From Oxalobacteraceae bacterium (GTDB taxonomy: Bacteria > Pseudomonadota > Gammaproteobacteria > Burkholderiales > Burkholderiaceae_D): a stretch of DNA of 64,000 nt. The stretch covers positions 1-64,000 of the forward strand of contig JAJTGD010000013.1 of assembly GCA_021299035.1 (NCBI GenBank). Direction: 5' to 3'. Below are positions 1 to 64,000 of this stretch, piece by piece. The notes under the pieces were generated by a model. The model had not been told where the DNA came from and searched no databases. It saw only the letters and a program-made list of their open reading frames with translations. A program made the position numbers and the translations under genes. Positions within the stretch are counted from its first letter, which is position 1; every line of letters begins with the position of its first letter.

Positions 1-550
1 GCGTCAACCGCTAGTGGCTCCTGATGGTGTTAACCAGATGTGGGCATTGGACTTCATGCACGACACGCTGTACGACGGCCGGAAGTTTCGGCTGTTGAAT
101 GTGATCGATGAAGGTAATCGCGAAGCACTGCGAGTTGAGTGCGGTAGTTCAATTCCCTCATCGAGGCTACTGCGGGTGATGGAGGAGTTGATTGAGTTTT
201 ATGGCACGCCCAAGGCGATTCGAATGGATAACGGCCCGGAGATGACCTCGGCGAAGTTCGTTAGCTGGGCTGAGCGGCACGGGATTGAACTGCGCTATAT
301 CCAGCCGGGCAAGCCGAATCAAAATGCCTTTGTTGAGCGGTTTAACCGCAGCGTTCGACAGGAAGTGCTGAATGCCTGGCTATTTGATTCATTGGCTCAG
401 GCGCAGCAGATTCTGGAAGGTTGGCGCATTGAATACAACACGGTGCGCTCTTATGAGTCCCTAGGTAAGAAGACGCCGCTGGCGTATCTGCCGAGGGTGG
501 TTAACGCGGAAATCTCTACTTCTAAACTGTCTACTTGACGGGGAAGTCTA
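1..550 (+). mobile_element. Right end of an IS3-family insertion sequence
   Basis: The transposase stops at 538. The next bases (about 537-550, GACGGGGAAGTCTA) resemble the inverted-repeat end typical of IS407-type IS3 elements, whose ends carry a run of Cs or Gs close to the tip. The tip is placed near 550 because minus-strand Sel1-repeat coding sequence stops matching its family at exactly this point. The left end and the target duplication lie outside the window. Confidence 0.75.
2..538 (+). CDS. IS3-family transposase (OrfB), C-terminal part, cut by window edge
   Basis: This is the catalytic half of a DDE transposase that moves its own insertion sequence. The frame is open to the left edge, so the N-terminus lies outside the window. 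The integrase-core signature is complete: first Asp in the WALDFM segment (bases 50-52), second Asp in RMDNGPE, and Glu in AFVERFNR exactly 35 residues after the second Asp, the D-D(35)E spacing of the IS3 family (IS407/IS2-like branch). The C-terminus is normal in length and ends about 12 bp before the element's right end. Nothing in the visible part is broken, so the element may be functional. Confidence 0.93.
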   Translation, partial: RQPLVAPDGVNQMWALDFMHDTLYDGRKFRLLNVIDEGNREALRVECGSSIPSSRLLRVMEELIEFYGTPKAIRMDNGPEMTSAKFVSWAERHGIELRYIQPGKPNQNAFVERFNRSVRQEVLNAWLFDSLAQAQQILEGWRIEYNTVRSYESLGKKTPLAYLPRVVNAEISTSKLST

Positions 551-956
551 CGAGGCTAAACTGAGCAACTGCATGCCCCTGATCGGCCGCCTTCTTATAA
601 CACTCGACAGCTTTTGCTTTATCTAGGCCTATACCCTCACCTTTGTAGTAGCGCTCACCTAGGTTGAACTGTGTAACAGCATCTACAGTCGCTGAATCAG
701 ATACGACGCTTGCGCTCGTAGAGCAATGGCTTGTCTCCGGTGCTGTATGTTGGTCTACTACTGATGAGCTGCTTGACCCTAGCGCCATCCACATCGATGA
801 ATTCGTTGCTGTACGATTTGATAGCACAGGCTCGATTTTGGCAACCTCGGATTGGGCAACCTCGGATTGGGCAACTGGTAATAGGGGTGCAGGGTAGTTT
901 GAATCAGGCTGCTGGGTAGGTGTTAATGGTAGTACTGTACTTTCATTCCGTTTCAT
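531..956 (-). pseudogene. Sel1-repeat protein truncated by the IS3 element
   Basis: An open frame of 141 codons begins with a Ser/Thr/Pro/Gln-rich N-terminus without a signal peptide and runs into a Sel1-like (TPR-type) repeat at about residues 95-134 (FNLGERYYKGEGI, then AVECYKKAADQGHA). A second repeat starts (AVAQFSL) but the last six residues, VDFPVK, are encoded by the IS end, so the reading frame stops inside the element. Sel1 proteins usually carry several repeats, so this one has lost most of its domain. Sel1 repeats normally mediate protein-protein contacts; the original partner is unknown. An AAGGAA ribosome binding site lies about 9 bases upstream of the ATG, inside an 18-bp inverted repeat. 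Confidence 0.7.
841..875. repeat. 15-bp tandem repeat, 2.3 copies
   Basis: The unit GCAACCTCGGATTGG occurs at 841-855 and 856-870, followed by GCAAC at 871-875. It lies inside the truncated Sel1 gene and encodes the repeated VAQSE/VAQSEVA segment of its low-complexity N-terminus. The length is a multiple of three, so copy changes would keep the frame. Confidence 0.9.
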
Positions 957-995
957 GACTGACGTTCCTTAACTAGTGTTAAGGAACGTCAGTCA
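956..995. promoter_or_regulatory. Perfect 18-bp inverted repeat over the Sel1 gene RBS
   Basis: Arms 956-973 and 978-995 are perfectly complementary around a 4-base loop (TAGT). On the minus strand the loop-distal arm contains the AAGGAA ribosome binding site and ends at the start codon. In RNA it would form a hairpin that hides the RBS; in DNA it could be a dimeric regulator operator. There is no T-run for a classical terminator on either side. Confidence 0.7.
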
Positions 996-1127
996 CAGTA
1001 TTCATACTGAAGTTCCAACTCGAATGGAGCCGTAATCATTAATCTACTTTGTTTCGTATTACACCACTTCCATGCTTAAGAGAAATTCATTAATCGCTTT
1101 GACAGTAACTTCTTTCGTTTGACCGCT

Positions 1128-1289
1128 CTAAAGTGATGAAACAATCAAGTTATCGACCATGATTTTGACGAGATCAACGGGAAAGCCAGTAGATTGTTCA
1201 AAAGGATGTTGCTCAATGTACTCATGTAGCTCTTTAATATGTTTATTCTGCGTTAGCAGCACAGCTCTATTTTTTATCGGTGACTCATT
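1128..1289 (-). pseudogene. C-terminal coding fragment, family not recognised
   Basis: Read on the minus strand from about 1289 to the TAG at 1128-1130 there is a 53-codon frame without a start codon. Its composition is protein-like (for example KHIKELHEYIEQHPFEQ and FPVDLVKIMVDN). An in-frame stop lies just upstream, and the fragment begins a few tens of bases from the tRNA-Asn fragment, as if its 5' part had been lost at that junction. I do not recognise the family; the call rests on residue composition alone. Confidence 0.4.
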
Positions 1290-1321
1290 GATTTAATTGA
1301 GCCTTCCACGAGCCCGGGTTT

Positions 1322-1366
1322 CTGTTAATCCGCAGGTGCCTGGTTCGAGTCCAGGTCGGGGAGCCA
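1322..1366 (+). tRNA. 3' fragment of tRNA-Asn(GTT), probable attachment-site scar
   Basis: The segment matches the tRNA-Asn 3' half: anticodon loop CTGTTAA, 3' anticodon stem TCCGC, a five-pair T stem CCTGG/CCAGG around TTCGAGT (1339-1355), acceptor strand TCGGGGA, discriminator G and encoded CCA at 1364-1366. The 5' half is missing: the bases before 1322 neither supply the anticodon-stem partner nor the TCCCCGA acceptor strand. It cannot make a functional tRNA. Such 3' halves are typically left where integrative elements recombine into tRNA genes. Confidence 0.85.
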
Positions 1367-1372
1367 AAATTC

Positions 1373-1404
1373 AAAAGCCCGCAGACGAAAGTTTGCGGGC
1401 TTTT
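1373..1404 (+). terminator. Rho-independent terminator behind the tRNA-Asn fragment
   Basis: AAAAGCCCGCA (1373-1383) pairs with TGCGGGCTTTT (1394-1404), with a further near-complementary segment and a GAAA loop, followed by more Ts. It sits 7 bp after the tRNA CCA end, as expected for the original tRNA terminator. A very similar hairpin occurs at 37257-37288. Confidence 0.88.
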
Positions 1405-1559
1405 CTTTTTTGCACTCCCGCCATGCACGTTAGGCGACTGTATCGCAGCCAATGGCGCGCGTTAGTCAGAAGCTTGCTGAAACCTCGATCAAACCTTACA
1501 CTTTGCCGACCATGAAACCATCTGCTGCACTGTAGACTAAACGTGCAGCCATCCGGTCT

Positions 1560-1797
1560 GTGGTGGAGCGCCATAACGCATTAAATGCCCGTGTATTTGG
1601 TTCAGTAGTCCACGGCGATGATCACGAGGTAAGCGATCTTGGCTTATTGATTGATCCAACTCCCAAAATATCACTGATGGATGTAGCGAAAAGTCGAGCT
1701 CGAAGCGATTCTCGGTGTGAAAGTGGATGTTTTGACGCCTAACGCACTACCTGACAGCTTTCGACATATTGTCTTGGCGGAAGCGGTTCCTGTATGA
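1560..1797 (+). pseudogene. MNT-type nucleotidyltransferase antitoxin, frameshifted
   Basis: MntA-like minimal nucleotidyltransferases neutralise HEPN RNase toxins by adding nucleotides to them. The first frame reads RVFGSVVHGDDHEVSDLGLL, the family's GSxxxG...SDxDLL motif, with the second catalytic Asp changed to Gly (SDLGLL). After VAK the family sequence continues one base out of phase as VELEAILGVKVDVLTP to the TGA at 1795-1797. One extra A in the AAAA run at about 1689-1692 explains the shift. The gene is therefore broken, and the second metal-binding Asp is also lost. It ends ATGA-overlapped with the next remnant, the usual MNT-HEPN arrangement. Confidence 0.8.
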
Positions 1798-2042
1798 GCA
1801 AAACCTTGCGAGTGCCTGATCAGTCAGACAGTGATGCTGATGTCGCAGTCCTGTTGAGCGATAATCCTGGCAAATTCATTTCAACAAAACTGGCAATAGA
1901 CGACCTCGTCTATGAGGTCCCACTTGAGAACGGCATTCGTATCCAGCCATTACCGGTTTGGCAGTCAAAATTGGAATATCCAGAGCATTATTCAAACCTA
2001 CTTCTCCTGAAGCACATCGCGCGAGAAGGAATCCGCCTTTGA
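1794..2042 (+). pseudogene. Deletion scar: HEPN toxin N-terminus joined to MNT C-terminus
   Basis: The first eight codons (MSKTLRVP) are typical of the start of DUF86/HEPN toxins that follow MNT genes. From about codon 10 the sequence becomes the middle and end of a different nucleotidyltransferase: SDADVAVLL followed by a C-terminal part ending in HIAREGIRL. The catalytic GSxxRG segment that should precede SDADVAVLL is absent. An internal deletion between two adjacent HEPN/MNT pairs would produce this chimera. It should encode neither an active toxin nor an active transferase. Confidence 0.65.
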
Positions 2043-2098
2043 AGCGACATGGCTGAACCTAGGCCGAACCCGCGAAGAAATTTCCAATACGTATTCAC

Positions 2099-3079
2099 AT
2101 GAAACCCAAAATCCTTGTTACCGACGCCACTTTCCCGGAGATCATTGACTACCTCTCGCATGTATTTGAGGTGGAGCATAACCAAGCAGATCAGGAGTAT
2201 GACGAATCAGCACTGATTCAAAAGCTGCAAGACAAAGCTGGGGTATTTGCATACCCGACGCGACGTTTTGCAGGCCCACTGTTTGCAGCCTGCGCTCAAC
2301 TCAAAGCCGTGTGCAACATGGCTGTTGGCTATAACAATATCGATGTTGCAGCAGCCACTGCTGCCGGCATTATGGTGACAAACACGCCGGACGTACTCAA
2401 TGAAACCACCGCAGATTTTGGTTGGACGCTGATGATGGCAGCGGCGCGGCGCGTAAGTGAATCGGAGCATTTTGTGCGTGGAGGTCGCTGGAAACGCTGG
2501 CGATTCGATGACTTTCTCGGGGTGGATGTTCACGGTAGCACGCTCGGCATTATCGGCATGGGCCGTATCGGCCAAGCGATTGCCCGTCGCTCGATTGGAT
2601 TCAACATGAAGGTGGTGTATCACAACCGTTCGCGACTCGCGCCCGAGCTCGAACATGCGGCGAATCACGCAACCTACCTGACGCTTGAAGCATGTCTGAG
2701 AGCAGCTGATCACGTCATACTGGCACTGCCCTACTCTGCACAATCACATCATTTGATTGGCGAGGCGCAGCTGGCGATGATGAAACCGACAGCAACGCTC
2801 GTCAATATTGCGCGTGGTGGCATCGTCGATGATGCTGCGCTGATTACAGCGCTAAAGGCTGGCGTAATAGCCGCAGCGGGTATTGACGTATTCGAAAACG
2901 AACCAGCGTTGAATCCAGATTTTCTGTCGCTGACGAATGTCGTGCTGACACCGCATATTGGCAGCGCTTCGACATCAACCCGACTTGCCATGGCCTATTG
3001 CGCGGCGGACAATCTGATCGCCGCCATGTCAGGCAAGCGGCCGGCTAACTTGCTGAACCCTGAAAGCTTCCAAGCTTAA
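2099..3079 (+). CDS. D-2-hydroxyacid dehydrogenase (glyoxylate/hydroxypyruvate reductase type), copy 1
   Basis: This 326-residue cytoplasmic enzyme belongs to the NAD(P)-dependent D-isomer 2-hydroxyacid dehydrogenases, which interconvert 2-keto acids such as glyoxylate and the D-hydroxy acid. The Rossmann motif GMGRIG is at residues 153-158; the catalytic Arg (NIARGG, 239), Glu (FENEP, 268) and His (TPHIGS, 286) are all present. Length is normal for the GhrB/GyaR branch. A near-identical paralogue lies at 26104-27084. In both places a bicupin gene follows, but here a toxin-antitoxin segment separates them. The exact substrate cannot be read from the sequence. Confidence 0.92.
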   Translation: MKPKILVTDATFPEIIDYLSHVFEVEHNQADQEYDESALIQKLQDKAGVFAYPTRRFAGPLFAACAQLKAVCNMAVGYNNIDVAAATAAGIMVTNTPDVLNETTADFGWTLMMAAARRVSESEHFVRGGRWKRWRFDDFLGVDVHGSTLGIIGMGRIGQAIARRSIGFNMKVVYHNRSRLAPELEHAANHATYLTLEACLRAADHVILALPYSAQSHHLIGEAQLAMMKPTATLVNIARGGIVDDAALITALKAGVIAAAGIDVFENEPALNPDFLSLTNVVLTPHIGSASTSTRLAMAYCAADNLIAAMSGKRPANLLNPESFQA

Positions 3080-3296
3080 GCCTGGGTATTAGATCGTCAA
3101 ACCCAAAGCGCCGTGTTTTTTCAAATCAGTCACGCTCAGCTTGATCATGCTCACCCCAGCCCTCGGCGAGAAACGCGGGCGAGAACCGGGCAAATTTGTT
3201 GAGCACTCTGCCCAACGTTCTTCTAGCGGCTCGCCCGAGCGCCACCTTTCCTCCATAACACTTTACATTTAACGCCGCGCGTTATACCATGCTCGA

Positions 3297-3575
3297 GTGA
3301 TCAGGTCTTTCAAATGCAAGTCAACAGAATCCCTTTTTTCAGGTAAGGGCGTTCCGCGTTGGGCTAACATACGAATTGTTGCTGAACGGAAACTACAGAT
3401 GATCAATCGGGCAACTCGCCTCGATGATCTCCGAGTTCCACCTAACAACAGACTCGAGTTATTAAAAGGTGACCGATTTGGACAGTACAGCATCCGCATC
3501 AATGATCAATGGCGGATTTGCTTTCGGTTTGATGTAGGCAGCGCTTTCGACGTTGAAATCGTTGACTATCACTGA
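3297..3575 (+). CDS. higB: HigB/RelE-family toxin
   Basis: This 92-residue protein has the HigB host-inhibition toxin pattern: N-terminal IRSFKCKSTESLF, central LDDLRVPPNNRLE and C-terminal YSIRINDQWRICFRF ending in VEIVDYH. HigB toxins are ribosome-dependent mRNA interferases of the RelE superfamily. The toxin gene comes first and its antitoxin starts 13 bp after its stop, the usual higBA order. Length is complete and no residue is obviously missing, so the module may be functional. Confidence 0.9.
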   Translation: MIRSFKCKSTESLFSGKGVPRWANIRIVAERKLQMINRATRLDDLRVPPNNRLELLKGDRFGQYSIRINDQWRICFRFDVGSAFDVEIVDYH

Positions 3576-3588
3576 ACGGAGAATTTAT

Positions 3589-3903
3589 ATGGCTAACTTC
3601 AAGAACGGAATGCGTCCAATACATCCCGGCGAAATATTGCGGGAGGAGTTTCTAATGCCCATGAACCTTACCGCACACGCACTGGCTGTAGCGCTGCATG
3701 TGCCAGCACCGCGTATCAACGATATTGTCCGGGAACGTCGTGCGATATCAGCTGATACCGCTATGCGGCTCGCTCGGTTTTTCAATATGAGCCCCGAATT
3801 CTGGATGGGCCTGCAAGCTGACTATGAAATGGCACTTGCCCGGCACGAACTCGCTCAGGAATTGAAATCGATACGACCTTTCAAGCCCGCGTTAGCGGCT
3901 TGA
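3589..3903 (+). CDS. higA: HigA-family antitoxin
   Basis: This 104-residue Xre-type helix-turn-helix protein begins with the family hallmark RPIHPGEILREEF and has the HTH at about residues 29-65 (ALAVALHVPAPRINDIVRERR), followed by the FFNMSPEFWMGLQ segment. It should bind HigB and repress its own operon. The start is the ATG at 3589, preceded by CGGAGAAT; a longer frame upstream overlaps higB and lacks family similarity. Confidence 0.92.
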   Translation: MANFKNGMRPIHPGEILREEFLMPMNLTAHALAVALHVPAPRINDIVRERRAISADTAMRLARFFNMSPEFWMGLQADYEMALARHELAQELKSIRPFKPALAA

Positions 3904-3957
3904 GCCCTGCCCCCTGCTGAACCTTGCGAATGATCGCGAGCTTTTTAGCTTCTGCCC

Positions 3958-4030
3958 TCAGGCCTGAATGGCGAGGCGGGCAATGAAACCCGCCCGTATC
4001 TCTCCTTACTGGCTTGGCAGCTTGACCGCG
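3958..4030 (-). pseudogene. Tail remnant of a hicB antitoxin gene
   Basis: The minus strand from about 4030 to the TGA at 3958-3960 matches the last 20-25 codons of the intact hicB at 36537-36929: the final residues read GFIARLAIQA, against GFIAHLAIQA in the intact gene. An in-frame TAA replaces the His codon eight codons further upstream and the rest of the gene is absent. It marks the right edge of the inserted higBA segment. Confidence 0.7.
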
Positions 4031-4066
4031 ATCTCGCAGCCAGATCGCCGGTAGTACAATAAAAGC

Positions 4067-4741
4067 ATGAACATTAATGATGATTTTTCAGTCAAAGCGG
4101 TAGTCGATACCAATAGCTTATTTTGGGTCGAATCTCCAGCGTCCGGCGTTCAAAGAAAATACCTTGATCGAGTTGGCATTGAAGTCGCCAGAGCAAGCTC
4201 ATTGGTTAGATACGGTCAAAATTCATCGTTCGCACTTCATACACATCACGGCGGGGAAGAAATACTCGTGCTTGAAGGAACATTCTCCGATGAAAACGGA
4301 GACTATCCCGCTGGCACCTACCTTCGCAATCCACCCAACAGTGCTCATTCACCTCACTCGAAAGATGGCTGTACTATCTTTGTAAAGCTAAGACAGTTTC
4401 ATCCAGAGGATGATTTGACCGTTCGAGTCGACACCACTGCTGCGAACTGGTACCCGGGCTTGGTACCCGGCTTATCTGTGATGCCGCTGCACGAGTTCGA
4501 CGGTGTTGGCACTGCGCTAGTCCGTTGGGCCCCCAACACAATTTTCAGTCCGCACGTGCACCCGGGCGGAGAGGAAATCTTTGTTTTAGAGGGTGTATTC
4601 CACGACGAATATGGTTCGTATCCTGCAGGTACTTGGATTCGAAGCCCTCGCTTTAGCAAACATGCGCCGTTTACTAAATCAGAAGGTGCCACAATCTATG
4701 TGAAGACTGGGCACCTTGATTATGAAATAGCCCCGAATTAG
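4067..4741 (+). CDS. ChrR-like bicupin protein, copy 1
   Basis: This 224-residue cytoplasmic protein has two tandem cupin domains of the ChrR cupin type. The first carries HTHHGGEEILVLEG with a later SAHSPH; the second HVHPGGEEIFVLEG with SKHAP. The His/Glu sets are those that normally hold one divalent metal (Zn, Fe or Mn) per domain. No sigma-binding anti-sigma domain and no sigma gene are nearby, so it is probably a stand-alone metal-binding enzyme or sensor rather than an anti-sigma factor. Two close paralogues lie at 9250-9915 and 27106-27804. The substrate is unknown. Confidence 0.85.
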   Translation: MNINDDFSVKAVVDTNSLFWVESPASGVQRKYLDRVGIEVARASSLVRYGQNSSFALHTHHGGEEILVLEGTFSDENGDYPAGTYLRNPPNSAHSPHSKDGCTIFVKLRQFHPEDDLTVRVDTTAANWYPGLVPGLSVMPLHEFDGVGTALVRWAPNTIFSPHVHPGGEEIFVLEGVFHDEYGSYPAGTWIRSPRFSKHAPFTKSEGATIYVKTGHLDYEIAPN

Positions 4742-4868
4742 TGAGAACTTAGCATCAGCTAAAGAAGCGCGCTTTTTTAAACATTCACATCAAGCATTTA
4801 GCCCACATCCTGGCGGCAGCAACCCCGAGCAGCTCGATTCAATGAGCCCGGCAATCCATCCTGTGGCC

Positions 4869-5171
4869 TCACCTTGGCCTTGTATTGGGAACCAAGGCCT
4901 CCTGCTCCATCCTCTGGCGATGTATTTGCTGTAGATGAAACCACCGGGCATAGGCTTGTTGGCCTTCTGAACTACCGTATGGCTCACGTCGCTGCATTTG
5001 TCGACGTTGCTCTGCAATCGCTTGCTCAGGAGTGCACACATAGCTATGTACCGCCCCACAGAAGATCGAGGCGGTGGCCGTCTGTGCGTACACCGGTACT
5101 GAAGCGGCGATTAATAGCGACAAACATAATCGAATACCAAATGACTTAAATCTACTTTTTCGGAAGAACAT
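4869..5171 (-). CDS. Small exported protein of unknown function
   Basis: The 100-residue product has a convincing Sec signal peptide: basic start MFFRKSRFKSFGIR, hydrophobic LCLSLLIAASVP and an Ala-x-Ala-like cleavage region near VYAQTATA. The mature part is about 70 residues, rich in Gln, Arg and Glu, with two Cys near its N-terminus (IFCGAVHSYVC). I recognise no family. It stands alone between convergent or unrelated genes. The call rests on the signal peptide and coding-like composition. Confidence 0.5.
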   Translation of the reverse strand: MFFRKSRFKSFGIRLCLSLLIAASVPVYAQTATASIFCGAVHSYVCTPEQAIAEQRRQMQRREPYGSSEGQQAYARWFHLQQIHRQRMEQEALVPNTRPR

Positions 5172-5317
5172 CGCAGTTGGGTAGTCGTTAATACGATCTC
5201 AAAAACATTATCTAATAACTGGGCTGTCAGTCCATCTCGATACACACCCTAAAATAGCTTACACAGCTGTATCGAAGCGACATCAGCAAGCAGGATATGT
5301 TGTAGGCTTTCGATTGA

Positions 5318-5722
5318 TCATGATCTCGATGACTCACTCTTTTCAAGTGCTGCACAAACTCGTCGCAGACGTACCTCCGCCTCATTTGCTACGGCATGAA
5401 CCTGAGGATTGGTGGTCAACTGTGTCATGGCTTGTGGATCCATAAAGCTGACGACGGTCTGGCCTCCATCAGCGCGTACGACCACGTTACAGGGCAGTAG
5501 CGCACCGACCTCTGGCTCTGCTAGCAAGGCTTGGTGTGCGAGCTGCGGATTACAGGCACCCAATATATGATACGAAGGGATGTCGGCACCAATTTTCTGC
5601 TTCATCGTTGCCTGTATGTCCAGATCCATTAATACGCCAAAACCCTCAAGCTTGAGCTGCTCGAGGACTTCGGTTATGGCTTGTTCGACCGGTAGTGATA
5701 AGCGGGTCTCAAACGTGTACAT
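5318..5722 (-). CDS. DUF302 family protein
   Basis: This 134-residue cytoplasmic protein matches DUF302: N-terminal FETRLSLPVEQAITEVLEQL, central FGVLMDLDIQATMKQKIG, then YHILGACNPQLAHQALL and LLPCNVVVR. The ATG at 5722 is chosen because it starts the family homology and has CTGGAGAT just upstream; the frame extends 39 codons further upstream but overlaps the divergent methyltransferase start region. DUF302 proteins are small alpha/beta proteins of uncertain role, often near redox or metal genes. It is divergent from the methyltransferase. Confidence 0.85.
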   Translation of the reverse strand: MYTFETRLSLPVEQAITEVLEQLKLEGFGVLMDLDIQATMKQKIGADIPSYHILGACNPQLAHQALLAEPEVGALLPCNVVVRADGGQTVVSFMDPQAMTQLTTNPQVHAVANEAEVRLRRVCAALEKSESSRS

Positions 5723-5865
5723 GGTATCTCCAGAAATTTTGACGGAAAGAATAGACCTAAGTTTACGCTGCGTTACCGGTAATGGAAGAAATTTCTCTTT
5801 AATGGTTACACTTTCAACACCAGGCTTTGAATCAAGCACATTCCCAAATCTTTTATGGAGCTTTC

Positions 5866-6618
5866 GTGATTAGCAAAGCATCGAGTTACCTCGTCATAGC
5901 GGCAGCAATCGGCCTACACCTTGTCCTGTTCGCGAGCGAAACAGGGGCTGTAGAGACTAATGCCCCGCGCTGCCAATACGAGCAGCTGAAATCCGGGCAT
6001 CCCGACGGCATTTTGAAACGCTATTGTGGCCGTCAAATCGCCCAGATCATGGGCTGGGAAGGCGCACAGTGGCTGGAGCGGCCAGAACGTAAAACCGAAG
6101 AAGGGCTAGACAAGCTTATTGATCTTTTGCGACTCAAACCGGGCATGAAAATCGGTGACATCGGCGCAGGTACCGGCCGCTTGAGTGAGCTGATGTTAAA
6201 CAGAGTTAGGCCCGATGGCCAAGTGTGGGCAGTGGATATACAAGCTGAGATGGTGCGCCATCTACATGCAAGAGCCAAACAATTCGGCAAGAACCAGTTA
6301 CAGGTTAGCCAGTCATCTGCAACCGAGCCAAACATCCCGCCTGCAACGCTTGACGTGGCGATTATGGTTGATGTCTATCACGAGCTGGAATTCCCCCGCG
6401 AGTTTTTACACAATTTGATGAAGTCGGTAAAACCCGGTGGTCAGATCATCTTCGTGGAGTACAGAGCAAAAGATAAAGCGGTACCCATAAAGGCCTTGCA
6501 CACCATGACCATCGAACAAGTCCGGAAAGAGGCAGAGGACGTTGGCTTGTTATTCGAGCGCTCTGACTCAAGTTTGCCTTGGCAACATGTGGTGGTTTTT
6601 CGAACACCGCTGTCGTAA
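5866..6618 (+). CDS. Class I SAM methyltransferase with N-terminal export signal
   Basis: About 250 residues. The N-terminus (VISKASSYLVIAAAIGLHLVLFA) looks like a signal peptide or anchor. A Rossmann methyltransferase follows, with motif I IGDIGAGTGRL, an acidic AVDIQ after strand 2, and the MVDVYHEL segment. GTG 5866 is preferred because GGAG lies 5 bases upstream; a TTG at 5827 would add 13 residues. Related predicted exported methyltransferases are common in Proteobacteria although SAM is cytoplasmic, so either the segment is an uncleaved anchor with the enzyme inside, or the protein acts unconventionally. Confidence 0.85.
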   Translation: MISKASSYLVIAAAIGLHLVLFASETGAVETNAPRCQYEQLKSGHPDGILKRYCGRQIAQIMGWEGAQWLERPERKTEEGLDKLIDLLRLKPGMKIGDIGAGTGRLSELMLNRVRPDGQVWAVDIQAEMVRHLHARAKQFGKNQLQVSQSSATEPNIPPATLDVAIMVDVYHELEFPREFLHNLMKSVKPGGQIIFVEYRAKDKAVPIKALHTMTIEQVRKEAEDVGLLFERSDSSLPWQHVVVFRTPLS

Positions 6619-6655
6619 ACCACCCGACAGCCAGCAAAAACGCCTACGAGTATCT

Positions 6656-7243
6656 TTAACTCGCTAGTACGAATTGATAGAAGAAATCTGGCCCTCGCGC
6701 CACCATCAACAAGCGCGGATCAAACAGAAGGTCGCCGGCATTTCCGGGATGGCCAGGCAGATACAGTTGGGTGGTCAGGATCTGCCCGCCTTTGCGCTGT
6801 ACCTTGACGTGTAAATGTGGTGTTCGGCCGGGATATGCACCGGGGACCACTGTATCAAGTACGAACTGACCTTTTCTGTCAGCGAACTGGTGACCGCGCA
6901 ATCTGAATCCCTGATTATCGTATTCACCCTTCTCGTCACACTGCCAAAAATCCAGCAGTGCACCGGGAACAGGCTGGCAACGGGTATCAACCACCTGGCC
7001 CATCAGCCGCATTCGCTTGGCTTTCAGACTCGGCTCGATCAGGCTGCTGCGCTCCGGCGATTGCGGTGTAAAAAATGGCCCAGCCATCTGTGGCGGGGTA
7101 CTCCGGCCACACGATGGTGTTGCGGTCTGTTGCGCAGATGATTTTTGGGTGGTGAAGATAATCGGCGCCACCAGGCCTGCTTGCAAAAATAGCCCGCCTG
7201 AGATTTGCAACCAACGTCGCCGATTCGCTCCGCGTATATTCAT
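6656..7243 (-). CDS. Tat-exported intradiol dioxygenase-like protein
   Basis: This 195-residue protein starts with a twin-arginine signal (NRRRWLQISGG, then a hydrophobic segment ending near SSAQQ). The mature part has the protocatechuate 3,4-dioxygenase fold signature: PGALLDFWQCD, a Tyr in GEYDN and YPGRTPHLHVKV, which supplies a Tyr and two His of the usual Fe(III) site. These enzymes cleave catechol-type rings with O2; exported single-chain members also act on polymer-derived or quinone substrates. It is shorter than many beta subunits but has the core. The real substrate is unknown. Confidence 0.85.
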   Translation of the reverse strand: MNIRGANRRRWLQISGGLFLQAGLVAPIIFTTQKSSAQQTATPSCGRSTPPQMAGPFFTPQSPERSSLIEPSLKAKRMRLMGQVVDTRCQPVPGALLDFWQCDEKGEYDNQGFRLRGHQFADRKGQFVLDTVVPGAYPGRTPHLHVKVQRKGGQILTTQLYLPGHPGNAGDLLFDPRLLMVARGPDFFYQFVLAS

Positions 7244-7305
7244 TTCATCGACCTAGACTATTGAATACCTACGACCCAATTGGATTCCGTAGACACCACG
7301 CGTCA

Positions 7306-8472
7306 TTAATGGCCCGAACCTGAGTACTGGCTGAGAACGCTCCGGTCAATCTCGCGAACGCTTCGTGTGCCGGTCAAGGCCATCGACACGTCTAGCTCAT
7401 CGCGGATGATTTCAATCGCCTTGGTCACACCGGCCTGCCCGCCAGCGCCCAGCCCATAGATGTAGGCTCGTCCGATCATGCAAGAGCTCGCGCCATAGGC
7501 AAGTGCGCGCAGCACATCCTGCCCAGAGCGAACGCCACCATCGAAAATGACTTCCGTCTTTCCCTGCACGGCGTCAACGATGCGACCCAGCTGTGAAATG
7601 GAAGACGGGGCCCCGTCCAGTTGCCGACCACCGTGATTCGAGGCCACGATAGCGGTCACGCCCAGGCTCGCAGCGATTTTCGCGTCCTCGACATCCAAGA
7701 TGCCTTTCAGAACAATCTTGCCCGGCCAAATGCTTCGAATCCATTCCAAATCTTTCCAGCTGAGCGTAGGGTCAAATTGTTGGCCGATCCACTGGGAAAG
7801 CGTGCTTACGCTCTCCATGCCCGAGACATGACCAGAGATGTTCCCGAAGTTTTTACGCTTGCCGTTCAAGATGCTCCAGGCCCATCGAGGTTTCGTTGCT
7901 ACATCGATGACGTTCGCTACGGTGACCTTCGGCGGAACCGTCATGCCGTTCTTCACATCGCAGTAGCGTTTACCGAGAATTTGAAGGTCCAGCGTCGGCA
8001 CAAGCACGCTGCACTTTGCGGCGATAGCCCGCTCGATGAGCGCCTTGACGAAGCCTCTGTCGCGCATGACATAGAGCTGGAACCAGAACGGCACAGGGGA
8101 CGCCGCAGCGACGTCTTCAATCGAGCAGATCGACATCGTGCTCAAGCAAAACGGAATTCCTGCCGCGGCGGCGGCTCGGGCGGCCAGTATCTCGCCGTCG
8201 CCATGCTGCATACCGCACAGGCCGATCGGCGCGAGGGCGAGCGGTAAATTGGCGGGAGTACCCGCGATCGTAGTTTTCAAGTCCCGCTTGTCGACGTCAA
8301 TAGCAACGCGTTGACGCAGTCCGATGGCCTGGAGGTCTGACCGATTTGCGCGCATCGTCGACTGCGAATACGAGCCATGGTCGGCATATTCGAAGAAGGC
8401 TTTCGGAACGCGTGCTTTCGCCATATCCCTGAGGTCATCAATGCAAATTGCCGTTTCGAGTGTGGTCGACAT
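7306..8472 (-). CDS. FMN-dependent alpha-hydroxy-acid oxidase/dehydrogenase
   Basis: This 388-residue enzyme belongs to the LldD/glycolate oxidase/mandelate dehydrogenase family, which oxidises L-2-hydroxy acids to 2-keto acids with FMN. Signatures: KAFFEYADHGSYS near the start, LALAPIGLCGMQHGDGE, and the active-site SNHGGRQLDG with the catalytic His and Arg, then FDGGVRSGQDV for the FMN phosphate. AAGGAG lies well placed before the ATG. A tautomerase gene is 59 bp upstream in the same direction, so they are probably co-transcribed. Whether the electron acceptor is O2, quinone or cytochrome cannot be decided here. Confidence 0.92.
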   Translation of the reverse strand: MSTTLETAICIDDLRDMAKARVPKAFFEYADHGSYSQSTMRANRSDLQAIGLRQRVAIDVDKRDLKTTIAGTPANLPLALAPIGLCGMQHGDGEILAARAAAAAGIPFCLSTMSICSIEDVAAASPVPFWFQLYVMRDRGFVKALIERAIAAKCSVLVPTLDLQILGKRYCDVKNGMTVPPKVTVANVIDVATKPRWAWSILNGKRKNFGNISGHVSGMESVSTLSQWIGQQFDPTLSWKDLEWIRSIWPGKIVLKGILDVEDAKIAASLGVTAIVASNHGGRQLDGAPSSISQLGRIVDAVQGKTEVIFDGGVRSGQDVLRALAYGASSCMIGRAYIYGLGAGGQAGVTKAIEIIRDELDVSMALTGTRSVREIDRSVLSQYSGSGH

Positions 8473-8531
8473 GTATTTTCTCCTTGTTATCCGTAGCGAC
8501 GGGAGCGCCCGCCATGTGGTTCCACCGAGAC

Positions 8532-8924
8532 TTAGTCTTTCGGGGCGTACTGCATCTCGCCATTGCCGAAAGACCAGTCCTCGCGGGCCACGTCAATGAG
8601 GCTGATAAAGACGTCCTGAATACGAATACCCGCCTTCGTGGCGATACCTTCGGCAACGGCCTTGTAGAAGGCCTTTTTCACCTCAATCGTACGACCAGCG
8701 TTCCAAGTGACTTGAATAAAGACAATGCCGGGTGTGTAGGTAACCCCCAGGTAGCCTTCCGCTGGGTACACAAGCTCGTCGTCGGCGTGACGATTGATAA
8801 TTTGAAACTTGTCGTTCGCCGGGACGTTGGCGACGTTAATCATGGCGTCGTAAACCACTTCGCTCACGGTGCGAACGGTTTCAGCAGAGGCGGACTTGGA
8901 GAGATTAATTCGAACGAGAGGCAC
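8532..8924 (-). CDS. Tautomerase family protein
   Basis: This 130-residue protein belongs to the tautomerase superfamily (malonate semialdehyde decarboxylase/4-oxalocrotonate tautomerase-like). It starts with a GTG followed directly by a Pro codon, so cleavage of Met would expose the catalytic N-terminal Pro; this fixes the start. Other family features are RINLSKSASAETVRTVSEVVYDAM and FIQVTWNAGRT. It lies upstream of the hydroxyacid oxidase gene, consistent with a short keto/hydroxy-acid catabolic operon. Confidence 0.85.
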   Translation of the reverse strand: MPLVRINLSKSASAETVRTVSEVVYDAMINVANVPANDKFQIINRHADDELVYPAEGYLGVTYTPGIVFIQVTWNAGRTIEVKKAFYKAVAEGIATKAGIRIQDVFISLIDVAREDWSFGNGEMQYAPKD

Positions 8925-9075
8925 TGTTGTCTTTCTATGAAGTTGGGGAGCTACGCAGTCAAAAATAGCGAACGGCGGGAAGAATACGGCGCAGTATATG
9001 ATCGAGCAAGCGCATAATTTTCACCCAAAACTGCGCCTTTCAAGGTCGCCCAGCAGATGGAACCGGATCAGCTAC

Positions 9076-9228
9076 TGGGTAAAAACCCTCAGTCTGGATA
9101 CTGCCAATAAAACAATTGCGCACGCTATTATCAAGGCTAAAGTAAATAACGGGTTGGAGTACCTAGCGATTGTTGATGAGTACGACCACTTCAAACCGGG
9201 TCTACACGGCTGTAGCAATTTTGGATAA
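9076..9228 (+). pseudogene. HbpS/GlcG-like gene remnant
   Basis: The frame reads KTLSLDTANKTIAHAIIKAK followed by AIVDEYDHF, clearly related to the intact HbpS-like protein at 15446-15928 (KTLSLEAANKIIAGAIIEAK, AIVDEGGHL). Only about 45 codons remain: the signal peptide and the C-terminal two thirds are missing. It lies just upstream of the second bicupin copy. Confidence 0.75.
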
Positions 9229-9249
9229 TGGCGCTGATACAATGCAAGC

Positions 9250-9915
9250 ATGAACATAAATGATGATTTTTCAATCAAAGCTGTAGTCGATACCAACAAC
9301 TTGTCTTGGGTCGAATCTCCAGTGTCTGGTGTTCAAAGAAAATATCTCGATCGAATAGGCAATGAAGTTGCCAGAGCTAGCTCATTAGTTAGATACGATC
9401 AAAATTCATCGTTCGCGCTTCATACGCATCACGGTGGGGAAGAAATACTCGTACTAGAAGGAACGTTCTCCGACGAAACCGGAGACTATCCCGCCGGCAC
9501 ATACGTTCGCAATCCACCCAACAGCGCTCATTCTCCTCACTCGAAAGATGGCTGCATCATCTTTGTAAAACTTAGACAATTTCACCCAGAGGACGATTCG
9601 ACCGTTCGAGTCGATACGACTACTGCCAGCTGGTATCCGGGATTAGTACCCGGCTTATCTGTGATGCCATTGCACGAGTTTGACGGTGTTGGCACTGCGC
9701 TAGTCCGTTGGGCTCCAAATACAATATTCAGACCACACGTACATCCGGGTGGTGAGGAAATATTTGTACTCGAAGGCGTATTCCACGACGAAGATGGTTC
9801 CTATCCAGCAGGTACTTGGATTCGAAGTCCTCGCTTTAGCAAACATGCGCCGTTTACCAAATCAGAAGGTGCCACAATCTATGTCAAGACTGGGCATCTT
9901 GATTATGAAAAATAG
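9250..9915 (+). CDS. ChrR-like bicupin protein, copy 2
   Basis: This is a 221-residue close paralogue of the bicupin at 4067-4741, with both metal motifs intact (HTHHGGEEILVLEG; HVHPGGEEIFVLEG). The two proteins differ at scattered positions only and the DNA carries many silent changes, so the duplication is not recent. This copy is not preceded by a dehydrogenase but by a truncated HbpS-like fragment. Its 3' flank carries a decayed version of the hairpin seen intact at 25792-25822. Confidence 0.85.
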   Translation: MNINDDFSIKAVVDTNNLSWVESPVSGVQRKYLDRIGNEVARASSLVRYDQNSSFALHTHHGGEEILVLEGTFSDETGDYPAGTYVRNPPNSAHSPHSKDGCIIFVKLRQFHPEDDSTVRVDTTTASWYPGLVPGLSVMPLHEFDGVGTALVRWAPNTIFRPHVHPGGEEIFVLEGVFHDEDGSYPAGTWIRSPRFSKHAPFTKSEGATIYVKTGHLDYEK

Positions 9916-10086
9916 CCTAGCATTGTTGAGAACTGGGGCTATACAACTGAATCAATCTAGTTGCTCACACCGATATGGTTCAACGTCATCTGTTTGAACA
10001 CAGTCCTCTACCGACTAGAGATGCGGAATATCTCCCTACCACCTTGATACCACCTTGATACCTTGTTTCATTATCAGCCTTGTCGC

Positions 10087-10917
10087 CTAAAACACTAGAA
10101 TTCTCATCTCCAAACTCTCTCGCGGCTCGCAGTCGGGTGGTGAGGTAGGATCCTCAAAAGCGGTATGCGGTACCGTAATATGGGGTGAAGACTTTGAATC
10201 ATAATGAAGAAATAGCAGGACCTCATCGCATTGCATGGCCGGGAAATAAAACCATTGATGACGATGACTGTGGAGGATTGCGTAGGTCTCTCCCCGTCGG
10301 TCCGGATAGATAATGGCATTCGGCACAAGTTCGCTAGTGGTCACGCTTGACGCTTTCGCTAACGCCAGAGGTGCGTCTTGTAAAGGACGCCGATTCAGCG
10401 GACGCCATAGACCATAAATACGATATGGCGGTAAAGGATCTTTAGTGCCGTACCCCATAAGAGCGGCAACTCGATTCGGCGCAGAGTTGGGGGTAAAGTC
10501 AGCATGAACCCGGCCTACCGGCGTCCGAACCGCGCTAAATGACCCACCCGTTCCGTCGAGGGGTGGACGATCCGGCAGGCGACGTCGGTAAGTGTGATCG
10601 AAGACGATAGCAGCAGACGTCTGAAGAGTATCCTTTACCCACTCTACCGCCTCCGCATAGCCGGTCTTTCTAATAGACTCTTCGTCGAGAAAATCTGAGA
10701 CGCTGCTGGCACGCCGAAGACAAGAAAAGCCATGATGTTCGTGCGAAATCCTCTCTGGGCACTCTCGTGCATTAGTAATCGTAGTCTGATAAGCGCGTAA
10801 TCGGCCATTAAATCTGGCACGACCATCCGGGGGATCGTAGGACCACGTTTCAAGTTGCTCAACACGCTCGGCCAGATAATTAAGCGGCGCAATAACAGAG
10901 TCGCTCATCTCATGCAC
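10087..10917 (-). CDS. CmcJ/NvfI-like oxidoreductase, paralogue B
   Basis: This 276-residue protein matches the CmcJ/NvfI (GA4-desaturase-like) family found in bacterial and fungal secondary metabolism, related to 2-oxoglutarate/Fe(II) oxygenases. Visible hallmarks are VFDHTYRRR, VHADFT, IYGLWRPLNR, and the C-terminal block HRHQWFYFPAMQCDEVLLFLHYDS, then PHTAFEDPTSPP and a final ESLEMRILVF. It starts 3 bp after the stop of its upstream paralogue, so the pair is one operon from a tandem duplication. Substrate unknown. Confidence 0.82.
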   Translation of the reverse strand: MHEMSDSVIAPLNYLAERVEQLETWSYDPPDGRARFNGRLRAYQTTITNARECPERISHEHHGFSCLRRASSVSDFLDEESIRKTGYAEAVEWVKDTLQTSAAIVFDHTYRRRLPDRPPLDGTGGSFSAVRTPVGRVHADFTPNSAPNRVAALMGYGTKDPLPPYRIYGLWRPLNRRPLQDAPLALAKASSVTTSELVPNAIIYPDRRGETYAILHSHRHQWFYFPAMQCDEVLLFLHYDSKSSPHITVPHTAFEDPTSPPDCEPRESLEMRILVF

Positions 10918-10920
10918 CGA

Positions 10921-11769
10921 TTAGAAAAACGCCATTGTCCTCACTTCGATACTCTCTCGCTTTAGTGCATCCGCAGGGGACGTGGGATCTTCGAAGGCCG
11001 AATGTCCCATGAACCGACAGCGACCGTCCGTTTCGGAATCGTAAGTTTTCAGTAGCAATGCGTGATGGTTATCCATATGCGGAAAATACATCCACCGATG
11101 CTTTGGGGAGTACCGCATGACATAAATTTCGCCAGTACGTTCACGGTATTTCAATTCCATACGCACCAAGTCTTCTTCAATATGAGTCTGGGCATCCAGC
11201 ATTGCGAGCGGCAATTCTTCTACCTTGCGGTACAAGGGCTTCCATACATTAAAAAAGGCCACTCGGCGCTTTAGCAAAGATTCACTCTCGTCTGGCAGGA
11301 TATCTCTTACACGTTGCGGGCCGCTCGACACTGTGTAATCACTATGCACCAGAAGCACGGCAGGTCGTTGAACTACAGTCTGCTGCTTGAACTCTGTTGA
11401 GGGGCGAGAGAACACCATTTCTTCAGGTGGTTGTCTCCTGCGGATCGTATGATCGAATACAACTACTTTATGAGCACCTGTGTGCAGCTTAACGAAATCC
11501 GTAACCTGCTCATAGAACCTGCTCTTGATTTTCTCGTCGTCATCAAAAGCTGTAAATGAAGGGTCGAACTCATGGAGTTCAAACCCCTCACGGTCATGCG
11601 ATAGGCGATCTCGTTCCGGCCATGCATCCCAAATACGGACCTCATGCGGATCAGTCCCAGCAGGATTCAATTCGACTCCAGGATCCGGCTCATAAAAATA
11701 ATACTCCGCCGGCTTACCGTTATCCACCGTGTAGTTCATCACGGCATGAACTGAATTCGCCAGAGTCAT
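10921..11769 (-). CDS. CmcJ/NvfI-like oxidoreductase, paralogue A
   Basis: This 282-residue protein is the first gene of the tandem pair and has the same hallmarks: VVFDHTIRRR, LLVHSDYT, FFNVWKPLYR, then KHRWMYFPHMDNHHALLLKTYDS, HSAFEDPTSP and the ending ESIEVRTMAFF. Where the companion has DEVLLF, this copy has HHALLLK, and the two differ throughout, so they probably act on different substrates or as a hetero-pair. A GST gene lies 26 bp upstream in the same direction, extending the operon. Confidence 0.85.
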   Translation of the reverse strand: MTLANSVHAVMNYTVDNGKPAEYYFYEPDPGVELNPAGTDPHEVRIWDAWPERDRLSHDREGFELHEFDPSFTAFDDDEKIKSRFYEQVTDFVKLHTGAHKVVVFDHTIRRRQPPEEMVFSRPSTEFKQQTVVQRPAVLLVHSDYTVSSGPQRVRDILPDESESLLKRRVAFFNVWKPLYRKVEELPLAMLDAQTHIEEDLVRMELKYRERTGEIYVMRYSPKHRWMYFPHMDNHHALLLKTYDSETDGRCRFMGHSAFEDPTSPADALKRESIEVRTMAFF

Positions 11770-11795
11770 AGTTCCAATCTCCGTAAAGTAAGACG

Positions 11796-12434
11796 TTATT
11801 GTTTAAGCGTGAAACCTTCGTAGACCATCGTGTCCTTCCAGCACGGTAGATGCTCGACATCTTTAGTCATCCAGCGTACTAAATTCGGATGGTCATTCAA
11901 TGGTAGCTTTTGCCAGCCATGCAAATGTATCGGTGCCGCCAAAGCAATGTCGGCGATCGTAGGGTTCGTACCGCAAACCCATTTCGAGTTTTTCAATCGA
12001 TCATCAAGGATGGCGGCCAGTTTATGGAATTGTGCATTTTGTGCCTCCAGAATAGCCGGGTCAGGCTCGCCACCTAGCAACGGTTTGACACAGTTCTCAA
12101 CCAGGTACACATAGGTACTGGGGAACCAACTCGAGGATTCCCACAATAACCATCGATTGATATCCGCTCGAGCTTTCAGGTCGGGCGAATAAACGGCCGC
12201 GTTTCCGACCTTGTCTGCGGCGTACTGAAGAATTGCATTGGACTCCCACAAGACAAGATCCCCATCAACCATGGCGGGCACCGAGGCATTCGGGTTGAGC
12301 GCCATATATTCGGGACTCTTTTGTTCGGCCTTGAAATAATCCACATGATGTAGCTCGTAGGGAGCGCCGATCAGATGAAGGCCAGCGAGAACTTTTCGGC
12401 AATTAACGGTAATCGGGTCAGCATAAATTTTCAT
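11796..12434 (-). CDS. Glutathione S-transferase family protein
   Basis: This is a 212-residue soluble GST. The N-terminal thioredoxin-like domain (KIYADPITVNCRKVLAGLHLIG) carries the ALNPNASVPAMVDGDLVLWESNAILQY-type glutathione site with the cis-Pro and ES dipeptide, and an all-helical C-terminal domain follows (TIADIALAAP). The ATG at 12434 is preferred because GAGGAG lies 6 bases upstream; the frame continues 11 codons further up. It is the first gene of an operon with the two CmcJ-like genes and is divergent from a LysR regulator, its likely controller. Confidence 0.88.
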   Translation of the reverse strand: MKIYADPITVNCRKVLAGLHLIGAPYELHHVDYFKAEQKSPEYMALNPNASVPAMVDGDLVLWESNAILQYAADKVGNAAVYSPDLKARADINRWLLWESSSWFPSTYVYLVENCVKPLLGGEPDPAILEAQNAQFHKLAAILDDRLKNSKWVCGTNPTIADIALAAPIHLHGWQKLPLNDHPNLVRWMTKDVEHLPCWKDTMVYEGFTLKQ

Positions 12435-12467
12435 TTGCATCTCCTCAGGTAGTTGGCATGAAACCAA

Positions 12468-12516
12468 ATTAGCTTATTTTTTTACTAAATATCAGGTATT
12501 ACACGAGTGAAGCTAA
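12468..12516. promoter_or_regulatory. Candidate LysR control region between GST and LysR genes
   Basis: The 147-bp gap between the divergent starts contains the inverted pair ATTAGCTT (12468-12475) and AAGCTAAT (12509-12516) with a 34-base spacer, in an AT-rich stretch. LysR proteins usually bind interrupted dyads in such divergent regions. The assignment is by position and symmetry only. Confidence 0.35.
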
Positions 12517-12581
12517 TCTGTTTACGAGCAATCATCAATCTGCTTAAATGCAAATGCTTTGTTCGTGATTGGGGAACAATT

Positions 12582-13502
12582 GTGATTAGCTCGGACATGC
12601 TTTTGGCATTTGTCTCCGTTGCGCAGACTCTCAGCGTTGGGAGAAGCGCTATCGAGCTGAATGTTGTTAAAAGCGTAATTAGCAAACGTATTGCGCAGCT
12701 TGAGAGACATCTCGGCGTGACCCTATTCAGCCGCAGCACTCGGCGTATTGCGCTCACAGCCGCTGGGGAGGCCTATCTGGAGCACGCGAAGAATGCGTTG
12801 GCCGAATTGGCCGCGGGCGGAGAAATGATGCTCTCGATGCGGTCGGAACTAAGAGGTCGTATCAGGCTGACCGCTGCAGTTTCTTGGGGTCAGCGTGTGC
12901 TTTGCCGCTTGTTACCGGAGTTCTTGAAGCGCCACCCAGACTTGGAAATTGACCTTGTACTTGCAGATCGTCTTGTCGATATTGCCTACGAACGCTTTGA
13001 TATAGCTTTGAGGTGGAGCGCATCCTCTTCAGCAAGAGATTTAGTGGCATACCCAGTTTCTAAAATTGACTGGATGGTGACCGCTTCACAAGAGTACTTG
13101 GCACAATTTGGGAATCCGGATAAGCCTGAGGAACTGGCTCATCGATCTTGTCTTTTCTACAGAGGGTCCTCGCAAGACGAGTGGTGGAGTATGTCTGCTG
13201 GGGGGATCCAAAAACGGATAAGAGTTCGAAGCCGCTACCATGTCGACAACCCTGAGGCAGTCTACGAAGCGTGTGTACAAGGACTAGGTATCGCACAACT
13301 CCCCGATTACTTGTGCGATGGCGCGCTGGAGTCTGGAAAAATAGTGCGCATCTTACCCATGTGGGCCCAGCACACTCGTTTTGGAAACCAAATAACGGCG
13401 CTCGTGCCGCCAGAGCGTATGCAACTCGTCAGGAACAGAGTTTTCATTGAATTTCTGCAGCAATCTCTTGAAACTGCTCATGAGACACCCGATTGCACAT
13501 GA
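12582..13502 (+). CDS. LysR-family transcriptional regulator
   Basis: This protein of about 306 residues has an N-terminal winged HTH (LLAFVSVAQTLSVGRSAIELNVVKSVISKRIAQLERHLGVTLFSR region) and a periplasmic-binding-like effector domain. GTG 12582 is preferred because GGGGAAC lies directly upstream and it starts at the family N-terminus; the frame continues 25 codons further up. The gene is divergent from the GST/CmcJ-like operon and overlaps the downstream hydrolase by ATGA. Auto-regulation and control of both flanks is inferred from layout. The family is CrgA/AaeR-like in general form. Confidence 0.9.
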   Translation: MISSDMLLAFVSVAQTLSVGRSAIELNVVKSVISKRIAQLERHLGVTLFSRSTRRIALTAAGEAYLEHAKNALAELAAGGEMMLSMRSELRGRIRLTAAVSWGQRVLCRLLPEFLKRHPDLEIDLVLADRLVDIAYERFDIALRWSASSSARDLVAYPVSKIDWMVTASQEYLAQFGNPDKPEELAHRSCLFYRGSSQDEWWSMSAGGIQKRIRVRSRYHVDNPEAVYEACVQGLGIAQLPDYLCDGALESGKIVRILPMWAQHTRFGNQITALVPPERMQLVRNRVFIEFLQQSLETAHETPDCT

Positions 13503-14389
13503 ATAGCCAGACTACATCATTCCAGCGAATCAGCATCAGCGCGAACGGTGTCGATTTTGTCTGCCTTGCAAAAGGTAATGGTCCGCTAGTTTTGCTGGTA
13601 CATGGTTTCCCGGATATTCCGCAATCATGGTCAGCGCAGATAGATGCGCTATCACGTCACGGCTACCGAGTTGTAGCGCCCTATTTGCCGGGGTATCTCC
13701 CCTCCCGTATTGACCATGGCGCCCACCTTGATAAAGCCAGCTTGGTTCATTACCTAGCTGGCTTGATCGAACAAATCTCATCCGGAGAGAAGCTTCACTA
13801 CATTGGGCAGGATTGGGGAGCGATAATCGGGTATGGTCTATGCGCCGCTCAACCGGAATTAATAGCCAGCGCCGTTCTGATGGCGGTCCCTCATCCGGCC
13901 ATAGTAAACAAGTATTTACTGTCACCCAGGCATATCCATCGATCTTTTCACTGGTGGTTTTTTCAGAAACGAGACCTTCCCGAGGAGGCCTTGCTGGCTG
14001 ACGATATGGCATTTATTGATTACCTTTGGTCATACTGGACGTCAGAGGGATACAGGGATGACGAGCATATTAGACTAGTCAAACAACACCTAAAACAGCC
14101 CGGTGTACTGAGCACTACCCTTGCCTACTATCGCGCCATGTTCGATCTAGACCTAGCGGATCCAGCGTTAACTACGCTTCGCTCTACTCTCTCGAACCAC
14201 ATCGGAGTACCAACATTGGCGATGTGCGGCGCGGATGATTTAAGAGCCGAGTTAATGCGAGAACAAGAAAACTATTTTGTCGGTGAATATCAATATGTTG
14301 AAGTCCCCAAGGCCGGTCACTTTCTACATAGAGAGCAATCTGATCAGGTCAATAAAATTTTGATTGAGTGGCTGAAGCAAAAATTCTGA
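13499..14389 (+). CDS. Alpha/beta hydrolase, epoxide hydrolase/haloalkane dehalogenase type
   Basis: This is a 296-residue cytoplasmic enzyme. It has the oxyanion-hole segment VHGFPDIPQSW, the nucleophile elbow YIGQDWGAIIG with Asp as nucleophile, and a C-terminal GHFLHRE with the catalytic His. An Asp nucleophile plus Trp in GQDWG is typical of epoxide hydrolases and haloalkane dehalogenases rather than esterases. The ATG at 13499 overlaps the LysR stop (ATGA), so it is translationally coupled to the regulator. With the GST and dioxygenase-like genes opposite, the context suggests removal of reactive electrophiles. Confidence 0.88.
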   Translation: MNSQTTSFQRISISANGVDFVCLAKGNGPLVLLVHGFPDIPQSWSAQIDALSRHGYRVVAPYLPGYLPSRIDHGAHLDKASLVHYLAGLIEQISSGEKLHYIGQDWGAIIGYGLCAAQPELIASAVLMAVPHPAIVNKYLLSPRHIHRSFHWWFFQKRDLPEEALLADDMAFIDYLWSYWTSEGYRDDEHIRLVKQHLKQPGVLSTTLAYYRAMFDLDLADPALTTLRSTLSNHIGVPTLAMCGADDLRAELMREQENYFVGEYQYVEVPKAGHFLHREQSDQVNKILIEWLKQKF

Positions 14390-14638
14390 AGCCTCATGCT
14401 CGTTGCTTATTCGTATGAAGTCCTTTGTCATCTTGCTTTGCCTGTTCTGGATTTACCATACTTCACTGAAACAAAAAGAACATATGCCACTGTATGACAT
14501 AGATAACGTATATTGCCTGTCCTGTATATCAGTTATCGAGATAAAGTCGGATCTCACATGAAATATCAGGTTATCCAAGTTTCGTTTGCGCTGTTCACTT
14601 AATCAGTCAAGCTTGATACAAGCACTCACCGAGCTGAC

Positions 14639-15277
14639 ATGAACCCATTCTTCATGAAACTCTATATCGCAACTCCAAGCCCATTCGCCAGAAAAGCCCG
14701 TGTCACTCTGCTGGAAAAACAAATTCCGCATGAAGTTGTTATTGATAATCCGTGGCAGCCGGAAAGTAAGGTAAAAGACCTCAACCCGCTCGCAAAGATA
14801 CCGACACTCGTGCTCGACGATGGTCGTGTCATTCATGATTCCAAAGTGATCTTCGAGTATCTCGAGCTGGAAAAACCCGGGCATCTGCCCGAAGAAAAGC
14901 ATGAAAAAATAATTCATCGGCTTGCCGAGGTCGTGGCTGACGGCATATCTGATGCGGTGGTGATGACCTTTCTAGAAAATCAGCGGCCCGAAGGCTCTCG
15001 TAGTCAATTCTGGCTGAGCCGGCAGGCAGACAAAATTCGGGAGGGAGTGCAGGAACTGGAAAGACAACTGCTACCCACTGGAAGTTTCACAGCACTGGAT
15101 ATTGGGCTCGGCGAGATCGCAACCGGCAGCGCACTTGGCTATCTCGATCTTCGCTACCCAAGCTACGACTGGCGTAATGATGCGCCAAGTTTGCGGAAGC
15201 TTTTCGACCGGCTGATGGGACGTACATCATTTCAGCAGACAGTTCCTTCAGCTCAGGAATTACCAGTGAATCAATAA
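14639..15277 (+). CDS. Glutathione S-transferase family protein (YibF-like)
   Basis: This 212-residue GST starts MKLYIATPSPFARKARVTLLEKQIPH, has LNPLAKIPTLVLDDGRVIHDSKVIFEYLE as glutathione-binding region (cis-Pro after KI, acidic-Ser pair DS) and a helical C-terminal domain ending with the FDRLMGRTSFQQT motif found in YibF-like GSTs. A second in-frame ATG five codons in starts the homology proper and could be the real start; neither has a strong ribosome site. It stands apart from the neighbouring hydrolase by 249 bp in which I see no gene. Confidence 0.88.
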   Translation: MNPFFMKLYIATPSPFARKARVTLLEKQIPHEVVIDNPWQPESKVKDLNPLAKIPTLVLDDGRVIHDSKVIFEYLELEKPGHLPEEKHEKIIHRLAEVVADGISDAVVMTFLENQRPEGSRSQFWLSRQADKIREGVQELERQLLPTGSFTALDIGLGEIATGSALGYLDLRYPSYDWRNDAPSLRKLFDRLMGRTSFQQTVPSAQELPVNQ

Positions 15278-15445
15278 TCGGGTTTTATTGAAAGGCAACG
15301 CCCCTATAATCCCAATGCCGGGCTGTTGACAGGGCTAATTTCCAAATCTTTCATGACCCGAGCGTTTTATCTTCTATATAAGGTCAAGCAAGTAATCCAA
15401 GTAGAGCATTAGCCTTACCGTTGAAAACAACCAAGGAGACACATA

Positions 15446-15928
15446 ATGGTCAAATTACCCACCCTACGCATGCTAGCGCTCGCTGCGAGTTTTTTACTGC
15501 CTCTCAGCACGCACGCTCAGCTATTGGATAAAAAGACCCTCAGCCTGGAAGCCGCCAATAAAATAATTGCAGGCGCCATTATCGAAGCCAAAGCGAACAA
15601 TTGGTCAGTGGATATTGCGATCGTTGATGAGGGTGGCCATTTGCTGAGCTTCCAGCGCATGGACGGTGCCTCAATTGGCGCTATTGATGCAGCCATCGGT
15701 AAAGCCCGCACGTCATCGATATACAGACGCCCGACGAAGGTACTGGAAGAAGCGGCCAAGACCCGTCCGGCTATTGTCACCTTGCCCAATAGTGTTCAAC
15801 TTCAGGGTGGCCTGCCAATCGTTGTGAATGGCCAGATCGTTGGTGCAGTGGGCGTTGGCGGGGTAACCTCACAGCAGGACGAGCAAATTGCGGAGGCGGG
15901 TCTTCGACACGCGGGCTTGGCTCAGTAA
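15446..15928 (+). CDS. Exported HbpS/GlcG-like (DUF336) heme-binding-type protein
   Basis: This 160-residue protein has a Sec signal peptide (LRMLALAASFLLPLSTHAQ) and a mature domain of the GlcG/HbpS family: LSLEAANKIIAGAIIEAKANN, VDIAIVDEGGHLLSFQRMDGA, and the C-terminal GAVGVGGVTSQQDEQIAEAG. Family members bind heme or corrinoid-like ligands as octamers and some sense redox stress; others accompany glycolate use. AAGGAGA precedes the ATG. A fragment of a sister gene sits before the bicupin at 9250. Confidence 0.88.
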   Translation: MVKLPTLRMLALAASFLLPLSTHAQLLDKKTLSLEAANKIIAGAIIEAKANNWSVDIAIVDEGGHLLSFQRMDGASIGAIDAAIGKARTSSIYRRPTKVLEEAAKTRPAIVTLPNSVQLQGGLPIVVNGQIVGAVGVGGVTSQQDEQIAEAGLRHAGLAQ

Positions 15929-16248
15929 CCGCGTACTTTGTGGGAAGCGACACCACCAGGGCACTACTACTCGGCAAACCCGTGTGTGCCCTCGCCCGCT
16001 CTAGTATCGCTAAAACACATTCGGCGGACGATCATCGCACCTCGCCCGGCCTACAATCCCATCCTCTTTGCGAATAATCCATCGCATATTTTTGAATGTG
16101 AATTGACCACGCCCTGCGGCAGTACTAGATTGCGCGCTTCATCGCGCATGCGACGAACGAGGTTGACAGCTCGTAAGCACAAAGAGGAAAAGCAAAGTCG
16201 TCCTTGAGGAAGAATTTCAAGGCGCATCCACTTATGCAGGGAGATGTC
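15929..16248. other. Intergenic stretch without a supported gene
   Basis: Several short frames exist but none has a ribosome site, a family match or coding-like composition. I found no strong hairpin or repeat here. It may hold decayed coding sequence and the promoter of the SymE-like gene. Confidence 0.4.
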
Positions 16249-16503
16249 ATGACACACCCACCGCGTCGCAACTCGCCGCATCGTCGGCGCCGAATTCACC
16301 ACAATCACTTTCCGTATGTTCGCTTCGCGACCGTTCTGGCTGTGAGCAAACGTTCACCGTTTTCGCCGAGCTTGCTGCTGCGAGGCGACTGGCTTACCGA
16401 AGCAGGTTTTTTGCCTCACTGTCGCGTACGGATTACGGTGCATGCACAGCGCTTGGTGATAGAGCCGTTACTCGGTGTAGGCATGCGGACACCATGTGAA
16501 TAA
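16249..16503 (+). CDS. SymE-like toxin family protein
   Basis: This 84-residue basic protein has an N-terminal Arg/His-rich stretch, and its second half carries the SymE signature: LLLRGDWLTEAGF, then VRITVHAQRLVIEPL. SymE of E. coli is an SOS-induced protein with an AbrB-like fold, repressed by an antisense RNA (SymR); it causes nucleoid condensation or RNA cleavage when produced. GGGAG lies 6-8 bases before the ATG. Whether an antisense RNA is encoded opposite its start cannot be told from the sequence. Confidence 0.65.
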   Translation: MTHPPRRNSPHRRRRIHHNHFPYVRFATVLAVSKRSPFSPSLLLRGDWLTEAGFLPHCRVRITVHAQRLVIEPLLGVGMRTPCE

Positions 16504-16570
16504 TCTAACCAGCGCCTGACATGCCCAATTTAGGCATTATCACGCCCAATATGAGCATGCCAAAACACTC

Positions 16571-16657
16571 ACCTTCCTCGATGGCGGTAACTGGAGATTG
16601 ACATTTAAGTTCCAAGATGGGAACGCTTATGTTTTGGATTATGAGGATTACCACTAA
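16571..16657 (+). pseudogene. 3' remnant of a higB toxin gene
   Basis: The frame ending at TAA 16655-16657 reads GGNWRLTFKF, then AYVLDYEDYH, the C-terminal end of HigB toxins (compare NDQWRICFRF and VEIVDYH in the intact higB at 3297-3575). Upstream sequence is not HigB-like. The TAATG overlap with the antitoxin start is the normal higBA junction. Only about 28 codons remain, so the toxin has been deleted. Confidence 0.8.
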
Positions 16658-16950
16658 TGACGATGCGTAACCCACCCCACCCTGGCGAGTTCATCACCGC
16701 AGTCTATCTAGAACCTTATGGTGTAAGCGGACGGGAACTCGCGTATCGGCTTGGTGTAGCACCCTCAACGCTCAGCAGGATTCTCAAAGGCCAAAGTCGT
16801 GTCACACCGGATATGGCACTTCGACTATCAAAAGCATTAGGCCGCACTCCCGAGAGTTGGCTAGCTATGCAGGACGGGCATGATCTTTGGGTAGCGCACC
16901 AGATTGTAGATCTGGCCCGAGTTAGCAAACTCGAACTTGAGGCGGCGTGA
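16657..16950 (+). CDS. higA: HigA-family antitoxin, solitary
   Basis: This 97-residue Xre-type antitoxin has the NPPHPGEFITAVYLEP start, an HTH at about residues 22-60 (GRELAYRLGVAPSTLSRILKG) and the SKALGRTPESWLAMQ segment. It retains the full length of the family although its toxin is reduced to a 3' stub. A solitary antitoxin could still act as a DNA-binding repressor or protect against related HigB toxins, for example the one at 3297. It differs clearly from the other HigA here. Confidence 0.9.
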   Translation: MTMRNPPHPGEFITAVYLEPYGVSGRELAYRLGVAPSTLSRILKGQSRVTPDMALRLSKALGRTPESWLAMQDGHDLWVAHQIVDLARVSKLELEAA

Positions 16951-17382
16951 GCAAGCATCACATGTATTCAAATTGTGCGCAGTTGGAATACTACCGCCCC
17001 GCACCTGAATCCCGCCCCTGCTGCACCTTGCGGCGCAAGAACGCTGCCTTTTCAGATTCCCTTTGCTGACTAAAACTCAGCAGTTTCGATTTCATTGAAC
17101 CGACGGCTCACCAACTTATTAGCCGCCAGCGCGTCGTACTCCTCTCACCTAACCACCAGCTGCCTAGGTAATGCTGCTGCAAATATTTAAACATTACCAA
17201 GCGCGTTTTTTGCACGGATCCATATCATCTCTGATACTCGGATCCCTTTGGCCACTTGGCTAAATTGGGCTTAAACCAGGGATTACTCAAAACGATAGAG
17301 TGAGAGAAAACATTGCCCAGAATTTGTGTTGAGATAGTTGCTAACCACTTGATTAATGGTCTAATTGATCGTTGATACACGG
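16951..17382. other. Intergenic stretch, contains a dispersed repeat
   Basis: No gene is supported in these 432 bp. About 17005-17085 is a copy of a dispersed intergenic sequence also seen near 25558-25640 and, in shorter form, at 3904-3960. The rest shows no clear hairpin or motif. It lies downstream of the solitary higA and downstream of the large helicase gene, so terminators for both would be expected here but none is obvious. Confidence 0.45.
17005..17085 (+). repeat. Dispersed intergenic repeat, copy B
   Basis: The segment contains GAATCCCGCC..TGCTG.ACCTT.CG.CGCAAGAA followed by TTTGCT and CTCAGC, and aligns over about 80 bp with 25558-25640 (copy C); a shorter match (CCCCTGCTGAACCTTGCG) begins at about 3909 (copy A). 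All copies lie just downstream of accessory genes. The origin is unknown. Confidence 0.55.
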
Positions 17383-20300
17383 TCATTTACGCAGACCCAC
17401 CGTGGAATCGGGAACATCGAAGGTCACGCTCATCGGGCTAGAACCTTGGTGTGACCGGTAGAGAATCTTTCCCTGGTAGACGAAAGGCGCTGCCTTACCT
17501 CCAGCTAGCTTCTCTTCGCGTACGAATAGGTGCATTTCGATACCTTGCTCTCGGTGGTGGATGATTTCCGCCCCCCTCTTACTGTTAGGGGTAGTAGCGT
17601 TCTGACTTTGCCAATGAAATGTGTGCTCATCGATCCAGTGGTCGATGTAACGATGCTCATCAGCCTTGCCGCGCTTGCTGAGGGTGACCAATAGCACATG
17701 TACCTTCTTATCATTAAGCGTCACATGCCCAGAGTTCCAGCTTCCGGGGTTAAACGTTTCACCAAAAAGTGCCGGTATATCCTCGCGGCTAAAAGTCTGA
17801 CCGATTACGAGGTCTAACGGATCAATAATAGACTCCAGCCGAGCTAGCATCCGCATTTCATCTGTCACTTCTAAATCTGCATAGTCTGGGTTATTGGCCC
17901 GAAGAACGTAGCGACCATCGAGAGTCTTCGCTGCAACCCGAAGCAGGTATTGATTATCTCTGCCCCCTTTATCTTGCCGCTCTATGGTCATTACGGATCC
18001 AGTGATGGAGTCGACTTTGCTGGGAGTAATGATTTCGAGCAGCAGATAGTCGCCGTCACAAATAGGGTTTCTGCCACCATTCATCGAATTACCGGAGGCC
18101 CGGGCGATGAAGTGGCGGCTCGGATCAAGATTGCCGTAAGTAGATGGAAGGGTTTTATGCTCTTCTGAGTCGGCTCGTCCGACCTTAAAGTGTCCGCATG
18201 CAATCTTCAAGTTCGGGAAGTAAGCTAACTCAACAGAATCTCGCTTTGTCCTCGGGAAGGATATTACCTTGCCCTCTTCAGACCTCAGCGTGACACGGCT
18301 TTCGTAGCTTGCGAGACGAAAGTCAACAAGCTCCTGAAGGAACTGTCTAAGCATGGGTACGATCGCTGGTGCGAACTCGCTCGAAAGAACGAAGTCGCCC
18401 CGATCAGTCGTACGAAACGGGGCCGACCCATTAGCAGTCTGAGCAACAGTCCACGCCTTAATTGGATTATCACGCCAATAGCGTGCCCACAGGTCAGACG
18501 CGGCAGATGCAGAGATCATCTCCGCAGATAGATCTGCAAGTAAAGGGCGCCGCCGGTGCAGTACTTCCTTCGAGCATCGGATCAGCTTATCAGTGGGGCA
18601 AGGCACCACAAGGCCGTCGAGCTCAAGAAAAGCCTCTAGCAAGACCATCTTGAAGCTTTTGGTCATGGAAGTTGTTTCTATGGTGCGAAGTAGAGTGGAC
18701 ACTTGTTCTACCGCGTCGAGCTCTTCTGTATTAAGGTCATTCATTTGACCGACGAACTGAAACCAACTACCCCATTGCTGCCGTACCGAAGATATGCTCG
18801 CCCCAGATCGGTAGAATTCGGTAAGAGTTGGACGTCGTCCTAATACGTCGCGTAAAGCCTCGTAGTCCTTCTGTGGTCCTGAACTGTCGAGCGACTTCAG
18901 CAGGTCAATGATCCCAAGGTCATAGTTTACATAGCAGCCATCCGGTAGTTCTAAACTCTTCTGCTCCACTTGGCGGGCGAACGAAGCCAATGCCCGGTAG
19001 GTGGAACCAACTCCGAAGAGAGCTTGTGGCTTGTGTAAAAAGCTACGGTGGTTCCCTATGAAGTCAAGTACAACGAGGTGTGACTTACCCTCGCTTTTCC
19101 TGAGGCCGCGACCAAGTTGCTGTAGAAACAGTATCTTCGACTCGGTAGGACGCAGCATCATCACGGTATCAATACTTGGAAGATCGACACCTTCATTAAA
19201 CAAATCGACGGTGAAAAGGACCATCAATTTACCTGAACTCAGTTGCTCTAGTGCTTGTGCTCTGCCAAGAGATGATCCAGCGAAAACTGCTGCGCATACG
19301 ATCCCTTCACGCGCGAACTGTTCGACCATAAACTCGGCATGCTTGATGGAAGCACAAAAGGCCAGGGTACGTCTTTGGGAGCGTTGACGCCATTGCCTAA
19401 GCACATGTCGGGCGCGGCCGACCGTTGCTAGCTTGTTCGATAGAATCTCTGGGTCAAATCACCCGTTACGCCAGGGCACTTCCCGATAGTCCACTGACTC
19501 GTCCAGGATCCCGTAGTAGTGAAATGGAGATAGTAGTCCTGCAGTGATGCCGTCAAAGAGATGACAGCTATAGACAAGGTTATCGTCGCATAACGAAAGA
19601 ATGTCCGACTGGTCGGTTCGGTCGGGTGTGGCCGTAAGACCTAGCAGGAAGGAAGGCGCGAAGTGGGCCAGCAGCCTTCTATACGTCGTCGCCGACGCAT
19701 GGTGAAATTCGTCGACCACTATGTAGTCGAAGTGCTGCGGCGAGAACTTTTCGAGGTGTTCGGCCCGGGCGAGTGTCTGGATCGATGCGCAAAGGATATC
19801 TACATCAGCATCTCGGCTACGCCCCTTGTAGTAGCCGACCCGTGCACCATGGCGGATACGAATAAAGGTCTCCGCCGCCTGCGTGAGGATCTCTTCGCGG
19901 TGCGCTACGAAGAGCACGCGACGGGCGCCAGTCTGAGCGACATCGAAGGCAGCAAGCCAGGTCTTCCCGAGACCCGTCGCGAGTACGATCACTCCACGCC
20001 GAAAACCCTGCTGCCGAGTCTCCTGCAGAGCGCCAAGTGCAGCATTTTGAATGGCTGTAGGCTCCGGGGGCACTTCATATTCGTGGCTGCCTGGCGCAAC
20101 TGATCTCGGCGGTGGGATGCGCCGCCGTTCATAGTCCTCGATCCAGCTGTCCGACAAAGGCACTGTGTTCGGGTGAGCGAAAATTTCCTCAAACCTGGAC
20201 CTTGATTCTAGAAAGCCGAGATCATCCGGATAGTTGACTCGGTAGTTCCACTCCAGCCCCTCTTGAAGTGCTAAACGGCTGATATTACTGGAACCTACAA

Positions 20301-21240
20301 AGGCGATGCCTTCGACCAAAGTGTCTTGGTGAAATCGGGAAAATATGTACGCTTTGAGATGGAAACTACTACCAGCCGTCACAAAGACTCGAACCTCGGC
20401 ACCTCGCTCTTGTAACAACAATAGAAGGCGTAGTGCCTCAGGATCGGTGACGTCCAAATAGTCACTAGTGAGTACTCGTACCCTTCGGTCGTTGCTGCAA
20501 GCTAGCGTTGCTAGTAGGTCGGGCATCAGTAAGCGAAGACCCGTAGTTTTTATAAATGCGACGGCAAGGTCGATATGCGTGGCATTAGATATTGCCTCTG
20601 ACAGGTGCGGGAGGAAGTGATCTCTGTCCCCTGTGACCAGATAATGTGGCGGCTTAGAAGCCTTTTTTACAAGAACATTAATCCACTTATCTTCGCGATC
20701 ATGGCGCTGATCGTTGGTTGACCAAAATTCCGAGCGTTCGACATTAGGTAGAGCTCCTAACCAGTCCGTGACCTTGGCCTCATCGGCATCCGTAAAACGC
20801 CGACCATTTTGGATTCGTGTACCGATTCCACTTTTGAAGCTAGCGTAAAGTACACCGCCTGGCACGAGTGCCTTCCACAATCGCGACAAGACCAAAGGCA
20901 TCTCTGCTGGTGCCACATGGAGAAGACTAGCGCAGCACCAAATTCCATCATAGGCCGACTCCTCTTCGATTTCCTGAAATGTACGAACACTTACCTCGAA
21001 TCCGCAATGAGAAGACGCCAGTTTGGCAAGTTCGGGGGACGCATCAAACGCCGAAACTCGAAAGCCTTGTAAAGAAAAAGCTTTAGCATCTCGCCCTGAT
21101 CCACATCCTGCATCAAGCACCCGCGCACCCGCCGCGAGTAAACTGGTGAACCGCGCTTGGAGTGTCGACATATCGACTCCAACTGTGTCCTCAAAAAACT
21201 CTGAGGCGAATTCGCGATAGTAGTGGGTATTTTCGTCCAT
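17383..21240 (-). pseudogene. Methyltransferase-PLD-DEAD helicase-DUF3427 protein, interrupted by in-frame TGA
   Basis: One continuous frame of 1285 codons is broken only by a TGA at 19459-19461. Domains: class I SAM methyltransferase (residues 1-200, LDAGCGSGRD at 42-51); PLD-type nuclease half-site (SFHLKAYIF and GSSNIS); helicase N-lobe with GLGKT, DEFHHA and TATPDR; then after the TGA helicase C-lobe (QQLGRGLRKSEGK), a DUF3427-type region and an S24/LexA-like fold (ARASGNSMNGG...ICDGDYLL near 18085). Such PLD-helicase-DUF3427 proteins are typical of defence islands; a restriction-like role is inferred. The methyltransferase lacks the NPPY-type motif of DNA methylases. The TGA separates the two helicase lobes, so the helicase should be inactive unless the stop is read through. 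Confidence 0.85.
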
Positions 21241-21426
21241 CCATTAATCTGACTAGGCTATGCTTCGATTTTCAGTTGGTTGCCCGCTTGTACTTAATTA
21301 GAAAAAATTACCTTTTTTTACATGTCAAGTCTATTCAAATACCAATGTGTATTGAATAGTGACATTTGCGTCGAGCTTTATATAGGGGCTAGGCTTCTCA
21401 GCCTGAGTCTATTGAATAAAGCCAAA

Positions 21427-21912
21427 ATGAACCGCCTCGAACGTTTCTACAAAATCGATCAGCTTCTTCAAGAACTCAAAGTCGTTAGTCGCGACAACTG
21501 GTACCTGGATGCCTGGTGCCACATGCGTGATGGTTTACGCGGTTTTTCTCTTGACGGTATCCTGGTAATTACCTCCGTTAATAAAAAAGCTATATGAGTA
21601 CCGCTCAAATCTTTAGACCAATTCCATGCTGCCAGCTACGGCATTTTTGCTGGTGAAGCTAAATACATCACCAGACTCAAATTTACCCCGGAGCGCGCGC
21701 GTTGGGTAGCTGCAGAGCTCTGGCACCCCGATCAAAAGGGCTCATTTGATGAGTCTGGATCTTATATCCTTGAATTTCCCTTCGCCGATGACCGCGAACT
21801 ATTGCTCGATATTGCCAAACATGGCGCAGCGGTCGAAGTGCTCTCCCCTAAATCGCTTCGAGACAAAATCGCTAAAGAGCATGAGGCGGCTTTCTGCCAG
21901 TACCAGCGATAA
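21427..21912 (+). pseudogene. WYL-domain transcriptional regulator, internally deleted and with in-frame TGA
   Basis: The start MNRLERFYKIDQLLQELKVVS is the typical N-terminus of YafY-type WYL regulators. It jumps directly to RDNWYLDAWCHMRDGLRGF of the WYL domain, so the HTH remainder and linker are deleted. A TGA at 21595-21597 then interrupts the frame, and the same phase continues with the family C-terminus (AASYGIFAGEAKYITRLKF to the TAA at 21910-21912, including RARWVAAELWHPDQKG). Intact proteins are roughly 230-330 residues; here about 160 codons remain. Non-functional. Confidence 0.8.
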
Positions 21913-22094
21913 CCTTCCCTTCCTCCCGCAAACGCTTTACAGGCACGTTCTAGACGGTGCCTCACTTTCCTGAAGTTTATAGATCGCCTGGCTCACTCTT
22001 TGAGCCAGCAGCCCCGTATAACGTTTTTCAACGTCCTGATCTGCCCGTCGGATTCAGGCATTGATTTACAAATCTATAACCATTGGGGGCTGCC

Positions 22095-22484
22095 ATGGCG
22101 ATTCAGACCGAGTTCATTGATTTCATCGTCAGCATTAATGCCATTCGCACTAAGTACCCCGGTGGGTTAGAGGCGTGTCTTAAAGACCATGCGCGTTTGA
22201 TCGGTGGTCGGGTTTGGTATGACGACTACTTGTTTCGGGATGGCGCCATGAACCCACACGACATTGGGCACTTGGTAAACGAATGGACGGATCTTGGCTT
22301 TATCGGTCGCGCTCAAGTCAACGGCCAGGAATGCTGGGTAGATTTTTGTGTGCACGAGGGCATGTTTGGCGGCACCACCCTGCCCTGTGACTGGCTTGTT
22401 TCCAATGGTCCTTCTTCAGTGGCTCACATCGATGACCCTGGCTCTGCTGTTATTGGACGCGGGCCTGCGATGTTCAATCAATAA
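22095..22484 (+). CDS. Hypothetical protein, family not recognised
   Basis: This is a soluble protein of about 129 residues with no signal peptide or membrane segment, starting MAIQTEFIDFIVSINAIRTK and rich in Trp, Asp and Gly (VWYDDYLFRDGAM, ECWVDFCVHEGMFGG). The ATG at 22095 is preferred over one four codons upstream because GGGGGC precedes it. I do not recognise a family. The position, just before a toxin-antitoxin operon in an accessory zone, suggests cargo. Confidence 0.6.
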   Translation: MAIQTEFIDFIVSINAIRTKYPGGLEACLKDHARLIGGRVWYDDYLFRDGAMNPHDIGHLVNEWTDLGFIGRAQVNGQECWVDFCVHEGMFGGTTLPCDWLVSNGPSSVAHIDDPGSAVIGRGPAMFNQ

Positions 22485-22616
22485 ATCGGGAGGTACTGCG
22501 GAAGTCGATGGCGGTGTTTCGGAAGGATATGGCGAGGTGAGTTGCCGCTCTCGCCAACCCAAAGAGGGACAGGGGTTTGCTCATACGGTGGAGGCGGGTG
22601 TAAAATGCGGCTAACT

Positions 22617-22652
22617 TTATGCGCATTTATTTATGCGCACACTTTCATGCGC
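22617..22652 (+). promoter_or_regulatory. Three ATGCGC repeats, candidate ccd operator
   Basis: ATGCGC occurs at 22619, 22633 and 22647, spaced exactly 14 bases apart, within 46 bp of the ccdA start. CcdA-CcdB complexes are known to bind repeated operator sites over their own promoter, so these are candidates. The spacing is 14 rather than about 10.5, so successive sites would not lie on the same DNA face. Confidence 0.5.
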
Positions 22653-22664
22653 TTGGAGTTCGCC

Positions 22665-22928
22665 ATGGCAGCCTCACACACCCCACGAAGCAGCCGCACC
22701 GGCCTGCCCGGTAAACGCGCCATCAACCTCAGCCTTAGTACAGACGTGCTGGACGCTGCAAGGCAGCTTGACATCAATATTTCACAAGTGTGCGATAGCC
22801 ACTTGCGCGAGATCGTTAGGCTAGAGCAAGAGCGAAGGTGGCGCGAAGAACATGCGGACTTTGTCGCGGCCTACAACGCGACGATCGAGTCAGAAGGCCT
22901 GCCCTTAGATGAGTGGAAGAGCTTCTGA
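22665..22928 (+). CDS. ccdA: CcdA-family antitoxin
   Basis: This 87-residue protein has an N-terminal ribbon-helix-helix region (KRAINLSLSTDVLDAARQLDINISQ), a middle EQERRWREEHADFVAAYN segment and the C-terminal ESEGLPLDEWKSF that wraps around CcdB. It neutralises CcdB and autoregulates the operon. The ATG at 22665 has GGAG 6 bases upstream. The stop overlaps the toxin start by one base (TGATG). Confidence 0.92.
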   Translation: MAASHTPRSSRTGLPGKRAINLSLSTDVLDAARQLDINISQVCDSHLREIVRLEQERRWREEHADFVAAYNATIESEGLPLDEWKSF

Positions 22929-23245
22929 TGGCACGTTTTGATGTTTATGCCAATCCAGGTAACCATGCCAAGACCACGCCCTATCTGCTGGATGTGCAAA
23001 GTAATTTGCTTGATGGCCTCGACAGCCGCATGGTGATTCCGTTGCGTAGTCTGAAGCATTTCCCTAAGGTGAAGGTGGCGACCCAACTTACCCCAATATT
23101 CAAGATTGGTGGCAAGGACTATCTACTAGAAACCCCAAAGATGGGTGCAGTGCCTCAGCGTGTTTTGAAGTCGCCGATCGCCTCTTTAGCTGAGTCGCAG
23201 CCAGAAATAACCGCTGCTTTAGATTTCTTGTTTCAGGGTTACTGA
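22928..23245 (+). CDS. ccdB: CcdB-family gyrase toxin
   Basis: This 105-residue protein starts MARFDVYANP and has the family blocks PYLLDVQSNLLDGLDSRMVIPL, LTPIFKIGGKDYLLETPKM and PKMGAV..VLKSPIASL. CcdB poisons DNA gyrase, chiefly through its last three residues, which in the F-plasmid toxin are Trp-Gly-Ile; here the end is FLFQGY, so the canonical GyrA-contacting tail is changed. Many chromosomal CcdB homologues vary at this end. The module otherwise looks complete. Confidence 0.9.
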   Translation: MARFDVYANPGNHAKTTPYLLDVQSNLLDGLDSRMVIPLRSLKHFPKVKVATQLTPIFKIGGKDYLLETPKMGAVPQRVLKSPIASLAESQPEITAALDFLFQGY

Positions 23246-23419
23246 ATACGAACTCACTTTCCTGCCGCAACTTGTCCACTACATAAGCTTGGAAGATAGT
23301 GGATCCGCCTATTTGGGGCCAGAAAGCCACCATGTTATTTGAGACGACGCAGGGCTTTAACAGTGGAGCATAGACCGCGCATGCTGGAGACTAGTCTGAC
23401 TCGTCTGGAGCAGAAAAAA

Positions 23420-23665
23420 ATGCGTACTTGGAAACTACAAGAGGCTAAAAGCCGCTTTAGCGAGGTCGTCGACCTCACGCTCACCGAAGGTCCGCAGCTA
23501 GTCACAAAGCGCGGTTCAGGCGCGGTCGTCATCCTAGCGGTGGAGGATTATCGTCGCCTGGTTGGCGATGCGCCGAACTTGATCGACCACCTTCTGAGCG
23601 CCCCAAGAGGCGAGGCAGTCGCGATAACCCGATCCAAGCAACCCATTAGAGATTTAGACCTGTGA
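23420..23665 (+). CDS. Phd/YefM-type antitoxin
   Basis: This 81-residue protein starts MRTWKLQEAKSRFSEVVDLTL, the Phd N-terminal DNA-binding fold, with GPQLVTKRGSGAVVILAVEDYRRL. It should bind a toxin through its C-terminus and repress its promoter. GGAG lies 11-14 bases before the ATG. It overlaps the next frame by ATGA-like coupling (23662-23665). The toxin gene that follows is broken, so this antitoxin is now orphaned. Confidence 0.88.
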   Translation: MRTWKLQEAKSRFSEVVDLTLTEGPQLVTKRGSGAVVILAVEDYRRLVGDAPNLIDHLLSAPRGEAVAITRSKQPIRDLDL

Positions 23666-23928
23666 AATATCTTCTGGATACCTGCGTGCTATCGGAACTC
23701 GTCGAGACTACGGACGTTTTGAAGAGGCCCAACTCCAACTCAACAAAATACCTGCGAGGCGCATCATTACGGCTCGAAGCAACGGAACCAATCGTCCGAA
23801 GAGGCGGTAAGTGTTATGTCAGCAGCGGCGAGACCGCTACTGCAATCATCTTATTGATATTGATCGGCGAGTGGCTCATGATGTCCACCATGGGCTCCTC
23901 ATTTAAATACCCCATCGCACGTTTTTGA
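23662..23928 (+). pseudogene. VapC-type PIN toxin, only N-terminus conserved
   Basis: The first 15 residues, MKYLLDTCVLSELVE, are the PIN-domain start with the first catalytic Asp (LLDTCVLSEL). After that the sequence no longer resembles PIN domains: the later acidic residues and the C-terminal block are missing. The frame runs on for 73 unrelated codons. A deletion or replacement directly after codon 15 explains it. Normal VapC is about 130-140 residues. Confidence 0.75.
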
Positions 23929-23974
23929 GTTCTTCTCCAAAGACCGAGCAGTCGTTGTTAATCTTTAAAATTTT

Positions 23975-25453
23975 TCAGCGGTCTAGCTTACAGGGATCCT
24001 TGGCGGCATGAAATGCCGCGAGCGCCTTTATGCATCGACGTTCAGCTTTTGGCAGTTGTGCCATCAACCAACCGATAGCAAACCATGCTCGCGGATCTAT
24101 TTCAGAGATGCCTTGATACGCTTCGATGGCTACCCGCAAATCGTTATATTCGCCTAAATCATCGATTACGTTGGCGAGGGCTGTCGAGTAGCGTTTGTAA
24201 TATTTCGAAGGCAATTCGGACTCAACAAACTCCAGCGCATACCTAAGTCGCTTTAATCTCTTGCGAAGCCGGTGTCGCTGTTCGAAGTCGAAGCTTTCAA
24301 ATCGAAGAGCATCTTTTTTACATTGGCGACTCCAACCACGTATAACCGGCAGGACAAGGCTCCACTCACCTTCCGTAACCTCACCAAGACCCTGTAACTC
24401 GACCGCAAGCAATTGGAGCATCCACTGCTGTATCGCGGCGTCACGGATAAGATCACTAGGTGGCACTACATTGTTATGTACTGGAAGTTCAACTAGCGGA
24501 GCTCCGGCTGCTCTAAGGCGAGGCCAAAGCCCTTCGGTCATTACATCGATGTCTCGGTTACCGCTAAGACCAGCAGCAAACTGCTTCGCCTTGGCGTCCC
24601 AAGCAGCAATATCTGCACCCACGAATTTCCCAAATAGTGCAATCGCACTGCGTAGGCGCCGTAATCCAACGCGCAATTGGTGCACATGCTCGGGCCCGCC
24701 GCCTTCGACAGACGCAATCTGGGAGGCATTCACGAGTATTTGGTGCGCACAATTAGTCAGCACTGCTTCGACGAGTGCCTTTAGAGAACTACCATTTGCA
24801 TTCAGGGGTGTAGCTCTGGCAGTAGAAACGATCAGCGATCCATTAGCCAGTGCATCGCCTCTCTGGGCTTTGCTACGGGCATCAATATAAACTCCAGAAT
24901 GAGCTAGGAGTTTGCGCGCTGCGGACAGCACACCGCGAACCGGACCTGATACCAGCTCAATCTCGAGCTCGCATACCGGCAGAACTAACGGCGGTGTGTT
25001 GCTATCAGGCTGAGCACTGATCTCACCATGGTCAAGAGCATACTCAACACGATTGCGAGTACCGATTTGTACGGACAAGCGACGAATATGCGTCGCATAG
25101 CGGCAAGCCAATGTGGTGTCGGCAGAATGTGAAAGAAGTCGCTGCAGGCGGATCCCATCCTCGGTTTCGGCGTGCAATACCGGATCAAGCTGCGGCTGTG
25201 CCTTCCCCCGTAGCCTGACGTTATGCTCACTGCGCACAGCAGACGCCGCACTACGGGCAGATTTCAGGGTCTGAAACCATACTCTGCCCTCTTTCCGCAA
25301 CCGGAGAGAAAAACCGGCCTGCGCTAACGTACCCGCGACCGTATCGAAATAGTACGCCGCCAACAGCTTTGATTTTCCACCTTCTGCTCGCAGCTGCGCA
25401 TCGATTGAATGACGCGCTTGCTCGTTCAACTGAAATTTGAGTTCGATTTCCAT
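23975..25453 (-). CDS. CYTH and CHAD domain protein
   Basis: This 492-residue soluble protein has an N-terminal CYTH domain beginning with the EIELKFQL (ExExK) motif that binds triphosphate, and a C-terminal CHAD domain rich in conserved His, Arg and Lys (VHQLRVGLRRLRSAIALF, RHRLRKRLKRLRYALEFVE). CYTH domains bind or hydrolyse triphosphates and CHAD domains bind polyphosphate granules, so a role in polyphosphate metabolism is likely. It is monocistronic and looks intact. The stop is at 23975-23977. Confidence 0.92.
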   Translation of the reverse strand: MEIELKFQLNEQARHSIDAQLRAEGGKSKLLAAYYFDTVAGTLAQAGFSLRLRKEGRVWFQTLKSARSAASAVRSEHNVRLRGKAQPQLDPVLHAETEDGIRLQRLLSHSADTTLACRYATHIRRLSVQIGTRNRVEYALDHGEISAQPDSNTPPLVLPVCELEIELVSGPVRGVLSAARKLLAHSGVYIDARSKAQRGDALANGSLIVSTARATPLNANGSSLKALVEAVLTNCAHQILVNASQIASVEGGGPEHVHQLRVGLRRLRSAIALFGKFVGADIAAWDAKAKQFAAGLSGNRDIDVMTEGLWPRLRAAGAPLVELPVHNNVVPPSDLIRDAAIQQWMLQLLAVELQGLGEVTEGEWSLVLPVIRGWSRQCKKDALRFESFDFEQRHRLRKRLKRLRYALEFVESELPSKYYKRYSTALANVIDDLGEYNDLRVAIEAYQGISEIDPRAWFAIGWLMAQLPKAERRCIKALAAFHAAKDPCKLDR

Positions 25454-25557
25454 AGCGTCAGAATAGCCGCTCCAACACTTTTAACTTACCAATCCTTTGT
25501 GGCGCTTATTGATATAGATCACAATTGCCGTGAATCACTGATTCTTCCTAAACCACT

Positions 25558-25640
25558 CACCCCGAATCCCGCCTTTGCTGAACCTTTCGCCGCAAGAAAG
25601 CCGTCTCCTTAGATACTCTTTGCTAAGCAGACCTCAGCTA
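25558..25640 (+). repeat. Dispersed intergenic repeat, copy C
   Basis: CCCGAATCCCGCCTTTGCTG and the following CCGCAAGAAAGCCGTCTC, then CTCTTTGCTAAGC and CTCAGCTACT, align with copy B at 17005-17085 over about 80 bp with scattered mismatches. It lies about 100 bp upstream of the CYTH-CHAD gene start. Confidence 0.55.
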
Positions 25641-25791
25641 CTCAAATTTGTTTGAAATAACCAGAAAGATCAGGGTCGTAATATACTTTCAAGTTGATTA
25701 GGACGGCCCCGAGCTTTTTACCTAGCTAGCTTGTTTAAACGCCAGATTAGTAAATTCGGACTGAATCGTCCCAGAACCAACCAGCAAAAAA

Positions 25792-25822
25792 ATAGCCCCG
25801 AATTCGCTAGAACCGGGGCTAT
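25792..25822 (+). terminator. Orphan hairpin homologous to bicupin 3' flank
   Basis: ATAGCCCCG (25792-25800) and CGGGGCTAT (25814-25822) form a perfect 9-bp stem with a 13-base loop. The same sequence, decayed, follows the bicupins at 9912-9942 and 27771-27804 and begins the 3' flank at 4727. It therefore looks like the terminator of a lost bicupin copy. No T-run follows, so terminator function is uncertain. Confidence 0.6.
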
Positions 25823-26103
25823 ACGACTGAACCAATCTGGTTAATGACGCCGATATGGGTCAACATCACATTGTCCAGAAAGGAGCTACTGGCCACTGAG
25901 GTGAAGGCTGCCTACCATAATCGGCTAACAATCAAGTCAGGGATGTCGCAAGCAGATAATGCGCGTTGAGAGAATTCCGATATTGATAGGCGACAAACTT
26001 TGACTAGATCCAGAATCTCTCGGCGAAGCTCTCCTAGCAGCAGAGCATTCAGCGCTAGCAGACCGAGATTTGCGGGATTTTTTGCTTTTCAATACGTATC
26101 CAC

Positions 26104-27084
26104 ATGAAACCCAAAATTCTTGTTACCGACGCCACTTTCCCGGAGATCATTGACTATCTCTCGCATTCATTTGAGGTGGAGCATAACCAAGCTGATCAGG
26201 ACTATGACGAGCCAGCGCTTATTCAAAAGCTGCAAGATAAAGCTGGGGTATTTGCGTACCCGACGCGGCGTTTTGCGGGCTCACTGTTTGCAGCTTGCCC
26301 TCAACTCAAGGCCGTGTGCAATATGGCTGTTGGCTATAACAATATCGAAATAGCAGCAGCCACTGCTGCCGGCGTTATGGTGACAAACACGCCAGACGTA
26401 CTCAATGAAACGACCGCAGATTTTGGCTGGACTCTGATGATGGCGGCGGCGCGGCGCGTTAGTGAATCGGAACATTTTTTGCGCGGTGGTCGATGGAAAC
26501 GCTGGCGATTCAATGACTTTCTCGGGGTAGATGTTCACGGCAGTACGCTCGGCATTATCGGCATGGGCCGTATCGGCCAAGCGATTGCCCGTCGCTCGAT
26601 CGGATTCAATATGAAGGTGGTGTACCACAACCGTTCGCGACTCGAGCCTGAGCTAGAGCAGGCAGCGAATAACGCAACCTACCTGACGCTTGAAGCATGT
26701 CTGAAAGAAGCTGATCATGTAATACTGGTACTGCCCTACTCTGCACAGTCCCATCATCTGATTAGCGCGGCGCAGCTGGCGATGATGAAACCGACAGCAA
26801 CCCTCGTCAATATTGCGCGCGGTGGCATTGTCGATGATGCTGCACTGATTACTGCGCTGAAGGCCGGGGTGATTGCGGCTGCAGGAATTGACGTATTCGA
26901 AAACGAGCCGGCGTTTAATCCGGATTTTCTGTCGCTAACGAATGTTGTGCTGACAACGCATATTGGCAGCGCTTCAACATCGACCCGAATTGCCATGGCC
27001 TATTGCGCAGCGGACAATTTGATCGCCGCAATGACAGGGAAGCGGCCGCCTAACTTGCTGAACCCTGAGAGCTTCCAAGCTTAA
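26104..27084 (+). CDS. D-2-hydroxyacid dehydrogenase, copy 2
   Basis: This is a 326-residue paralogue of 2099-3079, identical in length and differing at roughly one residue in fifteen. GMGRIG (153-158) and the catalytic Arg-239, Glu-268 and His-286 are kept, but the Pro before the catalytic His is Thr here (TTHIGS instead of TPHIGS). The bicupin starts only 22 bp downstream, so the two form a tight operon; this probably represents the ancestral arrangement. Substrate unknown, glyoxylate/hydroxypyruvate type by family. Confidence 0.92.
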   Translation: MKPKILVTDATFPEIIDYLSHSFEVEHNQADQDYDEPALIQKLQDKAGVFAYPTRRFAGSLFAACPQLKAVCNMAVGYNNIEIAAATAAGVMVTNTPDVLNETTADFGWTLMMAAARRVSESEHFLRGGRWKRWRFNDFLGVDVHGSTLGIIGMGRIGQAIARRSIGFNMKVVYHNRSRLEPELEQAANNATYLTLEACLKEADHVILVLPYSAQSHHLISAAQLAMMKPTATLVNIARGGIVDDAALITALKAGVIAAAGIDVFENEPAFNPDFLSLTNVVLTTHIGSASTSTRIAMAYCAADNLIAAMTGKRPPNLLNPESFQA

Positions 27085-27105
27085 GGCCGGTAGTACAATA
27101 AATCC

Positions 27106-27804
27106 ATGAACATCAATGATGATTTTTTAATCAAAGCGGTGGTCGATACCAATAAGCTATTTTGGATCGAGTCTCCAGCGTCTGGTGTTGAAAGAAAATA
27201 TCTTGATCGAATCGGCACTGAAGTCGCCAGAGCCAGCTCATTGGTTAGATACGGTCGAAATTCTTCGTTCGCACCTCATACGCATCACGGTGGGGAAGAA
27301 ATACTCGTGCTCGAAGGAACGTTCTCCGATGAAAACGGAGACTATCCCGCTGGCACCTACCTTCGTAATCCACCCAACAGTGCTCATTCACCTCACTCGA
27401 AAGATGGCTGCACCATCTTTGTAAAGCTTAGACAGTTTCATCCCGAGGACGATTTGACCGTTCGAATCGATACGACTACTGCCAACTGGTACCCGGGCTT
27501 GGTACCCGGCTTATCTGTGATGCCGCTACACGAGTTTGATGGTGTTGGCACTGCGCTAGTCCGTTGGGCTCCAAACACAATATTTAGACCGCACGTGCAC
27601 CCGGGCGGGGAAGAAATCTTCGTGTTGGAAGGTGTATTCCACGACGAAGATGGTTCGTATCCGGCAGGCACTTGGATTCGAAGTCCTCGCTTTAGCAAAC
27701 ATGCGCCGTTTACCAAATCTGAAGGTGCCACCATCTATGTGAAGACTGGGCACCTTGATTATGAAATACCCGCAAATTCTCTAGAACCAGGACTATACGA
27801 CTGA
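27106..27804 (+). CDS. ChrR-like bicupin protein, copy 3, C-terminally extended
   Basis: This 232-residue paralogue of the bicupins at 4067 and 9250 has both metal motifs intact (HTHHGGEEILVLEG, HVHPGGEEIFVLEG). The stop used in copy 2 (AAATAG) is altered here, so translation runs through the old terminator sequence and adds about eight residues (ending EPGLYD) before a TGA. Its last 12 bp overlap the end of the convergent diguanylate cyclase gene. It is in an operon with the dehydrogenase immediately upstream. Confidence 0.87.
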   Translation: MNINDDFLIKAVVDTNKLFWIESPASGVERKYLDRIGTEVARASSLVRYGRNSSFAPHTHHGGEEILVLEGTFSDENGDYPAGTYLRNPPNSAHSPHSKDGCTIFVKLRQFHPEDDLTVRIDTTTANWYPGLVPGLSVMPLHEFDGVGTALVRWAPNTIFRPHVHPGGEEIFVLEGVFHDEDGSYPAGTWIRSPRFSKHAPFTKSEGATIYVKTGHLDYEIPANSLEPGLYD

Positions 27805-29715
27805 ACGCGGATCTCCAGTGCGGCCATGATCCGCGGTAAGCTGATTGAATACGCGGTAGCAACCCTTTCCTGCCGCCTTGGCCTCGTACATAGCCTCATC
27901 CGCGCAACGCAACAAGCTGCTCGCATCCGCTGCATGTGCAGGAAACAAAGCAACGCCAATTGAGCATCTTACGTTGAAAGTTTTCCAGCGCTCAAAAACT
28001 TCAGACTCAGCGAACATTCTGATTAATTCTTCCGCAATTAGTTCAGCGCCTGCGCTGCTCTCCTGATTTTCTATGATAACCGTGAACTCATCGCCGCCCA
28101 GCCGCGCTACGTGGTCCACGCTTCGTAACGCCGCTCTAAAACAAGTCGCCGCTGCAATCAGTAGCTCATCGCCAGCGGCATGTCCTAGTGTGTCATTTAT
28201 ATTCTTGAAGTTATCGAGGTCGATAAACAGCAAGGCAAGTTGCTTGTGGGTTGTACGTGCGCGCAACAGGGCATCTGGCAAAAAATCATTGAGCCAACGC
28301 CTATTGGGCAATCCAGTCAGGGGATCGGTAAAGCCTAGCTTGATCTGATTTTCTTCATGTAATTTTGCGACGGTAATATCTCGTACCGTCACAGCAATAC
28401 CTTCGCCAGATCGCACTGCGCGTCTAAGAAACCATCCTGCCTGATGCTGAGAATTTTCATTGACATAAAATTCGTGTTCCAGAAAACCCTGGTTGTAGCA
28501 ACGGTCGTATAGTTTCAGAAGCTTTTCGACCGTAGACTCATCATACAGTTCTGAAAACCGCTTTCCAATCATCTGGGATTGCGGGATATCGTTCATCTTT
28601 GCCGCCCGCTCGTTGCAATCCTCGATCGAACAATCACGAATACTTCCGTCAGGTGCGCGGATTAGATCGATCATATAAAACGCCTCATGCGCGCCTTCGA
28701 CTGCCAAGCGGAATGTCATCCGTACGCGTTCAGCCCGAAGCCTGCGTTCCCGATTTTTAATATGGGTGCTGCCGCCAAATACCGCCACCAGAATGACTAA
28801 CGCTGTGTTGATAGTCGCAAATAACAGGTAAGCAGCCTTGGTACCTGCATAGGATTTGACTGCACTAGCTTCGGTGACAGCGGCAACCACTACCAGCGGA
28901 TAACCTTTAATTTTTTTCCACGCAACGTAGCGTCCCAACTGATCATTAAAGGGCTCACCGGAGTCTGACCGAACGCCCTCGTTTGATTCAAATTGTGGCG
29001 TTCGGGAAAAAAAGGAAACTGAATTTACGGGTCCGTTGGCAGTTGTAGTTACTAGAGGCGGACCATCCACTAGCCGTAGAGAAACGAAGTCGCCTTCATG
29101 CAGCTCGTCGCGATAATTGATACTTGCTAAATAGCTAGGCGCAGTCGATACCAGGACAATGCCACTAAAATTTCCTTTTGCATCGTTAACTCGGCGTGTG
29201 AATCGTATGATTTCTTTACCTTTAAGGCCACCCAATCCCTCGGATGGTTCGCTTATGCGAAGCTCCGGATCATTGGATGTCCGGTGATAAGAAAAAAAAT
29301 CAACCGCTCCAAAGTCTAGCCCAACCGCAGCGTGCCACCACGAGCTGATTACCTTGCCATCGATCCCAATGGTGCCCGGATAGGTCGGCGTGTGGTGCAT
29401 CGCTTTTTCGTACTGATCGCGTAGATCCAAGGGCATGAGACTGTTTTGCCACTGATACTTGATCGTCAGGGCGATTTGATCAATCTCTTTGACAGTTCGC
29501 TGAACCTGCTCGGCGTAGGTAAGCACTAAGTCAGTGGCACGCTCGGCGCCCCGAGACCGTAACTCTTGAAGGTCATACGAGATCTTAATCAGTACCACTA
29601 GCCATGTGACTAGAATGACTAGTAGGGCACCACCAAGCCAGATTGAGACAATCGAGCGCTTGTCATGTAGCGGGTCGCCATCAGGCTGAAATACTGAACC
29701 CATGAATCCCTTCAC
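27793..29715 (-). CDS. Membrane-bound diguanylate cyclase with Cache and PAS domains
   Basis: This 640-residue protein makes cyclic di-GMP from two GTP. It has an N-terminal TM segment (LLVILVTWLVVLIKISY), a periplasmic Cache-type sensor of about 260 residues, a second TM (ATINTALVILVAVFGG), a PAS domain (EAFYMIDLIRAPDGS..., IGKRFSEL) and a C-terminal GGDEF domain with intact GGDEF and an RSVD inhibitory I-site five residues before it. All catalytic features are present, so it should be an active, product-inhibited enzyme responding to an external signal. No EAL domain. It converges on the bicupin. Confidence 0.93.
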   Translation of the reverse strand: MKGFMGSVFQPDGDPLHDKRSIVSIWLGGALLVILVTWLVVLIKISYDLQELRSRGAERATDLVLTYAEQVQRTVKEIDQIALTIKYQWQNSLMPLDLRDQYEKAMHHTPTYPGTIGIDGKVISSWWHAAVGLDFGAVDFFSYHRTSNDPELRISEPSEGLGGLKGKEIIRFTRRVNDAKGNFSGIVLVSTAPSYLASINYRDELHEGDFVSLRLVDGPPLVTTTANGPVNSVSFFSRTPQFESNEGVRSDSGEPFNDQLGRYVAWKKIKGYPLVVVAAVTEASAVKSYAGTKAAYLLFATINTALVILVAVFGGSTHIKNRERRLRAERVRMTFRLAVEGAHEAFYMIDLIRAPDGSIRDCSIEDCNERAAKMNDIPQSQMIGKRFSELYDESTVEKLLKLYDRCYNQGFLEHEFYVNENSQHQAGWFLRRAVRSGEGIAVTVRDITVAKLHEENQIKLGFTDPLTGLPNRRWLNDFLPDALLRARTTHKQLALLFIDLDNFKNINDTLGHAAGDELLIAAATCFRAALRSVDHVARLGGDEFTVIIENQESSAGAELIAEELIRMFAESEVFERWKTFNVRCSIGVALFPAHAADASSLLRCADEAMYEAKAAGKGCYRVFNQLTADHGRTGDPRSVV

Positions 29716-29985
29716 CGCGTACGTATCGCCGAACCGATCAGATGGACTCGTAGTGAAAAACTCACACTAAAAGTTGGTTGCTAGTTTTTCCCTTATAGTT
29801 ACCATACCAAAAAAAACACCCGTACTCAGAACCCGCAAGGTAGTTAATAAATTTGTATTATTTGATTCCGGTCTTTTGACGAACTCATTGGCTTCTGTGA
29901 AAGCCAAACGGGAAGCGATTGCCGCATTCCGAATCATTTTGGGCAAAACAGCGGGGGAATGTGTCGCGTCATGCGCCACATCGAA

Positions 29986-31086
29986 CTAAGGTACAAATAG
30001 CAATTGCCCCGCCGGCGCGATGACCTGGGCAACCTCATGTCCTGCACCTGGCACAAGTTGAACTTTCCAAGCGAAAGGCCTGTTTGCACTGTGGGCAGCT
30101 TGCTGTCCTACCTTGTAGTAGGTCATGCCTCGCTGAAGCCGATTAGCACCCTGCACTATCGCACCTTTGGTCCCACGCAGATTGGTGTCTTCTTCTTTGC
30201 CTCGTGTATCTCTAGTACCTAACAAGACAGTGAGCGGTGCAGCAAGTACCTGTCCAGGATCCTGAAACTCACGCGATGCTCCGCGCAAGCTGTAGGGAAA
30301 TGGCGGCCACTTTTTATCGACAGTTGGTAAGGTGTACACACCCGCATTGGCTGCCACCGCCTTCAGCACTCTCGGGCAGCGAACAAAGCTCAATAGCCGG
30401 TGGACGAACTGGGCACCCGCGCTATGCCCGAAGATGAAATACCCCGACTGCTTATTTTGCAATACCTCTTTCACCGCACTGAAGGTCCGTTCAATCTCCA
30501 TATAGGGTGTTTGCAGCGGATTGCGCCAGCGGCCCTCCTCTGCCGCATGCGCAGCCACAGGACCGCGAGTGACTACGCCCAAGGTATATGCGTCACCGGT
30601 GGGATAGTCTTTACGCGAGAACTCAAGAACTATCAAAAGCACTCGGTGGCGCTCCGCCACTGGCGCAGCAGTTTTCAGATAACGCTCGGCGTCGCGGCCG
30701 GTGCCGTGCATCACGAACCAAATGCGCCCCGCTGCAGAATCGAACTGGCTAGGGCGAAACACATGAACGGTGAGAGGCTTGCGCTGCAGGCTGTTGATTT
30801 GTAGACGACCAGTCCCTGGTGTCTGGAGTACTTCGCGCGCCAAAGTGGCATTAACGAAGACTGGTGCATTCGATATCGTCGTATTTGAATCTGCGACGGC
30901 AACATCGGCTCTGCATTTTGCAGGTTGCCATGCCAGATCGGTTGCCTCAGCTACTTCAGTAGCCTCTGCCAGCTGTGGTACCCCTAGTACCCCTAATACA
31001 AGAATTAGGATGCTAACCAGCAGGTGCAGCGACGAGCAGTGAACTAGTCGAGCCCGTTGGCGAAAGTTTTGGAGTGTTGGCGTCAT
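29986..31086 (-). CDS. Exported alpha/beta hydrolase, last gene of amidoligase-like operon
   Basis: This 366-residue protein has a signal peptide (LHLLVSILILVLGVLGVPQLAEA) and a mature alpha/beta hydrolase domain with nucleophile elbow FGHSAGAQFVHR, an acidic LLGTRDT and GAGHE for the His. It resembles polyhydroxybutyrate-depolymerase/feruloyl-esterase-like serine hydrolases. The ATG at 31086 overlaps the upstream stop (ATGA), fixing the start; a frame 41 codons longer would lie inside the neighbour. It is related to the non-exported hydrolase at 34284-35150 (shared GHSxGAQFxHR). Confidence 0.85.
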   Translation of the reverse strand: MTPTLQNFRQRARLVHCSSLHLLVSILILVLGVLGVPQLAEATEVAEATDLAWQPAKCRADVAVADSNTTISNAPVFVNATLAREVLQTPGTGRLQINSLQRKPLTVHVFRPSQFDSAAGRIWFVMHGTGRDAERYLKTAAPVAERHRVLLIVLEFSRKDYPTGDAYTLGVVTRGPVAAHAAEEGRWRNPLQTPYMEIERTFSAVKEVLQNKQSGYFIFGHSAGAQFVHRLLSFVRCPRVLKAVAANAGVYTLPTVDKKWPPFPYSLRGASREFQDPGQVLAAPLTVLLGTRDTRGKEEDTNLRGTKGAIVQGANRLQRGMTYYKVGQQAAHSANRPFAWKVQLVPGAGHEVAQVIAPAGQLLFVP

Positions 31087-32972
31087 GCGCCCATCATGCG
31101 CGGCTTCGCTGTCGATTCGGCGGAAACCATCGCTTGTGCGGAGGAGCCCCAATCTACCCCGCAGCGTGCACCGGCGAGCTCGACAATGGTACCCATCAGC
31201 TGTGGCCAACTGAATCCTGCTGCTTGAGCCATGACGGCAACAGCGCCGCGCTTTTCTAAAATCGTGTTGGTGTAGACACCAACCACATGCGCTTGACCTT
31301 GGCGATCAACCACTATATCCACGCGCGCAAAGTCTCGACAGCCGGTTGATCTGAATGCGCGCAGCGCAAGCGATCGATAGTGCTGTGCCTGTGGCTCATC
31401 AATAAGGGCTGGAGATTCGAAATATCGACCGTTCGGATTGAAGTATCCAATGGGTAGACACCTGAGGCGATCATTGCCCAGTACGCCAATGCTGATCAAG
31501 GTACCCTCAAGCCATGCTTCGCACAGGATGTCGCGTGATTGCACTGAACTCAAATGGGATAGCGCACCAGAATACTCATCGGGTGTTCGCACGATCAATC
31601 GTGTGTCATCCGCGTCGTCGCGTGTGCGTAGCACCATAGGAAACGGCAGATCCGGTGGCTCGTGACGCCAATGCGTGATGATTCTGAAGTCCGGTACAGG
31701 TAGTCCAAGTGCTTTCAGGCGTGAGAGCAAGGCAATACGATCGCACAGGCAAGACTGCGTCAGGGGGTCGGCACCGGTGTATGCGATGCCAGCCATCTCA
31801 AGCAGTGAAGGCACATGTACCTGACGGCCTATGCCCTGGATACCGTTGCTCATGTTAAGCACGACACCCCCCGGCGCACCGGTGCGCGGATGCGGCGGCA
31901 GGAACTTGCGCAGCTCCCGCAGTAGCGTCATATCTCCCTCGAATAGCTTGACCGAGTAACCTTGCTCACGAAGTGCATCGATCAGGTGCTGAAGTGAGGC
32001 GTTCCGCTCAGCCTCGTTCGCTTGCGGCCCCAGCCGCCCTATCGTGCCATGTGCGGTTTTGTTGCGAACCACTGCTACACGCTTTTTACGATGTTGGATG
32101 AGGGGCTGCACCGAGTCGGATGCAAAGCGGGATAGCAATGTGGTCGCGTGGTTTTGCCAATCCTGCAGTAGACGAAAATCCAGAAACTCGGCGATAAACA
32201 CAATCGCGAGGATCTGCAAGATCATCAATTCCGGGGCTCGTAGTAGCAGCTTCAGAAAAGGACCAAAATTCATGATCCCGTACAGCAGGAGTGCGAGGGC
32301 AAGTGTCCAGCCCAAACGCCAGGCTGCTGTCGCGGGGCGGTTCTGATCCAGCGTTCCGGCAATACCCTCGGCCATCATGGCCAGAATAATCACAGGGAAG
32401 AAGGCCAAGTTGAAGATCGTGTGTGATCGCTGCCAGGAACCGACCATCAGGAAAAAAATCTGAATGCCCGCCGTAATCGCAAGGATCAGCGAGATACGCG
32501 CATAAAGCGGCAGACGTACACGCCGCATCCATGGTCGCAGTATGGCGATGACACTTACCACGACGGCGATAAGCAGCAAACTGGGACCCAACCCAACCTC
32601 TTGAAATCCGACGGCAATCAGCACCGATCGAAAGCCCAGCACCCGCAAGCCGAACGTCAGGCGCGCCAGCGTGATTAACAGCGCTGCCGTCGGCAGCAGC
32701 ATGACGTAGATCACTGCGTGCCGATCTAGCAGAGGCACCCATTCGAGCGTGACGACAGCGTTCAGAAAATGTCCCAGGCTCATGAGCGGACTTAGGAAAG
32801 ATCCTGCCCATAGGTTCAGTCCCGGTGTCGATAAGATGCGAGCAGTGAAAGCCATCAGCGACAACGTCGCCACTAGTGTCAAGACTACGAGGTCTGTGGT
32901 GGACAGGTACCCTTTGCCGCGCAGGATCCAAGCGTAGCCGGACCGGTTGGTGATGCCCTTCGTCTCAGCCAT
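31083..32972 (-). CDS. 7TM membrane protein fused to degenerate ATP-grasp (D-Ala-D-Ala ligase-like) domain
   Basis: This protein has about 629 residues. The first 290 form seven to eight TM helices similar to the 7TM module that accompanies inactive transglutaminase and RimK-like ligases. From about residue 310 a D-Ala-D-Ala-ligase-like ATP-grasp region follows (YTGADPLTQSCLCDR, CEAWLEGTLISIGVLGN, FARVDIVVDRQGQ, AAGFSWPQLM). The segment that should be LEVNPxP, with the Glu and Asn that bind Mg, reads VVGVYTNTI, and the usual ATP-binding Lys is Arg (MVLRTRDD), so ligase activity is doubtful. ATG 32972 has AGGT upstream and starts the homology. Middle gene of a five-gene operon. Confidence 0.8.
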   Translation of the reverse strand: MAETKGITNRSGYAWILRGKGYLSTTDLVVLTLVATLSLMAFTARILSTPGLNLWAGSFLSPLMSLGHFLNAVVTLEWVPLLDRHAVIYVMLLPTAALLITLARLTFGLRVLGFRSVLIAVGFQEVGLGPSLLLIAVVVSVIAILRPWMRRVRLPLYARISLILAITAGIQIFFLMVGSWQRSHTIFNLAFFPVIILAMMAEGIAGTLDQNRPATAAWRLGWTLALALLLYGIMNFGPFLKLLLRAPELMILQILAIVFIAEFLDFRLLQDWQNHATTLLSRFASDSVQPLIQHRKKRVAVVRNKTAHGTIGRLGPQANEAERNASLQHLIDALREQGYSVKLFEGDMTLLRELRKFLPPHPRTGAPGGVVLNMSNGIQGIGRQVHVPSLLEMAGIAYTGADPLTQSCLCDRIALLSRLKALGLPVPDFRIITHWRHEPPDLPFPMVLRTRDDADDTRLIVRTPDEYSGALSHLSSVQSRDILCEAWLEGTLISIGVLGNDRLRCLPIGYFNPNGRYFESPALIDEPQAQHYRSLALRAFRSTGCRDFARVDIVVDRQGQAHVVGVYTNTILEKRGAVAVMAQAAGFSWPQLMGTIVELAGARCGVDWGSSAQAMVSAESTAKPRMMGA

Positions 32973-33030
32973 GGCTGTTACCTGAACGATGGGTGCAGAT
33001 AAGTCTTTCGACGCTGATTGCGGCACGGAA

Positions 33031-34218
33031 TTACAACCCATTGCGATTGATGTCGACGATCGCCGAAAGCCCCGGTAGCAATGTGCTTGGCGGATTCGAC
33101 AATCTGACGATGACCGCAATAATGGGTGCGCTGCGAATCCGGGTGATGCGTGGCTCGGGCACGGCAACGACGGGCTCTTCAATGTCGGTGGTAACGCCGA
33201 CTCTTTCAATCACGCCCTCGAATTGCTTTCCTGGTAGCGAGGGAAACGACACCATGGCGGGGCTTCCGATATGAACATATTCAAGTTCATCTTCATCAAT
33301 CCACGCTTCGACCCATCGATCGCTGCCGACCACCATATTCACCATCGGAAAGCCGACCCTGACCGATCCGCCCGTGTTGATCAACCATCGAACGATGGTG
33401 CCGTCGGTGGGCGCTTTGATGATGGTTGATTCCAGATCTGCCTGTACGCGTGACAACTTGCCTTTTGCTGCATTGATTTCCGAGGACAGTATGCCGAGCT
33501 TCTGCTGGCGGATGGTGATGCCAGAGATATTGAGTTCCGCATTTCGTACGGCGGCTTCAGCAGCTGTTGCGTTGTTTTGTGCAGCGGCCAGTTGTTCTTG
33601 TGCGAGCTGTCGCTTTAAATTGGCTTCGCGTAATGCCTCGGTCGAGATCATGCCGCTCTTGGCAAGCTCTTGGCGGATGCGTAAATACTCCTGTGTTTCG
33701 GAGACGCGGATTTTTGCTGCCTGTACCTCTGATCGAGTCGCCTCCGCACGTGCCTTGGTCTCCTGGTAGGTCACCGCTAGCGTTTTTCGTTCCTGTTCGA
33801 TGGCAGCAGTCTCTTGCACAAGCGTACGTTCCAGTGATGCGATATTCGCTTTAGCTTCTACTTCTTGGGCGCGTAGATAGCTATCGTCCAGGCGGGCAAT
33901 GATTTGCCCGGCATTGACGCGCGTACCTGGTGTTGCCTCCACCGATGCGATACGACCATCAAAACGAGCACCTATGTTGGTCAACTCCGTCTTCACAAAC
34001 GCGTTTCGAGAGATAACGTTCTGCACGCGGTGTGTACTGAAAACCCAAAGCGCAATGATGAGCATCGCGAGCGTGAGCGAGATAACGAGCCACCGAACTA
34101 ATCGTCTACTCACGCCAGCAGGACGTGCACTCGCCCCAATACCTGATGGTGGAGTGGATACGGTCTCTGCCGCATCATCTGGAAATCCCCAATCGATATG
34201 CTCTGAGCTTGTCTTCAT
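33031..34218 (-). CDS. HlyD/EmrA-type membrane fusion protein
   Basis: This 395-residue periplasmic adaptor has one N-terminal TM helix (WLVISLTLAMLIIALWVF). The biotinyl-lipoyl-like halves (TPGTRVNAGQIIARLDDSYL and TIIKAPTDGTIVRWLINTGGSV) are split by a long alpha-hairpin coiled coil. Such proteins normally couple an inner-membrane transporter to an outer-membrane channel. No ABC, MFS or RND transporter lies in this operon; the 7TM fusion directly downstream is the only multi-pass partner. AAGGAT precedes the ATG. Confidence 0.92.
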   Translation of the reverse strand: MKTSSEHIDWGFPDDAAETVSTPPSGIGASARPAGVSRRLVRWLVISLTLAMLIIALWVFSTHRVQNVISRNAFVKTELTNIGARFDGRIASVEATPGTRVNAGQIIARLDDSYLRAQEVEAKANIASLERTLVQETAAIEQERKTLAVTYQETKARAEATRSEVQAAKIRVSETQEYLRIRQELAKSGMISTEALREANLKRQLAQEQLAAAQNNATAAEAAVRNAELNISGITIRQQKLGILSSEINAAKGKLSRVQADLESTIIKAPTDGTIVRWLINTGGSVRVGFPMVNMVVGSDRWVEAWIDEDELEYVHIGSPAMVSFPSLPGKQFEGVIERVGVTTDIEEPVVAVPEPRITRIRSAPIIAVIVRLSNPPSTLLPGLSAIVDINRNGL

Positions 34219-34283
34219 ATTTTTATCCTTGGCGATTGTCTGTACAGACTGATCGCATTAGTGGGGATAGCGACTCGCGGTCG

Positions 34284-35150
34284 CTATTGGGGCTGGGTGC
34301 TGACGCTTTCCTCATCAACGGTCGCACCAAACAAGGACCAGAACACTCGTTGAACGAGGCGGCCCTCACGACACAGGGGACCGAAATGGTGACCAACCCC
34401 TTCGATTTCGATCAGCTCGACCACGGACGGCATGGCATGCGCCTTCGCTTGGGCGCGCATCGCCGCCACCCAGCGCCGAGCGCGTTCCAAACGATTTTTT
34501 CCTTGTTGGGCGCTGATCTGATCACTGTGACGAAACACTTCTTCTTCGGTATCCAAAGTGCCGTCCAGAAGGGTGATTCTTACGCGCAGGTATTGCTCCG
34601 GGTTGAACGCGAGGTCCGGCAAGCGCTTTGTTGGACGAATACCAAAGGGAAATTTGCGTGCGGTATCGGGAAAGGTGTACCAGCGCGCGCATGCAATCAC
34701 GGCGGACTCCACACGATGGGGATGCGCCATCAGGTAGCGGTGGGCAAACTGAGCCCCGGATGAGTGGCCGAACAGCCGAAAGCGTGTGGCATCAATGCCG
34801 GTATGCAGACTCACCTCACGCAGACAGTCATGAAGTAATTCATCAGCACGGTGTTCCGGCCGACCGATGCTGCGGTAGCTAGCGCGTACAGCACCGCCCA
34901 TGCTCGGTGATAGTAGCGTGACGCCCAGTCGCTCGCACGCTGGGATGAATGCAGCAACTTGTTGCTGCCAATGACGGCTAACGCCCAATACCACGACGAG
35001 TAGCGGGCTATCGATTGAGGCGCCCGTCGGGCGATACAGTAAGTATTCGTTGGTGGGATCACTGCGTAGTACCCGCCGAACTAGCATTCCGTGCGGCAGG
35101 TGCCACCCAAGGGCGGCCGAGCGAACTGGCATCATCGTGTTTCTTTCCAT
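34284..35150 (-). CDS. Cytoplasmic alpha/beta hydrolase in amidoligase-like operon
   Basis: This 288-residue protein lacks a signal peptide. It has the elbow FGHSSGAQFAHRYL, an acidic LLDGTLDT and GVGHHFG, so the Ser-Asp-His triad can be placed. It is clearly related to the exported hydrolase at the end of the same operon. Its ATG at 35150 has a good GGAG but lies 92 bp inside the upstream gene, a large overlap that implies translational coupling. Substrate unknown; esterase or peptidase-like by family. Confidence 0.82.
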   Translation of the reverse strand: MERNTMMPVRSAALGWHLPHGMLVRRVLRSDPTNEYLLYRPTGASIDSPLLVVVLGVSRHWQQQVAAFIPACERLGVTLLSPSMGGAVRASYRSIGRPEHRADELLHDCLREVSLHTGIDATRFRLFGHSSGAQFAHRYLMAHPHRVESAVIACARWYTFPDTARKFPFGIRPTKRLPDLAFNPEQYLRVRITLLDGTLDTEEEVFRHSDQISAQQGKNRLERARRWVAAMRAQAKAHAMPSVVELIEIEGVGHHFGPLCREGRLVQRVFWSLFGATVDEESVSTQPQ

Positions 35151-36279
35151 AGGCTTCTCCGTTGATGTCTACGATGCGGCTTGCCAAGGTGGGTTCTGTT
35201 CCGTGCAGTACCTCCATGTGTTGTTGGGCCCCCGCAAGAATCGTCATTGCATTCCTCGCATTGGCGAGGGCCGGGCGATCGTAGACCGTCAGGTCAAGTG
35301 CTTGCGTTGCTTCACGTGCTTGCAAAGGTGCGGCAGAAAGGATGCCGCACAGGCCCAGTACCGGCGGACGCGCGTTTTGCTTGAGCCAGTGCACGCCGGC
35401 GCTGGCACCCATCGAATCTTGCGATGCCATCATCAACCCACCCACGAGAGACGCGAATACCTCAGACTTCAGCAGCGCTGAGGTTTCAATCTGCAAAACA
35501 CCATCAGCGATTTCTACTACGGCTGCATCGACGCTCTCGTTCGCTGCATGCACCAACAAAGACACCAGAGCGGATTCGATCTGCGACAGGGGTGCAAGAT
35601 AGGTTGTGGACATTCCGGCGTCGGTGAAATCCAGCACCGGCGAAGCCCCGGCATCTTTGAGCAACCAGGTATCCGCACCCGCGCCGGTACCGGTGATCTT
35701 GATGTAAGCCACCCGTAGCCCGGCAGCGATCAGACCTCTGACCAAGTAAGCGCAGCTTTGCGTCTTGCCCGAATCCATACCGGTACCGACCACGGCAATC
35801 GTCGTCAGATGGTTGGATGGAAAACGCATTAGCGTTGGAAGTGCGTAGTCGCGCAGGTTAATGCGCCGCCCCTGGTTGTTTGCCAGCAGGCCGATCGGCG
35901 TAATCTGCGTGGGACTCTTCATCCTCACGTGCCAAGACGTGACGCGAGAGGCGATGCCACCACCTGCAGAAAGGTGGCATGGTCCGAGGGTGTTGGGTAC
36001 CTCGGATTCGAATTGATTCGAGGCATAGCGGTTGCCGTAGGCCACCACGATCTCATCGCCCGGGAACATCTGCATCCGTCTTCCGCTCGGTAATTGCAGA
36101 CAGGGATGCTGTCCGAGGGAGTCCACTGCAGCCAAAATCAGGTCGCCAGTTTCAGGCTTGCCGACCGGTGGCAGCAGCACGGCTGCAGCGTTGACTGGAA
36201 CTCTGCGGGTGGCAAATGCCCAAGCAGCTCTTGAGATCCGCAAGGCATCTTTTTCTGAATGAAAGTCTTTAGTTCGCAT
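35059..36279 (-). CDS. P-loop protein, DUF1611/BioD-like, first gene of operon
   Basis: This protein has about 406 residues. The N-terminal 150 residues form an unrecognised domain; a P-loop NTPase follows with VVGTGMDSGKTQSCAYLVRGL, then VAYIKITGTGAGADTWLLKDAG and VVEIADGVLQIETSALL, which resembles the C-terminal domain of DUF1611 proteins and, more distantly, dethiobiotin synthetase. DUF1611 members act in D-glutamate/N-acyl amino acid metabolism, which fits an amino-acid ligase partner. The start is uncertain: ATG 36279 is the best placed; a longer frame reaches 36393. It heads the five-gene operon. Confidence 0.72.
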   Translation of the reverse strand: MRTKDFHSEKDALRISRAAWAFATRRVPVNAAAVLLPPVGKPETGDLILAAVDSLGQHPCLQLPSGRRMQMFPGDEIVVAYGNRYASNQFESEVPNTLGPCHLSAGGGIASRVTSWHVRMKSPTQITPIGLLANNQGRRINLRDYALPTLMRFPSNHLTTIAVVGTGMDSGKTQSCAYLVRGLIAAGLRVAYIKITGTGAGADTWLLKDAGASPVLDFTDAGMSTTYLAPLSQIESALVSLLVHAANESVDAAVVEIADGVLQIETSALLKSEVFASLVGGLMMASQDSMGASAGVHWLKQNARPPVLGLCGILSAAPLQAREATQALDLTVYDRPALANARNAMTILAGAQQHMEVLHGTEPTLASRIVDINGEAYGKKHDDASSLGRPWVAPAARNASSAGTTQ

Positions 36280-36365
36280 AGTGAGACCCGATGTGAAACG
36301 CGACAGTGGACATTCCCGAATACAACCGGCGAATCCGGGTAGCAAAGGACGGAACCGCCCGGGAA

Positions 36366-36408
36366 AGTTATCAAACAGTAAACTTTGTGTCAACGGAAAT
36401 TGATAACT
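36366..36408. promoter_or_regulatory. Inverted repeat upstream of the five-gene operon
   Basis: AGTTATCAA (36366-36374) and TTGATAACT (36400-36408) are perfectly complementary with a 25-base AT-rich spacer, about 90 bp upstream of the P-loop gene start. The pair could be an operator flanking a promoter. No regulator gene is adjacent, so this is a candidate only. Confidence 0.35.
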
Positions 36409-36536
36409 AAAAGCAAATATGGTTTCTATTTGGCCGGTAAGCGAACCTTGGGGGTCGATCAGGGGGAAGACCGTCAGGTCATTGAGCGGGGCTGGGCAAT
36501 CTACAGACGAGTTGGGACATCGCGCTTGCGCAGAGG

Positions 36537-36929
36537 TCAGGCCTGAATAGCGAGGTGGGCAATGAAACCCGACCGTGTCTCTCCGTGCTGCTTTGCCTTT
36601 GCGTCCAGCCGTGCCAAAACTCGCTTTGGCAGCGTGATATTTACTCGCTCTATTTCATCAGATAGCAGCGCAGGATCGATCTCCGCTATCGCCCAGACCC
36701 AACCCTTGAATTCGCGTTTTTTCTGAAAAGTAGCGATGCTGCTTGGTTTAGGCACGTCGTCACCAGCATCCAGCGCAGTCTCAATCCATAGCTCAATCGC
36801 TTCTTTGGCGTTCTCAATCGCCTCGTCGATACCAGAGTCTGCTGCCGAGAAGCAGCCCGGGAGGTCAGGTACAACCACACTCCATGCATGACTCTCATCG
36901 CCAAGTTCGATTGCGATTGGGTATTTCAT
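36537..36929 (-). CDS. hicB: HicB-family antitoxin
   Basis: This 130-residue protein has an N-terminal partial RNase H-like HicB fold (MKYPIAIELGDESHAWSVVVPDLPGCFSAADS, DEAIENAKEAIELWIE) and a C-terminal ribbon-helix-helix-like DNA-binding part (VNITLPKRVLARLDAKAKQHG). It neutralises HicA and autoregulates. It lies 10 bp downstream of hicA, the normal toxin-first order. A decayed copy of its last codons is at 3958-4030. Confidence 0.93.
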   Translation of the reverse strand: MKYPIAIELGDESHAWSVVVPDLPGCFSAADSGIDEAIENAKEAIELWIETALDAGDDVPKPSSIATFQKKREFKGWVWAIAEIDPALLSDEIERVNITLPKRVLARLDAKAKQHGETRSGFIAHLAIQA

Positions 36930-36939
36930 AGCGTTTGCC

Positions 36940-37122
36940 TCATTTCAATCCAGCCTGCTTCAGGATCTTTTGAACCAGTCCTGTGCCAAGCTCTTTTTTA
37001 GGATGCGGAACCGTCAGATGACCCGACTTAGACGGATGAACAAAAACATGATGCGATCCTCTTGAACCGCGAAGTATCCACCCCTCACGTTTCAACAGCG
37101 CGATCAGTTCCTTACTGGTCAT
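36940..37122 (-). CDS. hicA: HicA-family mRNA interferase toxin
   Basis: This 60-residue double-stranded-RNA-binding-like toxin reads MTSKELIALLKREGWILRGSRGSHHVF with the catalytic His in GSHHVF, followed by GHLTVPHPKKELGTGLVQKIL. The start at 37122 gives the standard family length; the longer frame adds eight residues without support. It cleaves mRNA and tmRNA in characterised members. Complete and followed by hicB, so probably active. Confidence 0.93.
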   Translation of the reverse strand: MTSKELIALLKREGWILRGSRGSHHVFVHPSKSGHLTVPHPKKELGTGLVQKILKQAGLK

Positions 37123-37256
37123 CACCGCACAATACACACCATACACATAGCTGTCAACACAGTCGAAGCCAGCCGCCTCTTGAACCGGGTGCCAAAAATC
37201 TCAGCTCACCGCCCTGAAAATTGAAAACAGATTTCATTGCAGGTAAGCCAAAATAC

Positions 37257-37288
37257 AAAAGCCCGCAAACGAATGTTTGCGGGCTTTT
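37257..37288. terminator. Strong bidirectional hairpin similar to the tRNA-Asn terminator
   Basis: AAAAGCCCGCAAAC (37257-37270) and GTTTGCGGGCTTTT (37275-37288) form a perfect 14-bp stem with a GAAT loop and T-runs on both strands. It can end the minus-strand exported-protein gene at 37395. Its preceding bases (AAGCCAAAATACAAAAGCCC) closely match those around the tRNA-Asn end at 1362-1380. Confidence 0.85.
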
Positions 37289-37394
37289 TCAATGCTCACC
37301 CTATTCGATAACACACCGGCAAGCTCTGACCGGACTAGCAACCCCTCAGCCTCTCATGGCGATTGCCGAGCAGATCCATTGGCTAAGGATCGGA

Positions 37395-37703
37395 TTAGTT
37401 GGTCGCGACGCAGTAATTGCCGATCGGCTCAAAGCCAGCAGGACAACTCATTGCGCCACGCTTGATAGCTAGCCTTGCTGCTGCAGTAGCGACACAATAA
37501 TTACCATCATCGATGTAGGCCTCCGGGCAAATTTCACTCTTTACAATAGCGAAATTAGCCGAGGCACTTGGAATACATTGAGCGCCTTTCTCCGAATATC
37601 CCGCCGGACACCCACCATTCTTTGGAATTTCAGCAGGCGCAGGTAAGGCTGCGAAGGCATTGCTTGTAACAAGGATAGCTGGAATAAGAAGGGATAATTT
37701 CAT
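37395..37703 (-). CDS. Exported protein with three Cys-pair repeats
   Basis: This 102-residue product has a clear signal peptide (MKLSLLIPAILVTSNAFAA). The mature part has three tandem units, each with two Cys about 11 residues apart: CPAGYSEKGAQC, CPEAYIDDGNYC and CPAGFEPIGNYC, with IPSAS or VATA/N following. This suggests three small disulfide-bonded loops. I recognise no named family. ATG 37703 is preferred because the signal peptide begins there. It is monocistronic with a terminator 107 bp downstream. Confidence 0.7.
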   Translation of the reverse strand: MKLSLLIPAILVTSNAFAALPAPAEIPKNGGCPAGYSEKGAQCIPSASANFAIVKSEICPEAYIDDGNYCVATAAARLAIKRGAMSCPAGFEPIGNYCVATN

Positions 37704-37816
37704 TGTTGTATGCTGTTTAATGATCAACCTGAAATTTTAAGGTAAGCCTATAGTTTTTGCAGAAAGCTGACTGTCGCCGGGCCACAGACGTACTGTTTTT
37801 AAATTGGGAGATAGGC

Positions 37817-38101
37817 ATGGATGATTTACCCAGCCTCATGCGTGAAATCCGTAGCCAGTACCCAAATGGCGTTCCGATGACGGCGCTCGAATCCTGTTGT
37901 CGTCGGTACTTGCACTACTACCATCGCCACATTCAGCAGCAACCCATTCGGTTTTATGGCGCATGGGGCTGGTCTGAAGCGAGGCGCAGGGAATTTCGTC
38001 GGGCATTTGATGCCACCGGGCTTTCCTGCACTCCGAGTGAGGTACCCATGGTGAAGACTCAAATCGGCTCGATTAGTCGTGGCAACCTACTTGCGGACTG
38101 A
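37817..38101 (+). CDS. Hypothetical small protein
   Basis: This is a 94-residue soluble, basic and aromatic protein (MDDLPSLMREIRSQYPNGVPMTALESCCRRYLHYYHRHIQQQ). GGGAG lies 6-9 bases before the ATG at 37817, which supports translation. No signal peptide, membrane segment or recognised motif. It is isolated between an exported protein and the sulfur locus. Confidence 0.5.
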   Translation: MDDLPSLMREIRSQYPNGVPMTALESCCRRYLHYYHRHIQQQPIRFYGAWGWSEARRREFRRAFDATGLSCTPSEVPMVKTQIGSISRGNLLAD

Positions 38102-38189
38102 GACAGCCTCCCATTTCTTCTTTCAATCTGGAAGGTCGGCTACTTACATGATGGCCAATCATGTTTAATAGCGGTGGGTAATTCAGGTT

Positions 38190-39065
38190 TTATAAGGCGT
38201 TCAAGGGAATCTTCACATACGCAACACCGTTATCTTCTTTGGGTGGTAAGTCCCCCGCGCGAATATTAATTTGAACCGCAGGCAAGATCAGCACCGGCAT
38301 TTCCAAGGTGGCGTCGCGCTTGGTACGCATTTCCACAAACTCTGCTTCGGAAATACTGTCTTTGACATGAATATTGTTCGCGCGCTGATCTGCCACGGTC
38401 GTCTCAAATTTCACAGGACGATCATTCGGTGGGTAGTCATGGCACATGAACAAGCGGGTCGTGGGTGGCAAACTCAAAATCTTTCTTGTTGAGGCATACA
38501 AGGTTTTTGCATCGCCGCCGGGAAAATCACATCGCGCAGTACCAACGTCCGGCATAAACAGCGTGTCGCCGACGAATACGGCATCTCCGAACTGGTAGGC
38601 CACGCACGCTGGCGTGTGGCCGGGTACGTATATCGTGTGGCCACTGAGGGCTCCCACTTGAATGGTTTCGCCGTCTTTGAACAAATGGTCGAATTGCGAG
38701 CCATCTTGCTTGAAGCCCGGCTCCAGGTTGAAGATGTCCTTGAACACGCCCTGCACTGCGGTGATGTGGTCGCCAATCGCGGTCTTGCCACCCAGATTGG
38801 CCTTCAAGTAAGGTGCTGCGCTCAGGTGGTCAGCGTGCGCGTGGGTTTCCAAAATCCATTCGACCTGGAGCTTGTTGGCCTTTACAAATTCAATCACCTT
38901 GTCGGCCGAGGTGTGACTTGTGCGGCCAGACTTAGGGTCGTAGTCCAAAACCGAATCAATGATGGCGCAGGCCGAGCCCGGCTTCTCGTAGACCACGTAC
39001 GTCACCGTCCATGTGGCGGGGTCAAAAATGCCATGAACCTGCGGGTTGCTCGAGCTTGCGGTCAT
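38190..39065 (-). CDS. blh: Blh/ETHE1-like persulfide dioxygenase (metallo-beta-lactamase fold)
   Basis: This 291-residue MBL-fold hydrolase has the metal motif ETHAHADHLSAAPYLK, an Asp/His region (VPGHTPACVAY, VFVGDTLFMPDVGTARCDFPGG) and a later MCHDYPP, as in Blh and ETHE1 enzymes, which oxidise glutathione persulfide to sulfite. It is divergent from bigR over a perfect palindrome, the same layout in which BigR represses blh in Xylella and Agrobacterium. Function in sulfide detoxification follows from this context. Confidence 0.92.
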   Translation of the reverse strand: MTASSSNPQVHGIFDPATWTVTYVVYEKPGSACAIIDSVLDYDPKSGRTSHTSADKVIEFVKANKLQVEWILETHAHADHLSAAPYLKANLGGKTAIGDHITAVQGVFKDIFNLEPGFKQDGSQFDHLFKDGETIQVGALSGHTIYVPGHTPACVAYQFGDAVFVGDTLFMPDVGTARCDFPGGDAKTLYASTRKILSLPPTTRLFMCHDYPPNDRPVKFETTVADQRANNIHVKDSISEAEFVEMRTKRDATLEMPVLILPAVQINIRAGDLPPKEDNGVAYVKIPLNAL

Positions 39066-39095
39066 GTTGGGCTCCGTTTGAATTAATTTATGAAT

Positions 39096-39130
39096 ATTAT
39101 ATTGACAGATAATTTATCTGTCAATATAAT
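39096..39130. promoter_or_regulatory. Perfect 35-bp palindrome, BigR operator
   Basis: ATTATATTGACAGATAA (39096-39112), a central T, and TTATCTGTCAATATAAT (39114-39130) are exactly complementary. It fills the gap between divergent blh and bigR, is AT-rich as known BigR boxes are, and overlaps TTGACA-like elements on both strands, so a bound ArsR-type dimer would block both promoters. Confidence 0.9.
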
Positions 39131-39163
39131 CTTGCATCAGTTTTTGAAAAGGACATTCTTCCC

Positions 39164-39493
39164 ATGGACCAAACCAGCTTGGACTTGGAGAAAATGAGAT
39201 CGTCTGCCGGACAAGCATGCCGATTGATGAAAGTGCTCTCCAACCCTGATCGCCTACTCCTGTTGTGCCAACTGGCTCAAGAAGAAAAGCGCGTGGGTGA
39301 GTTACAAGAAACCTTGGGCATTGTTCAGCCCACCCTGTCGCAGCAGCTTACCGTCCTGCGTGATGAGGCCTTGGTCACGACCCGCCGCGACGGTAAAAAT
39401 ATTTATTACCAAATCGCTAGTCCGCAAGCGCTGGCGATCATGAACGTTTTATTTGATCAATTTTGTGGACCACCAGCAGGAGTATCAGCATGA
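39164..39493 (+). CDS. bigR: BigR/SqrR-like ArsR-family persulfide sensor
   Basis: This 109-residue winged-helix repressor (LMKVLSNPDRLLLLCQL, then VGELQETLGIVQPTLSQQLTVLR as the HTH). Cys-35 and Cys-101 match the Cys pair that forms a tetrasulfide or disulfide link in BigR/SqrR, so persulfides should release it from the palindrome 34 bp upstream. Its stop overlaps the first transporter gene (ATGA). Confidence 0.92.
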   Translation: MDQTSLDLEKMRSSAGQACRLMKVLSNPDRLLLLCQLAQEEKRVGELQETLGIVQPTLSQQLTVLRDEALVTTRRDGKNIYYQIASPQALAIMNVLFDQFCGPPAGVSA

Positions 39494-39927
39494 ACTTAGA
39501 TTGGGCACATTTCACGCCGTGGTCAGCTCTGACGGGGGGCATCGTCTTGGGCATAGCTTCGGCACTTTTCATCTTAATTAATGGCCGTATCCTCGGCATC
39601 AGCGGAATACTGGGCGGCTTGTTACCGCCTAAGCTAGGAGACGCCAGTTGGCGCGTGGCCTTTTTGTTGGGCATGTTTGCTGCACCCACCGTGTTTCATG
39701 CGGTGGTACCAGCCGGGTACATCACCGCACCGCGAATCGAGGCAACCGAATGGATGATCGTTGCTGCCGGTCTGCTGGTGGGTATCGGTACTCGCTATGC
39801 CTCGGGTTGCACGAGCGGCCATGGTGTGTGCGGTTTATCTCGCCTTTCCCCCCGCTCTTTGGTCGCTACCGCTTCCTTCATGAGCGCAGGCTTTGCTACC
39901 GTTTACGTCGTACGCCACCTCTTCTAA
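39490..39927 (+). CDS. YeeE/YedE-family sulfur transporter, first half
   Basis: This 145-residue membrane protein has about four TM helices and the conserved Cys segment [21 protein letters not shown]. YeeE/YedE proteins move thiosulfate or related sulfur species; in the split type, two half-length proteins are encoded in tandem (PmpA/PmpB-like). ATG 39490 overlaps the bigR stop. It should be induced with bigR. Confidence 0.9.
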
Positions 39928-39936
39928 GGAAATATC

Positions 39937-40401
39937 ATGATGAATAACAACCATGTTTCCCGCGTCAGCGAATTCGTTGTGGGCCTGCTGTTCGGCGTCG
40001 GCCTGATGGCGTCTGGCATGACTGACCCGGGTAAAGTCATTGGCTTTCTGGATTTGTTCGGCACTTGGGACCCTTCCTTGGCATTGGTGATGGGCGGCGC
40101 TATCGCCGTCGGCTTTTTTGCTTTCGCGCTCGCCAAGAAACGCACTACGACTTTCTTGGGTGGTGCGCTGCGTTTTCCGACGACATCCCAAATGGATAAG
40201 CCCTTGGTAATTGGTAGCCTGTTGTTTGGCGCTGGTTGGGGGTTGGGAGGATTTTGTCCGGGCCCGGCATTGGTGTCCATGGCGGATGGCCAGTCCAAGG
40301 CGACCTTATTCGTCGCGGCCATGCTGGTCGGTATGATGGGCTTCGAGTTGATGGATCGATTTGTCCACGCCCCGCGCAAAGCCAAACTCGACGCCGTCTG
40401 A
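39937..40401 (+). CDS. YeeE/YedE-like (DUF6691) sulfur transporter, second half
   Basis: This 154-residue protein with about four TM helices includes FVVGLLFGVGLMASGMTDP, the DLFGTWDPSLALVMGGA segment and the Cys motif GWGLGGFCPGPAL. It starts 9 bp after its partner, so they are co-translated and probably form one transporter. Confidence 0.9.
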   Translation: MMNNNHVSRVSEFVVGLLFGVGLMASGMTDPGKVIGFLDLFGTWDPSLALVMGGAIAVGFFAFALAKKRTTTFLGGALRFPTTSQMDKPLVIGSLLFGAGWGLGGFCPGPALVSMADGQSKATLFVAAMLVGMMGFELMDRFVHAPRKAKLDAV

Positions 40402-40421
40402 TCTCACCGCTACGAGACGAC

Positions 40422-40547
40422 ATGAATATGAAGGCAGTGACTGCGGTAAAACCAGGGCGCCATCACGCACGCTTGTTACCTTCCATTGATTGGGCGGCTA
40501 TGTTGGAAGATTGCAAGCGGATGGCACAACCTGAGATGGTGATCTAA
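40422..40547 (+). CDS. Possible 41-residue protein coupled to SulP
   Basis: ATG 40422 opens a frame of 41 codons whose TAA overlaps the SulP start (TAATG). The product (MNMKAVTAVKPGRHHARLLP...) is basic then amphipathic, with no known motif. The exact stop-start overlap and fit in an operon suggest translation, either of a small protein or as a coupling leader. The ribosome site is only GAGA. Confidence 0.45.
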   Translation: MNMKAVTAVKPGRHHARLLPSIDWAAMLEDCKRMAQPEMVI

Positions 40548-42277
40548 TGAGCACCGCCACACGCTGGCTGCCGGCATTGCCGATTCTGGCTTGGGGTCGT
40601 CAATACAATCGAGAAATCTTCACCAACGACTTGGTGGCGGCGCTAATCGTCACCATCATGTTGATCCCGCAGAGTTTGGCCTATGCCTTACTTGCAGGAC
40701 TCCCGCCCGAGGTGGGCCTGTATGCCAGCGTAGCGCCGCTATTTCTGTATGCGGTATTGGGTAGTAGTCGTGTATTAGCGGTCGGCCCTGTCGCTGTTGT
40801 CTCGCTCATGACGGCTGCGACAGTCGCCGAACACGCTGCTGCAGGTACGCATGCGTATTGGCAAGTCGCCATCACCTTGGCGTTCTTATCGGGTGGCTTG
40901 TTGCTACTGATGGGTTTACTTCGTCTGGGTTTCTTGGCAAATTTTTTGAGCCACCCCGTCATCTCTGGTTTTATTTCTGCTTCTGGTTTGCTGATTGCAC
41001 TCAGCCAGATGAAAACCATCATGGGTGTAAAGGCGGACGGTCATAACTTTTTAGAACTACTGAACTCGCTCATTCATCAAGTGTCTAGCGTGCATCTGCT
41101 CACGCTACTGGTCGGCACCGGCGTTATCACATTTTTGTTTTGGGTACGCAAAGGTTTACAGCCTTTACTGGTGCAGACCGGTTTGAGTCTCAAACATGCC
41201 GAAATGCTAGCCAAACTGGGGCCTGTAGCAGCAATCGCGCTCACGACGTTTCTGGCGTGGCAGCTGGATTGGCAAGCACAAGGCATGAAATTAGTCGGTA
41301 CCGTGCCGCAAGGACTACCGCCGATCACACTACCCTTGTGGGACTTGAACCTCTGGCAAGAACTGCTGGTCCCTGCCCTGCTGATTAGCGTGATTGGCTT
41401 TGTAGAGTCGGTGTCGGTCGGCCAAACCTTGGCGGCAAAGCGTCGTCAACGTATCGAACCCGATCAGGAGCTGGTTGCTTTGGGCGGCAGTAATTTATCC
41501 GCGGCATTCACCGGCGGATTCCCTGTCACAGGTGGGTTTGCACGATCTGTCGTTAACTTTGAGGCGGGCGCTGTTACGCCTGCAGCAGGTATCTATACCG
41601 CGGTCGGTATCACCCTCGCCTCGCTGTTTTTGACACCGGCACTGTTTTTTTTACCGCAAGCCACCTTGGCTGCCACCATCATTGTGGCCGTCCTTTCCTT
41701 GGTAGATTTCAAGATATTGAAATCGACCTGGCGCTTCTCGAAACTCGACTTCATCGCAGTGGCCACAACATTAATGGGCACTCTGTTTATCGGGGTTGAA
41801 ACGGGCTTGGTGATGGGCGTAGTAGCATCGCTTGCGCTTTTTTTGTTTCGTGCAAGTCGTCCGCATATCGCGACCGTTGGTCTCGTACCCGGTACCGAGC
41901 ATTTTCGGAATGTACAGCGACATGATGTCCTGATCAGCCCAAAATTACTGTGCCTGCGCGTAGACGCCAGTATGTTTTTTGCGAACGCCCGGGCAATTGA
42001 AGACCGCATTAATGCTGAGGTAGCAACCCGCCCAGATCTGCAGCACGTATTGCTTCAATGCTCTGCAGTCAACGACATTGATGCCAGCGCTTTAGAGAGT
42101 TTGGAAACCATTGCCGCGCGCCTGAAAGACGCTGGGATTAGATTGCATTTTTCAGAAATCAAGGGGCCGGTAATGGATAAACTCAAGAGCAGCCATCTGC
42201 TCGAACATCTGCACGGGCGTGTATTCTTGACCAACTACCAAGCCATCCAAGCGCTTACGCCAGAGATTATTCGCTGA
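40547..42277 (+). CDS. SulP-family anion transporter with STAS domain
   Basis: This 576-residue inner-membrane transporter has ten or more TM helices; the family signature MLIPQSLAYALLAGLPPEVGLYAS is near residue 40 and GGFPVTGGFARSVVNFEAGA later. The C-terminal STAS domain spans about residues 450-560 (LLCLRVDASMFFANA, VLLQCSAVNDIDASALESLETI). SulP proteins carry sulfate, bicarbonate or other anions; SulP genes commonly sit in bigR/blh loci, where sulfite or sulfate export or uptake is proposed. It is the last gene of the bigR operon. Confidence 0.92.
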   Translation: MSTATRWLPALPILAWGRQYNREIFTNDLVAALIVTIMLIPQSLAYALLAGLPPEVGLYASVAPLFLYAVLGSSRVLAVGPVAVVSLMTAATVAEHAAAGTHAYWQVAITLAFLSGGLLLLMGLLRLGFLANFLSHPVISGFISASGLLIALSQMKTIMGVKADGHNFLELLNSLIHQVSSVHLLTLLVGTGVITFLFWVRKGLQPLLVQTGLSLKHAEMLAKLGPVAAIALTTFLAWQLDWQAQGMKLVGTVPQGLPPITLPLWDLNLWQELLVPALLISVIGFVESVSVGQTLAAKRRQRIEPDQELVALGGSNLSAAFTGGFPVTGGFARSVVNFEAGAVTPAAGIYTAVGITLASLFLTPALFFLPQATLAATIIVAVLSLVDFKILKSTWRFSKLDFIAVATTLMGTLFIGVETGLVMGVVASLALFLFRASRPHIATVGLVPGTEHFRNVQRHDVLISPKLLCLRVDASMFFANARAIEDRINAEVATRPDLQHVLLQCSAVNDIDASALESLETIAARLKDAGIRLHFSEIKGPVMDKLKSSHLLEHLHGRVFLTNYQAIQALTPEIIR

Positions 42278-42422
42278 GTACGTGCTTTCTGAGACAATCA
42301 CGGCAGTGGGTTTACGGAAGAAAATTAACGATTGATTCAATATGGCGCGAACAAGTTCATCAGAGCTGCGTCGCGATTCGTTTCTATAAAATGGGATAAA
42401 TCCCTACGAACAGGCTGAGATC

Positions 42423-43070
42423 ATGAAATATTCAACGTTATCGCTCAAGTCAATGATCAAGACACGCTATCCGTCTTTCGCTTTTCTTCTGACGGCCGCA
42501 TCCATCACTTTAGCTGGCACCACCAGTGCGCAAAATATCTCCCCACCCTCAGGCTTGGACACGGTGACGATTGAACAAACTCGCACGATAGCCAATGAAC
42601 TGTTGGGTCAACTGGGCCAAAAACTCAAATCAACCATGTCCGCAGAGGGACCCGAAGCTGCGGTCAGCGTCTGCAAGGAGGCATCACCCTCGATTGCAAA
42701 AACGCTCTCGGCAAAACATGGCGCACAAATGACGCGGGTGGGTACGCGCGTCAGGAATCCTGCCATGGGTACCCCCAACGCGTGGCAGAAAGATGCGCTG
42801 ATGCAGTTCGAGGGCCGTCTTGCTCAAGGCGAGGCACCCGCGACAATGGAGTATTGGAAAGTTGTGAATATCGACGATGGCAAGCGCGAGCTGCACTATG
42901 CGAAGGCGATTATGGTGCAACCGATCTGCTTAAGCTGCCATGGTGCTGCCTCGGAAATACCGGCGTCCTTGTCTGAAAAGATTCGTCTCGAATACCCGCA
43001 AGATCAGGCAACGGGGTATAGCGTCGGCAAACTGCGGGGCGCGGTCGTCGTCAGCAAAACGCTAAACTAA
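42423..43070 (+). CDS. Exported DUF3365 c-type heme protein
   Basis: This 215-residue protein has a signal peptide (FAFLLTAASITLAGTTSAQ). The mature DUF3365 (Tll0287-like) domain includes VSVCKEASPSIAKTLSAKHGAQMTRVGTRVRNP and a single c-type heme site CLSCHG near the C-terminus. Such periplasmic heme-PAS-like proteins are thought to be redox sensors or electron carriers. It is monocistronic, between the sulfur and CO loci; it could serve either. Confidence 0.85.
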   Translation: MKYSTLSLKSMIKTRYPSFAFLLTAASITLAGTTSAQNISPPSGLDTVTIEQTRTIANELLGQLGQKLKSTMSAEGPEAAVSVCKEASPSIAKTLSAKHGAQMTRVGTRVRNPAMGTPNAWQKDALMQFEGRLAQGEAPATMEYWKVVNIDDGKRELHYAKAIMVQPICLSCHGAASEIPASLSEKIRLEYPQDQATGYSVGKLRGAVVVSKTLN

Positions 43071-43166
43071 TCGCCCAGCTTCAACTGCAGGCCTAGGAAT
43101 AAAGCAACCTGACCGACTGACCAAGTTGTTGGAGATCAGCTATCCATCGGCTTAGCGCGTATCTGG

Positions 43167-43838
43167 CTATGTTCCCGAATACGCATGAATCTGATTCCCC
43201 GAGCGCGCGTTGATTTGCACGTTGAATGAAATAATGATGCGATCCTTGTTGCCTTCGTACGCCATGGCTTTATGCGGTAAATAAGACGGAAATATCACTA
43301 ACATACCTTCTTCTGGCTGGATATCCATACTGTTTTTTTGCAGGTAAGCGTTTCCCATGTCCATGTATGCCCCTGCTTGGAATTGGGTGTATGGCCCGTA
43401 AAAGCGTGTAACACCATTCATATCGCCTAGCGTGGCGTGCCGACAGCGCTGTTCGGCCGAGTCAATCTGCAAATAATATACCCCCGACCATGAGCAATTA
43501 CCGTGCGTGTGAACGTCATGAAATGCTTGACCATTTTGGATTTGAAACCAGCATCCGACAAACTGCAAATCCATCGACAACTTCCCTGGGGGCCAAGCCT
43601 GCGCATTTGATTGCTTGGCAAGATGCTGAACCGCGCTTGCAATGAACTTGAGCAGTACCTGAAATTCAGGCAGATGAATTCGACTAATCAGGTCATCGGA
43701 ACTAGCATAGAAATTCGCCGATGTAGCGACGGTATCCATTAATCGCATTGCCTTTAAAGCACGAACCAGAACAGGATTTATCTCAGCGGCCTCGGGACAA
43801 CGCTGCACAGCGAAAGGCACGGGCCATAGCGACTGCAT
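43167..43838 (-). CDS. Putative 2OG-Fe(II) oxygenase (TIGR02466-like)
   Basis: This 223-residue protein has HTHGNCSWSGVYYLQ (first metal His and the HxHGN-type segment), FYGPYTQ and a C-terminal LVIFPSYLPHKAMAY with the second His and then an Arg (DRIIISFNV). This fits the TIGR02466 group of predicted 2-oxoglutarate/Fe(II) dioxygenases. Its ATG overlaps the stop of the nucleotidyltransferase gene (TGATG), so it is the last gene of the CO dehydrogenase operon; a role there is not known. Confidence 0.82.
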   Translation of the reverse strand: MQSLWPVPFAVQRCPEAAEINPVLVRALKAMRLMDTVATSANFYASSDDLISRIHLPEFQVLLKFIASAVQHLAKQSNAQAWPPGKLSMDLQFVGCWFQIQNGQAFHDVHTHGNCSWSGVYYLQIDSAEQRCRHATLGDMNGVTRFYGPYTQFQAGAYMDMGNAYLQKNSMDIQPEEGMLVIFPSYLPHKAMAYEGNKDRIIISFNVQINARSGNQIHAYSGT

Positions 43839-44512
43839 CAGTGCGCCGCCAATTGCGGCATGGTCAATGTCCAGCCGGTTCTTTTTTCGAATGCCACCAG
43901 ATCTTCGGGTGTATCCACATCCAGAATAAAACGATCGTTATCGGTTACGTACGTGTGAACCAATTCCGGATGATCATCCATGAACTTGCGACAACCGATT
44001 TTCTGGTGCGTCAGCAGAAGATCAGCGACGACTTCGCCAGAGAATACGACGGGGTTGCCTCTTTGACCTTTGACCTCAGGGTACAGTATTGAAGCACCAG
44101 GCGGGCGCTTCTTGAAGGCAGAAATCAGCTCTGTAAACTCCGAACTGCTCAACAGTGGCTGATCAGCCAGCACAATCAGAATCACATCGAATTTGGCGCC
44201 AAGCGCTTCAAGTCCCAAATGAACCGAAGACTGCTGACCCGCTTCCGGATGCGGATTACGAACCACCGTCACTGGGAACGTTTCAACGGCCGGTTCAATA
44301 TCTGCATGGTGGTGGCCGGTGACTACGACAACTTCATCAATGCCGCCGCCACTGAGTGCAATCAGATGGCGGTTGATCAAGGGTACCCCCTGAAGACGTA
44401 GTAGGCATTTCGGCACGCTACCCAGACGCGACCCTTCACCTGCCGCTAGCAGCACAGCACCGACCCTAAGTCGCTCATAAAGTCCACCGCCCTGCTTCAG
44501 TAGGCAACCCAT
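43838..44512 (-). CDS. MobA/MocA-like nucleotidyltransferase for molybdenum cofactor
   Basis: This 224-residue GT-A-fold protein starts with VGAVLLAAGEGSRLGSVPKCLLRL (nucleotide-binding loop), then EAGQQSSVHLGL and VLADQPLL. CO dehydrogenase uses molybdopterin cytosine dinucleotide, made by MocA-type CTP transferases, so a CTP-specific enzyme is expected here. The ATG at 44512 has AAGGAG 8 bases upstream. It lies between coxE and the oxygenase gene. Confidence 0.88.
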   Translation of the reverse strand: MGCLLKQGGGLYERLRVGAVLLAAGEGSRLGSVPKCLLRLQGVPLINRHLIALSGGGIDEVVVVTGHHHADIEPAVETFPVTVVRNPHPEAGQQSSVHLGLEALGAKFDVILIVLADQPLLSSSEFTELISAFKKRPPGASILYPEVKGQRGNPVVFSGEVVADLLLTHQKIGCRKFMDDHPELVHTYVTDNDRFILDVDTPEDLVAFEKRTGWTLTMPQLAAH

Positions 44513-44544
44513 GTGTTTGCTCCTTGATGTTAATACGCATGAAG

Positions 44545-45744
44545 TCAATGTAGATTGATCAGCTTTTCCAGACTCTGCAAGGTGTTGACAGCCAAGAAGC
44601 CATTGATCAGATGACGGCTCCTGAGCATAGCCTCTGAACCGGGAAGCTCGAGCGTCGGATGCAGCCAGATGATTTTCGCGCCGCGCTGTCTGATGGACTT
44701 TATCGCTCTCTCGGTGTCTTCCGGCGCATCAGTGTCATAGCCATCGGAAAGAACATACACCAAATCCCGGCTTCCCAAGGCACGACCAGCGTACATCTTC
44801 AAAAAGACGGACAAGTTACTGGCGATTTTGGTGCCACCACCAAATCCAAACGTCACTGCATTGATTTTTTCCTGGACACGACCGCTATTTCGCCTCAATA
44901 ACTGAGTAATCTCGCTGATACGGGTATGAAAGACGAGGACACGAGCGTCAAGCACTTCACCGAATGCACGACCAATTCGCAGGAAGAATGGTGCGTGTGA
45001 TTCCATCGACTTGCTGACATCAATCAGCACGTAGATTCGGGGCATGATTTGATCACGCTTCTTTCGCTTGAGCTTGAGTAGCTCGCCACCCGTCGACAAT
45101 CCTTGCCGTATCGTGGAAGGGATATCAATCTGCTGCGTTTGATGGGTACGACACCACTTGCGTATCAATTTTTTTCGTAGACGCTGTTCCAGCGGTCGGA
45201 TAAAAGATTCCAACTTATCCATGTCCTCGGGTAGCCATTGTCTGAAATCCTTGTGTAATGGGTCGACCTGACTAGCGCCACCCATGGCCTGCGGATTTTC
45301 ATCACCGTCGCCCTGCCCGCCCTGAAAATCCAAACCCAGGGATGCATGACCGCCTCCGGGAGGCCCCTCCATGTCGGCATGCATCTGCTCGACAAGCTGC
45401 CTTAGCGATTTGGATTTTTTTTGGCTACCGCGACTCCGGGTGCTTCCACGTACCTTGTGTGGGAACCAGAAAGCATCGAATAAATCAGGATATCGTCGCC
45501 ATTGATCTGCATTGGTGCAGGCAATGCCGCGCCAGCAGGATTTGAGACTGGGATAGGATGTCGGATCTAGCCGCATCGTCACGCGCAGCATAGCTTCCAG
45601 TTCGGCCAAGCCTATCAGGAACCCGTGCTCGCGCAGGTAGTCCGCGAAGCTGCGAATCTGCTGACTTGGCAGTACTGCTGCCACAGTCGCATGAACCAAG
45701 CGAGCAGCATTCCCGTTGGCGGTTGGCATAGACGTCATGGACAT
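44545..45744 (-). CDS. coxE: CoxE, VWA-domain CO dehydrogenase maturation protein
   Basis: This 399-residue protein carries a C-terminal von Willebrand A domain with the MIDAS start VLIDVSKSMESHAPF and a DGYDTDAPEDT segment. CoxE works with the AAA+ protein CoxD to assemble the [CuSMoO2] site of CO dehydrogenase in Oligotropha. It lies 8 bp downstream of coxD. GAGG precedes the ATG. Confidence 0.93.
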   Translation of the reverse strand: MSMTSMPTANGNAARLVHATVAAVLPSQQIRSFADYLREHGFLIGLAELEAMLRVTMRLDPTSYPSLKSCWRGIACTNADQWRRYPDLFDAFWFPHKVRGSTRSRGSQKKSKSLRQLVEQMHADMEGPPGGGHASLGLDFQGGQGDGDENPQAMGGASQVDPLHKDFRQWLPEDMDKLESFIRPLEQRLRKKLIRKWCRTHQTQQIDIPSTIRQGLSTGGELLKLKRKKRDQIMPRIYVLIDVSKSMESHAPFFLRIGRAFGEVLDARVLVFHTRISEITQLLRRNSGRVQEKINAVTFGFGGGTKIASNLSVFLKMYAGRALGSRDLVYVLSDGYDTDAPEDTERAIKSIRQRGAKIIWLHPTLELPGSEAMLRSRHLINGFLAVNTLQSLEKLINLH

Positions 45745-45752
45745 AACACCCT

Positions 45753-46664
45753 CTAGCGCAAGTCCCCAGCAACACCTACATCAACGCCGACCCTGCTTTC
45801 AGACTGCAGTTTCGTGATGATCTCGCTACCCATCTGCCACTGATCAGCGCGTGTTTTCAAAAGCGAAGCTAGACAGGCACGGATCATTTCGGGGTCATCG
45901 GGCACCACGTCCAGGCCCATTGCGCAGAGCACACGTACCCAATCAAGTGTCTCGGCTACACCGGGCACCTTCTCCAAATCTTGCTTGCGCAGTTTCTGCA
46001 CAAAGCTTACCGCCTGTTGCACGAGCACATGGTTGGCTTCCGGGACCATTGTCTTGACGATCTCGATCTCGCGCGGCAAGCTCGGGTAATCAACATAGTG
46101 GTACAGGCAGCGACGGCGCAACGCATCCGACAAATCTCGCGTCCCATTGCTAGTGAGTACAACGATCGGTTGGGTCGTTGCCTTGACCGTACCCAACTCA
46201 GGAACCGAGATCTGAAACTCGCCTAATACTTCGAGCAAGTAGGCTTCGAAGGATTCATCGGCACGATCAATCTCATCAATCAGCAACACTGCCGGACGGT
46301 CCGAGGTGATCGCCTGCATCAGCGGCCGCTTGAGCAGAAAAGCTTCCGAGAAAAGATCTTCTCGCAAATTGCTGCCAACACCCTTCTCGGCTTCGCGCAG
46401 ACGAATTTCCAGCAGCTGTTTGCTGTAATTCCACTCATAGACAGCCTGATTCAAATCCAGGCTCTCATGACACTGAAGGCGATACAAGGGGCGCTCGAGT
46501 GCTACCGACAGCGCGCGCGCTACCGCAGTTTTACCAACACCCGCCTCGCCTTCGAGCAGCATAGGCCGCTCCAGTGAGATAGCCATCCAGACCAATGTGG
46601 CCAGACCGTCGTCCGACATATAGCCGGATGCTGCTAGCAGACCCGACACATCCTTCGGTGTCAT
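45753..46664 (-). CDS. coxD: CoxD, MoxR-family AAA+ ATPase
   Basis: This 303-residue ATPase has Walker A GEAGVGKTAVARAL, Walker B VLLIDEIDRADE and sensor-1 VLTSNGTRDLSDALRRR. In Oligotropha CoxD is a membrane-associated chaperone that drives sulfur and copper insertion into the CO dehydrogenase active site. It is adjacent to coxE and 6 bp downstream of coxG. Confidence 0.94.
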   Translation of the reverse strand: MTPKDVSGLLAASGYMSDDGLATLVWMAISLERPMLLEGEAGVGKTAVARALSVALERPLYRLQCHESLDLNQAVYEWNYSKQLLEIRLREAEKGVGSNLREDLFSEAFLLKRPLMQAITSDRPAVLLIDEIDRADESFEAYLLEVLGEFQISVPELGTVKATTQPIVVLTSNGTRDLSDALRRRCLYHYVDYPSLPREIEIVKTMVPEANHVLVQQAVSFVQKLRKQDLEKVPGVAETLDWVRVLCAMGLDVVPDDPEMIRACLASLLKTRADQWQMGSEIITKLQSESRVGVDVGVAGDLR

Positions 46665-46670
46665 GATGGC

Positions 46671-47279
46671 TTAGGACTTTCCGCCAAATAATCGACCGAA
46701 AAAGTCTTTGATCAGCATCCACGCAATGGCCAATCCGTTGAGCTCGGTGACCGCTTGTGCCTCTGCTGCCCCCTCGGCATTTTTCGTGCCGGAATCCGAT
46801 GCGATCGGCGCAGCATCCGCAGAAGTTGCCGCGATCGCCTTGATCTCGAAGTTGCCGGCGAACTGAGCGAGAATCATGTCCGATACTGAAGTCATCATCC
46901 GACCACCAAACTGTGCGAATTTGCCGTTAACAATAACGTCGGCCTTACCCAGTAATTCAGTCGAACCATCAGGGCCGGCCACCAGCGTTGCGGTCAGATG
47001 CATCGAAGCGGAGGATCCGCCTTTATCTGCCCCTTTACCCATCATCACTAGCGTGCGAGTGGCCTGGTCGATCGAAATGACCTCAATGTCACCGGCAAAG
47101 GCAGCTGTCGCCGGTCCGACTTTAACTTTTACGCTGCCTTTGTAGTTTTTTTCGTCCAACTTCTCCGTGATCGCAGCGCCCGGCATACAGGTAGCCAGTT
47201 CGGCCACATCCGACAGCACCCCCCAGCATGCGTCGAGGGGCGCTTTGATCGGATAGGTTTTATCAAGGGTGACTTGCAT
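46671..47279 (-). CDS. coxG: CoxG, SRPBCC-fold membrane-anchoring protein
   Basis: This 202-residue protein has an N-terminal polyketide-cyclase/SRPBCC domain (LDKTYPIKAPLDACWGVLSDVAELATCMPGA, VKVGPATAAFAGDIEV, GGRMMTSVSDMI). The C-terminus after an Ala/Glu/Asp-rich linker is a short hydrophobic-amphipathic tail (AIAWMLIKDFFGRLFGG) fitting membrane attachment. CoxG binds quinone or anchors CO dehydrogenase at the membrane in studied bacteria. Confidence 0.92.
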   Translation of the reverse strand: MQVTLDKTYPIKAPLDACWGVLSDVAELATCMPGAAITEKLDEKNYKGSVKVKVGPATAAFAGDIEVISIDQATRTLVMMGKGADKGGSSASMHLTATLVAGPDGSTELLGKADVIVNGKFAQFGGRMMTSVSDMILAQFAGNFEIKAIAATSADAAPIASDSGTKNAEGAAEAQAVTELNGLAIAWMLIKDFFGRLFGGKS

Positions 47280-47291
47280 TAATAAGTTCCG

Positions 47292-49688
47292 TCAGTGGGT
47301 CAAACCATGAGCCTTAAGCTCTTTCCAGATACGGTAGGCCGTATGCGGCATTTCCAAATGCGTCACGCCCAAGTGCGCGAAAGCATCAACCATCGCCGCT
47401 GTGAACGTTGGAATACTGCCCACGTGCGGAGATTCAGCAACTCCCTTTGCGCCGATTGGATGATGTGGTGATGGCGTCACGGTGAAATCAGTCTCCCAAT
47501 GTGGCGTCTCGACAGCGGTTGGCAGGAAGTAATCCATCAAGGTATTGCCTTGAATGTTCCCCTGCGCATCGAAGGACAATAGCTGGCCCATCGCCACCGC
47601 AAAACCTTCGGTCAGTCCGCCGTGAATTTGACCCTCGATGATCATCGGATTGATCCGGGTACCACAGTCATCAAGCGCATAGAAACGCCGGATTTTTGTT
47701 TCTCCGGTGCCCTTATCAATATCAACAACGCAGAGGTAAATACCAAACGGGTAGGTAAAGTTAGGCGGATCGTAGTAGTGAACCGCTTCAAGCCCAGGCT
47801 CCATGCCCGCCGGTGGCTTGTTATACGCCGCCCAAGCAATCTCCGACATGGTCTTGAATTTTTCAGCGTTGCCCTTGACCTTGAAACGATCAATTTCCCA
47901 CTCAAGATCGTTTTCACCGACTTCTAAGAGATGCGCAGCCAGTTTCTTTGCCTTTGCATGAATCTTGCGAGCAGCCATCGCAATAGCTGCTCCAGCGACC
48001 GGTGTCGATCTCGAACCGTAGGTGCCCAAACCATATGGCGCAGTGCTGGTATCACCTTCTTCAACCTGAATCACTTCTGACGGGATGCCCAACTCGGTCG
48101 CAATAATCTGCGCATAGGTTGTCTGGTGTCCCTGACCTTGGGTGATTGTACCCATGCGAGCGATCGCGCTACCCGTCGGATGAACCCGGATTTCACAGGA
48201 ATCGAACATACCCACACCCAAGATGTCGCACATCTTAGTGGGCCCGGCGCCAACAACCTCGGTGAAAGTCACTAGCCCGATACCCATTAGTGTTGAGCTA
48301 TTCGGATCGGCTCGCTTGGCGGCTTGCTCAGCCCGAAGCGACTTGTAATCGACAGCCTGTAGTACTTTGTCGAGCGCCGTGTGGTAGTCGCCTGAGTCGT
48401 ATTCGAAACCAAATGCCGACGTATATGGGAACTGTTCTTTACGAATGAAATTCTTCTGCCGAATCTCGGCCTTGTCCATGTTTAGCTTCTGTGCCAGCAC
48501 ATCAACCATACGCTCGATCAGGTAAACAGCCTCGGTGACACGGAATGAACAACGATACGCCACACCACCGGGGGCCTTATTCGTGTACACGCCCTCCACG
48601 GTGCAATGTGCTGCCGGTATGTCATAGGAGCCAGAGCAGATATGGAACAGTCCTGCGGGGAACTTGGTGGGATCGGCACAGGCGTCGAACGCGCCGTGAT
48701 CTGCGATCACATGCGCTCGCAAGCCAAGTATCTTGCCATCTGCGGTCGCTGCCAATTCACCCGTCATGTGATAGTCGCGCGCAAAGGCGGTGGAGGAGAG
48801 ATTCTCTATCCGATCCTCAATCCATTTCACCGGACGACCTAGCACGATAGACGACACGATGGCGCAGACGTACCCAGGATAAACACCAACCTTGTTGCCA
48901 AAGCCACCGCCGATGTCCGGCGACACAATACGCACCTTGGATTCTGGAATGCCTGACAACATCGAGACCACCGTACGAACCACGTGAGGCGCCTGACTCG
49001 TCATGTAAGTTGTCAGTTCGCCGCGAACCGGATCAAACGATGCAACTGCACCGCAGGTCTCCAACGGGCAAGGATGAACACGCGGATACAGCAGTTTCTC
49101 CGAGACAGTCACCGGGGCACTCTTGAACGCCGCGTCAGTCGCTTCCTTGTCGCCTGCATCCCAAGTGAAAATGTGATTATGGTGATAGCGCTGTCCATGA
49201 GCGCCCTCGGTCTTGCCTGCCAGATCTTCACGTAATACCGGCGCATCTTTTTCGAGCGCTTTGAAGGGGTCGATCACAACCGGTAACTCTTCGTACTCTA
49301 CCTCGACGGCCTCGACACCATCTGCAGCAATGTAACGATCGTCTGCAAGAACAACGGCAACTTCCTGCATCTGGAAATGAACTTTTTCATCGGCCAGCAC
49401 CGCCGCCACGTCACCGGCCAACGTCGGCATCCAATGCAATTTGAGCGGCTTCAGATCGTCTGCGGTGAGAACTGCAATCACACCAGGGATGGCGAGCGCT
49501 TTTTCTTTGTTGATTTTTTTGATGCGTGCATGCGCCAACGGAGAGCGCACAATATCCATATGAACCATGCCGGGCAACTTGATATCGTCGACATAATTCC
49601 CTTTGCCTTGTATGAAGCGGGCATCTTCTTTACGAAGCCGGGAATCGCCCATGCCCTGCAGGGCAGCCTTGCGGTCAGGTGCATTCAT
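47292..49688 (-). CDS. coxL: Form I aerobic CO dehydrogenase large subunit
   Basis: This 798-residue molybdenum subunit oxidises CO to CO2. It has the diagnostic form I loop AYRCSFR at residues 377-383, whose Cys-380 holds the copper of the Mo-Cu site; form II and other xanthine-oxidase relatives have AYRGAGR here. Other cofactor motifs are DIGGGFGNKVGVYPG, GQGHQTTYAQI and GAKGVAESPHVG near the end with the catalytic Glu. Full family length. Follows coxS by 27 bp. Confidence 0.97.
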   Translation of the reverse strand: MNAPDRKAALQGMGDSRLRKEDARFIQGKGNYVDDIKLPGMVHMDIVRSPLAHARIKKINKEKALAIPGVIAVLTADDLKPLKLHWMPTLAGDVAAVLADEKVHFQMQEVAVVLADDRYIAADGVEAVEVEYEELPVVIDPFKALEKDAPVLREDLAGKTEGAHGQRYHHNHIFTWDAGDKEATDAAFKSAPVTVSEKLLYPRVHPCPLETCGAVASFDPVRGELTTYMTSQAPHVVRTVVSMLSGIPESKVRIVSPDIGGGFGNKVGVYPGYVCAIVSSIVLGRPVKWIEDRIENLSSTAFARDYHMTGELAATADGKILGLRAHVIADHGAFDACADPTKFPAGLFHICSGSYDIPAAHCTVEGVYTNKAPGGVAYRCSFRVTEAVYLIERMVDVLAQKLNMDKAEIRQKNFIRKEQFPYTSAFGFEYDSGDYHTALDKVLQAVDYKSLRAEQAAKRADPNSSTLMGIGLVTFTEVVGAGPTKMCDILGVGMFDSCEIRVHPTGSAIARMGTITQGQGHQTTYAQIIATELGIPSEVIQVEEGDTSTAPYGLGTYGSRSTPVAGAAIAMAARKIHAKAKKLAAHLLEVGENDLEWEIDRFKVKGNAEKFKTMSEIAWAAYNKPPAGMEPGLEAVHYYDPPNFTYPFGIYLCVVDIDKGTGETKIRRFYALDDCGTRINPMIIEGQIHGGLTEGFAVAMGQLLSFDAQGNIQGNTLMDYFLPTAVETPHWETDFTVTPSPHHPIGAKGVAESPHVGSIPTFTAAMVDAFAHLGVTHLEMPHTAYRIWKELKAHGLTH

Positions 49689-49715
49689 AGTAATCTCCAG
49701 TCGAGTTTGATGCGC

Positions 49716-50213
49716 TTAGGCAGTCACGGGCTTCTGGGCGTCTTCACGCAGCTTTTTCGCTGCGTACTGAACGGCTTTGATAATGTTCTGGTAGCCAGTA
49801 CAACGGCATAGGTTGCCTGACATCCCTACCCGAATCTCCTCCTCGGTCGGATTGGGGTTGTCTTGCAAGAACCGATAAGCGCGTGTCAGCATGCCAGGTG
49901 TACAGAAACCACACTGAAGCCCATGCTCTTTGTAGAATCCCTCTTGGACAGCGTGAAGAACGCCGCCCTGCGCTAGTCCCTCCACAGTGACAATATCGCT
50001 GCCCTCGCACTGAACCGCAAAGCAGGTGCAGGATTTGACGGACTCGCCATCGATATCAACGGTACATGCGCCGCAGTGACTGGTCTCGCAGCCAATGTGC
50101 GCGCCGGTCAAATTCATTTTTTCGCGCAGGAAGTGCACGAGCAACGTGCGCGACTCGACGACCTCTTCTACTTTTTTGCCGTTGATGTTCATGGAAACGA
50201 TTTTCTTGCTCAT
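49716..50213 (-). CDS. coxS: CO dehydrogenase small iron-sulfur subunit
   Basis: This 165-residue protein has two [2Fe-2S] clusters: the plant-ferredoxin-type site [15 protein letters not shown] with a further Cys in VKSC, and the helical-domain site QCGFCTPGM with [10 protein letters not shown]. It passes electrons from the Mo-Cu centre to FAD in CoxM. AGGAAAAT precedes the ATG. Confidence 0.97.
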
Positions 50214-50234
50214 GATATTTTCCTCCGGTTCTTA

Positions 50235-51098
50235 TTATTGGCAGTGAGCGACTGCAGCAGCGATCGCTCGACGCGTCATTTCACCAGCCATTGCTGTCTT
50301 ATATTCGGCGTCGCCGCGCAAATCTTCGGCAGGATCGCAAATGGAACGAACGCTCTCAGCCACTTTGTCGATTAATGTGGGGGTTATCTCGTTCCCCATC
50401 ATGAGCTGCTCGGCTTCAGTCGCACGCAAGGCGGTTGGTGCGACATTCGTGAGGCCGATGGCAATGTGGGCCACCTTGTTCCCCGACAATTGCAGAACAA
50501 TCGCTGCAGCGGCAGTGGCCCAATCGCCCGTCTTGCGCTTTAGCTTGTGGTAGGCATAGCCAGTTTTCGGTGCAAAGGGAGCAACCTCGATCGAGACCAT
50601 AATTTCATCCTCGGCCATGTCCGTCATGTAGGTACCATGGAAGAAATCGGTTGCCTTCACTTTGCGCTGGCCATTCGGCCCCTGCAAAACAAAAGTCGCA
50701 TCAAGCGCCATAGCGATAGCGGGATGGTCGTTAGCGGGATCGCCATGCGCGATATCCCCGCCGATCGTGCCCCGGTTACGTACCTGTGGATCGGCGATTA
50801 ACTTCGCAGCTTCTGGTAACAAGGGTATTTTTTTCTGGAGCAAGTCCGAAAACAAAATTTGGTTTTCGGTGGTCATCGCGCCGATCTTAATCAGACCGCC
50901 TTCCTCCTTGATACCTCTGAGCTCAGGAATTTTGTTAATGTCAATCAGGTTCGCAGGTTCAGCGAAGCGCAATTTCATCATTGGAAGCAAGCTGTGACCA
51001 CCTGCAAGAATTTTTGCCTCTCCACCGAATTTAGACAGTAGTGCAACCGCTTCAGATACCGAGGTAGGGCAATGGTAATCAAATGATGGTGGAATCAT
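50235..51098 (-). CDS. coxM: CO dehydrogenase medium FAD subunit
   Basis: This 287-residue FAD-binding subunit has the motif AGGHSLLPMMKLRFAEP (residues near 32-48) and RNRGTIGGDIAHGDPANDHPA for FAD contact. It hands electrons to the quinone pool. It is the first gene of coxMSL-GDE; AAGGAG precedes the ATG. coxB, C, F, H, I and K are not in the window. Confidence 0.96.
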   Translation of the reverse strand: MIPPSFDYHCPTSVSEAVALLSKFGGEAKILAGGHSLLPMMKLRFAEPANLIDINKIPELRGIKEEGGLIKIGAMTTENQILFSDLLQKKIPLLPEAAKLIADPQVRNRGTIGGDIAHGDPANDHPAIAMALDATFVLQGPNGQRKVKATDFFHGTYMTDMAEDEIMVSIEVAPFAPKTGYAYHKLKRKTGDWATAAAAIVLQLSGNKVAHIAIGLTNVAPTALRATEAEQLMMGNEITPTLIDKVAESVRSICDPAEDLRGDAEYKTAMAGEMTRRAIAAAVAHCQ

Positions 51099-51312
51099 CT
51101 TCGTCTCCTTGTTTTATTTTCGCTGTGACATGGCGCCGTCACGCTTCATTGGTGCAGTGTTCCGGGACAAACACATCACCGGAAGGACGTCGAATACAGA
51201 TGCGAATGAATACACTAGTGACAATTGTTTTTACTACAACGTCATACGAAATTCAAACATTCAACTGATGCTAGCACTAAATTGAACGATTAGTGGTATA
51301 CCTGTCAAGCAT

Positions 51313-51972
51313 ATGAGCGCTATTAAAAATACTGCTAATAATCTAGCCACATTGGCCTTACTGGTTTGCGTCGCTTTGTCATTAGTGCAAGTGCGTGGCG
51401 CCGGCAGTGGCAGCGGAAGTGCCAGTTTGCTACCCCTAACGCTGGCAGGTGTCGTATCTGGCTGCCTAGCCTTAACTTGGTTAAGACCCCAAAGAGTCGG
51501 ATTGTCACCACCCAATGTGATGCTGTCGCTTGGAATCGGCGGTATGTTAGCTGGCTTGTATTGGGATACCACGCGAACACCGATTACAACGCTTGAGAGC
51601 CTGTGCTTTTCCAGTGCGCCCCAGGGAATGATTGAATCAATGATGTTTCATGCCAGCCTGTTCCCTGGTATGCATGCACTTATGGTGTTAGGTGGTATCA
51701 GTGCGATACCGACCTTACGACTACTGCGTCCGGAGTGCCGGCGACTTTGTTCGATGTTGACCCAGAATATCCTCTGCTCAAGCTGGATGTTGGTGGGGAT
51801 GACTCTGGGCTCGACACTATTTGTACAATCAATTCGCTCGATGAATGGCATGTCTGTCGACAAAATGCTTGGCGGGATGTTTACCGGTATGGTCTGGGGT
51901 ATGGTGGTCAGTGTCGGTTTATATCGCTTGTTTTTTATCACTTGGGACCGACTTGAGCGTAAGACGGCATGA
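51313..51972 (+). CDS. Met-rich multi-pass membrane protein, unknown function
   Basis: This 219-residue protein has four to five predicted TM helices (LATLALLVCVALSLV; LLPLTLAGVVSGCLAL; VMLSLGIGGMLAGLYW; TQNILCSSWMLVGMTLGSTL; MFTGMVWGMVVSVGLY). Met, His and Cys cluster between helices (ESMMFHASLFPGMHALM), which could bind Cu or another soft metal. It is divergent from coxM, so it may share regulation with the CO genes. I do not recognise a family. The ribosome site is weak. Confidence 0.6.
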   Translation: MSAIKNTANNLATLALLVCVALSLVQVRGAGSGSGSASLLPLTLAGVVSGCLALTWLRPQRVGLSPPNVMLSLGIGGMLAGLYWDTTRTPITTLESLCFSSAPQGMIESMMFHASLFPGMHALMVLGGISAIPTLRLLRPECRRLCSMLTQNILCSSWMLVGMTLGSTLFVQSIRSMNGMSVDKMLGGMFTGMVWGMVVSVGLYRLFFITWDRLERKTA

Positions 51973-52064
51973 TCGAAAATGGTGTAGCGACATGCTCGGT
52001 AGCAACCCTAAAATCGCCCTAGCCAAAGATTCTTCGTTTCGAAAACTTCTCGCCATATTGAAGC

Positions 52065-52766
52065 TCACCACGGTATCTCCCGCCCCTGGTAATCGATGAA
52101 ATGCGCACCTGATTTTGGGTTAAGCGCCATCATCGCGTGCATCATGCCGGCCACCGACTCTGATGGCTCCAGCAACGTCGGCACGCCCGATTGAAACGGT
52201 TCGGAAAGGCGCGACCGCACCGTTCCCGGCTGCAGCGCCACGACACGCAAGTTGGGGTTTTTACGTTGAAGTTCGATCGCTGCCGTTTGCAGCAACATGT
52301 TCAGCGCCGCCTTCGAGGCACGGTAGCCGTACCATCCACCTTTTTGGTTGTCGCTGATACTGCCTACTCTGGCTGAGAGTTTTGCATAGATCGCATCACC
52401 ACTAGCAATTGAGGGCGCCAGGTGTCGCAATAACAAGGCAGGACCAATAGCGTTGATCGCGAAAGAGCGATGCAAACTAGCTGCATCCATTCGGCTGAGG
52501 GATTTTTCAGGGCCTACACCATCGATGGTTAATGCACCTGTGGCATCAATCACAAAATGAAATGGACCCTGTGCGCGTAAATCGGTTGCGACGCGCTCAA
52601 TCGAGCTCGCGTCCTCAAGATCAAAATCGTGACCCTGAGAACGCGAGATACTGACTACACTGGCACAGGTAGTTTCATTCTCCAGATAACGTGCAAATGC
52701 ATGACCTAAGGCGCCGCCAGTCCCAATGACCAAAGCCTTGAAATGTTGCGGGAATTGGATTTGCAT
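52065..52766 (-). CDS. Short-chain dehydrogenase/reductase (C-factor-like)
   Basis: This 233-residue Rossmann enzyme has the NAD(P) loop VIGTGGALGHAFARYL (an unusual TGxxxGxG variant, GTGGALG), a FAINAIGPALLLRHL segment and active-site YGYRASKAALNML with Tyr and Lys. It resembles the C-factor/CsgA group of SDRs. ATG 52766 starts the homology; the frame reaches further upstream into the neighbour. Substrate unknown. Confidence 0.87.
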   Translation of the reverse strand: MQIQFPQHFKALVIGTGGALGHAFARYLENETTCASVVSISRSQGHDFDLEDASSIERVATDLRAQGPFHFVIDATGALTIDGVGPEKSLSRMDAASLHRSFAINAIGPALLLRHLAPSIASGDAIYAKLSARVGSISDNQKGGWYGYRASKAALNMLLQTAAIELQRKNPNLRVVALQPGTVRSRLSEPFQSGVPTLLEPSESVAGMMHAMMALNPKSGAHFIDYQGREIPW

Positions 52767-52797
52767 GACAGGCGCGCCTTGAGATCGATCTGGCGTA

Positions 52798-53331
52798 TTA
52801 CTGGCTGTGATCGACAGCAGGTGGCTGATGATGCATATGGATGTCCTCAGCAGCCGCTGGATTGACATAGCCTAACAAGCCCGGGTCCATCATCCCCACC
52901 ACCATAGCGATGTGAGCAAACACCAGAAAAATCGCGACGTAGGTGGCGTGTCGAGCAAGGCGCCGCTCTTCACTCTCGGCTTTATGAATCAAGCCCAGAT
53001 CTTGTAACGCAATTAGTATCATGGGAATACCACCGATCAGGTAGGTCGCTACTGCAACCACGTCAATGATCGTCCGCCATTCACCCGCCTTGGTAATCGG
53101 GATGACCGCGTTGAACATCAAATACACAATGATTCCAACGAAGGTAAGCCCCACCAGAATACCTGCGATTCGGTTTACCTGACGAACCCAGGTATCGAAT
53201 TTTCGGGTGTAGAGGATGTACAGCTCCGTAATGGCGACCGTCTCTGCAAGTACGACTGGCAGCGCCATAAATATCAAGAGGTTCCAAGGCTGGTTAGAAG
53301 CTAGTAGCTCCATGTAGTGCGTCATATTCAT
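52798..53331 (-). CDS. Four-TM inner-membrane protein with His/Met-rich tail
   Basis: This protein of about 177 residues has four TM helices (LLIFMALPVVLAETVAITELYIL; IAGILVGLTFVGIIVYLMF; VVAVATYLIGGIPMILIAL; YVAIFLVFAHIAMVVGMM). The C-terminal tail contains DIHMHHQPPAVDH, a likely metal-binding stretch. GGAG precedes ATG 53331. I suspect a DUF6803-like permease-type family but cannot confirm it. It lies 32 bp upstream of the SDR start. Confidence 0.7.
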   Translation of the reverse strand: MNMTHYMELLASNQPWNLLIFMALPVVLAETVAITELYILYTRKFDTWVRQVNRIAGILVGLTFVGIIVYLMFNAVIPITKAGEWRTIIDVVAVATYLIGGIPMILIALQDLGLIHKAESEERRLARHATYVAIFLVFAHIAMVVGMMDPGLLGYVNPAAAEDIHMHHQPPAVDHSQ

Positions 53332-53395
53332 CACGAATCTCCGAAAAGGTACTGTCACTTATGCCAATGGCATAAGCGCAAAAAGATAAACCTGA

Positions 53396-53743
53396 TCAGG
53401 AGAGTGTGCGTGGCGGCCGGAACAGACGCTCTGCGTGAGATTGAGAATTAAATGATGTGAAGAATGGGATAGCTTGTGTGCGCTGATCAGGCACAGTCAA
53501 TGAGCCCAACGATGGCAACACCGCCGCCAAATTCAGGCAGCAAGCATGCGCGATTGTGCTCGGGAGCGAATGGGCAGCGCACTCCGTACCATGACACTCC
53601 TCTGCCATTACGGCATGACAGTCATCCACAGGCTGTGACTGCCCTACCGCCGAGCATAGGGGCGTGACAGCACCCACCGTTGCGGTGAACAAGACGCACA
53701 TCGCCAACAGCAGAACGAATATCGACTTAGGATGCTTAGCCAT
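53396..53743 (-). CDS. Exported Cys/His-containing protein, unknown
   Basis: This 115-residue protein has a signal peptide (IFVLLLAMCVLFTATVGAV). The mature part carries several Cys and His (DDCHAVMAEECHGTECAAH, AHACCLNLAAV), resembling small exported metal-linked proteins of the DUF2946 kind, though I cannot confirm membership. It precedes the His-tailed membrane protein gene in the same direction (65 bp), so both may serve metal handling. Confidence 0.55.
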   Translation of the reverse strand: MAKHPKSIFVLLLAMCVLFTATVGAVTPLCSAVGQSQPVDDCHAVMAEECHGTECAAHSLPSTIAHACCLNLAAVLPSLGSLTVPDQRTQAIPFFTSFNSQSHAERLFRPPRTLS

Positions 53744-53785
53744 GAGTTATCTTTAAATCGGCAATCTTGCACTCCGTGTGTGCCA

Positions 53786-54514
53786 CTAGTGTAACCGCCC
53801 CGGCGAGCCATGGCATTGCCTGAACTTTTCCCCAGAGCCGCAGGGACACGCATCATTCTCTCCCGGTACGTCATCCAGCACCCAAGGGCTTGACCCCATA
53901 GTGCTAGCACGCTTGTCTGGCGTGACGTCCTTTCCACGGCGCTCCAGCCAGTATCGATGAATCTTGCGAATATCGTGCGGCAGCTGATCCGCATATTCCA
54001 GATGCTGATCAAGATCGTGTGAAACTTCCGTCAGGATTTCCCAGCCATCCTCGGTGCCATACAACCTGAGCACGGTAAACCAGTCGGTATGAAGTGATGT
54101 AAGGGGTGTCCAACCCTCGATATCGAGGATGAGGCCTTTCATGAATCCCATGCACCAGTCATCTAACAAGGGAATCGGATCGCCGTCATTGGGATTTTCC
54201 AGCAGCAGTGGCTCAAAATCCTCGGGGGACTCTAGTAGTTCTGCGGAGATACTATTCATGTGCCGAAACACCAGCTCGTAGAATCGCTGCGCGGCATGGT
54301 CGGAGTGGAATGCCGGCCGGGAAACACCTTTTTCAACATCCCAGACCCAAGGCATCCAGATGCTCGGCATGATCGCGTTAGGACCAGAAACCACGGCGGT
54401 CAAAAAGCCGTCTAGCATGCTCACGTTCATAGCATCCAAATCGCCAGGTTGATCCATCAATATGCGATCCAGTTCTTCTACCTCTTCATTCGACAGTGGC
54501 TGACGTAGGTTCAT
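53786..54514 (-). CDS. UPF0149/YecA-type protein with SEC-C zinc motif
   Basis: This 242-residue cytoplasmic protein has the UPF0149 fold (MNVSMLDGFLTAVVSGPNAIMPSIWMPWVW, WCMGFMKGLILDIEGW) and a C-terminal SEC-C zinc knuckle (NDACPCGSGEKFRQCHG) like that of SecA. Function unproven; YecA binds ribosomes or SecB-type partners in E. coli studies. ATG 54514 starts the homology. Confidence 0.9.
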   Translation of the reverse strand: MNLRQPLSNEEVEELDRILMDQPGDLDAMNVSMLDGFLTAVVSGPNAIMPSIWMPWVWDVEKGVSRPAFHSDHAAQRFYELVFRHMNSISAELLESPEDFEPLLLENPNDGDPIPLLDDWCMGFMKGLILDIEGWTPLTSLHTDWFTVLRLYGTEDGWEILTEVSHDLDQHLEYADQLPHDIRKIHRYWLERRGKDVTPDKRASTMGSSPWVLDDVPGENDACPCGSGEKFRQCHGSPGRLH

Positions 54515-54679
54515 GGTAATTAGTGTGCGGTATTTGACTCGACTATGATACGAGCAGCGCCGATGGTGACCGAAAAACTCGGTGGTCGGCAAAGACCTTG
54601 TAGGTCACGACGGCGCGATGTGTCGAAATTATCATATTAAAAACCTTTAGTCCCCCAGAATCGTTACCCAGGCATTCGG

Positions 54680-55390
54680 ATGAATGATTTACCTAATATT
54701 GAAGCCGCTTGTTTTGACAGGGTGAATGAGCAGGCGTTGTTTCCGACAACGCGATCGACACATCCACCGAAAATTCTTCTGCTGTACGGCTCATTACGGC
54801 AGCGCTCATTCAGCCGATTATTGGCTGAGGAAGCCGCAAGAATTCTGCAACAAATGGGCGCAGAAACGAAATTTTTCAACCCTAGCGGCTTACCTCTGCC
54901 CGACGATGCGCCAGAAACGCATGAAAAAGTGGCCGAGCTACGCGCGCTGTGTGCGTGGGCCGAGGGCATGGTGTGGTCATCCCCTGAACGACATGGTGCA
55001 ATGACTGGAATCATGAAGGCACAGATTGACTGGGTACCCTTAGCGCTCGGCGCCATTCGGCCAACACAAGGTAAAACACTGGCGGTCATGCAAGTCTGCG
55101 GTGGCTCTCAGTCATTCAATGCGGTCAACCAGATGAGGGTACTGGGTCGTTGGATGCGAATGATCACCATCCCTAATCAATCATCGGTTGCAAAGGCCTA
55201 CGAACAATTCGATGAGGCAGGCCGAATGAAACCATCACCCTACTACGACCGCGTGGTCGATGTCATGGAAGAACTCACGAAATTCACATTACTTACCCGG
55301 GATATTTCACCCTACCTGGTGGATCGCTACAGCGAGCGTAAGGAATCTCATGACCTATTGGCCACCCGTGTTCAACAGGGCCAGCTTTGA
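54680..55390 (+). CDS. arsH: ArsH-type NADPH-dependent FMN reductase
   Basis: This 236-residue flavoprotein has [23 protein letters not shown] (FMN phosphate loop), [23 protein letters not shown] and [21 protein letters not shown]. ArsH oxidises trivalent organoarsenicals and reduces quinones or dyes. No other ars genes are near, so a general redox role is also possible. It is monocistronic. Confidence 0.93.
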
Positions 55391-55419
55391 CGACCTTTTC
55401 TGCCATCGGATTGAGATCG

Positions 55420-56280
55420 TCAACGCAGCCTCGCCTCTGCCTGCATAGCTAATTCGCCATGCTTATTTGAAGCCCATAGCACTACGCGATGATGCTCTTG
55501 CGCCAGACGACCATGGACTGAAAAAGGCTCCGTATCGAATAAGGGTGAAATAGCCCTGAATGAAAATTCAGCAATCGTTCGATCGGGTAATTCGCGATGA
55601 ATCAAATCGGTGAGTAAGCTTGCAATCAGTGGGGCATGTACGATCAAGCCTGGATAGGCCTCATCTTCGGTTGCATAGCGACGATCATAGTGAACACGAT
55701 AGCCGTTGAAGGTCAGTGCTGAATAGCGAAACAACTGTACTGGATCCGGGATAATCTGCCTTGACCAGTGTGCATCAGTCGGTGCTAATTTTGCGGCAAG
55801 CGCTGAGGCGCCTGGCTGCAAGGCTTCACGATACACAATATCGTGCTCTTCCTGAATCGCCACGGCACCTTGCACAGAAATCTCATGCGCAACGGTGACA
55901 AATACGAGTGCGCCCGATTTACCCTGTTTCACCTCCACTGCCTTAATTCGCGAAATTCGCACAGCCTGAACGCCCACCGGCAATGGTGCCAAAAACTGCA
56001 AACGGCTGCCGGCCCAGAGCCGACGCGGCAACGTCACCGGCGGCAAGAAGCCCCCACGCTGCGCATGACCATCCGCACCCAACATAGAGGTCGGGCTCGC
56101 TGACCAGAAATAGATCCAGTGCCATAACGGCGGCAAGTCATCGCCAAGCGTTGGCGTCCACGTTCGATCCAAGGTGGCTGCCATGGCAATAGCTCTGCCC
56201 ATATCGATCTGATCGGTCGACGTCTCAGAGCGGCCGATCCACGTAGCCAATTTGTCAGCATCAAGCGATTCAGTTGACAT
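55420..56280 (-). CDS. MaoC-like acyl-CoA hydratase (HTD2/FAS1-like dehydratase)
   Basis: This 286-residue double-hotdog enzyme resembles mesaconyl-C4-CoA and itaconyl-CoA hydratases: N-terminal LPPLWHWIYFW, GGFLPPVTLPRRLWAGSRL, and the C-terminal hotdog DPVQLFRYSALTFNGYRVHYDRRYATE with active-site Tyr/His context, then PGLIVHAPL. CGGGA precedes ATG 56280, chosen over a frame 29 codons longer. No other CoA genes are adjacent, so the substrate is open. Confidence 0.87.
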   Translation of the reverse strand: MSTESLDADKLATWIGRSETSTDQIDMGRAIAMAATLDRTWTPTLGDDLPPLWHWIYFWSASPTSMLGADGHAQRGGFLPPVTLPRRLWAGSRLQFLAPLPVGVQAVRISRIKAVEVKQGKSGALVFVTVAHEISVQGAVAIQEEHDIVYREALQPGASALAAKLAPTDAHWSRQIIPDPVQLFRYSALTFNGYRVHYDRRYATEDEAYPGLIVHAPLIASLLTDLIHRELPDRTIAEFSFRAISPLFDTEPFSVHGRLAQEHHRVVLWASNKHGELAMQAEARLR

Positions 56281-56381
56281 GCGCATTCCCGAGTCGCACA
56301 ACATCATTGTTTGAAAAGGTGTGAGGCATGGGTTGCATTTGATTCGAGGTTTTTTGGTCCATCCCACTAAGCGAAGACTAT

Positions 56382-57284
56382 CTATCGCTTCGTTAGCAGC
56401 TGTCTGAAGTCACGCTCATAGCTCATCAGCTTTTTATGGGCTTTGGCGCGCTGCTCGGCACTGGTCAGTTGATGTAGCCCAGCCAGATTCGCGCAGGCTT
56501 CCGTTTGCAGGCGCTGCTGCATAGACGAGAATCGTGTGTCACTCGGGCGCATAGTGCGCTCAATAAGATTCAGGATTTCCGCCTCCGCTGCGGATTGCGA
56601 CAATTTTTGCGACGGGATTTTTTCCAGCGTCAGAAGGATTTGTTGTTGCCGAGTCAGGCGACGTTCCCAACTGAGCGTTGGCTGCCAGGACGAGTTTTGG
56701 ACCGCATGCAAAATGTAGTCACGCTGCCCGCGATTTAGCCGCCCATAGTAAGTCTCGGCACGCTCTTCCCAATCATCGACGCGGCGCCGGATCCGTTTTT
56801 CATCGGAACCCTCAAGCCATTTCTCGTGCCATTCGCGGTCTTCTTCTGCAAAGCGACGCTTTAAGTGCTGTAGCTGAGCGGGTTGGAGCTGTCTTGCCAA
56901 ACCTGCGAATAGCGGAACGGCCTGCTTCAGCACCGTATCGAGATGCTCGGCCGCCACATCGATGTTCTCGCAAGTTTGGTCGGGCGTGACATCACCGAGG
57001 CTCTGGCGCGCCACCACCTCGATGAGGTCAGCATAAGCAGCCAGCTGGGTCTGCCGGTGCCAGGCATGCAATCCTTGAAGTTCCTGCTTCAGCCAGCGAG
57101 TTTGGCTGCTATCAAGATCCAGTTGGCGGTCAAGCCACCAGCGGGCGACCAGATCAGCTTGATCGTAGCCAAGCTTCACCATGCTGCAGCCGCCAAGCAA
57201 AGCTAGCATGGCCGCAAGGATGAACTGGCAGAAGCGACGAGAGAATAGATTCACCGAGCTGAAAAATTGGCCACCATGAGGCAA
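56382..57284 (-). CDS. DUF6279 family lipoprotein
   Basis: This 300-residue lipoprotein has a signal ending in the lipobox LALLGGC (Cys-33), then MVKLGYDQADLVARWWLDRQLDLDSSQ, characteristic of DUF6279, and a long charged helical domain (KRRFAEEDREWHEKWLEG, RRRVDDWEERAETYYGRLN). The function of the family is unknown; some members are associated with outer-membrane or type IX/VI-like contexts without proof. It follows the amine dehydrogenase operon in the same direction. Confidence 0.85.
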   Translation of the reverse strand: MPHGGQFFSSVNLFSRRFCQFILAAMLALLGGCSMVKLGYDQADLVARWWLDRQLDLDSSQTRWLKQELQGLHAWHRQTQLAAYADLIEVVARQSLGDVTPDQTCENIDVAAEHLDTVLKQAVPLFAGLARQLQPAQLQHLKRRFAEEDREWHEKWLEGSDEKRIRRRVDDWEERAETYYGRLNRGQRDYILHAVQNSSWQPTLSWERRLTRQQQILLTLEKIPSQKLSQSAAEAEILNLIERTMRPSDTRFSSMQQRLQTEACANLAGLHQLTSAEQRAKAHKKLMSYERDFRQLLTKR

Positions 57285-57332
57285 CGCATCAGCTGGAATA
57301 TTAGCTGACAGAAAACCAAGAGGGAGTTTGCT

Positions 57333-57779
57333 TCAAGGGTATGAGCGCAGGTCAAGCCCAAATTCACGAAGCAGTCTATCAGTAACTTCAGTGCGGCGCT
57401 TTGGTACGTCAGACGGTGGGCGACGTCTCAGCTGTTTGACCTCATCTGCCGAGTAAGCTTTTGGATACTCGGGCAACTCCTTTCCACTGAACTCTTTCAG
57501 CATCCAGTTCAGCAGATCGGCAGTTTCTTGGTCGGAAAGTGGTGACTGTGAAGCGCCCGGAACTTGCGCCAGATACTCTCGACCACCTTCCACCTTAAGA
57601 AAATGGCCGATCGACCCGCGCAAATTCGGGATACCGGGTGCGCTATTGCCACTGCCATCCATCGCATGACAGCCTGCGCAATGCAACACGTAGTTCAAGC
57701 GTGGTGAGCCCACGCTCTGAGCAGCATGTGCGACCGAGCAACTCAGCATCATGAAGAGCCACAGCAAGATCGATCTCAT
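57333..57779 (-). CDS. Periplasmic monoheme c-type cytochrome
   Basis: This 148-residue protein has a signal peptide (MRSILLWLFMMLSCSVAHA), heme site CAGCHAMDG and a C-terminal Met in LLNWMLKEF as candidate sixth ligand. It lies 91 bp downstream of the quinoprotein small subunit gene in the same direction. In the aromatic amine dehydrogenase cluster of Alcaligenes faecalis a small monoheme cytochrome gene occupies the same position, so it may take electrons from the dehydrogenase, directly or via a cupredoxin encoded elsewhere. Confidence 0.87.
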   Translation of the reverse strand: MRSILLWLFMMLSCSVAHAAQSVGSPRLNYVLHCAGCHAMDGSGNSAPGIPNLRGSIGHFLKVEGGREYLAQVPGASQSPLSDQETADLLNWMLKEFSGKELPEYPKAYSADEVKQLRRRPPSDVPKRRTEVTDRLLREFGLDLRSYP

Positions 57780-57870
57780 CTCGTGCCCTGAACTACGTCG
57801 CTAAGCCAAAATAGTTCTACCACTAAACCATCGACATCATGGCTAACATCTAGAACACAGCCTGGCCAGG

Positions 57871-58398
57871 CTAGCCTTTCGGGTCGCCAACGCCGACGAT
57901 CGCTGCAACGGTGCAATGATAGGTATTGCTGGTATTCGACATGCACCAGTTGATATCGTTATGGACGCCCATTCGATACGCAGGACGTTCACGCTCGTTT
58001 CGGTTGCAGAAGCATTGACCACACATGGTGGCGCCGCAACAGTCGTTATAGCTGATCAAATAATCACGACCGTTAGCAGGATTCCGGCACGTACCCACCC
58101 AAGTGACCTTGGAAACCTCGGTACCCGGCGGACACGATGACACGGTGCCACCACAGCAGGTGCAAACAAATCCATCTAACGCACAATAGCGCCAGTAATC
58201 ACACGCTGTATCGTCTTCGCCCTTCTTAGGCGCAGCGTGTGCGTGTGAGCCAACACGATCAAATGGCAACACGGGCAGGACTAAAGCCGTACCTACCAGC
58301 AGATTACCCAGACGCGTCAGCGCACTACGGCGCGACATGGATTGGGCAACTTGGCGGGTTTTTGTTTCGAAAAAATCATCAAACCATTTCACGGGCAC
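57871..58398 (-). CDS. aauA: TTQ amine dehydrogenase small subunit, aromatic-amine type
   Basis: This 175-residue precursor has a twin-arginine leader (MSRRSALTRLGNLLVG). The mature part is the Cys-rich light chain (CDYWRYCALDG, CCGGT, CMSN). Trp-100 (KVTWVGTC) and Trp-151 (DINWCM) are 51 residues apart, the same spacing as the two Trp residues that are cross-linked into tryptophan tryptophylquinone. From memory of published sequences, WVGTCRNP..GRDYLISYNDCCG and HNDINWCM resemble aromatic amine dehydrogenase (AauA) more than methylamine dehydrogenase (MauA). It oxidises primary amines to aldehydes in the periplasm. Confidence 0.9.
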   Translation of the reverse strand: MPVKWFDDFFETKTRQVAQSMSRRSALTRLGNLLVGTALVLPVLPFDRVGSHAHAAPKKGEDDTACDYWRYCALDGFVCTCCGGTVSSCPPGTEVSKVTWVGTCRNPANGRDYLISYNDCCGATMCGQCFCNRNERERPAYRMGVHNDINWCMSNTSNTYHCTVAAIVGVGDPKG

Positions 58399-58423
58399 AC
58401 TCCTATTGAATGAGCTGAGTTAG

Positions 58424-59014
58424 TCAGGCGCGCTGATTAATAAATTCTTGAATGGAGGCGACACCCGTTTCCTTCGCCACGAACAAACTCTCAAGTTGCT
58501 CCCTCGAGTTCACCAGGCCTTTACCCCGTATCGCCCCATGCTCGTCAATTAGCACTGCATAAGGCAATTTGGAAATTTGATAGGTCATCCCCAACTCGGT
58601 CGATAACACATAGGGGAATGCACCCAGATCCGCTTTCTCGTAGAACGCTTTATGCTGCGGCAATTCGCCGTCACTGGCCAGCACAATATCGAGCCAAGCT
58701 TTTTCGCTAGTGGCGATTGAACGGATAACAGGCAAAAGCTTTTTACACACTGGGCAGGTAGGTGACAAGAAAAACAGCAACTGGCCACGACCTAGTTGTC
58801 CACCAATCGACACGGCCCCGCCACCAATAGATGTTAAGGAGAATGAGGGTGCAGCGTCACCGACTTTGGGACCCTGATCGATCATCAGCGCACCCATCGG
58901 GGCTACACGTTCATACAAAACACCAATCTGCCTGGCCAACGCCCAAACAACAAGCAGCAGCGCAAGCACAACCAGCCAAAGAAAAACATTTGAAATTAGC
59001 AAAGCGTCGTTCAT
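58424..59014 (-). CDS. aauD: MauD/AauD-like thioredoxin-fold maturation protein
   Basis: This 196-residue protein has one N-terminal TM anchor (VFLWLVVLALLLVVWALA) and a periplasmic thioredoxin-like domain with redox motif CPVCKK (SPTCPVCKKLLP). MauD is needed to form the six disulfides of the small subunit. It lies between the E and A genes, the invariant order of mau and aau clusters. Confidence 0.92.
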   Translation of the reverse strand: MNDALLISNVFLWLVVLALLLVVWALARQIGVLYERVAPMGALMIDQGPKVGDAAPSFSLTSIGGGAVSIGGQLGRGQLLFFLSPTCPVCKKLLPVIRSIATSEKAWLDIVLASDGELPQHKAFYEKADLGAFPYVLSTELGMTYQISKLPYAVLIDEHGAIRGKGLVNSREQLESLFVAKETGVASIQEFINQRA

Positions 59015-59023
59015 CGCTTTCCC

Positions 59024-59569
59024 TCAGTGTCGGTTGATCAACGGACTCGTTGAGTTATTGAGTAACTGATTCGTACATAAATACAAACCCACTAGTGCAA
59101 CTACCCCAGCTGCTAAAGTGAAGTAATCACCCCAATACAATAACCGGCTCGCGCCTTGCTGAGCGGCTGGTATGGTTAGCAGGACTAATACGAGATTCCT
59201 TGCTACCAGCGCCCAAGAGATCGTCTGATTCGACGACCCGCCGCAGCCACAATCAATATCACGAATACCGCGCGCCAGATTGATGGCTACTGCCGCCGTC
59301 ACCACCAGCAAAATCGCCGCAGCGAGTGAGGCACCCACCGCGCAGCTGTCTGGGAATAGCAGCGCAATGCCCGCCACGATCTCGACCGTTGGTACCAACC
59401 AAGAAACTGGCCGAACCAAACCAAATGGCAGCAAACGATAGTTTTCGATCGCAGCAGCAAAGATGTCAATATCGCGGAGCTTTTGCCAGCCACCGACCAG
59501 CAAGATCACCGCGAGCATCGACGCGAAGGCTCGCGTGATGACTGGATCAAGGATAAAGTCGGTCAGCAT
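59024..59569 (-). CDS. aauE: MauE/AauE-like membrane maturation protein
   Basis: This 181-residue protein with about four or five TM helices (DoxX/MauE-like fold) includes LLVGGWQKLRDIDIFAAAIENYRLLP and a DCGCGGSSNQ loop. MauE works with MauD in small-subunit export and disulfide formation. It starts 5 bp downstream of the B gene. Confidence 0.92.
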   Translation of the reverse strand: MLTDFILDPVITRAFASMLAVILLVGGWQKLRDIDIFAAAIENYRLLPFGLVRPVSWLVPTVEIVAGIALLFPDSCAVGASLAAAILLVVTAAVAINLARGIRDIDCGCGGSSNQTISWALVARNLVLVLLTIPAAQQGASRLLYWGDYFTLAAGVVALVGLYLCTNQLLNNSTSPLINRH

Positions 59570-59574
59570 AATGG

Positions 59575-60723
59575 CTACTGTGTTTCCAACTGCGATGGTG
59601 TATCGCCGAAGCCCGCTTTTTCAGCCACCTTCTTCAGCTTGCGCAAGCCATCAAACGCGATGATCGATGAATGCTCGGTGTTGTATGCGAATAGCCTTGG
59701 CGCTGCACCTTTGCTTACTGCTAGACCAAAGGCCGCGGGCGTCTTGCTGCGTGCAACGCGTTTTTTCGTCTTGACGTCAAACACCCAAATTTCCTGCATC
59801 GGGTCTTTGTGACTTCCCTCGTAGCCTTTGCTGTGAACACCCGCATACAAAGTCCCGCTGTCTACGTGTAGCGCAATCGGCTGGAATCCCGATGGACGCC
59901 AACCCCGTCGTTTCTCGCTCGCCGATGCCATCGACCAGCGGTCGGTCGGCTTGGCGACCTCACCACCGACGTTCACCGTGACGATATCGCCCTTGAATGA
60001 CGGGAAATAATAGACATCGCCGTCCTGGGCCGGTGCGACGAATAATGCGTCATCCGTAGGATCGAAAAACTCAGGGCTTTTCTGCTTGTCAGTTGGCATG
60101 CCGTCATCGCTGAGAGAGATTGTCAGCATCGTGCCGTCACCGCACAACGTGGCAACCCGGAGCGCGTTTTGAGCGGGGTACAAGCCAAAGCAGCCCGGCG
60201 TTTGGATTTCAGTGACCATTTTTCCGAGTTGGCGGTCAACGATGCCTATCGATGTTGCCGGGCTCGCATTCTGTACATAGATGAAACGGCCATCTGCCGA
60301 GGTTCGCAAAGTCGCCAGATACGGTAACGACTGCGAGTGACGCGCCGGGTAGGGAATCTCCGCCTTGAGTGCCAGTGTGCTGGCGTCATACACCAGGATT
60401 TCTTCAAAGCGCTCGCCGCGGTTCAGCTTGGTGTAGTAAGTCGTGGCGACATAGATCTCGCTGCGATCAGGCGACACGGTAGTTTGTGCAAAGGACCCGG
60501 TGGATACCATGCCCTCCACCTTCATGCTTCGGCCATCAATGATGACCAGCTTGCCATCAGAAAGATGCGGTAGCGCAACGTCTGTGTAATACAAGCGGTA
60601 AGGGTGAGCTGTGGGCAAGCGCTCCACCGTCGTCACCGTCTCTATGCCAAGTTCGGCATGGGCGGGTATCGATACACTGCCCAGCATCATCAGAAATTGA
60701 AAAAGCCAAGTTGTTCGCTTCAC
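59575..60723 (-). CDS. aauB: TTQ amine dehydrogenase large subunit, aromatic-amine type
   Basis: This 382-residue exported protein (signal WLFQFLMMLGSVSIPAHA) folds as a seven-bladed beta-propeller. Segments QNASPATSIGIVD, LCGDGTMLTISL and EIWVFDVKTKKRVAR closely resemble the A. faecalis aromatic amine dehydrogenase heavy chain as I remember it; GWRPSGFQPIALH is shared with methylamine dehydrogenase too. It is the first gene of B-E-D-A and is divergent from an AraC regulator. Confidence 0.9.
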   Translation of the reverse strand: MKRTTWLFQFLMMLGSVSIPAHAELGIETVTTVERLPTAHPYRLYYTDVALPHLSDGKLVIIDGRSMKVEGMVSTGSFAQTTVSPDRSEIYVATTYYTKLNRGERFEEILVYDASTLALKAEIPYPARHSQSLPYLATLRTSADGRFIYVQNASPATSIGIVDRQLGKMVTEIQTPGCFGLYPAQNALRVATLCGDGTMLTISLSDDGMPTDKQKSPEFFDPTDDALFVAPAQDGDVYYFPSFKGDIVTVNVGGEVAKPTDRWSMASASEKRRGWRPSGFQPIALHVDSGTLYAGVHSKGYEGSHKDPMQEIWVFDVKTKKRVARSKTPAAFGLAVSKGAAPRLFAYNTEHSSIIAFDGLRKLKKVAEKAGFGDTPSQLETQ

Positions 60724-60989
60724 GACCTTTCGCCTCCTCTTGATGAAAACTCTTCGCCACCGTTATGGTTGCCAAGTTTCTTTTTTGCACAGTCTTGCAG
60801 AATGGGCCGCCCGGGTGTTATCCGAAATCGGAAGCAAATAGGCCCGGGCGCACCAAAAAACTGCCGGGATCTATGATGATCAAGCCCGAAAGTTAAATAT
60901 TCGATATTTTTTTTCAGGGGGGCTTACCGCCCCAGGGATTCACTGGTAATGTCCGAAAAAAAGCGTCAGCCAGAAAATAACAAAAAAAC

Positions 60990-62009
60990 ATGTCGGCCCC
61001 TTTTATTTCCTCCGTGTCTGAAAATCGCTCGGTTGACGATCAAATGTCTCCCGTTAAATCGAGCTATCGACACCATCAAGTTTCCACGTGGGACTCGGAG
61101 CATCATGCCGCTTGTCTCTCAGACTGGGACCAAACCTATAGCCAACTCGAGGCCGGGGCATTTAGCGGAGAGCTGATTGATGTTGGCTTCTCGGATATTC
61201 AAGTTTTTCGGGAATCCACTAATCGCTCGGTTTTCCAGCAAGGTAGTCCGGTAGACGATTGCTTCGTGATCGGTATGCCCATCAACATGGACGGATCGGG
61301 ACTTTTTTGTGGGAAGCAAGTCAGAACGCAAGATTTAATTGCTTTCAATGGCTCTCAAGGCTTCAACCTGATCACCCCTAAGCACTTTGATGTACTGGCA
61401 GTCACTATTCCGAGGCTGGAATTGCTACAACTCCTTGCGCTTGAGGGTGTAGACACTACTGGCATGTCGAATTCTGTTTTGATGAAGCCATCCGCAGTCA
61501 CGATGGATGCGCTGAAAAGTTGTCTATTATCCATCGTGAGTCCTGAGATGCTCAAATCAGCGCAGCTGGGTCATCTCCAAGTACAGCGCATCTTCAAGTC
61601 GGCAATTTTGAGCACCACGGTGTCTGCAATCAGATCATCCACACCGGTGAATGAGCCAAGCCGCTGCTTCCGGTCACGTAGCTATCTCGTACGTGCAATA
61701 ATTGACTGGGCAATGTCACGACAAGATGATCCTCCGAGTATTTCAGAAATATGTTTGAAGTTTAATATTGGGCGTCGAGTCTTGAACTACGCCTTCACCG
61801 AGGTGATCGGTAGCAGCCCATTGACCTATTTGCGCTCAATGCGGCTCAATGGTGCGAGACGGGATTTGAGAAACCAAGGCCGCACTATGTCTGTACAAGA
61901 GATTGCAGGTCGTTGGGGATTCTGTCATTTACCACGCTTTTCGGCGGAGTATCGCAAACTCTTCGGTGAACTACCTTCTGAGACACGCCAAAATACTTGC
62001 CACCAGTAG
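60990..62009 (+). CDS. AraC-family transcriptional regulator
   Basis: This 339-residue regulator has a C-terminal AraC/XylS DNA-binding domain (ISEICLKFNIGRRVLNYAFTEVIGSSPLTYLRSMRL, then the second HTH with WGFCHLPRFSAEYRKLFGELPSE). The N-terminal ligand domain is EutR-like. It is divergent from aauB with 266 bp between starts, so it probably activates the amine dehydrogenase operon in response to an amine. No operator dyad is obvious in the gap. Confidence 0.88.
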   Translation: MSAPFISSVSENRSVDDQMSPVKSSYRHHQVSTWDSEHHAACLSDWDQTYSQLEAGAFSGELIDVGFSDIQVFRESTNRSVFQQGSPVDDCFVIGMPINMDGSGLFCGKQVRTQDLIAFNGSQGFNLITPKHFDVLAVTIPRLELLQLLALEGVDTTGMSNSVLMKPSAVTMDALKSCLLSIVSPEMLKSAQLGHLQVQRIFKSAILSTTVSAIRSSTPVNEPSRCFRSRSYLVRAIIDWAMSRQDDPPSISEICLKFNIGRRVLNYAFTEVIGSSPLTYLRSMRLNGARRDLRNQGRTMSVQEIAGRWGFCHLPRFSAEYRKLFGELPSETRQNTCHQ

Positions 62010-62024
62010 ACGTCATTTAATCCT

Positions 62025-62636
62025 ATGAGCTCGCTCGATGACCTAGAAGACAAAGTTGCGATGCTCAATGAGGCTGAGCGGGTCGAGTACAACCGTCGCC
62101 TGCAACTGGCAAAGGCAACCAAGGAACTTGCCTCAAGACTTTCTCAGGACATAAAAACACTTGACCGCCTGATCTCTCAGCTGAGGCTATTCTCTACAAC
62201 CGCTCGAACCATATTTTTCTCTCTTTTTTGCTCGATCTTTGTGATCGCAGCCAATACCGATGGCCGTCTGCTCTGGCTCGGATCCATGGTGGTATTGGGT
62301 GTAGTTGTTGTGCTGATCGATAATCAAAAAAATGGAAACACCACTCAGCGATCGGTTCTACAGCAGCAGAGTGCCGTTGCCGAACGCGACTGGGCTGCAA
62401 TTGGGCTCGAGATCGGCTTTTTGCACGCCATTCTCGAAATGGAAGCCAATATTCACTTGAAAGATGCCAATTTTCAAAACCTCCAGAACATCAACAGCTC
62501 GCAGGCAGAAAGAAAACGTACACTATCCCACTACGACTACCAGATACGGAATGAAATTTTGCTCAATATCCAAAATGAGAAGAACTGGTGGTCAAAGATC
62601 GATGTGCTTACCAATCGCTGGTTCAACTTGAAATAG
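62025..62636 (+). CDS. Membrane protein with coiled-coil, unknown function
   Basis: This 203-residue protein has an N-terminal coiled coil (EDKVAMLNEAERVEYNRRLQLAKATKELASRLSQDI), two TM helices (TARTIFFSLFCSIFVIAAN and LLWLGSMVVLGVVVVLIDN) and a C-terminal charged helical part. I recognise no family. It begins 15 bp after the AraC stop, so it may be co-transcribed with the regulator. Confidence 0.65.
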   Translation: MSSLDDLEDKVAMLNEAERVEYNRRLQLAKATKELASRLSQDIKTLDRLISQLRLFSTTARTIFFSLFCSIFVIAANTDGRLLWLGSMVVLGVVVVLIDNQKNGNTTQRSVLQQQSAVAERDWAAIGLEIGFLHAILEMEANIHLKDANFQNLQNINSSQAERKRTLSHYDYQIRNEILLNIQNEKNWWSKIDVLTNRWFNLK

Positions 62637-62663
62637 GTCGTTTTTTTACCGACATCCTCCTCC

Positions 62664-63680
62664 TTGAAATCTGCTGAATCCCCAGAAATCCTAAAAGTGC
62701 TATTTGATGGCGGCTGCCCTCTGTGCCGCCGAGAGATCGCCCATGTAAAAGGCCTCGCTGAAAAGCATCAGGAAAGTGCCTTATGTTTTGTTGACGTTAG
62801 CGACGCTACCTCAGCTGACCCCACCTATGCCCATGATCGCGCCCAACTGCTCGCGCGCTTTCATGTTGAACGCGCCGATGGCTCTCGCTTGGATGGCGCG
62901 GCAGCCTTTATCGCCATGTGGCGACGCCTGCCCGGCTGGCGGTGGCTGGCAAGAATCGCACAGCTACCGGGCATGCCCTTCCTGTTCGAGGTGGCCTACC
63001 GGGGATTTTTGCGCGTTCGCCCTACTATGCAGCGTATTGCCGTCCATCTGGAGAAGACATCACGTCCAGTGCCTGTCACAGCGAATATTCCTACGAACGA
63101 ACCGGCAAAGAATACGCTTCAAAGCACAATCGATGGTACGGCGAATGTCGCAACCACCTTACCGCTACATCTCTTGCGAGAGTTGCGCTCGGATCACGCA
63201 GGAGAAACCGGCGCTGTCTACATCTATCGCGGCATTGTGGCCGTCGCCAGACGACGCGGCTATCCCGAGCTGATCTCATTCGCGCAGCGTCATGGCGAGA
63301 CGGAGTCAGAACATTTACGTCTGATTGAGGCTTGGTTGCCGCCGCCGCTTCAGAGCCGCCTGCTCGGCCCTTGGCGTATCGCTGGCTGGCTGACGGGTGC
63401 ATTGCCTGCGCTATTTGGCCCGCGCGCCGTATACGCCACGATTGCCGCCGTTGAAACCTTTGTGGATCACCACTATCAACAACAAATCGACTACTTGAAT
63501 CAGCATGGCGGACCTGAGGGGCTGCTTGAGCTGCTAATTCGATGCCAGGCAGATGAATGTCACCACCGCGATGAGGCGGCTGAATTAGCTGGAGCGCCCG
63601 CCTCCTGGATATTGCGCGGCTGGTGCGGGCTCGTTGGCTCTGGCTCAGCAACAGCGGTCAAGATCGCTCGCCGCTGGTGA
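62664..63680 (+). CDS. coq7: DUF393 fused to Coq7 (demethoxyubiquinone hydroxylase)
   Basis: This 338-residue protein has an N-terminal DUF393 thiol-disulfide-like domain (VLFDGGCPLCRREIAHV; Cys-18/Cys-21), a linker, then from about residue 165 a Coq7 di-iron hydroxylase: LRSDHAGETGAVYIYRG (Glu and ExxH-type ligands), RHGETESEHLR, ETFVDHHYQQQIDYL and CQADECHHRDEAA. Coq7 hydroxylates demethoxyubiquinone in ubiquinone synthesis. The fusion partner is probably a redox helper. TTG 62664 is the only in-frame start before the CxxC domain except a GTG at 62697; no good ribosome site. Confidence 0.87.
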   Translation: MKSAESPEILKVLFDGGCPLCRREIAHVKGLAEKHQESALCFVDVSDATSADPTYAHDRAQLLARFHVERADGSRLDGAAAFIAMWRRLPGWRWLARIAQLPGMPFLFEVAYRGFLRVRPTMQRIAVHLEKTSRPVPVTANIPTNEPAKNTLQSTIDGTANVATTLPLHLLRELRSDHAGETGAVYIYRGIVAVARRRGYPELISFAQRHGETESEHLRLIEAWLPPPLQSRLLGPWRIAGWLTGALPALFGPRAVYATIAAVETFVDHHYQQQIDYLNQHGGPEGLLELLIRCQADECHHRDEAAELAGAPASWILRGWCGLVGSGSATAVKIARRW

Positions 63681-63742
63681 AGCGGTGATGTATTAGTTGA
63701 CCATGGAATATGATTCACGAGGCATCGATATCACCTTTAAAT

Positions 63743-64000
63743 TCACGGATTACAGTAGTCGCAGCGTGAAGGGTCTGCCGTCTTGTCCGGTGGTTCGCGC
63801 CTTTCGTCCGCATGGGCACAGACATCACAGCGCCAGATAAATGCGAAGGGCAAGCGCGTTGGCTGATGACACAGTCCGCACGGCAAGCCCGATACACGAT
63901 CCTTCAACCAAAATCCCGGGGTATCGCAGCTAGGGCAAGTTGATGCGATCTTCGAGATAAGGTCTTCCGCCGCCTGCACGATCATCCGCTGACGCGAAGG
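63743..64000 (-). CDS. DUF6671 protein, C-terminal part, cut by window edge
   Basis: The frame is open to the right edge (PSRQRMIVQAAEDL...), so the N-terminus is outside. The visible 85 codons have the DUF6671 zinc-ribbon arrangement: TCPSCDTPGFW, GLPCGLCHQPT, WRCDVCAH and a final CDYCNP. Eight Cys in four CxxC pairs would bind two Zn. Function unknown. Confidence 0.85.
   Translation of the reverse strand, partial: PSRQRMIVQAAEDLISKIASTCPSCDTPGFWLKDRVSGLPCGLCHQPTRLPFAFIWRCDVCAHADERREPPDKTADPSRCDYCNP

Follow-up and report, generated by a model that had tools for sequence, protein, structure and literature searches.

How might five genes cooperate when two related hydrolases are predicted to be separated by the inner membrane, and when the genes between them encode an export adaptor and a membrane protein fused to a ligase-like domain? 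The question is raised by an operon in the window, that is, the whole analysed stretch of 64,000 nt from Oxalobacteraceae bacterium (GCA_021299035.1, contig JAJTGD010000013.1, positions 1-64,000). According to the listing of open reading frames within the window, five minus-strand genes at 29986-36279 constitute a tight operon, and all the genes for which the first-pass annotation had claimed a single direction with overlaps or short gaps are present. In transcription order they encode a P-loop NTPase (36279-35059, 406 aa), a hydrolase designated HydA (35150-34284, 288 aa; its gene overlaps the P-loop one), an HlyD protein (34218-33031, 395 aa), a 7TM-ATP-grasp fusion (32972-31083, 629 aa) and a second hydrolase, HydB (31086-29986, 366 aa), the start of which overlaps the stop of the fusion gene in ATGA. 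For the fusion and HydB, the ATGs at 32972 and 31086 were chosen over in-frame upstream TTGs at 33209 and 31209. Inspection of the ORF list and Pfam matches revealed no ABC, MFS or RND transporter in the operon, in agreement with the earlier remark that HlyD has no standard transporter beside it, and the 7TM protein is the sole available candidate; no synthetase, CapA or TolC gene adjoins the operon. None of the five proteins matched a PADLOC family at E up to 0.001, and an anti-phage defence role was ruled out on this ground. Phage origin was ruled out as well, six phage records matching the fusion only from residue 272 on, i.e., in its Ddl-like part.

Whether these genes belong together was addressed by searching for the same gene order in other genomes. 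It was found in Oxalobacteraceae, in Nitrosomonas, in other proteobacterial MAGs and in an acidobacterium, being kept across distant loci with some exceptions; since the order recurs in distant bacteria, the genes are not dispersed outside this genome, and a chance gene neighbourhood is ruled out. Distribution of the cassette among the genomes sampled is patchy. Within the window's own GTDB family the full-length fusion is present in 4 of 195 genomes; the fusion query matched in 189 of the 195, the non-full-length proteins, among the matches listed, corresponding to the ATP-grasp part only. In an order-level draw of 300 genomes, 12 match the 7TM part and two, the window's own genome included, do so at fusion length, while HlyD is present in 6 of the 21 genomes of the genus (one of the six partial). 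An RloB-like protein at L049 (7TM part only, 28%) was left out of the fusion counts, and loci L037, L039, L041 and L046 lie on contigs that also appear, by length, as G167, G122, G189 and G209, respectively. Flanks of six distant HlyD-type loci contain CapA/PGA_cap proteins (3/6), cyanophycin-synthetase-like proteins (3/6) and TolC/OEP proteins (2/6). Literature on the combination of ATP-grasp, 7TM and HlyD, judged by titles and the beginnings of abstracts, yielded no paper describing such a set.

The fusion matches PF14402 (7TM_transglut, 1.1e-17, residues 77-270) above the gathering score and, in the same protein, PF07478 (Dala_Dala_lig_C, 1.1e-12, residues 461-598). The 7TM core (residues 77-270; 32163..32744, minus strand) was delimited by the PF14402 range, model helices and hydropathy, and the ATP-grasp domain (about residues 297-604; 31161..32084, minus strand) by aligning the protein to ATP-grasps of rhizobia and to Ddl controls. 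The ATP-grasp fold is retained, as follows from a profile match to 7u56 (3.1e-29) and from a structural model of modest confidence (pLDDT 66) with the Ddl fold (Foldseek 1.4e-19 and TMt 0.81 to 4zqi); all 50 Foldseek matches listed are Ddl-type ligases aligned with the ATP-grasp part, and none is a transporter. Site positions were taken from the alignment with the genome's own Ddl, and the roles of the residues are presumed to be those of ATP lysines, a glycine loop and a metal-binding Glu/Asn pair. In the fusion R412 and R449 replace the two lysines, the glycine loop is missing after residue 449, and G565 and Y567 replace the metal-binding Glu and Asn. None of the 13 fused rows (12 distinct, since the fusions of L040 and L041 are identical) retains either lysine, the glycines of the loop or the Glu/Asn pair, the metal-site aspartate D552 being kept in 12 of the 13. 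Stand-alone rhizobial ATP-grasps retain the lysines and the Glu/Asn pair in 7 of 7 rows (6 distinct, two Bradyrhizobium rows being identical; drawn from 14 rhizobial records), and the Ddl control loci L008, L009, L010, L012 and L015 retain lysines, loop and metal motif in 5 of 5 (the loop of L010 was assigned by eye). Thus the ATP-grasp half is, as read from the alignment, a pseudo-ligase with a D-Ala-D-Ala-ligase fold, expected to ligate nothing because its ATP and metal sites are lost in every fused row.

HydA (triad S130-D200-H254) is a predicted cytoplasmic alpha/beta-hydrolase and HydB (triad S222-D293-H350) a predicted exported one. In phmmer searches HydA matched LpqC (3d0k, 2e-17) and PahZ1 (6ve6, 7e-14), and HydB matched PahZ1 (6ve6, 6.2e-42; 9o7u, 1e-38). 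The hydrolase profile run against solved structures gave 6ve6 at 2e-64, LpqC at 4.8e-59 and 9o7u at 1.2e-57, the next chain being at 5e-4; Pfam alpha/beta-hydrolase matches of both proteins are weak and under cutoff. All 18 hydrolases aligned have the Ser-Asp-His triad, which, together with surrounding motifs, is shared with PahZ1 and LpqC, so both proteins are, by homology, members of the PahZ1/LpqC family of poly(aspartic acid) hydrolases. They are only 23% identical to each other, and HydA groups not with HydB but with hydrolases of the ABC-type operons described below. Opposite locations, as the first-pass annotation had proposed for an inner hydrolase and its outer relative, are predicted from hydropathy: the N-terminus is signal-like in 0 of 7 HydA proteins examined (by eye and hydropathy) and signal- or lipobox-like in 8 of 8 HydB proteins, with a hydrophobic signal-like stretch at about residues 21-36 in the window's HydB. 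Among ABC-type HydA relatives 3 of 12, all from one genus, have a signal-like N-terminus, which means that the inside location is no rule of that branch. Several HydB relatives carry a C-terminal lamin-tail domain (LTD Pfam matches in L045 and L048), which is absent from the window's HydB. PahZ1 cleaves beta-amide bonds in poly(Asp), as described in the available part of PMC4456602, its characterisation having been done on the synthetic polymer; its known sources are degraders of that polymer, whereas here an operon-encoded pair is predicted inside and outside. Family homology leaves the cleaved bond unfixed; of the two linkages suggested earlier for the product, amide or ester, the amide fits this homology, with processing inside as well as outside.

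HlyD is a periplasmic adaptor of the HlyD/EmrA type (PF16576 HlyD_D23, 7.1e-16; PF13437 HlyD_3, 1.8e-15), its best NCBIfam match being the EmrA/EmrK-type TIGR00998 (9.5e-39, under the family cutoff). The Walker A motif of the P-loop protein, GTGMDSGKT (residues 165-173), is kept in 8 of 8 aligned homologs, and on its N-terminal side lies a conserved domain of some 140 aa. The protein's model matches SRP GTPases, dethiobiotin synthetase, MeaB and HypB, assigning it to the SIMIBI-type fold. Its previous description as DUF1611/BioD-like holds at the level of fold class and not of family, because the matches fall under Pfam gathering scores (MobB 1.6e-5, 25.3 vs 26.6; AAA_26 1.1e-4, 22.6 vs 27; DUF1611 0.017, 14.9 vs 25; CbiA also under threshold); titles and opening parts of abstracts on DUF1611 contained nothing bearing on this protein. 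Its relatives were mapped at 20 loci of 19 genomes, three loci (L085, L086 and L088) coming from one genus; they were taken from 22 places, the window's own being left out and two weak ones (L078, L079) excluded. An ABC exporter lies within 1.5 kb in 18 of the 20 loci, a PahZ1-like hydrolase within 3 kb in 10 and Porin_O_P in the locus in nine. These operons of Gamma- and Alphaproteobacteria share with the window a homologous P-loop protein (38-51% identity over the aligned part, with three outliers at 30-32% and weaker plasmid matches; five of eight plasmid records with this protein were examined) and, in about half of the loci, a HydA-type hydrolase. They differ in that the ABC exporter replaces HlyD and the 7TM-pseudo-ATP-grasp protein; given its presence in 18 of 20 loci, HlyD plus 7TM occupies the exporter's place. 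The ABC-type loci that were mapped yielded no second hydrolase of the HydB type.

Relatives of the cyanophycin synthetases CphA1/CphA2 with broken Mur P-loops flank three of the six distant HlyD-type loci. Among four such neighbours one has no ATP-grasp domain and one no metal glutamate. Unlike in a cyanophycin synthesis cluster, CphA is not encoded in the window's operon, and the CphA pair of this genome resides on another contig. In a set of 369 genomes of the class, 20 carry the P-loop protein and 20 a cyanophycin synthetase; one, the window's own, carries both, where about 1.1 is expected by chance, and the other P-loop genomes are not HlyD-type in the loci mapped. A general tie between the P-loop protein and cyanophycin is weakened by these counts.

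The opinion that the gene order matches no known pathway is qualified by RloABC of Pseudomonas aeruginosa, a system described in 2025 that corresponds to it in part (PMC12239564; all that is said of it here relates to the available part of that paper). RloB, which works with an exported protease cleaving poly-Glu, is the closest characterised relative of the fusion's 7TM. Both operons combine a 7TM domain of family PF14402 with an ATP-grasp and an exported hydrolase whose substrates are acidic peptide chains, a specificity that would hold for the window's enzyme by extrapolation. Differences are substantial: the Rlo ATP-grasp is a separate protein rather than a fused and degenerate domain; the Rlo 7TM protein carries an inactive transglutaminase domain, for which the fusion has no Pfam match, its first helix being separated from the 7TM core by only a short stretch (about residues 49-84); the outer enzyme is the retropepsin RloA instead of a PahZ1-like HydB, none of the five window proteins having an aspartic protease match in Pfam; and HlyD, the P-loop NTPase and the inner hydrolase are additions of the window's operon. 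Another comparison is offered by a rhizobial plasmid cluster (Bradyrhizobium barranii, L033 and L106) composed of 7TM, ATP-grasp and gamma-glutamyltransferase genes. The overlapping 7TM and ATP-grasp genes encode proteins about 33% identical to the fusion halves, but in this ATP-grasp the ATP lysines and metal residues are intact, and HlyD, P-loop and PahZ1-like genes are absent among the annotated neighbours, the gene tables being incomplete. Lysine 2,3-aminomutase is annotated in L033 too.

The reading we tentatively prefer, at a probability of about 0.4, takes the operon for a cassette that exports and trims an acidic chain of amide-linked amino acids; its composition, shared by unrelated bacteria, suggests an undescribed system of this kind. 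The chain, poly- or oligo-aspartate-like and possibly beta-linked, would be synthesised by an enzyme encoded outside the operon and carried outward by the 7TM protein with the HlyD adaptor, a TolC-type outer-membrane channel being supplied from elsewhere. The dead ATP-grasp domain may serve for docking or gating on the cytoplasmic side, where the SIMIBI NTPase would load, activate or energise the process; HydA could trim or recycle the chain inside and exported HydB trim it outside, the whole scheme paralleling that of RloABC. A bolder version, which we regard as rather doubtful, sees in the pseudo-ligase-gated 7TM a new type of exporter moving an acidic poly-amino acid across the inner membrane, with HlyD replacing the ABC pump and PahZ1-family hydrolases existing to trim a natural chain on both membrane sides.

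Other explanations have to be weighed against this scheme. It is unlikely, though deserving attention, that no polymer is secreted and that the operon serves envelope homeostasis as RloABC does, the 7TM protein and exported hydrolase adding, removing or sensing acidic envelope tags under regulation by cytoplasmic partners. The RloB type of the 7TM (PF14402; NCBIfam RloB at 1.6e-7, far under cutoff) agrees with this, as do the hypo-osmotic, biofilm and cell-shape defects of rlo mutants reported in the available part of PMC12239564, but the retropepsin, the transglutaminase domain and an intact ATP-grasp are all absent from the operon, and HlyD along with a TolC-type protein near the operon in two Nitrosomonas loci points to export. 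Still less probable is a polyester product, with short-chain PHA-depolymerase-type esterases acting on hydroxy-acid oligomers (3-hydroxybutyrate or malate chains) that the operon exports or salvages. Matches to the NCBIfam extracellular PHA depolymerase type 1, all far under cutoff (2.6e-4 for HydB, 2.4e-7 for HydA and 1.3e-12 for an ABC-type relative), the naming of LpqC as putative PHB depolymerase and the resemblance of PahZ1 to PHB depolymerases, noted in the available part of PMC4456602, speak for esters. Against them, PahZ1 ranked first in the solved-structure search, where the putative LpqC was the only PHA/PHB-depolymerase-named chain among the matches listed, and the genes that recur among the flanking ones scanned resemble amino-acid ligases or belong to the CapA type, none being a PHA gene.

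Catecholate siderophores are hydrolysed by Fes/IroD inside and IroE outside, and the paired hydrolases predicted on two sides of the inner membrane, as well as the MsbA/T1SS-like exporter of sister operons, could by analogy mean that paired esterases or amidases act on a metal-binding peptide or a small natural product. We consider this improbable, as the Pfam-scanned flanking proteins (covering part of the flanks) include no NRPS, carrier protein, TonB receptor or siderophore synthetase. The lowest credence is given to the original view of a working ligase-like membrane protein that ligates the product while moving it: the retained D-Ala-D-Ala-ligase fold and D552 speak in its favour, but an active membrane ligase is rejected on the joint loss of ATP and metal sites in all fused rows, set against their lysines and Glu/Asn pair kept in all rhizobial ones.

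If the export-and-trim reading is true, PahZ1-type hydrolases would gain a natural setting, and the two hydrolases of the operon a named candidate substrate, next to an ATP-grasp domain predicted to be unable to bind ATP. The exporter types described would be joined by one based on an ATP-grasp pseudoenzyme, and the newly described Rlo stress system would be joined to a wider set of export cassettes for acidic amino-acid chains.

Five genes are transcribed from 36279 to 29986 on the minus strand. The first encodes a P-loop NTPase (406 aa) and the second the hydrolase HydA (288 aa); an HlyD-type adaptor of 395 aa follows, then a 629-aa protein that joins a 7TM part to an ATP-grasp domain, and last a second hydrolase, HydB (366 aa). 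The P-loop gene overlaps that of HydA, the fusion gene shares an ATGA overlap with the start of HydB, and the two remaining junctions are gaps of 65 and 58 bases, so that the unidirectional layout with overlaps or short gaps described in the first-pass annotation holds. The assignments of the HlyD, 7TM_transglut and D-Ala-D-Ala ligase (Ddl)-like domains are backed by Pfam; both hydrolases and the P-loop protein score under family cutoffs (Pfam, NCBIfam). The latter is similar to BioD, MobB and SRP-type NTPases, a resemblance which by itself would not fix its reaction. Immediately upstream lies a HicB-like antitoxin gene (36537-36929, minus strand; PF15919, 4.2e-51), adjoined by a 68-aa ORF (36940-37146, minus strand) in the position where a HicA toxin would be. 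Farther on, genes for a metallo-beta-lactamase-fold hydrolase, an ArsR-like regulator and a YeeE-like protein are consecutive (38190-39927), by eye a persulfide/BigR-type group. Immediately downstream is a GGDEF/PAS protein gene (27793-29715, minus strand), whose sole close copy among 21 genus genomes (94%) belongs to a genome also carrying the cassette, the remaining matches listed being at most 43% identical.

The cassette is real and conserved. Scanning 84,980 species genomes with the fusion alignment gave 13 loci, a lower bound since the scan relies on exact conserved peptides, and the fusion is encoded in 12 of them: six of Oxalobacteraceae type and six distant ones (two Nitrosomonas MAGs, two proteobacterial MAGs, one Methylococcaceae MAG and Acidobacteria bacterium Mor1, the last on a 6-Mb contig). 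HydB comes after the fusion in 12/12 loci and HlyD precedes it in all ten whose contig extends upstream. Among the distant loci the P-loop gene is found in 5/6 (the contig of the sixth, L046, ends nearby) and full-length HydA in 4/6; L047 is without HydA, and L046 shows a recognisable C-terminal half of it but no more. Separation of these genes elsewhere had been named as grounds for abandoning the proposal; instead, Nitrosomonas, further proteobacterial MAGs and an acidobacterium share their order. One Oxalobacteraceae-type locus (L040) is labelled as a Sphingomonadales MAG; its fusion protein is identical to that of L041 and its flanks resemble those of L041, the contig probably being misbinned. 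The full fusion occurs in 4/195 genomes of the family and in two, own included, of a 300-genome draw from the order, HlyD is present in 6/21 genus genomes (one partial), and the flanks vary from species to species within the genus. The cassette belongs to the accessory genome and is probably mobile across lineages.

HydA and HydB are, by homology, PahZ1-like. A profile of 18 hydrolases retrieved poly(aspartic acid) hydrolase-1 (PahZ1; 6ve6, 2e-64; 9o7u, 1.2e-57) and LpqC (3d0k, 4.8e-59), with the next chain at only 5e-4; single sequences gave 6.2e-42 for HydB against 6ve6, and 2e-17 (3d0k) and 7e-14 (6ve6) for HydA. The catalytic triad and the QG..R..R motif are invariant in 18/18 aligned hydrolases. 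The proposed pair of related hydrolases inside and outside the cell is borne out at the level of prediction: judged from hydropathy and by eye rather than with a dedicated predictor, a signal- or lipobox-like N-terminus is found in 8/8 HydB and 0/7 HydA proteins examined. Over residues 1-60, hydropathy of HydA from the window peaks at 2.20, matching that of some HydB proteins, in a stretch from residue 46 lying within the fold. A signal-like start was also seen in 3/12 hydrolases of operons with an ABC exporter, all three from one genus, and in a Microvirga hydrolase. In an unrooted tree of 29 sequences a 100/99 branch places HydB together with the Microvirga protein, itself on a long branch, on one side and HydA with the ABC-type hydrolases on the other. 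PahZ1 cuts the beta-amide linkages of poly(aspartic acid) (PMC4456602), and the portions of that paper searched name no natural substrate.

The fusion had been described as a ligase-like membrane protein; its residues do not support a working ligase. In an alignment that includes the Ddl of the same genome, each of the 13 fused rows (12 distinct; L042 partial) has the two ATP lysines replaced by Arg, Leu or Met, and the loop glycines and metal-binding Glu and Asn are lost together with them; one aspartate is retained in 12/13. The roles of lysines, glycine loop and metal residues are assigned as in Ddl enzymes. All sites are intact in 7/7 correctly oriented Ddl controls and in five more read separately. 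Among the rhizobial stand-alone relatives, 7/7 rows (6 distinct) retain the two lysines, the second glycine of the loop and the Glu/Asn pair; a smaller alignment, of 10 fused and 4 rhizobial rows, showed this contrast too. The domain is thus a predicted pseudoenzyme. The Ddl fold is preserved (Foldseek TMt 0.81 to 4zqi; model pLDDT 66), and its retention while catalysis is lost suggests a role in binding or gating.

Relatives of the P-loop protein occur, own genome included, in 20/369 class genomes and 3/398 of a phylum-wide draw (E up to 1e-20), and in 8 plasmid records (E up to 1e-8). Among 20 mapped genome loci from 19 genomes, an ABC exporter gene adjoins the P-loop gene on the same strand in 18, the exceptions being L087, where it lies 7.7 kb off with a PahZ1-like hydrolase beside it, and the 31% outlier L100. 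A PahZ1-like hydrolase is found within 3 kb of the P-loop gene in 10/20 and a Porin_O_P gene is present in 9/20. In 4/5 plasmid loci opened, hydrolase, P-loop and ABC exporter genes are consecutive; in Microvirga (L052) the P-loop gene and hydrolase stand alongside a divergent ABC and HlyD pair. There the P-loop gene (6950-8713) runs into a mutator-transposase fragment (PF00872, residues 388-514), perhaps a disrupted end. The operon of P-loop protein, ABC exporter and PahZ1-like hydrolase, often with Porin_O_P (L083-L102, L050-L054), merits its own study. Given the grouping of HydA with ABC-type hydrolases and the locus contents, P-loop protein and HydA are the shared part, and ABC exporter versus HlyD plus 7TM the variable one. 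This swap is the main, indirect reason for regarding the 7TM protein as the transporter, in line with the earlier suggestion that it may be the channel.

Neighbours of the six distant loci include CapA/PGA_cap in three (L043-L045), cyanophycin-synthetase-like genes in three (L044, L046, L048), and both TolC/OEP upstream (4.2 kb in L044) and an M12-type protease in two (L043, L044), counts which are lower bounds because L045-L047 end close to the operon; the six Oxalobacteraceae-type loci yielded none of the four. The Mur-ligase P-loop is lost in 4/4 aligned cyanophycin-synthetase-like proteins (L044, L046, L048 and a Microvirga CapA fusion), their ATP-grasp site being apparently intact in L046 and Microvirga, deprived of the metal Glu in L044 and absent from L048. 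The CapA fusion (L103, 5691-8705, Microvirga ossetica plasmid) adjoins HlyD and ABC genes near a P-loop gene. As outlined in part of one source, CphA1 adds Asp before it couples Arg, and CphA2 has a single site in use (PMC10206079). With the Mur P-loop lost, an Arg-free or dipeptide-based chain is conceivable; these neighbours might make one, a speculation not extending to the window. The window's genome has a CphA pair and a CapA, both elsewhere; the tandem synthetases (L104, 7170-14443), of which the first has a broken Mur P-loop, adjoin an ABC transporter gene. CphA and the P-loop protein each occur in 20/369 class genomes and coincide in the window's own only (about 1.1 expected). This speaks against a general link, and does so for ABC-type operons, since the mapped class loci, own genome aside, are not of HlyD type.

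No description of the cassette was found in the CC-licensed PMC papers searched. A partial known counterpart is Rlo of P. aeruginosa, where, in the sections available, RloB combines an inactive transglutaminase with 7TM, RloC is a cytoplasmic ATP-grasp protein and their partner RloA is exported; RloA cut runs of 8 or 10 Glu and not of 6 or fewer, and an rloA triple mutant was rescued by deleting rloB or rloC (PMC12239564). Bradyrhizobium barranii plasmids (L033, 5743-10508; L106, 5396-9044) encode 7TM and ATP-grasp proteins with intact site residues together with a gamma-glutamyltransferase, L033 adding a lysine 2,3-aminomutase, both amid insertion sequences; several further rhizobial plasmids also carry ATP-grasp relatives. 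Like Rlo, the cassette has a relative of acidic-chain hydrolases predicted outside and 7TM plus ATP-grasp at the membrane; unlike Rlo, its enzymes differ and its ligase domain appears dead. The anatomy of the cassette is firm and its chemistry we infer; since it lacks defining features of Rlo, we consider it a system parallel to Rlo rather than a member.
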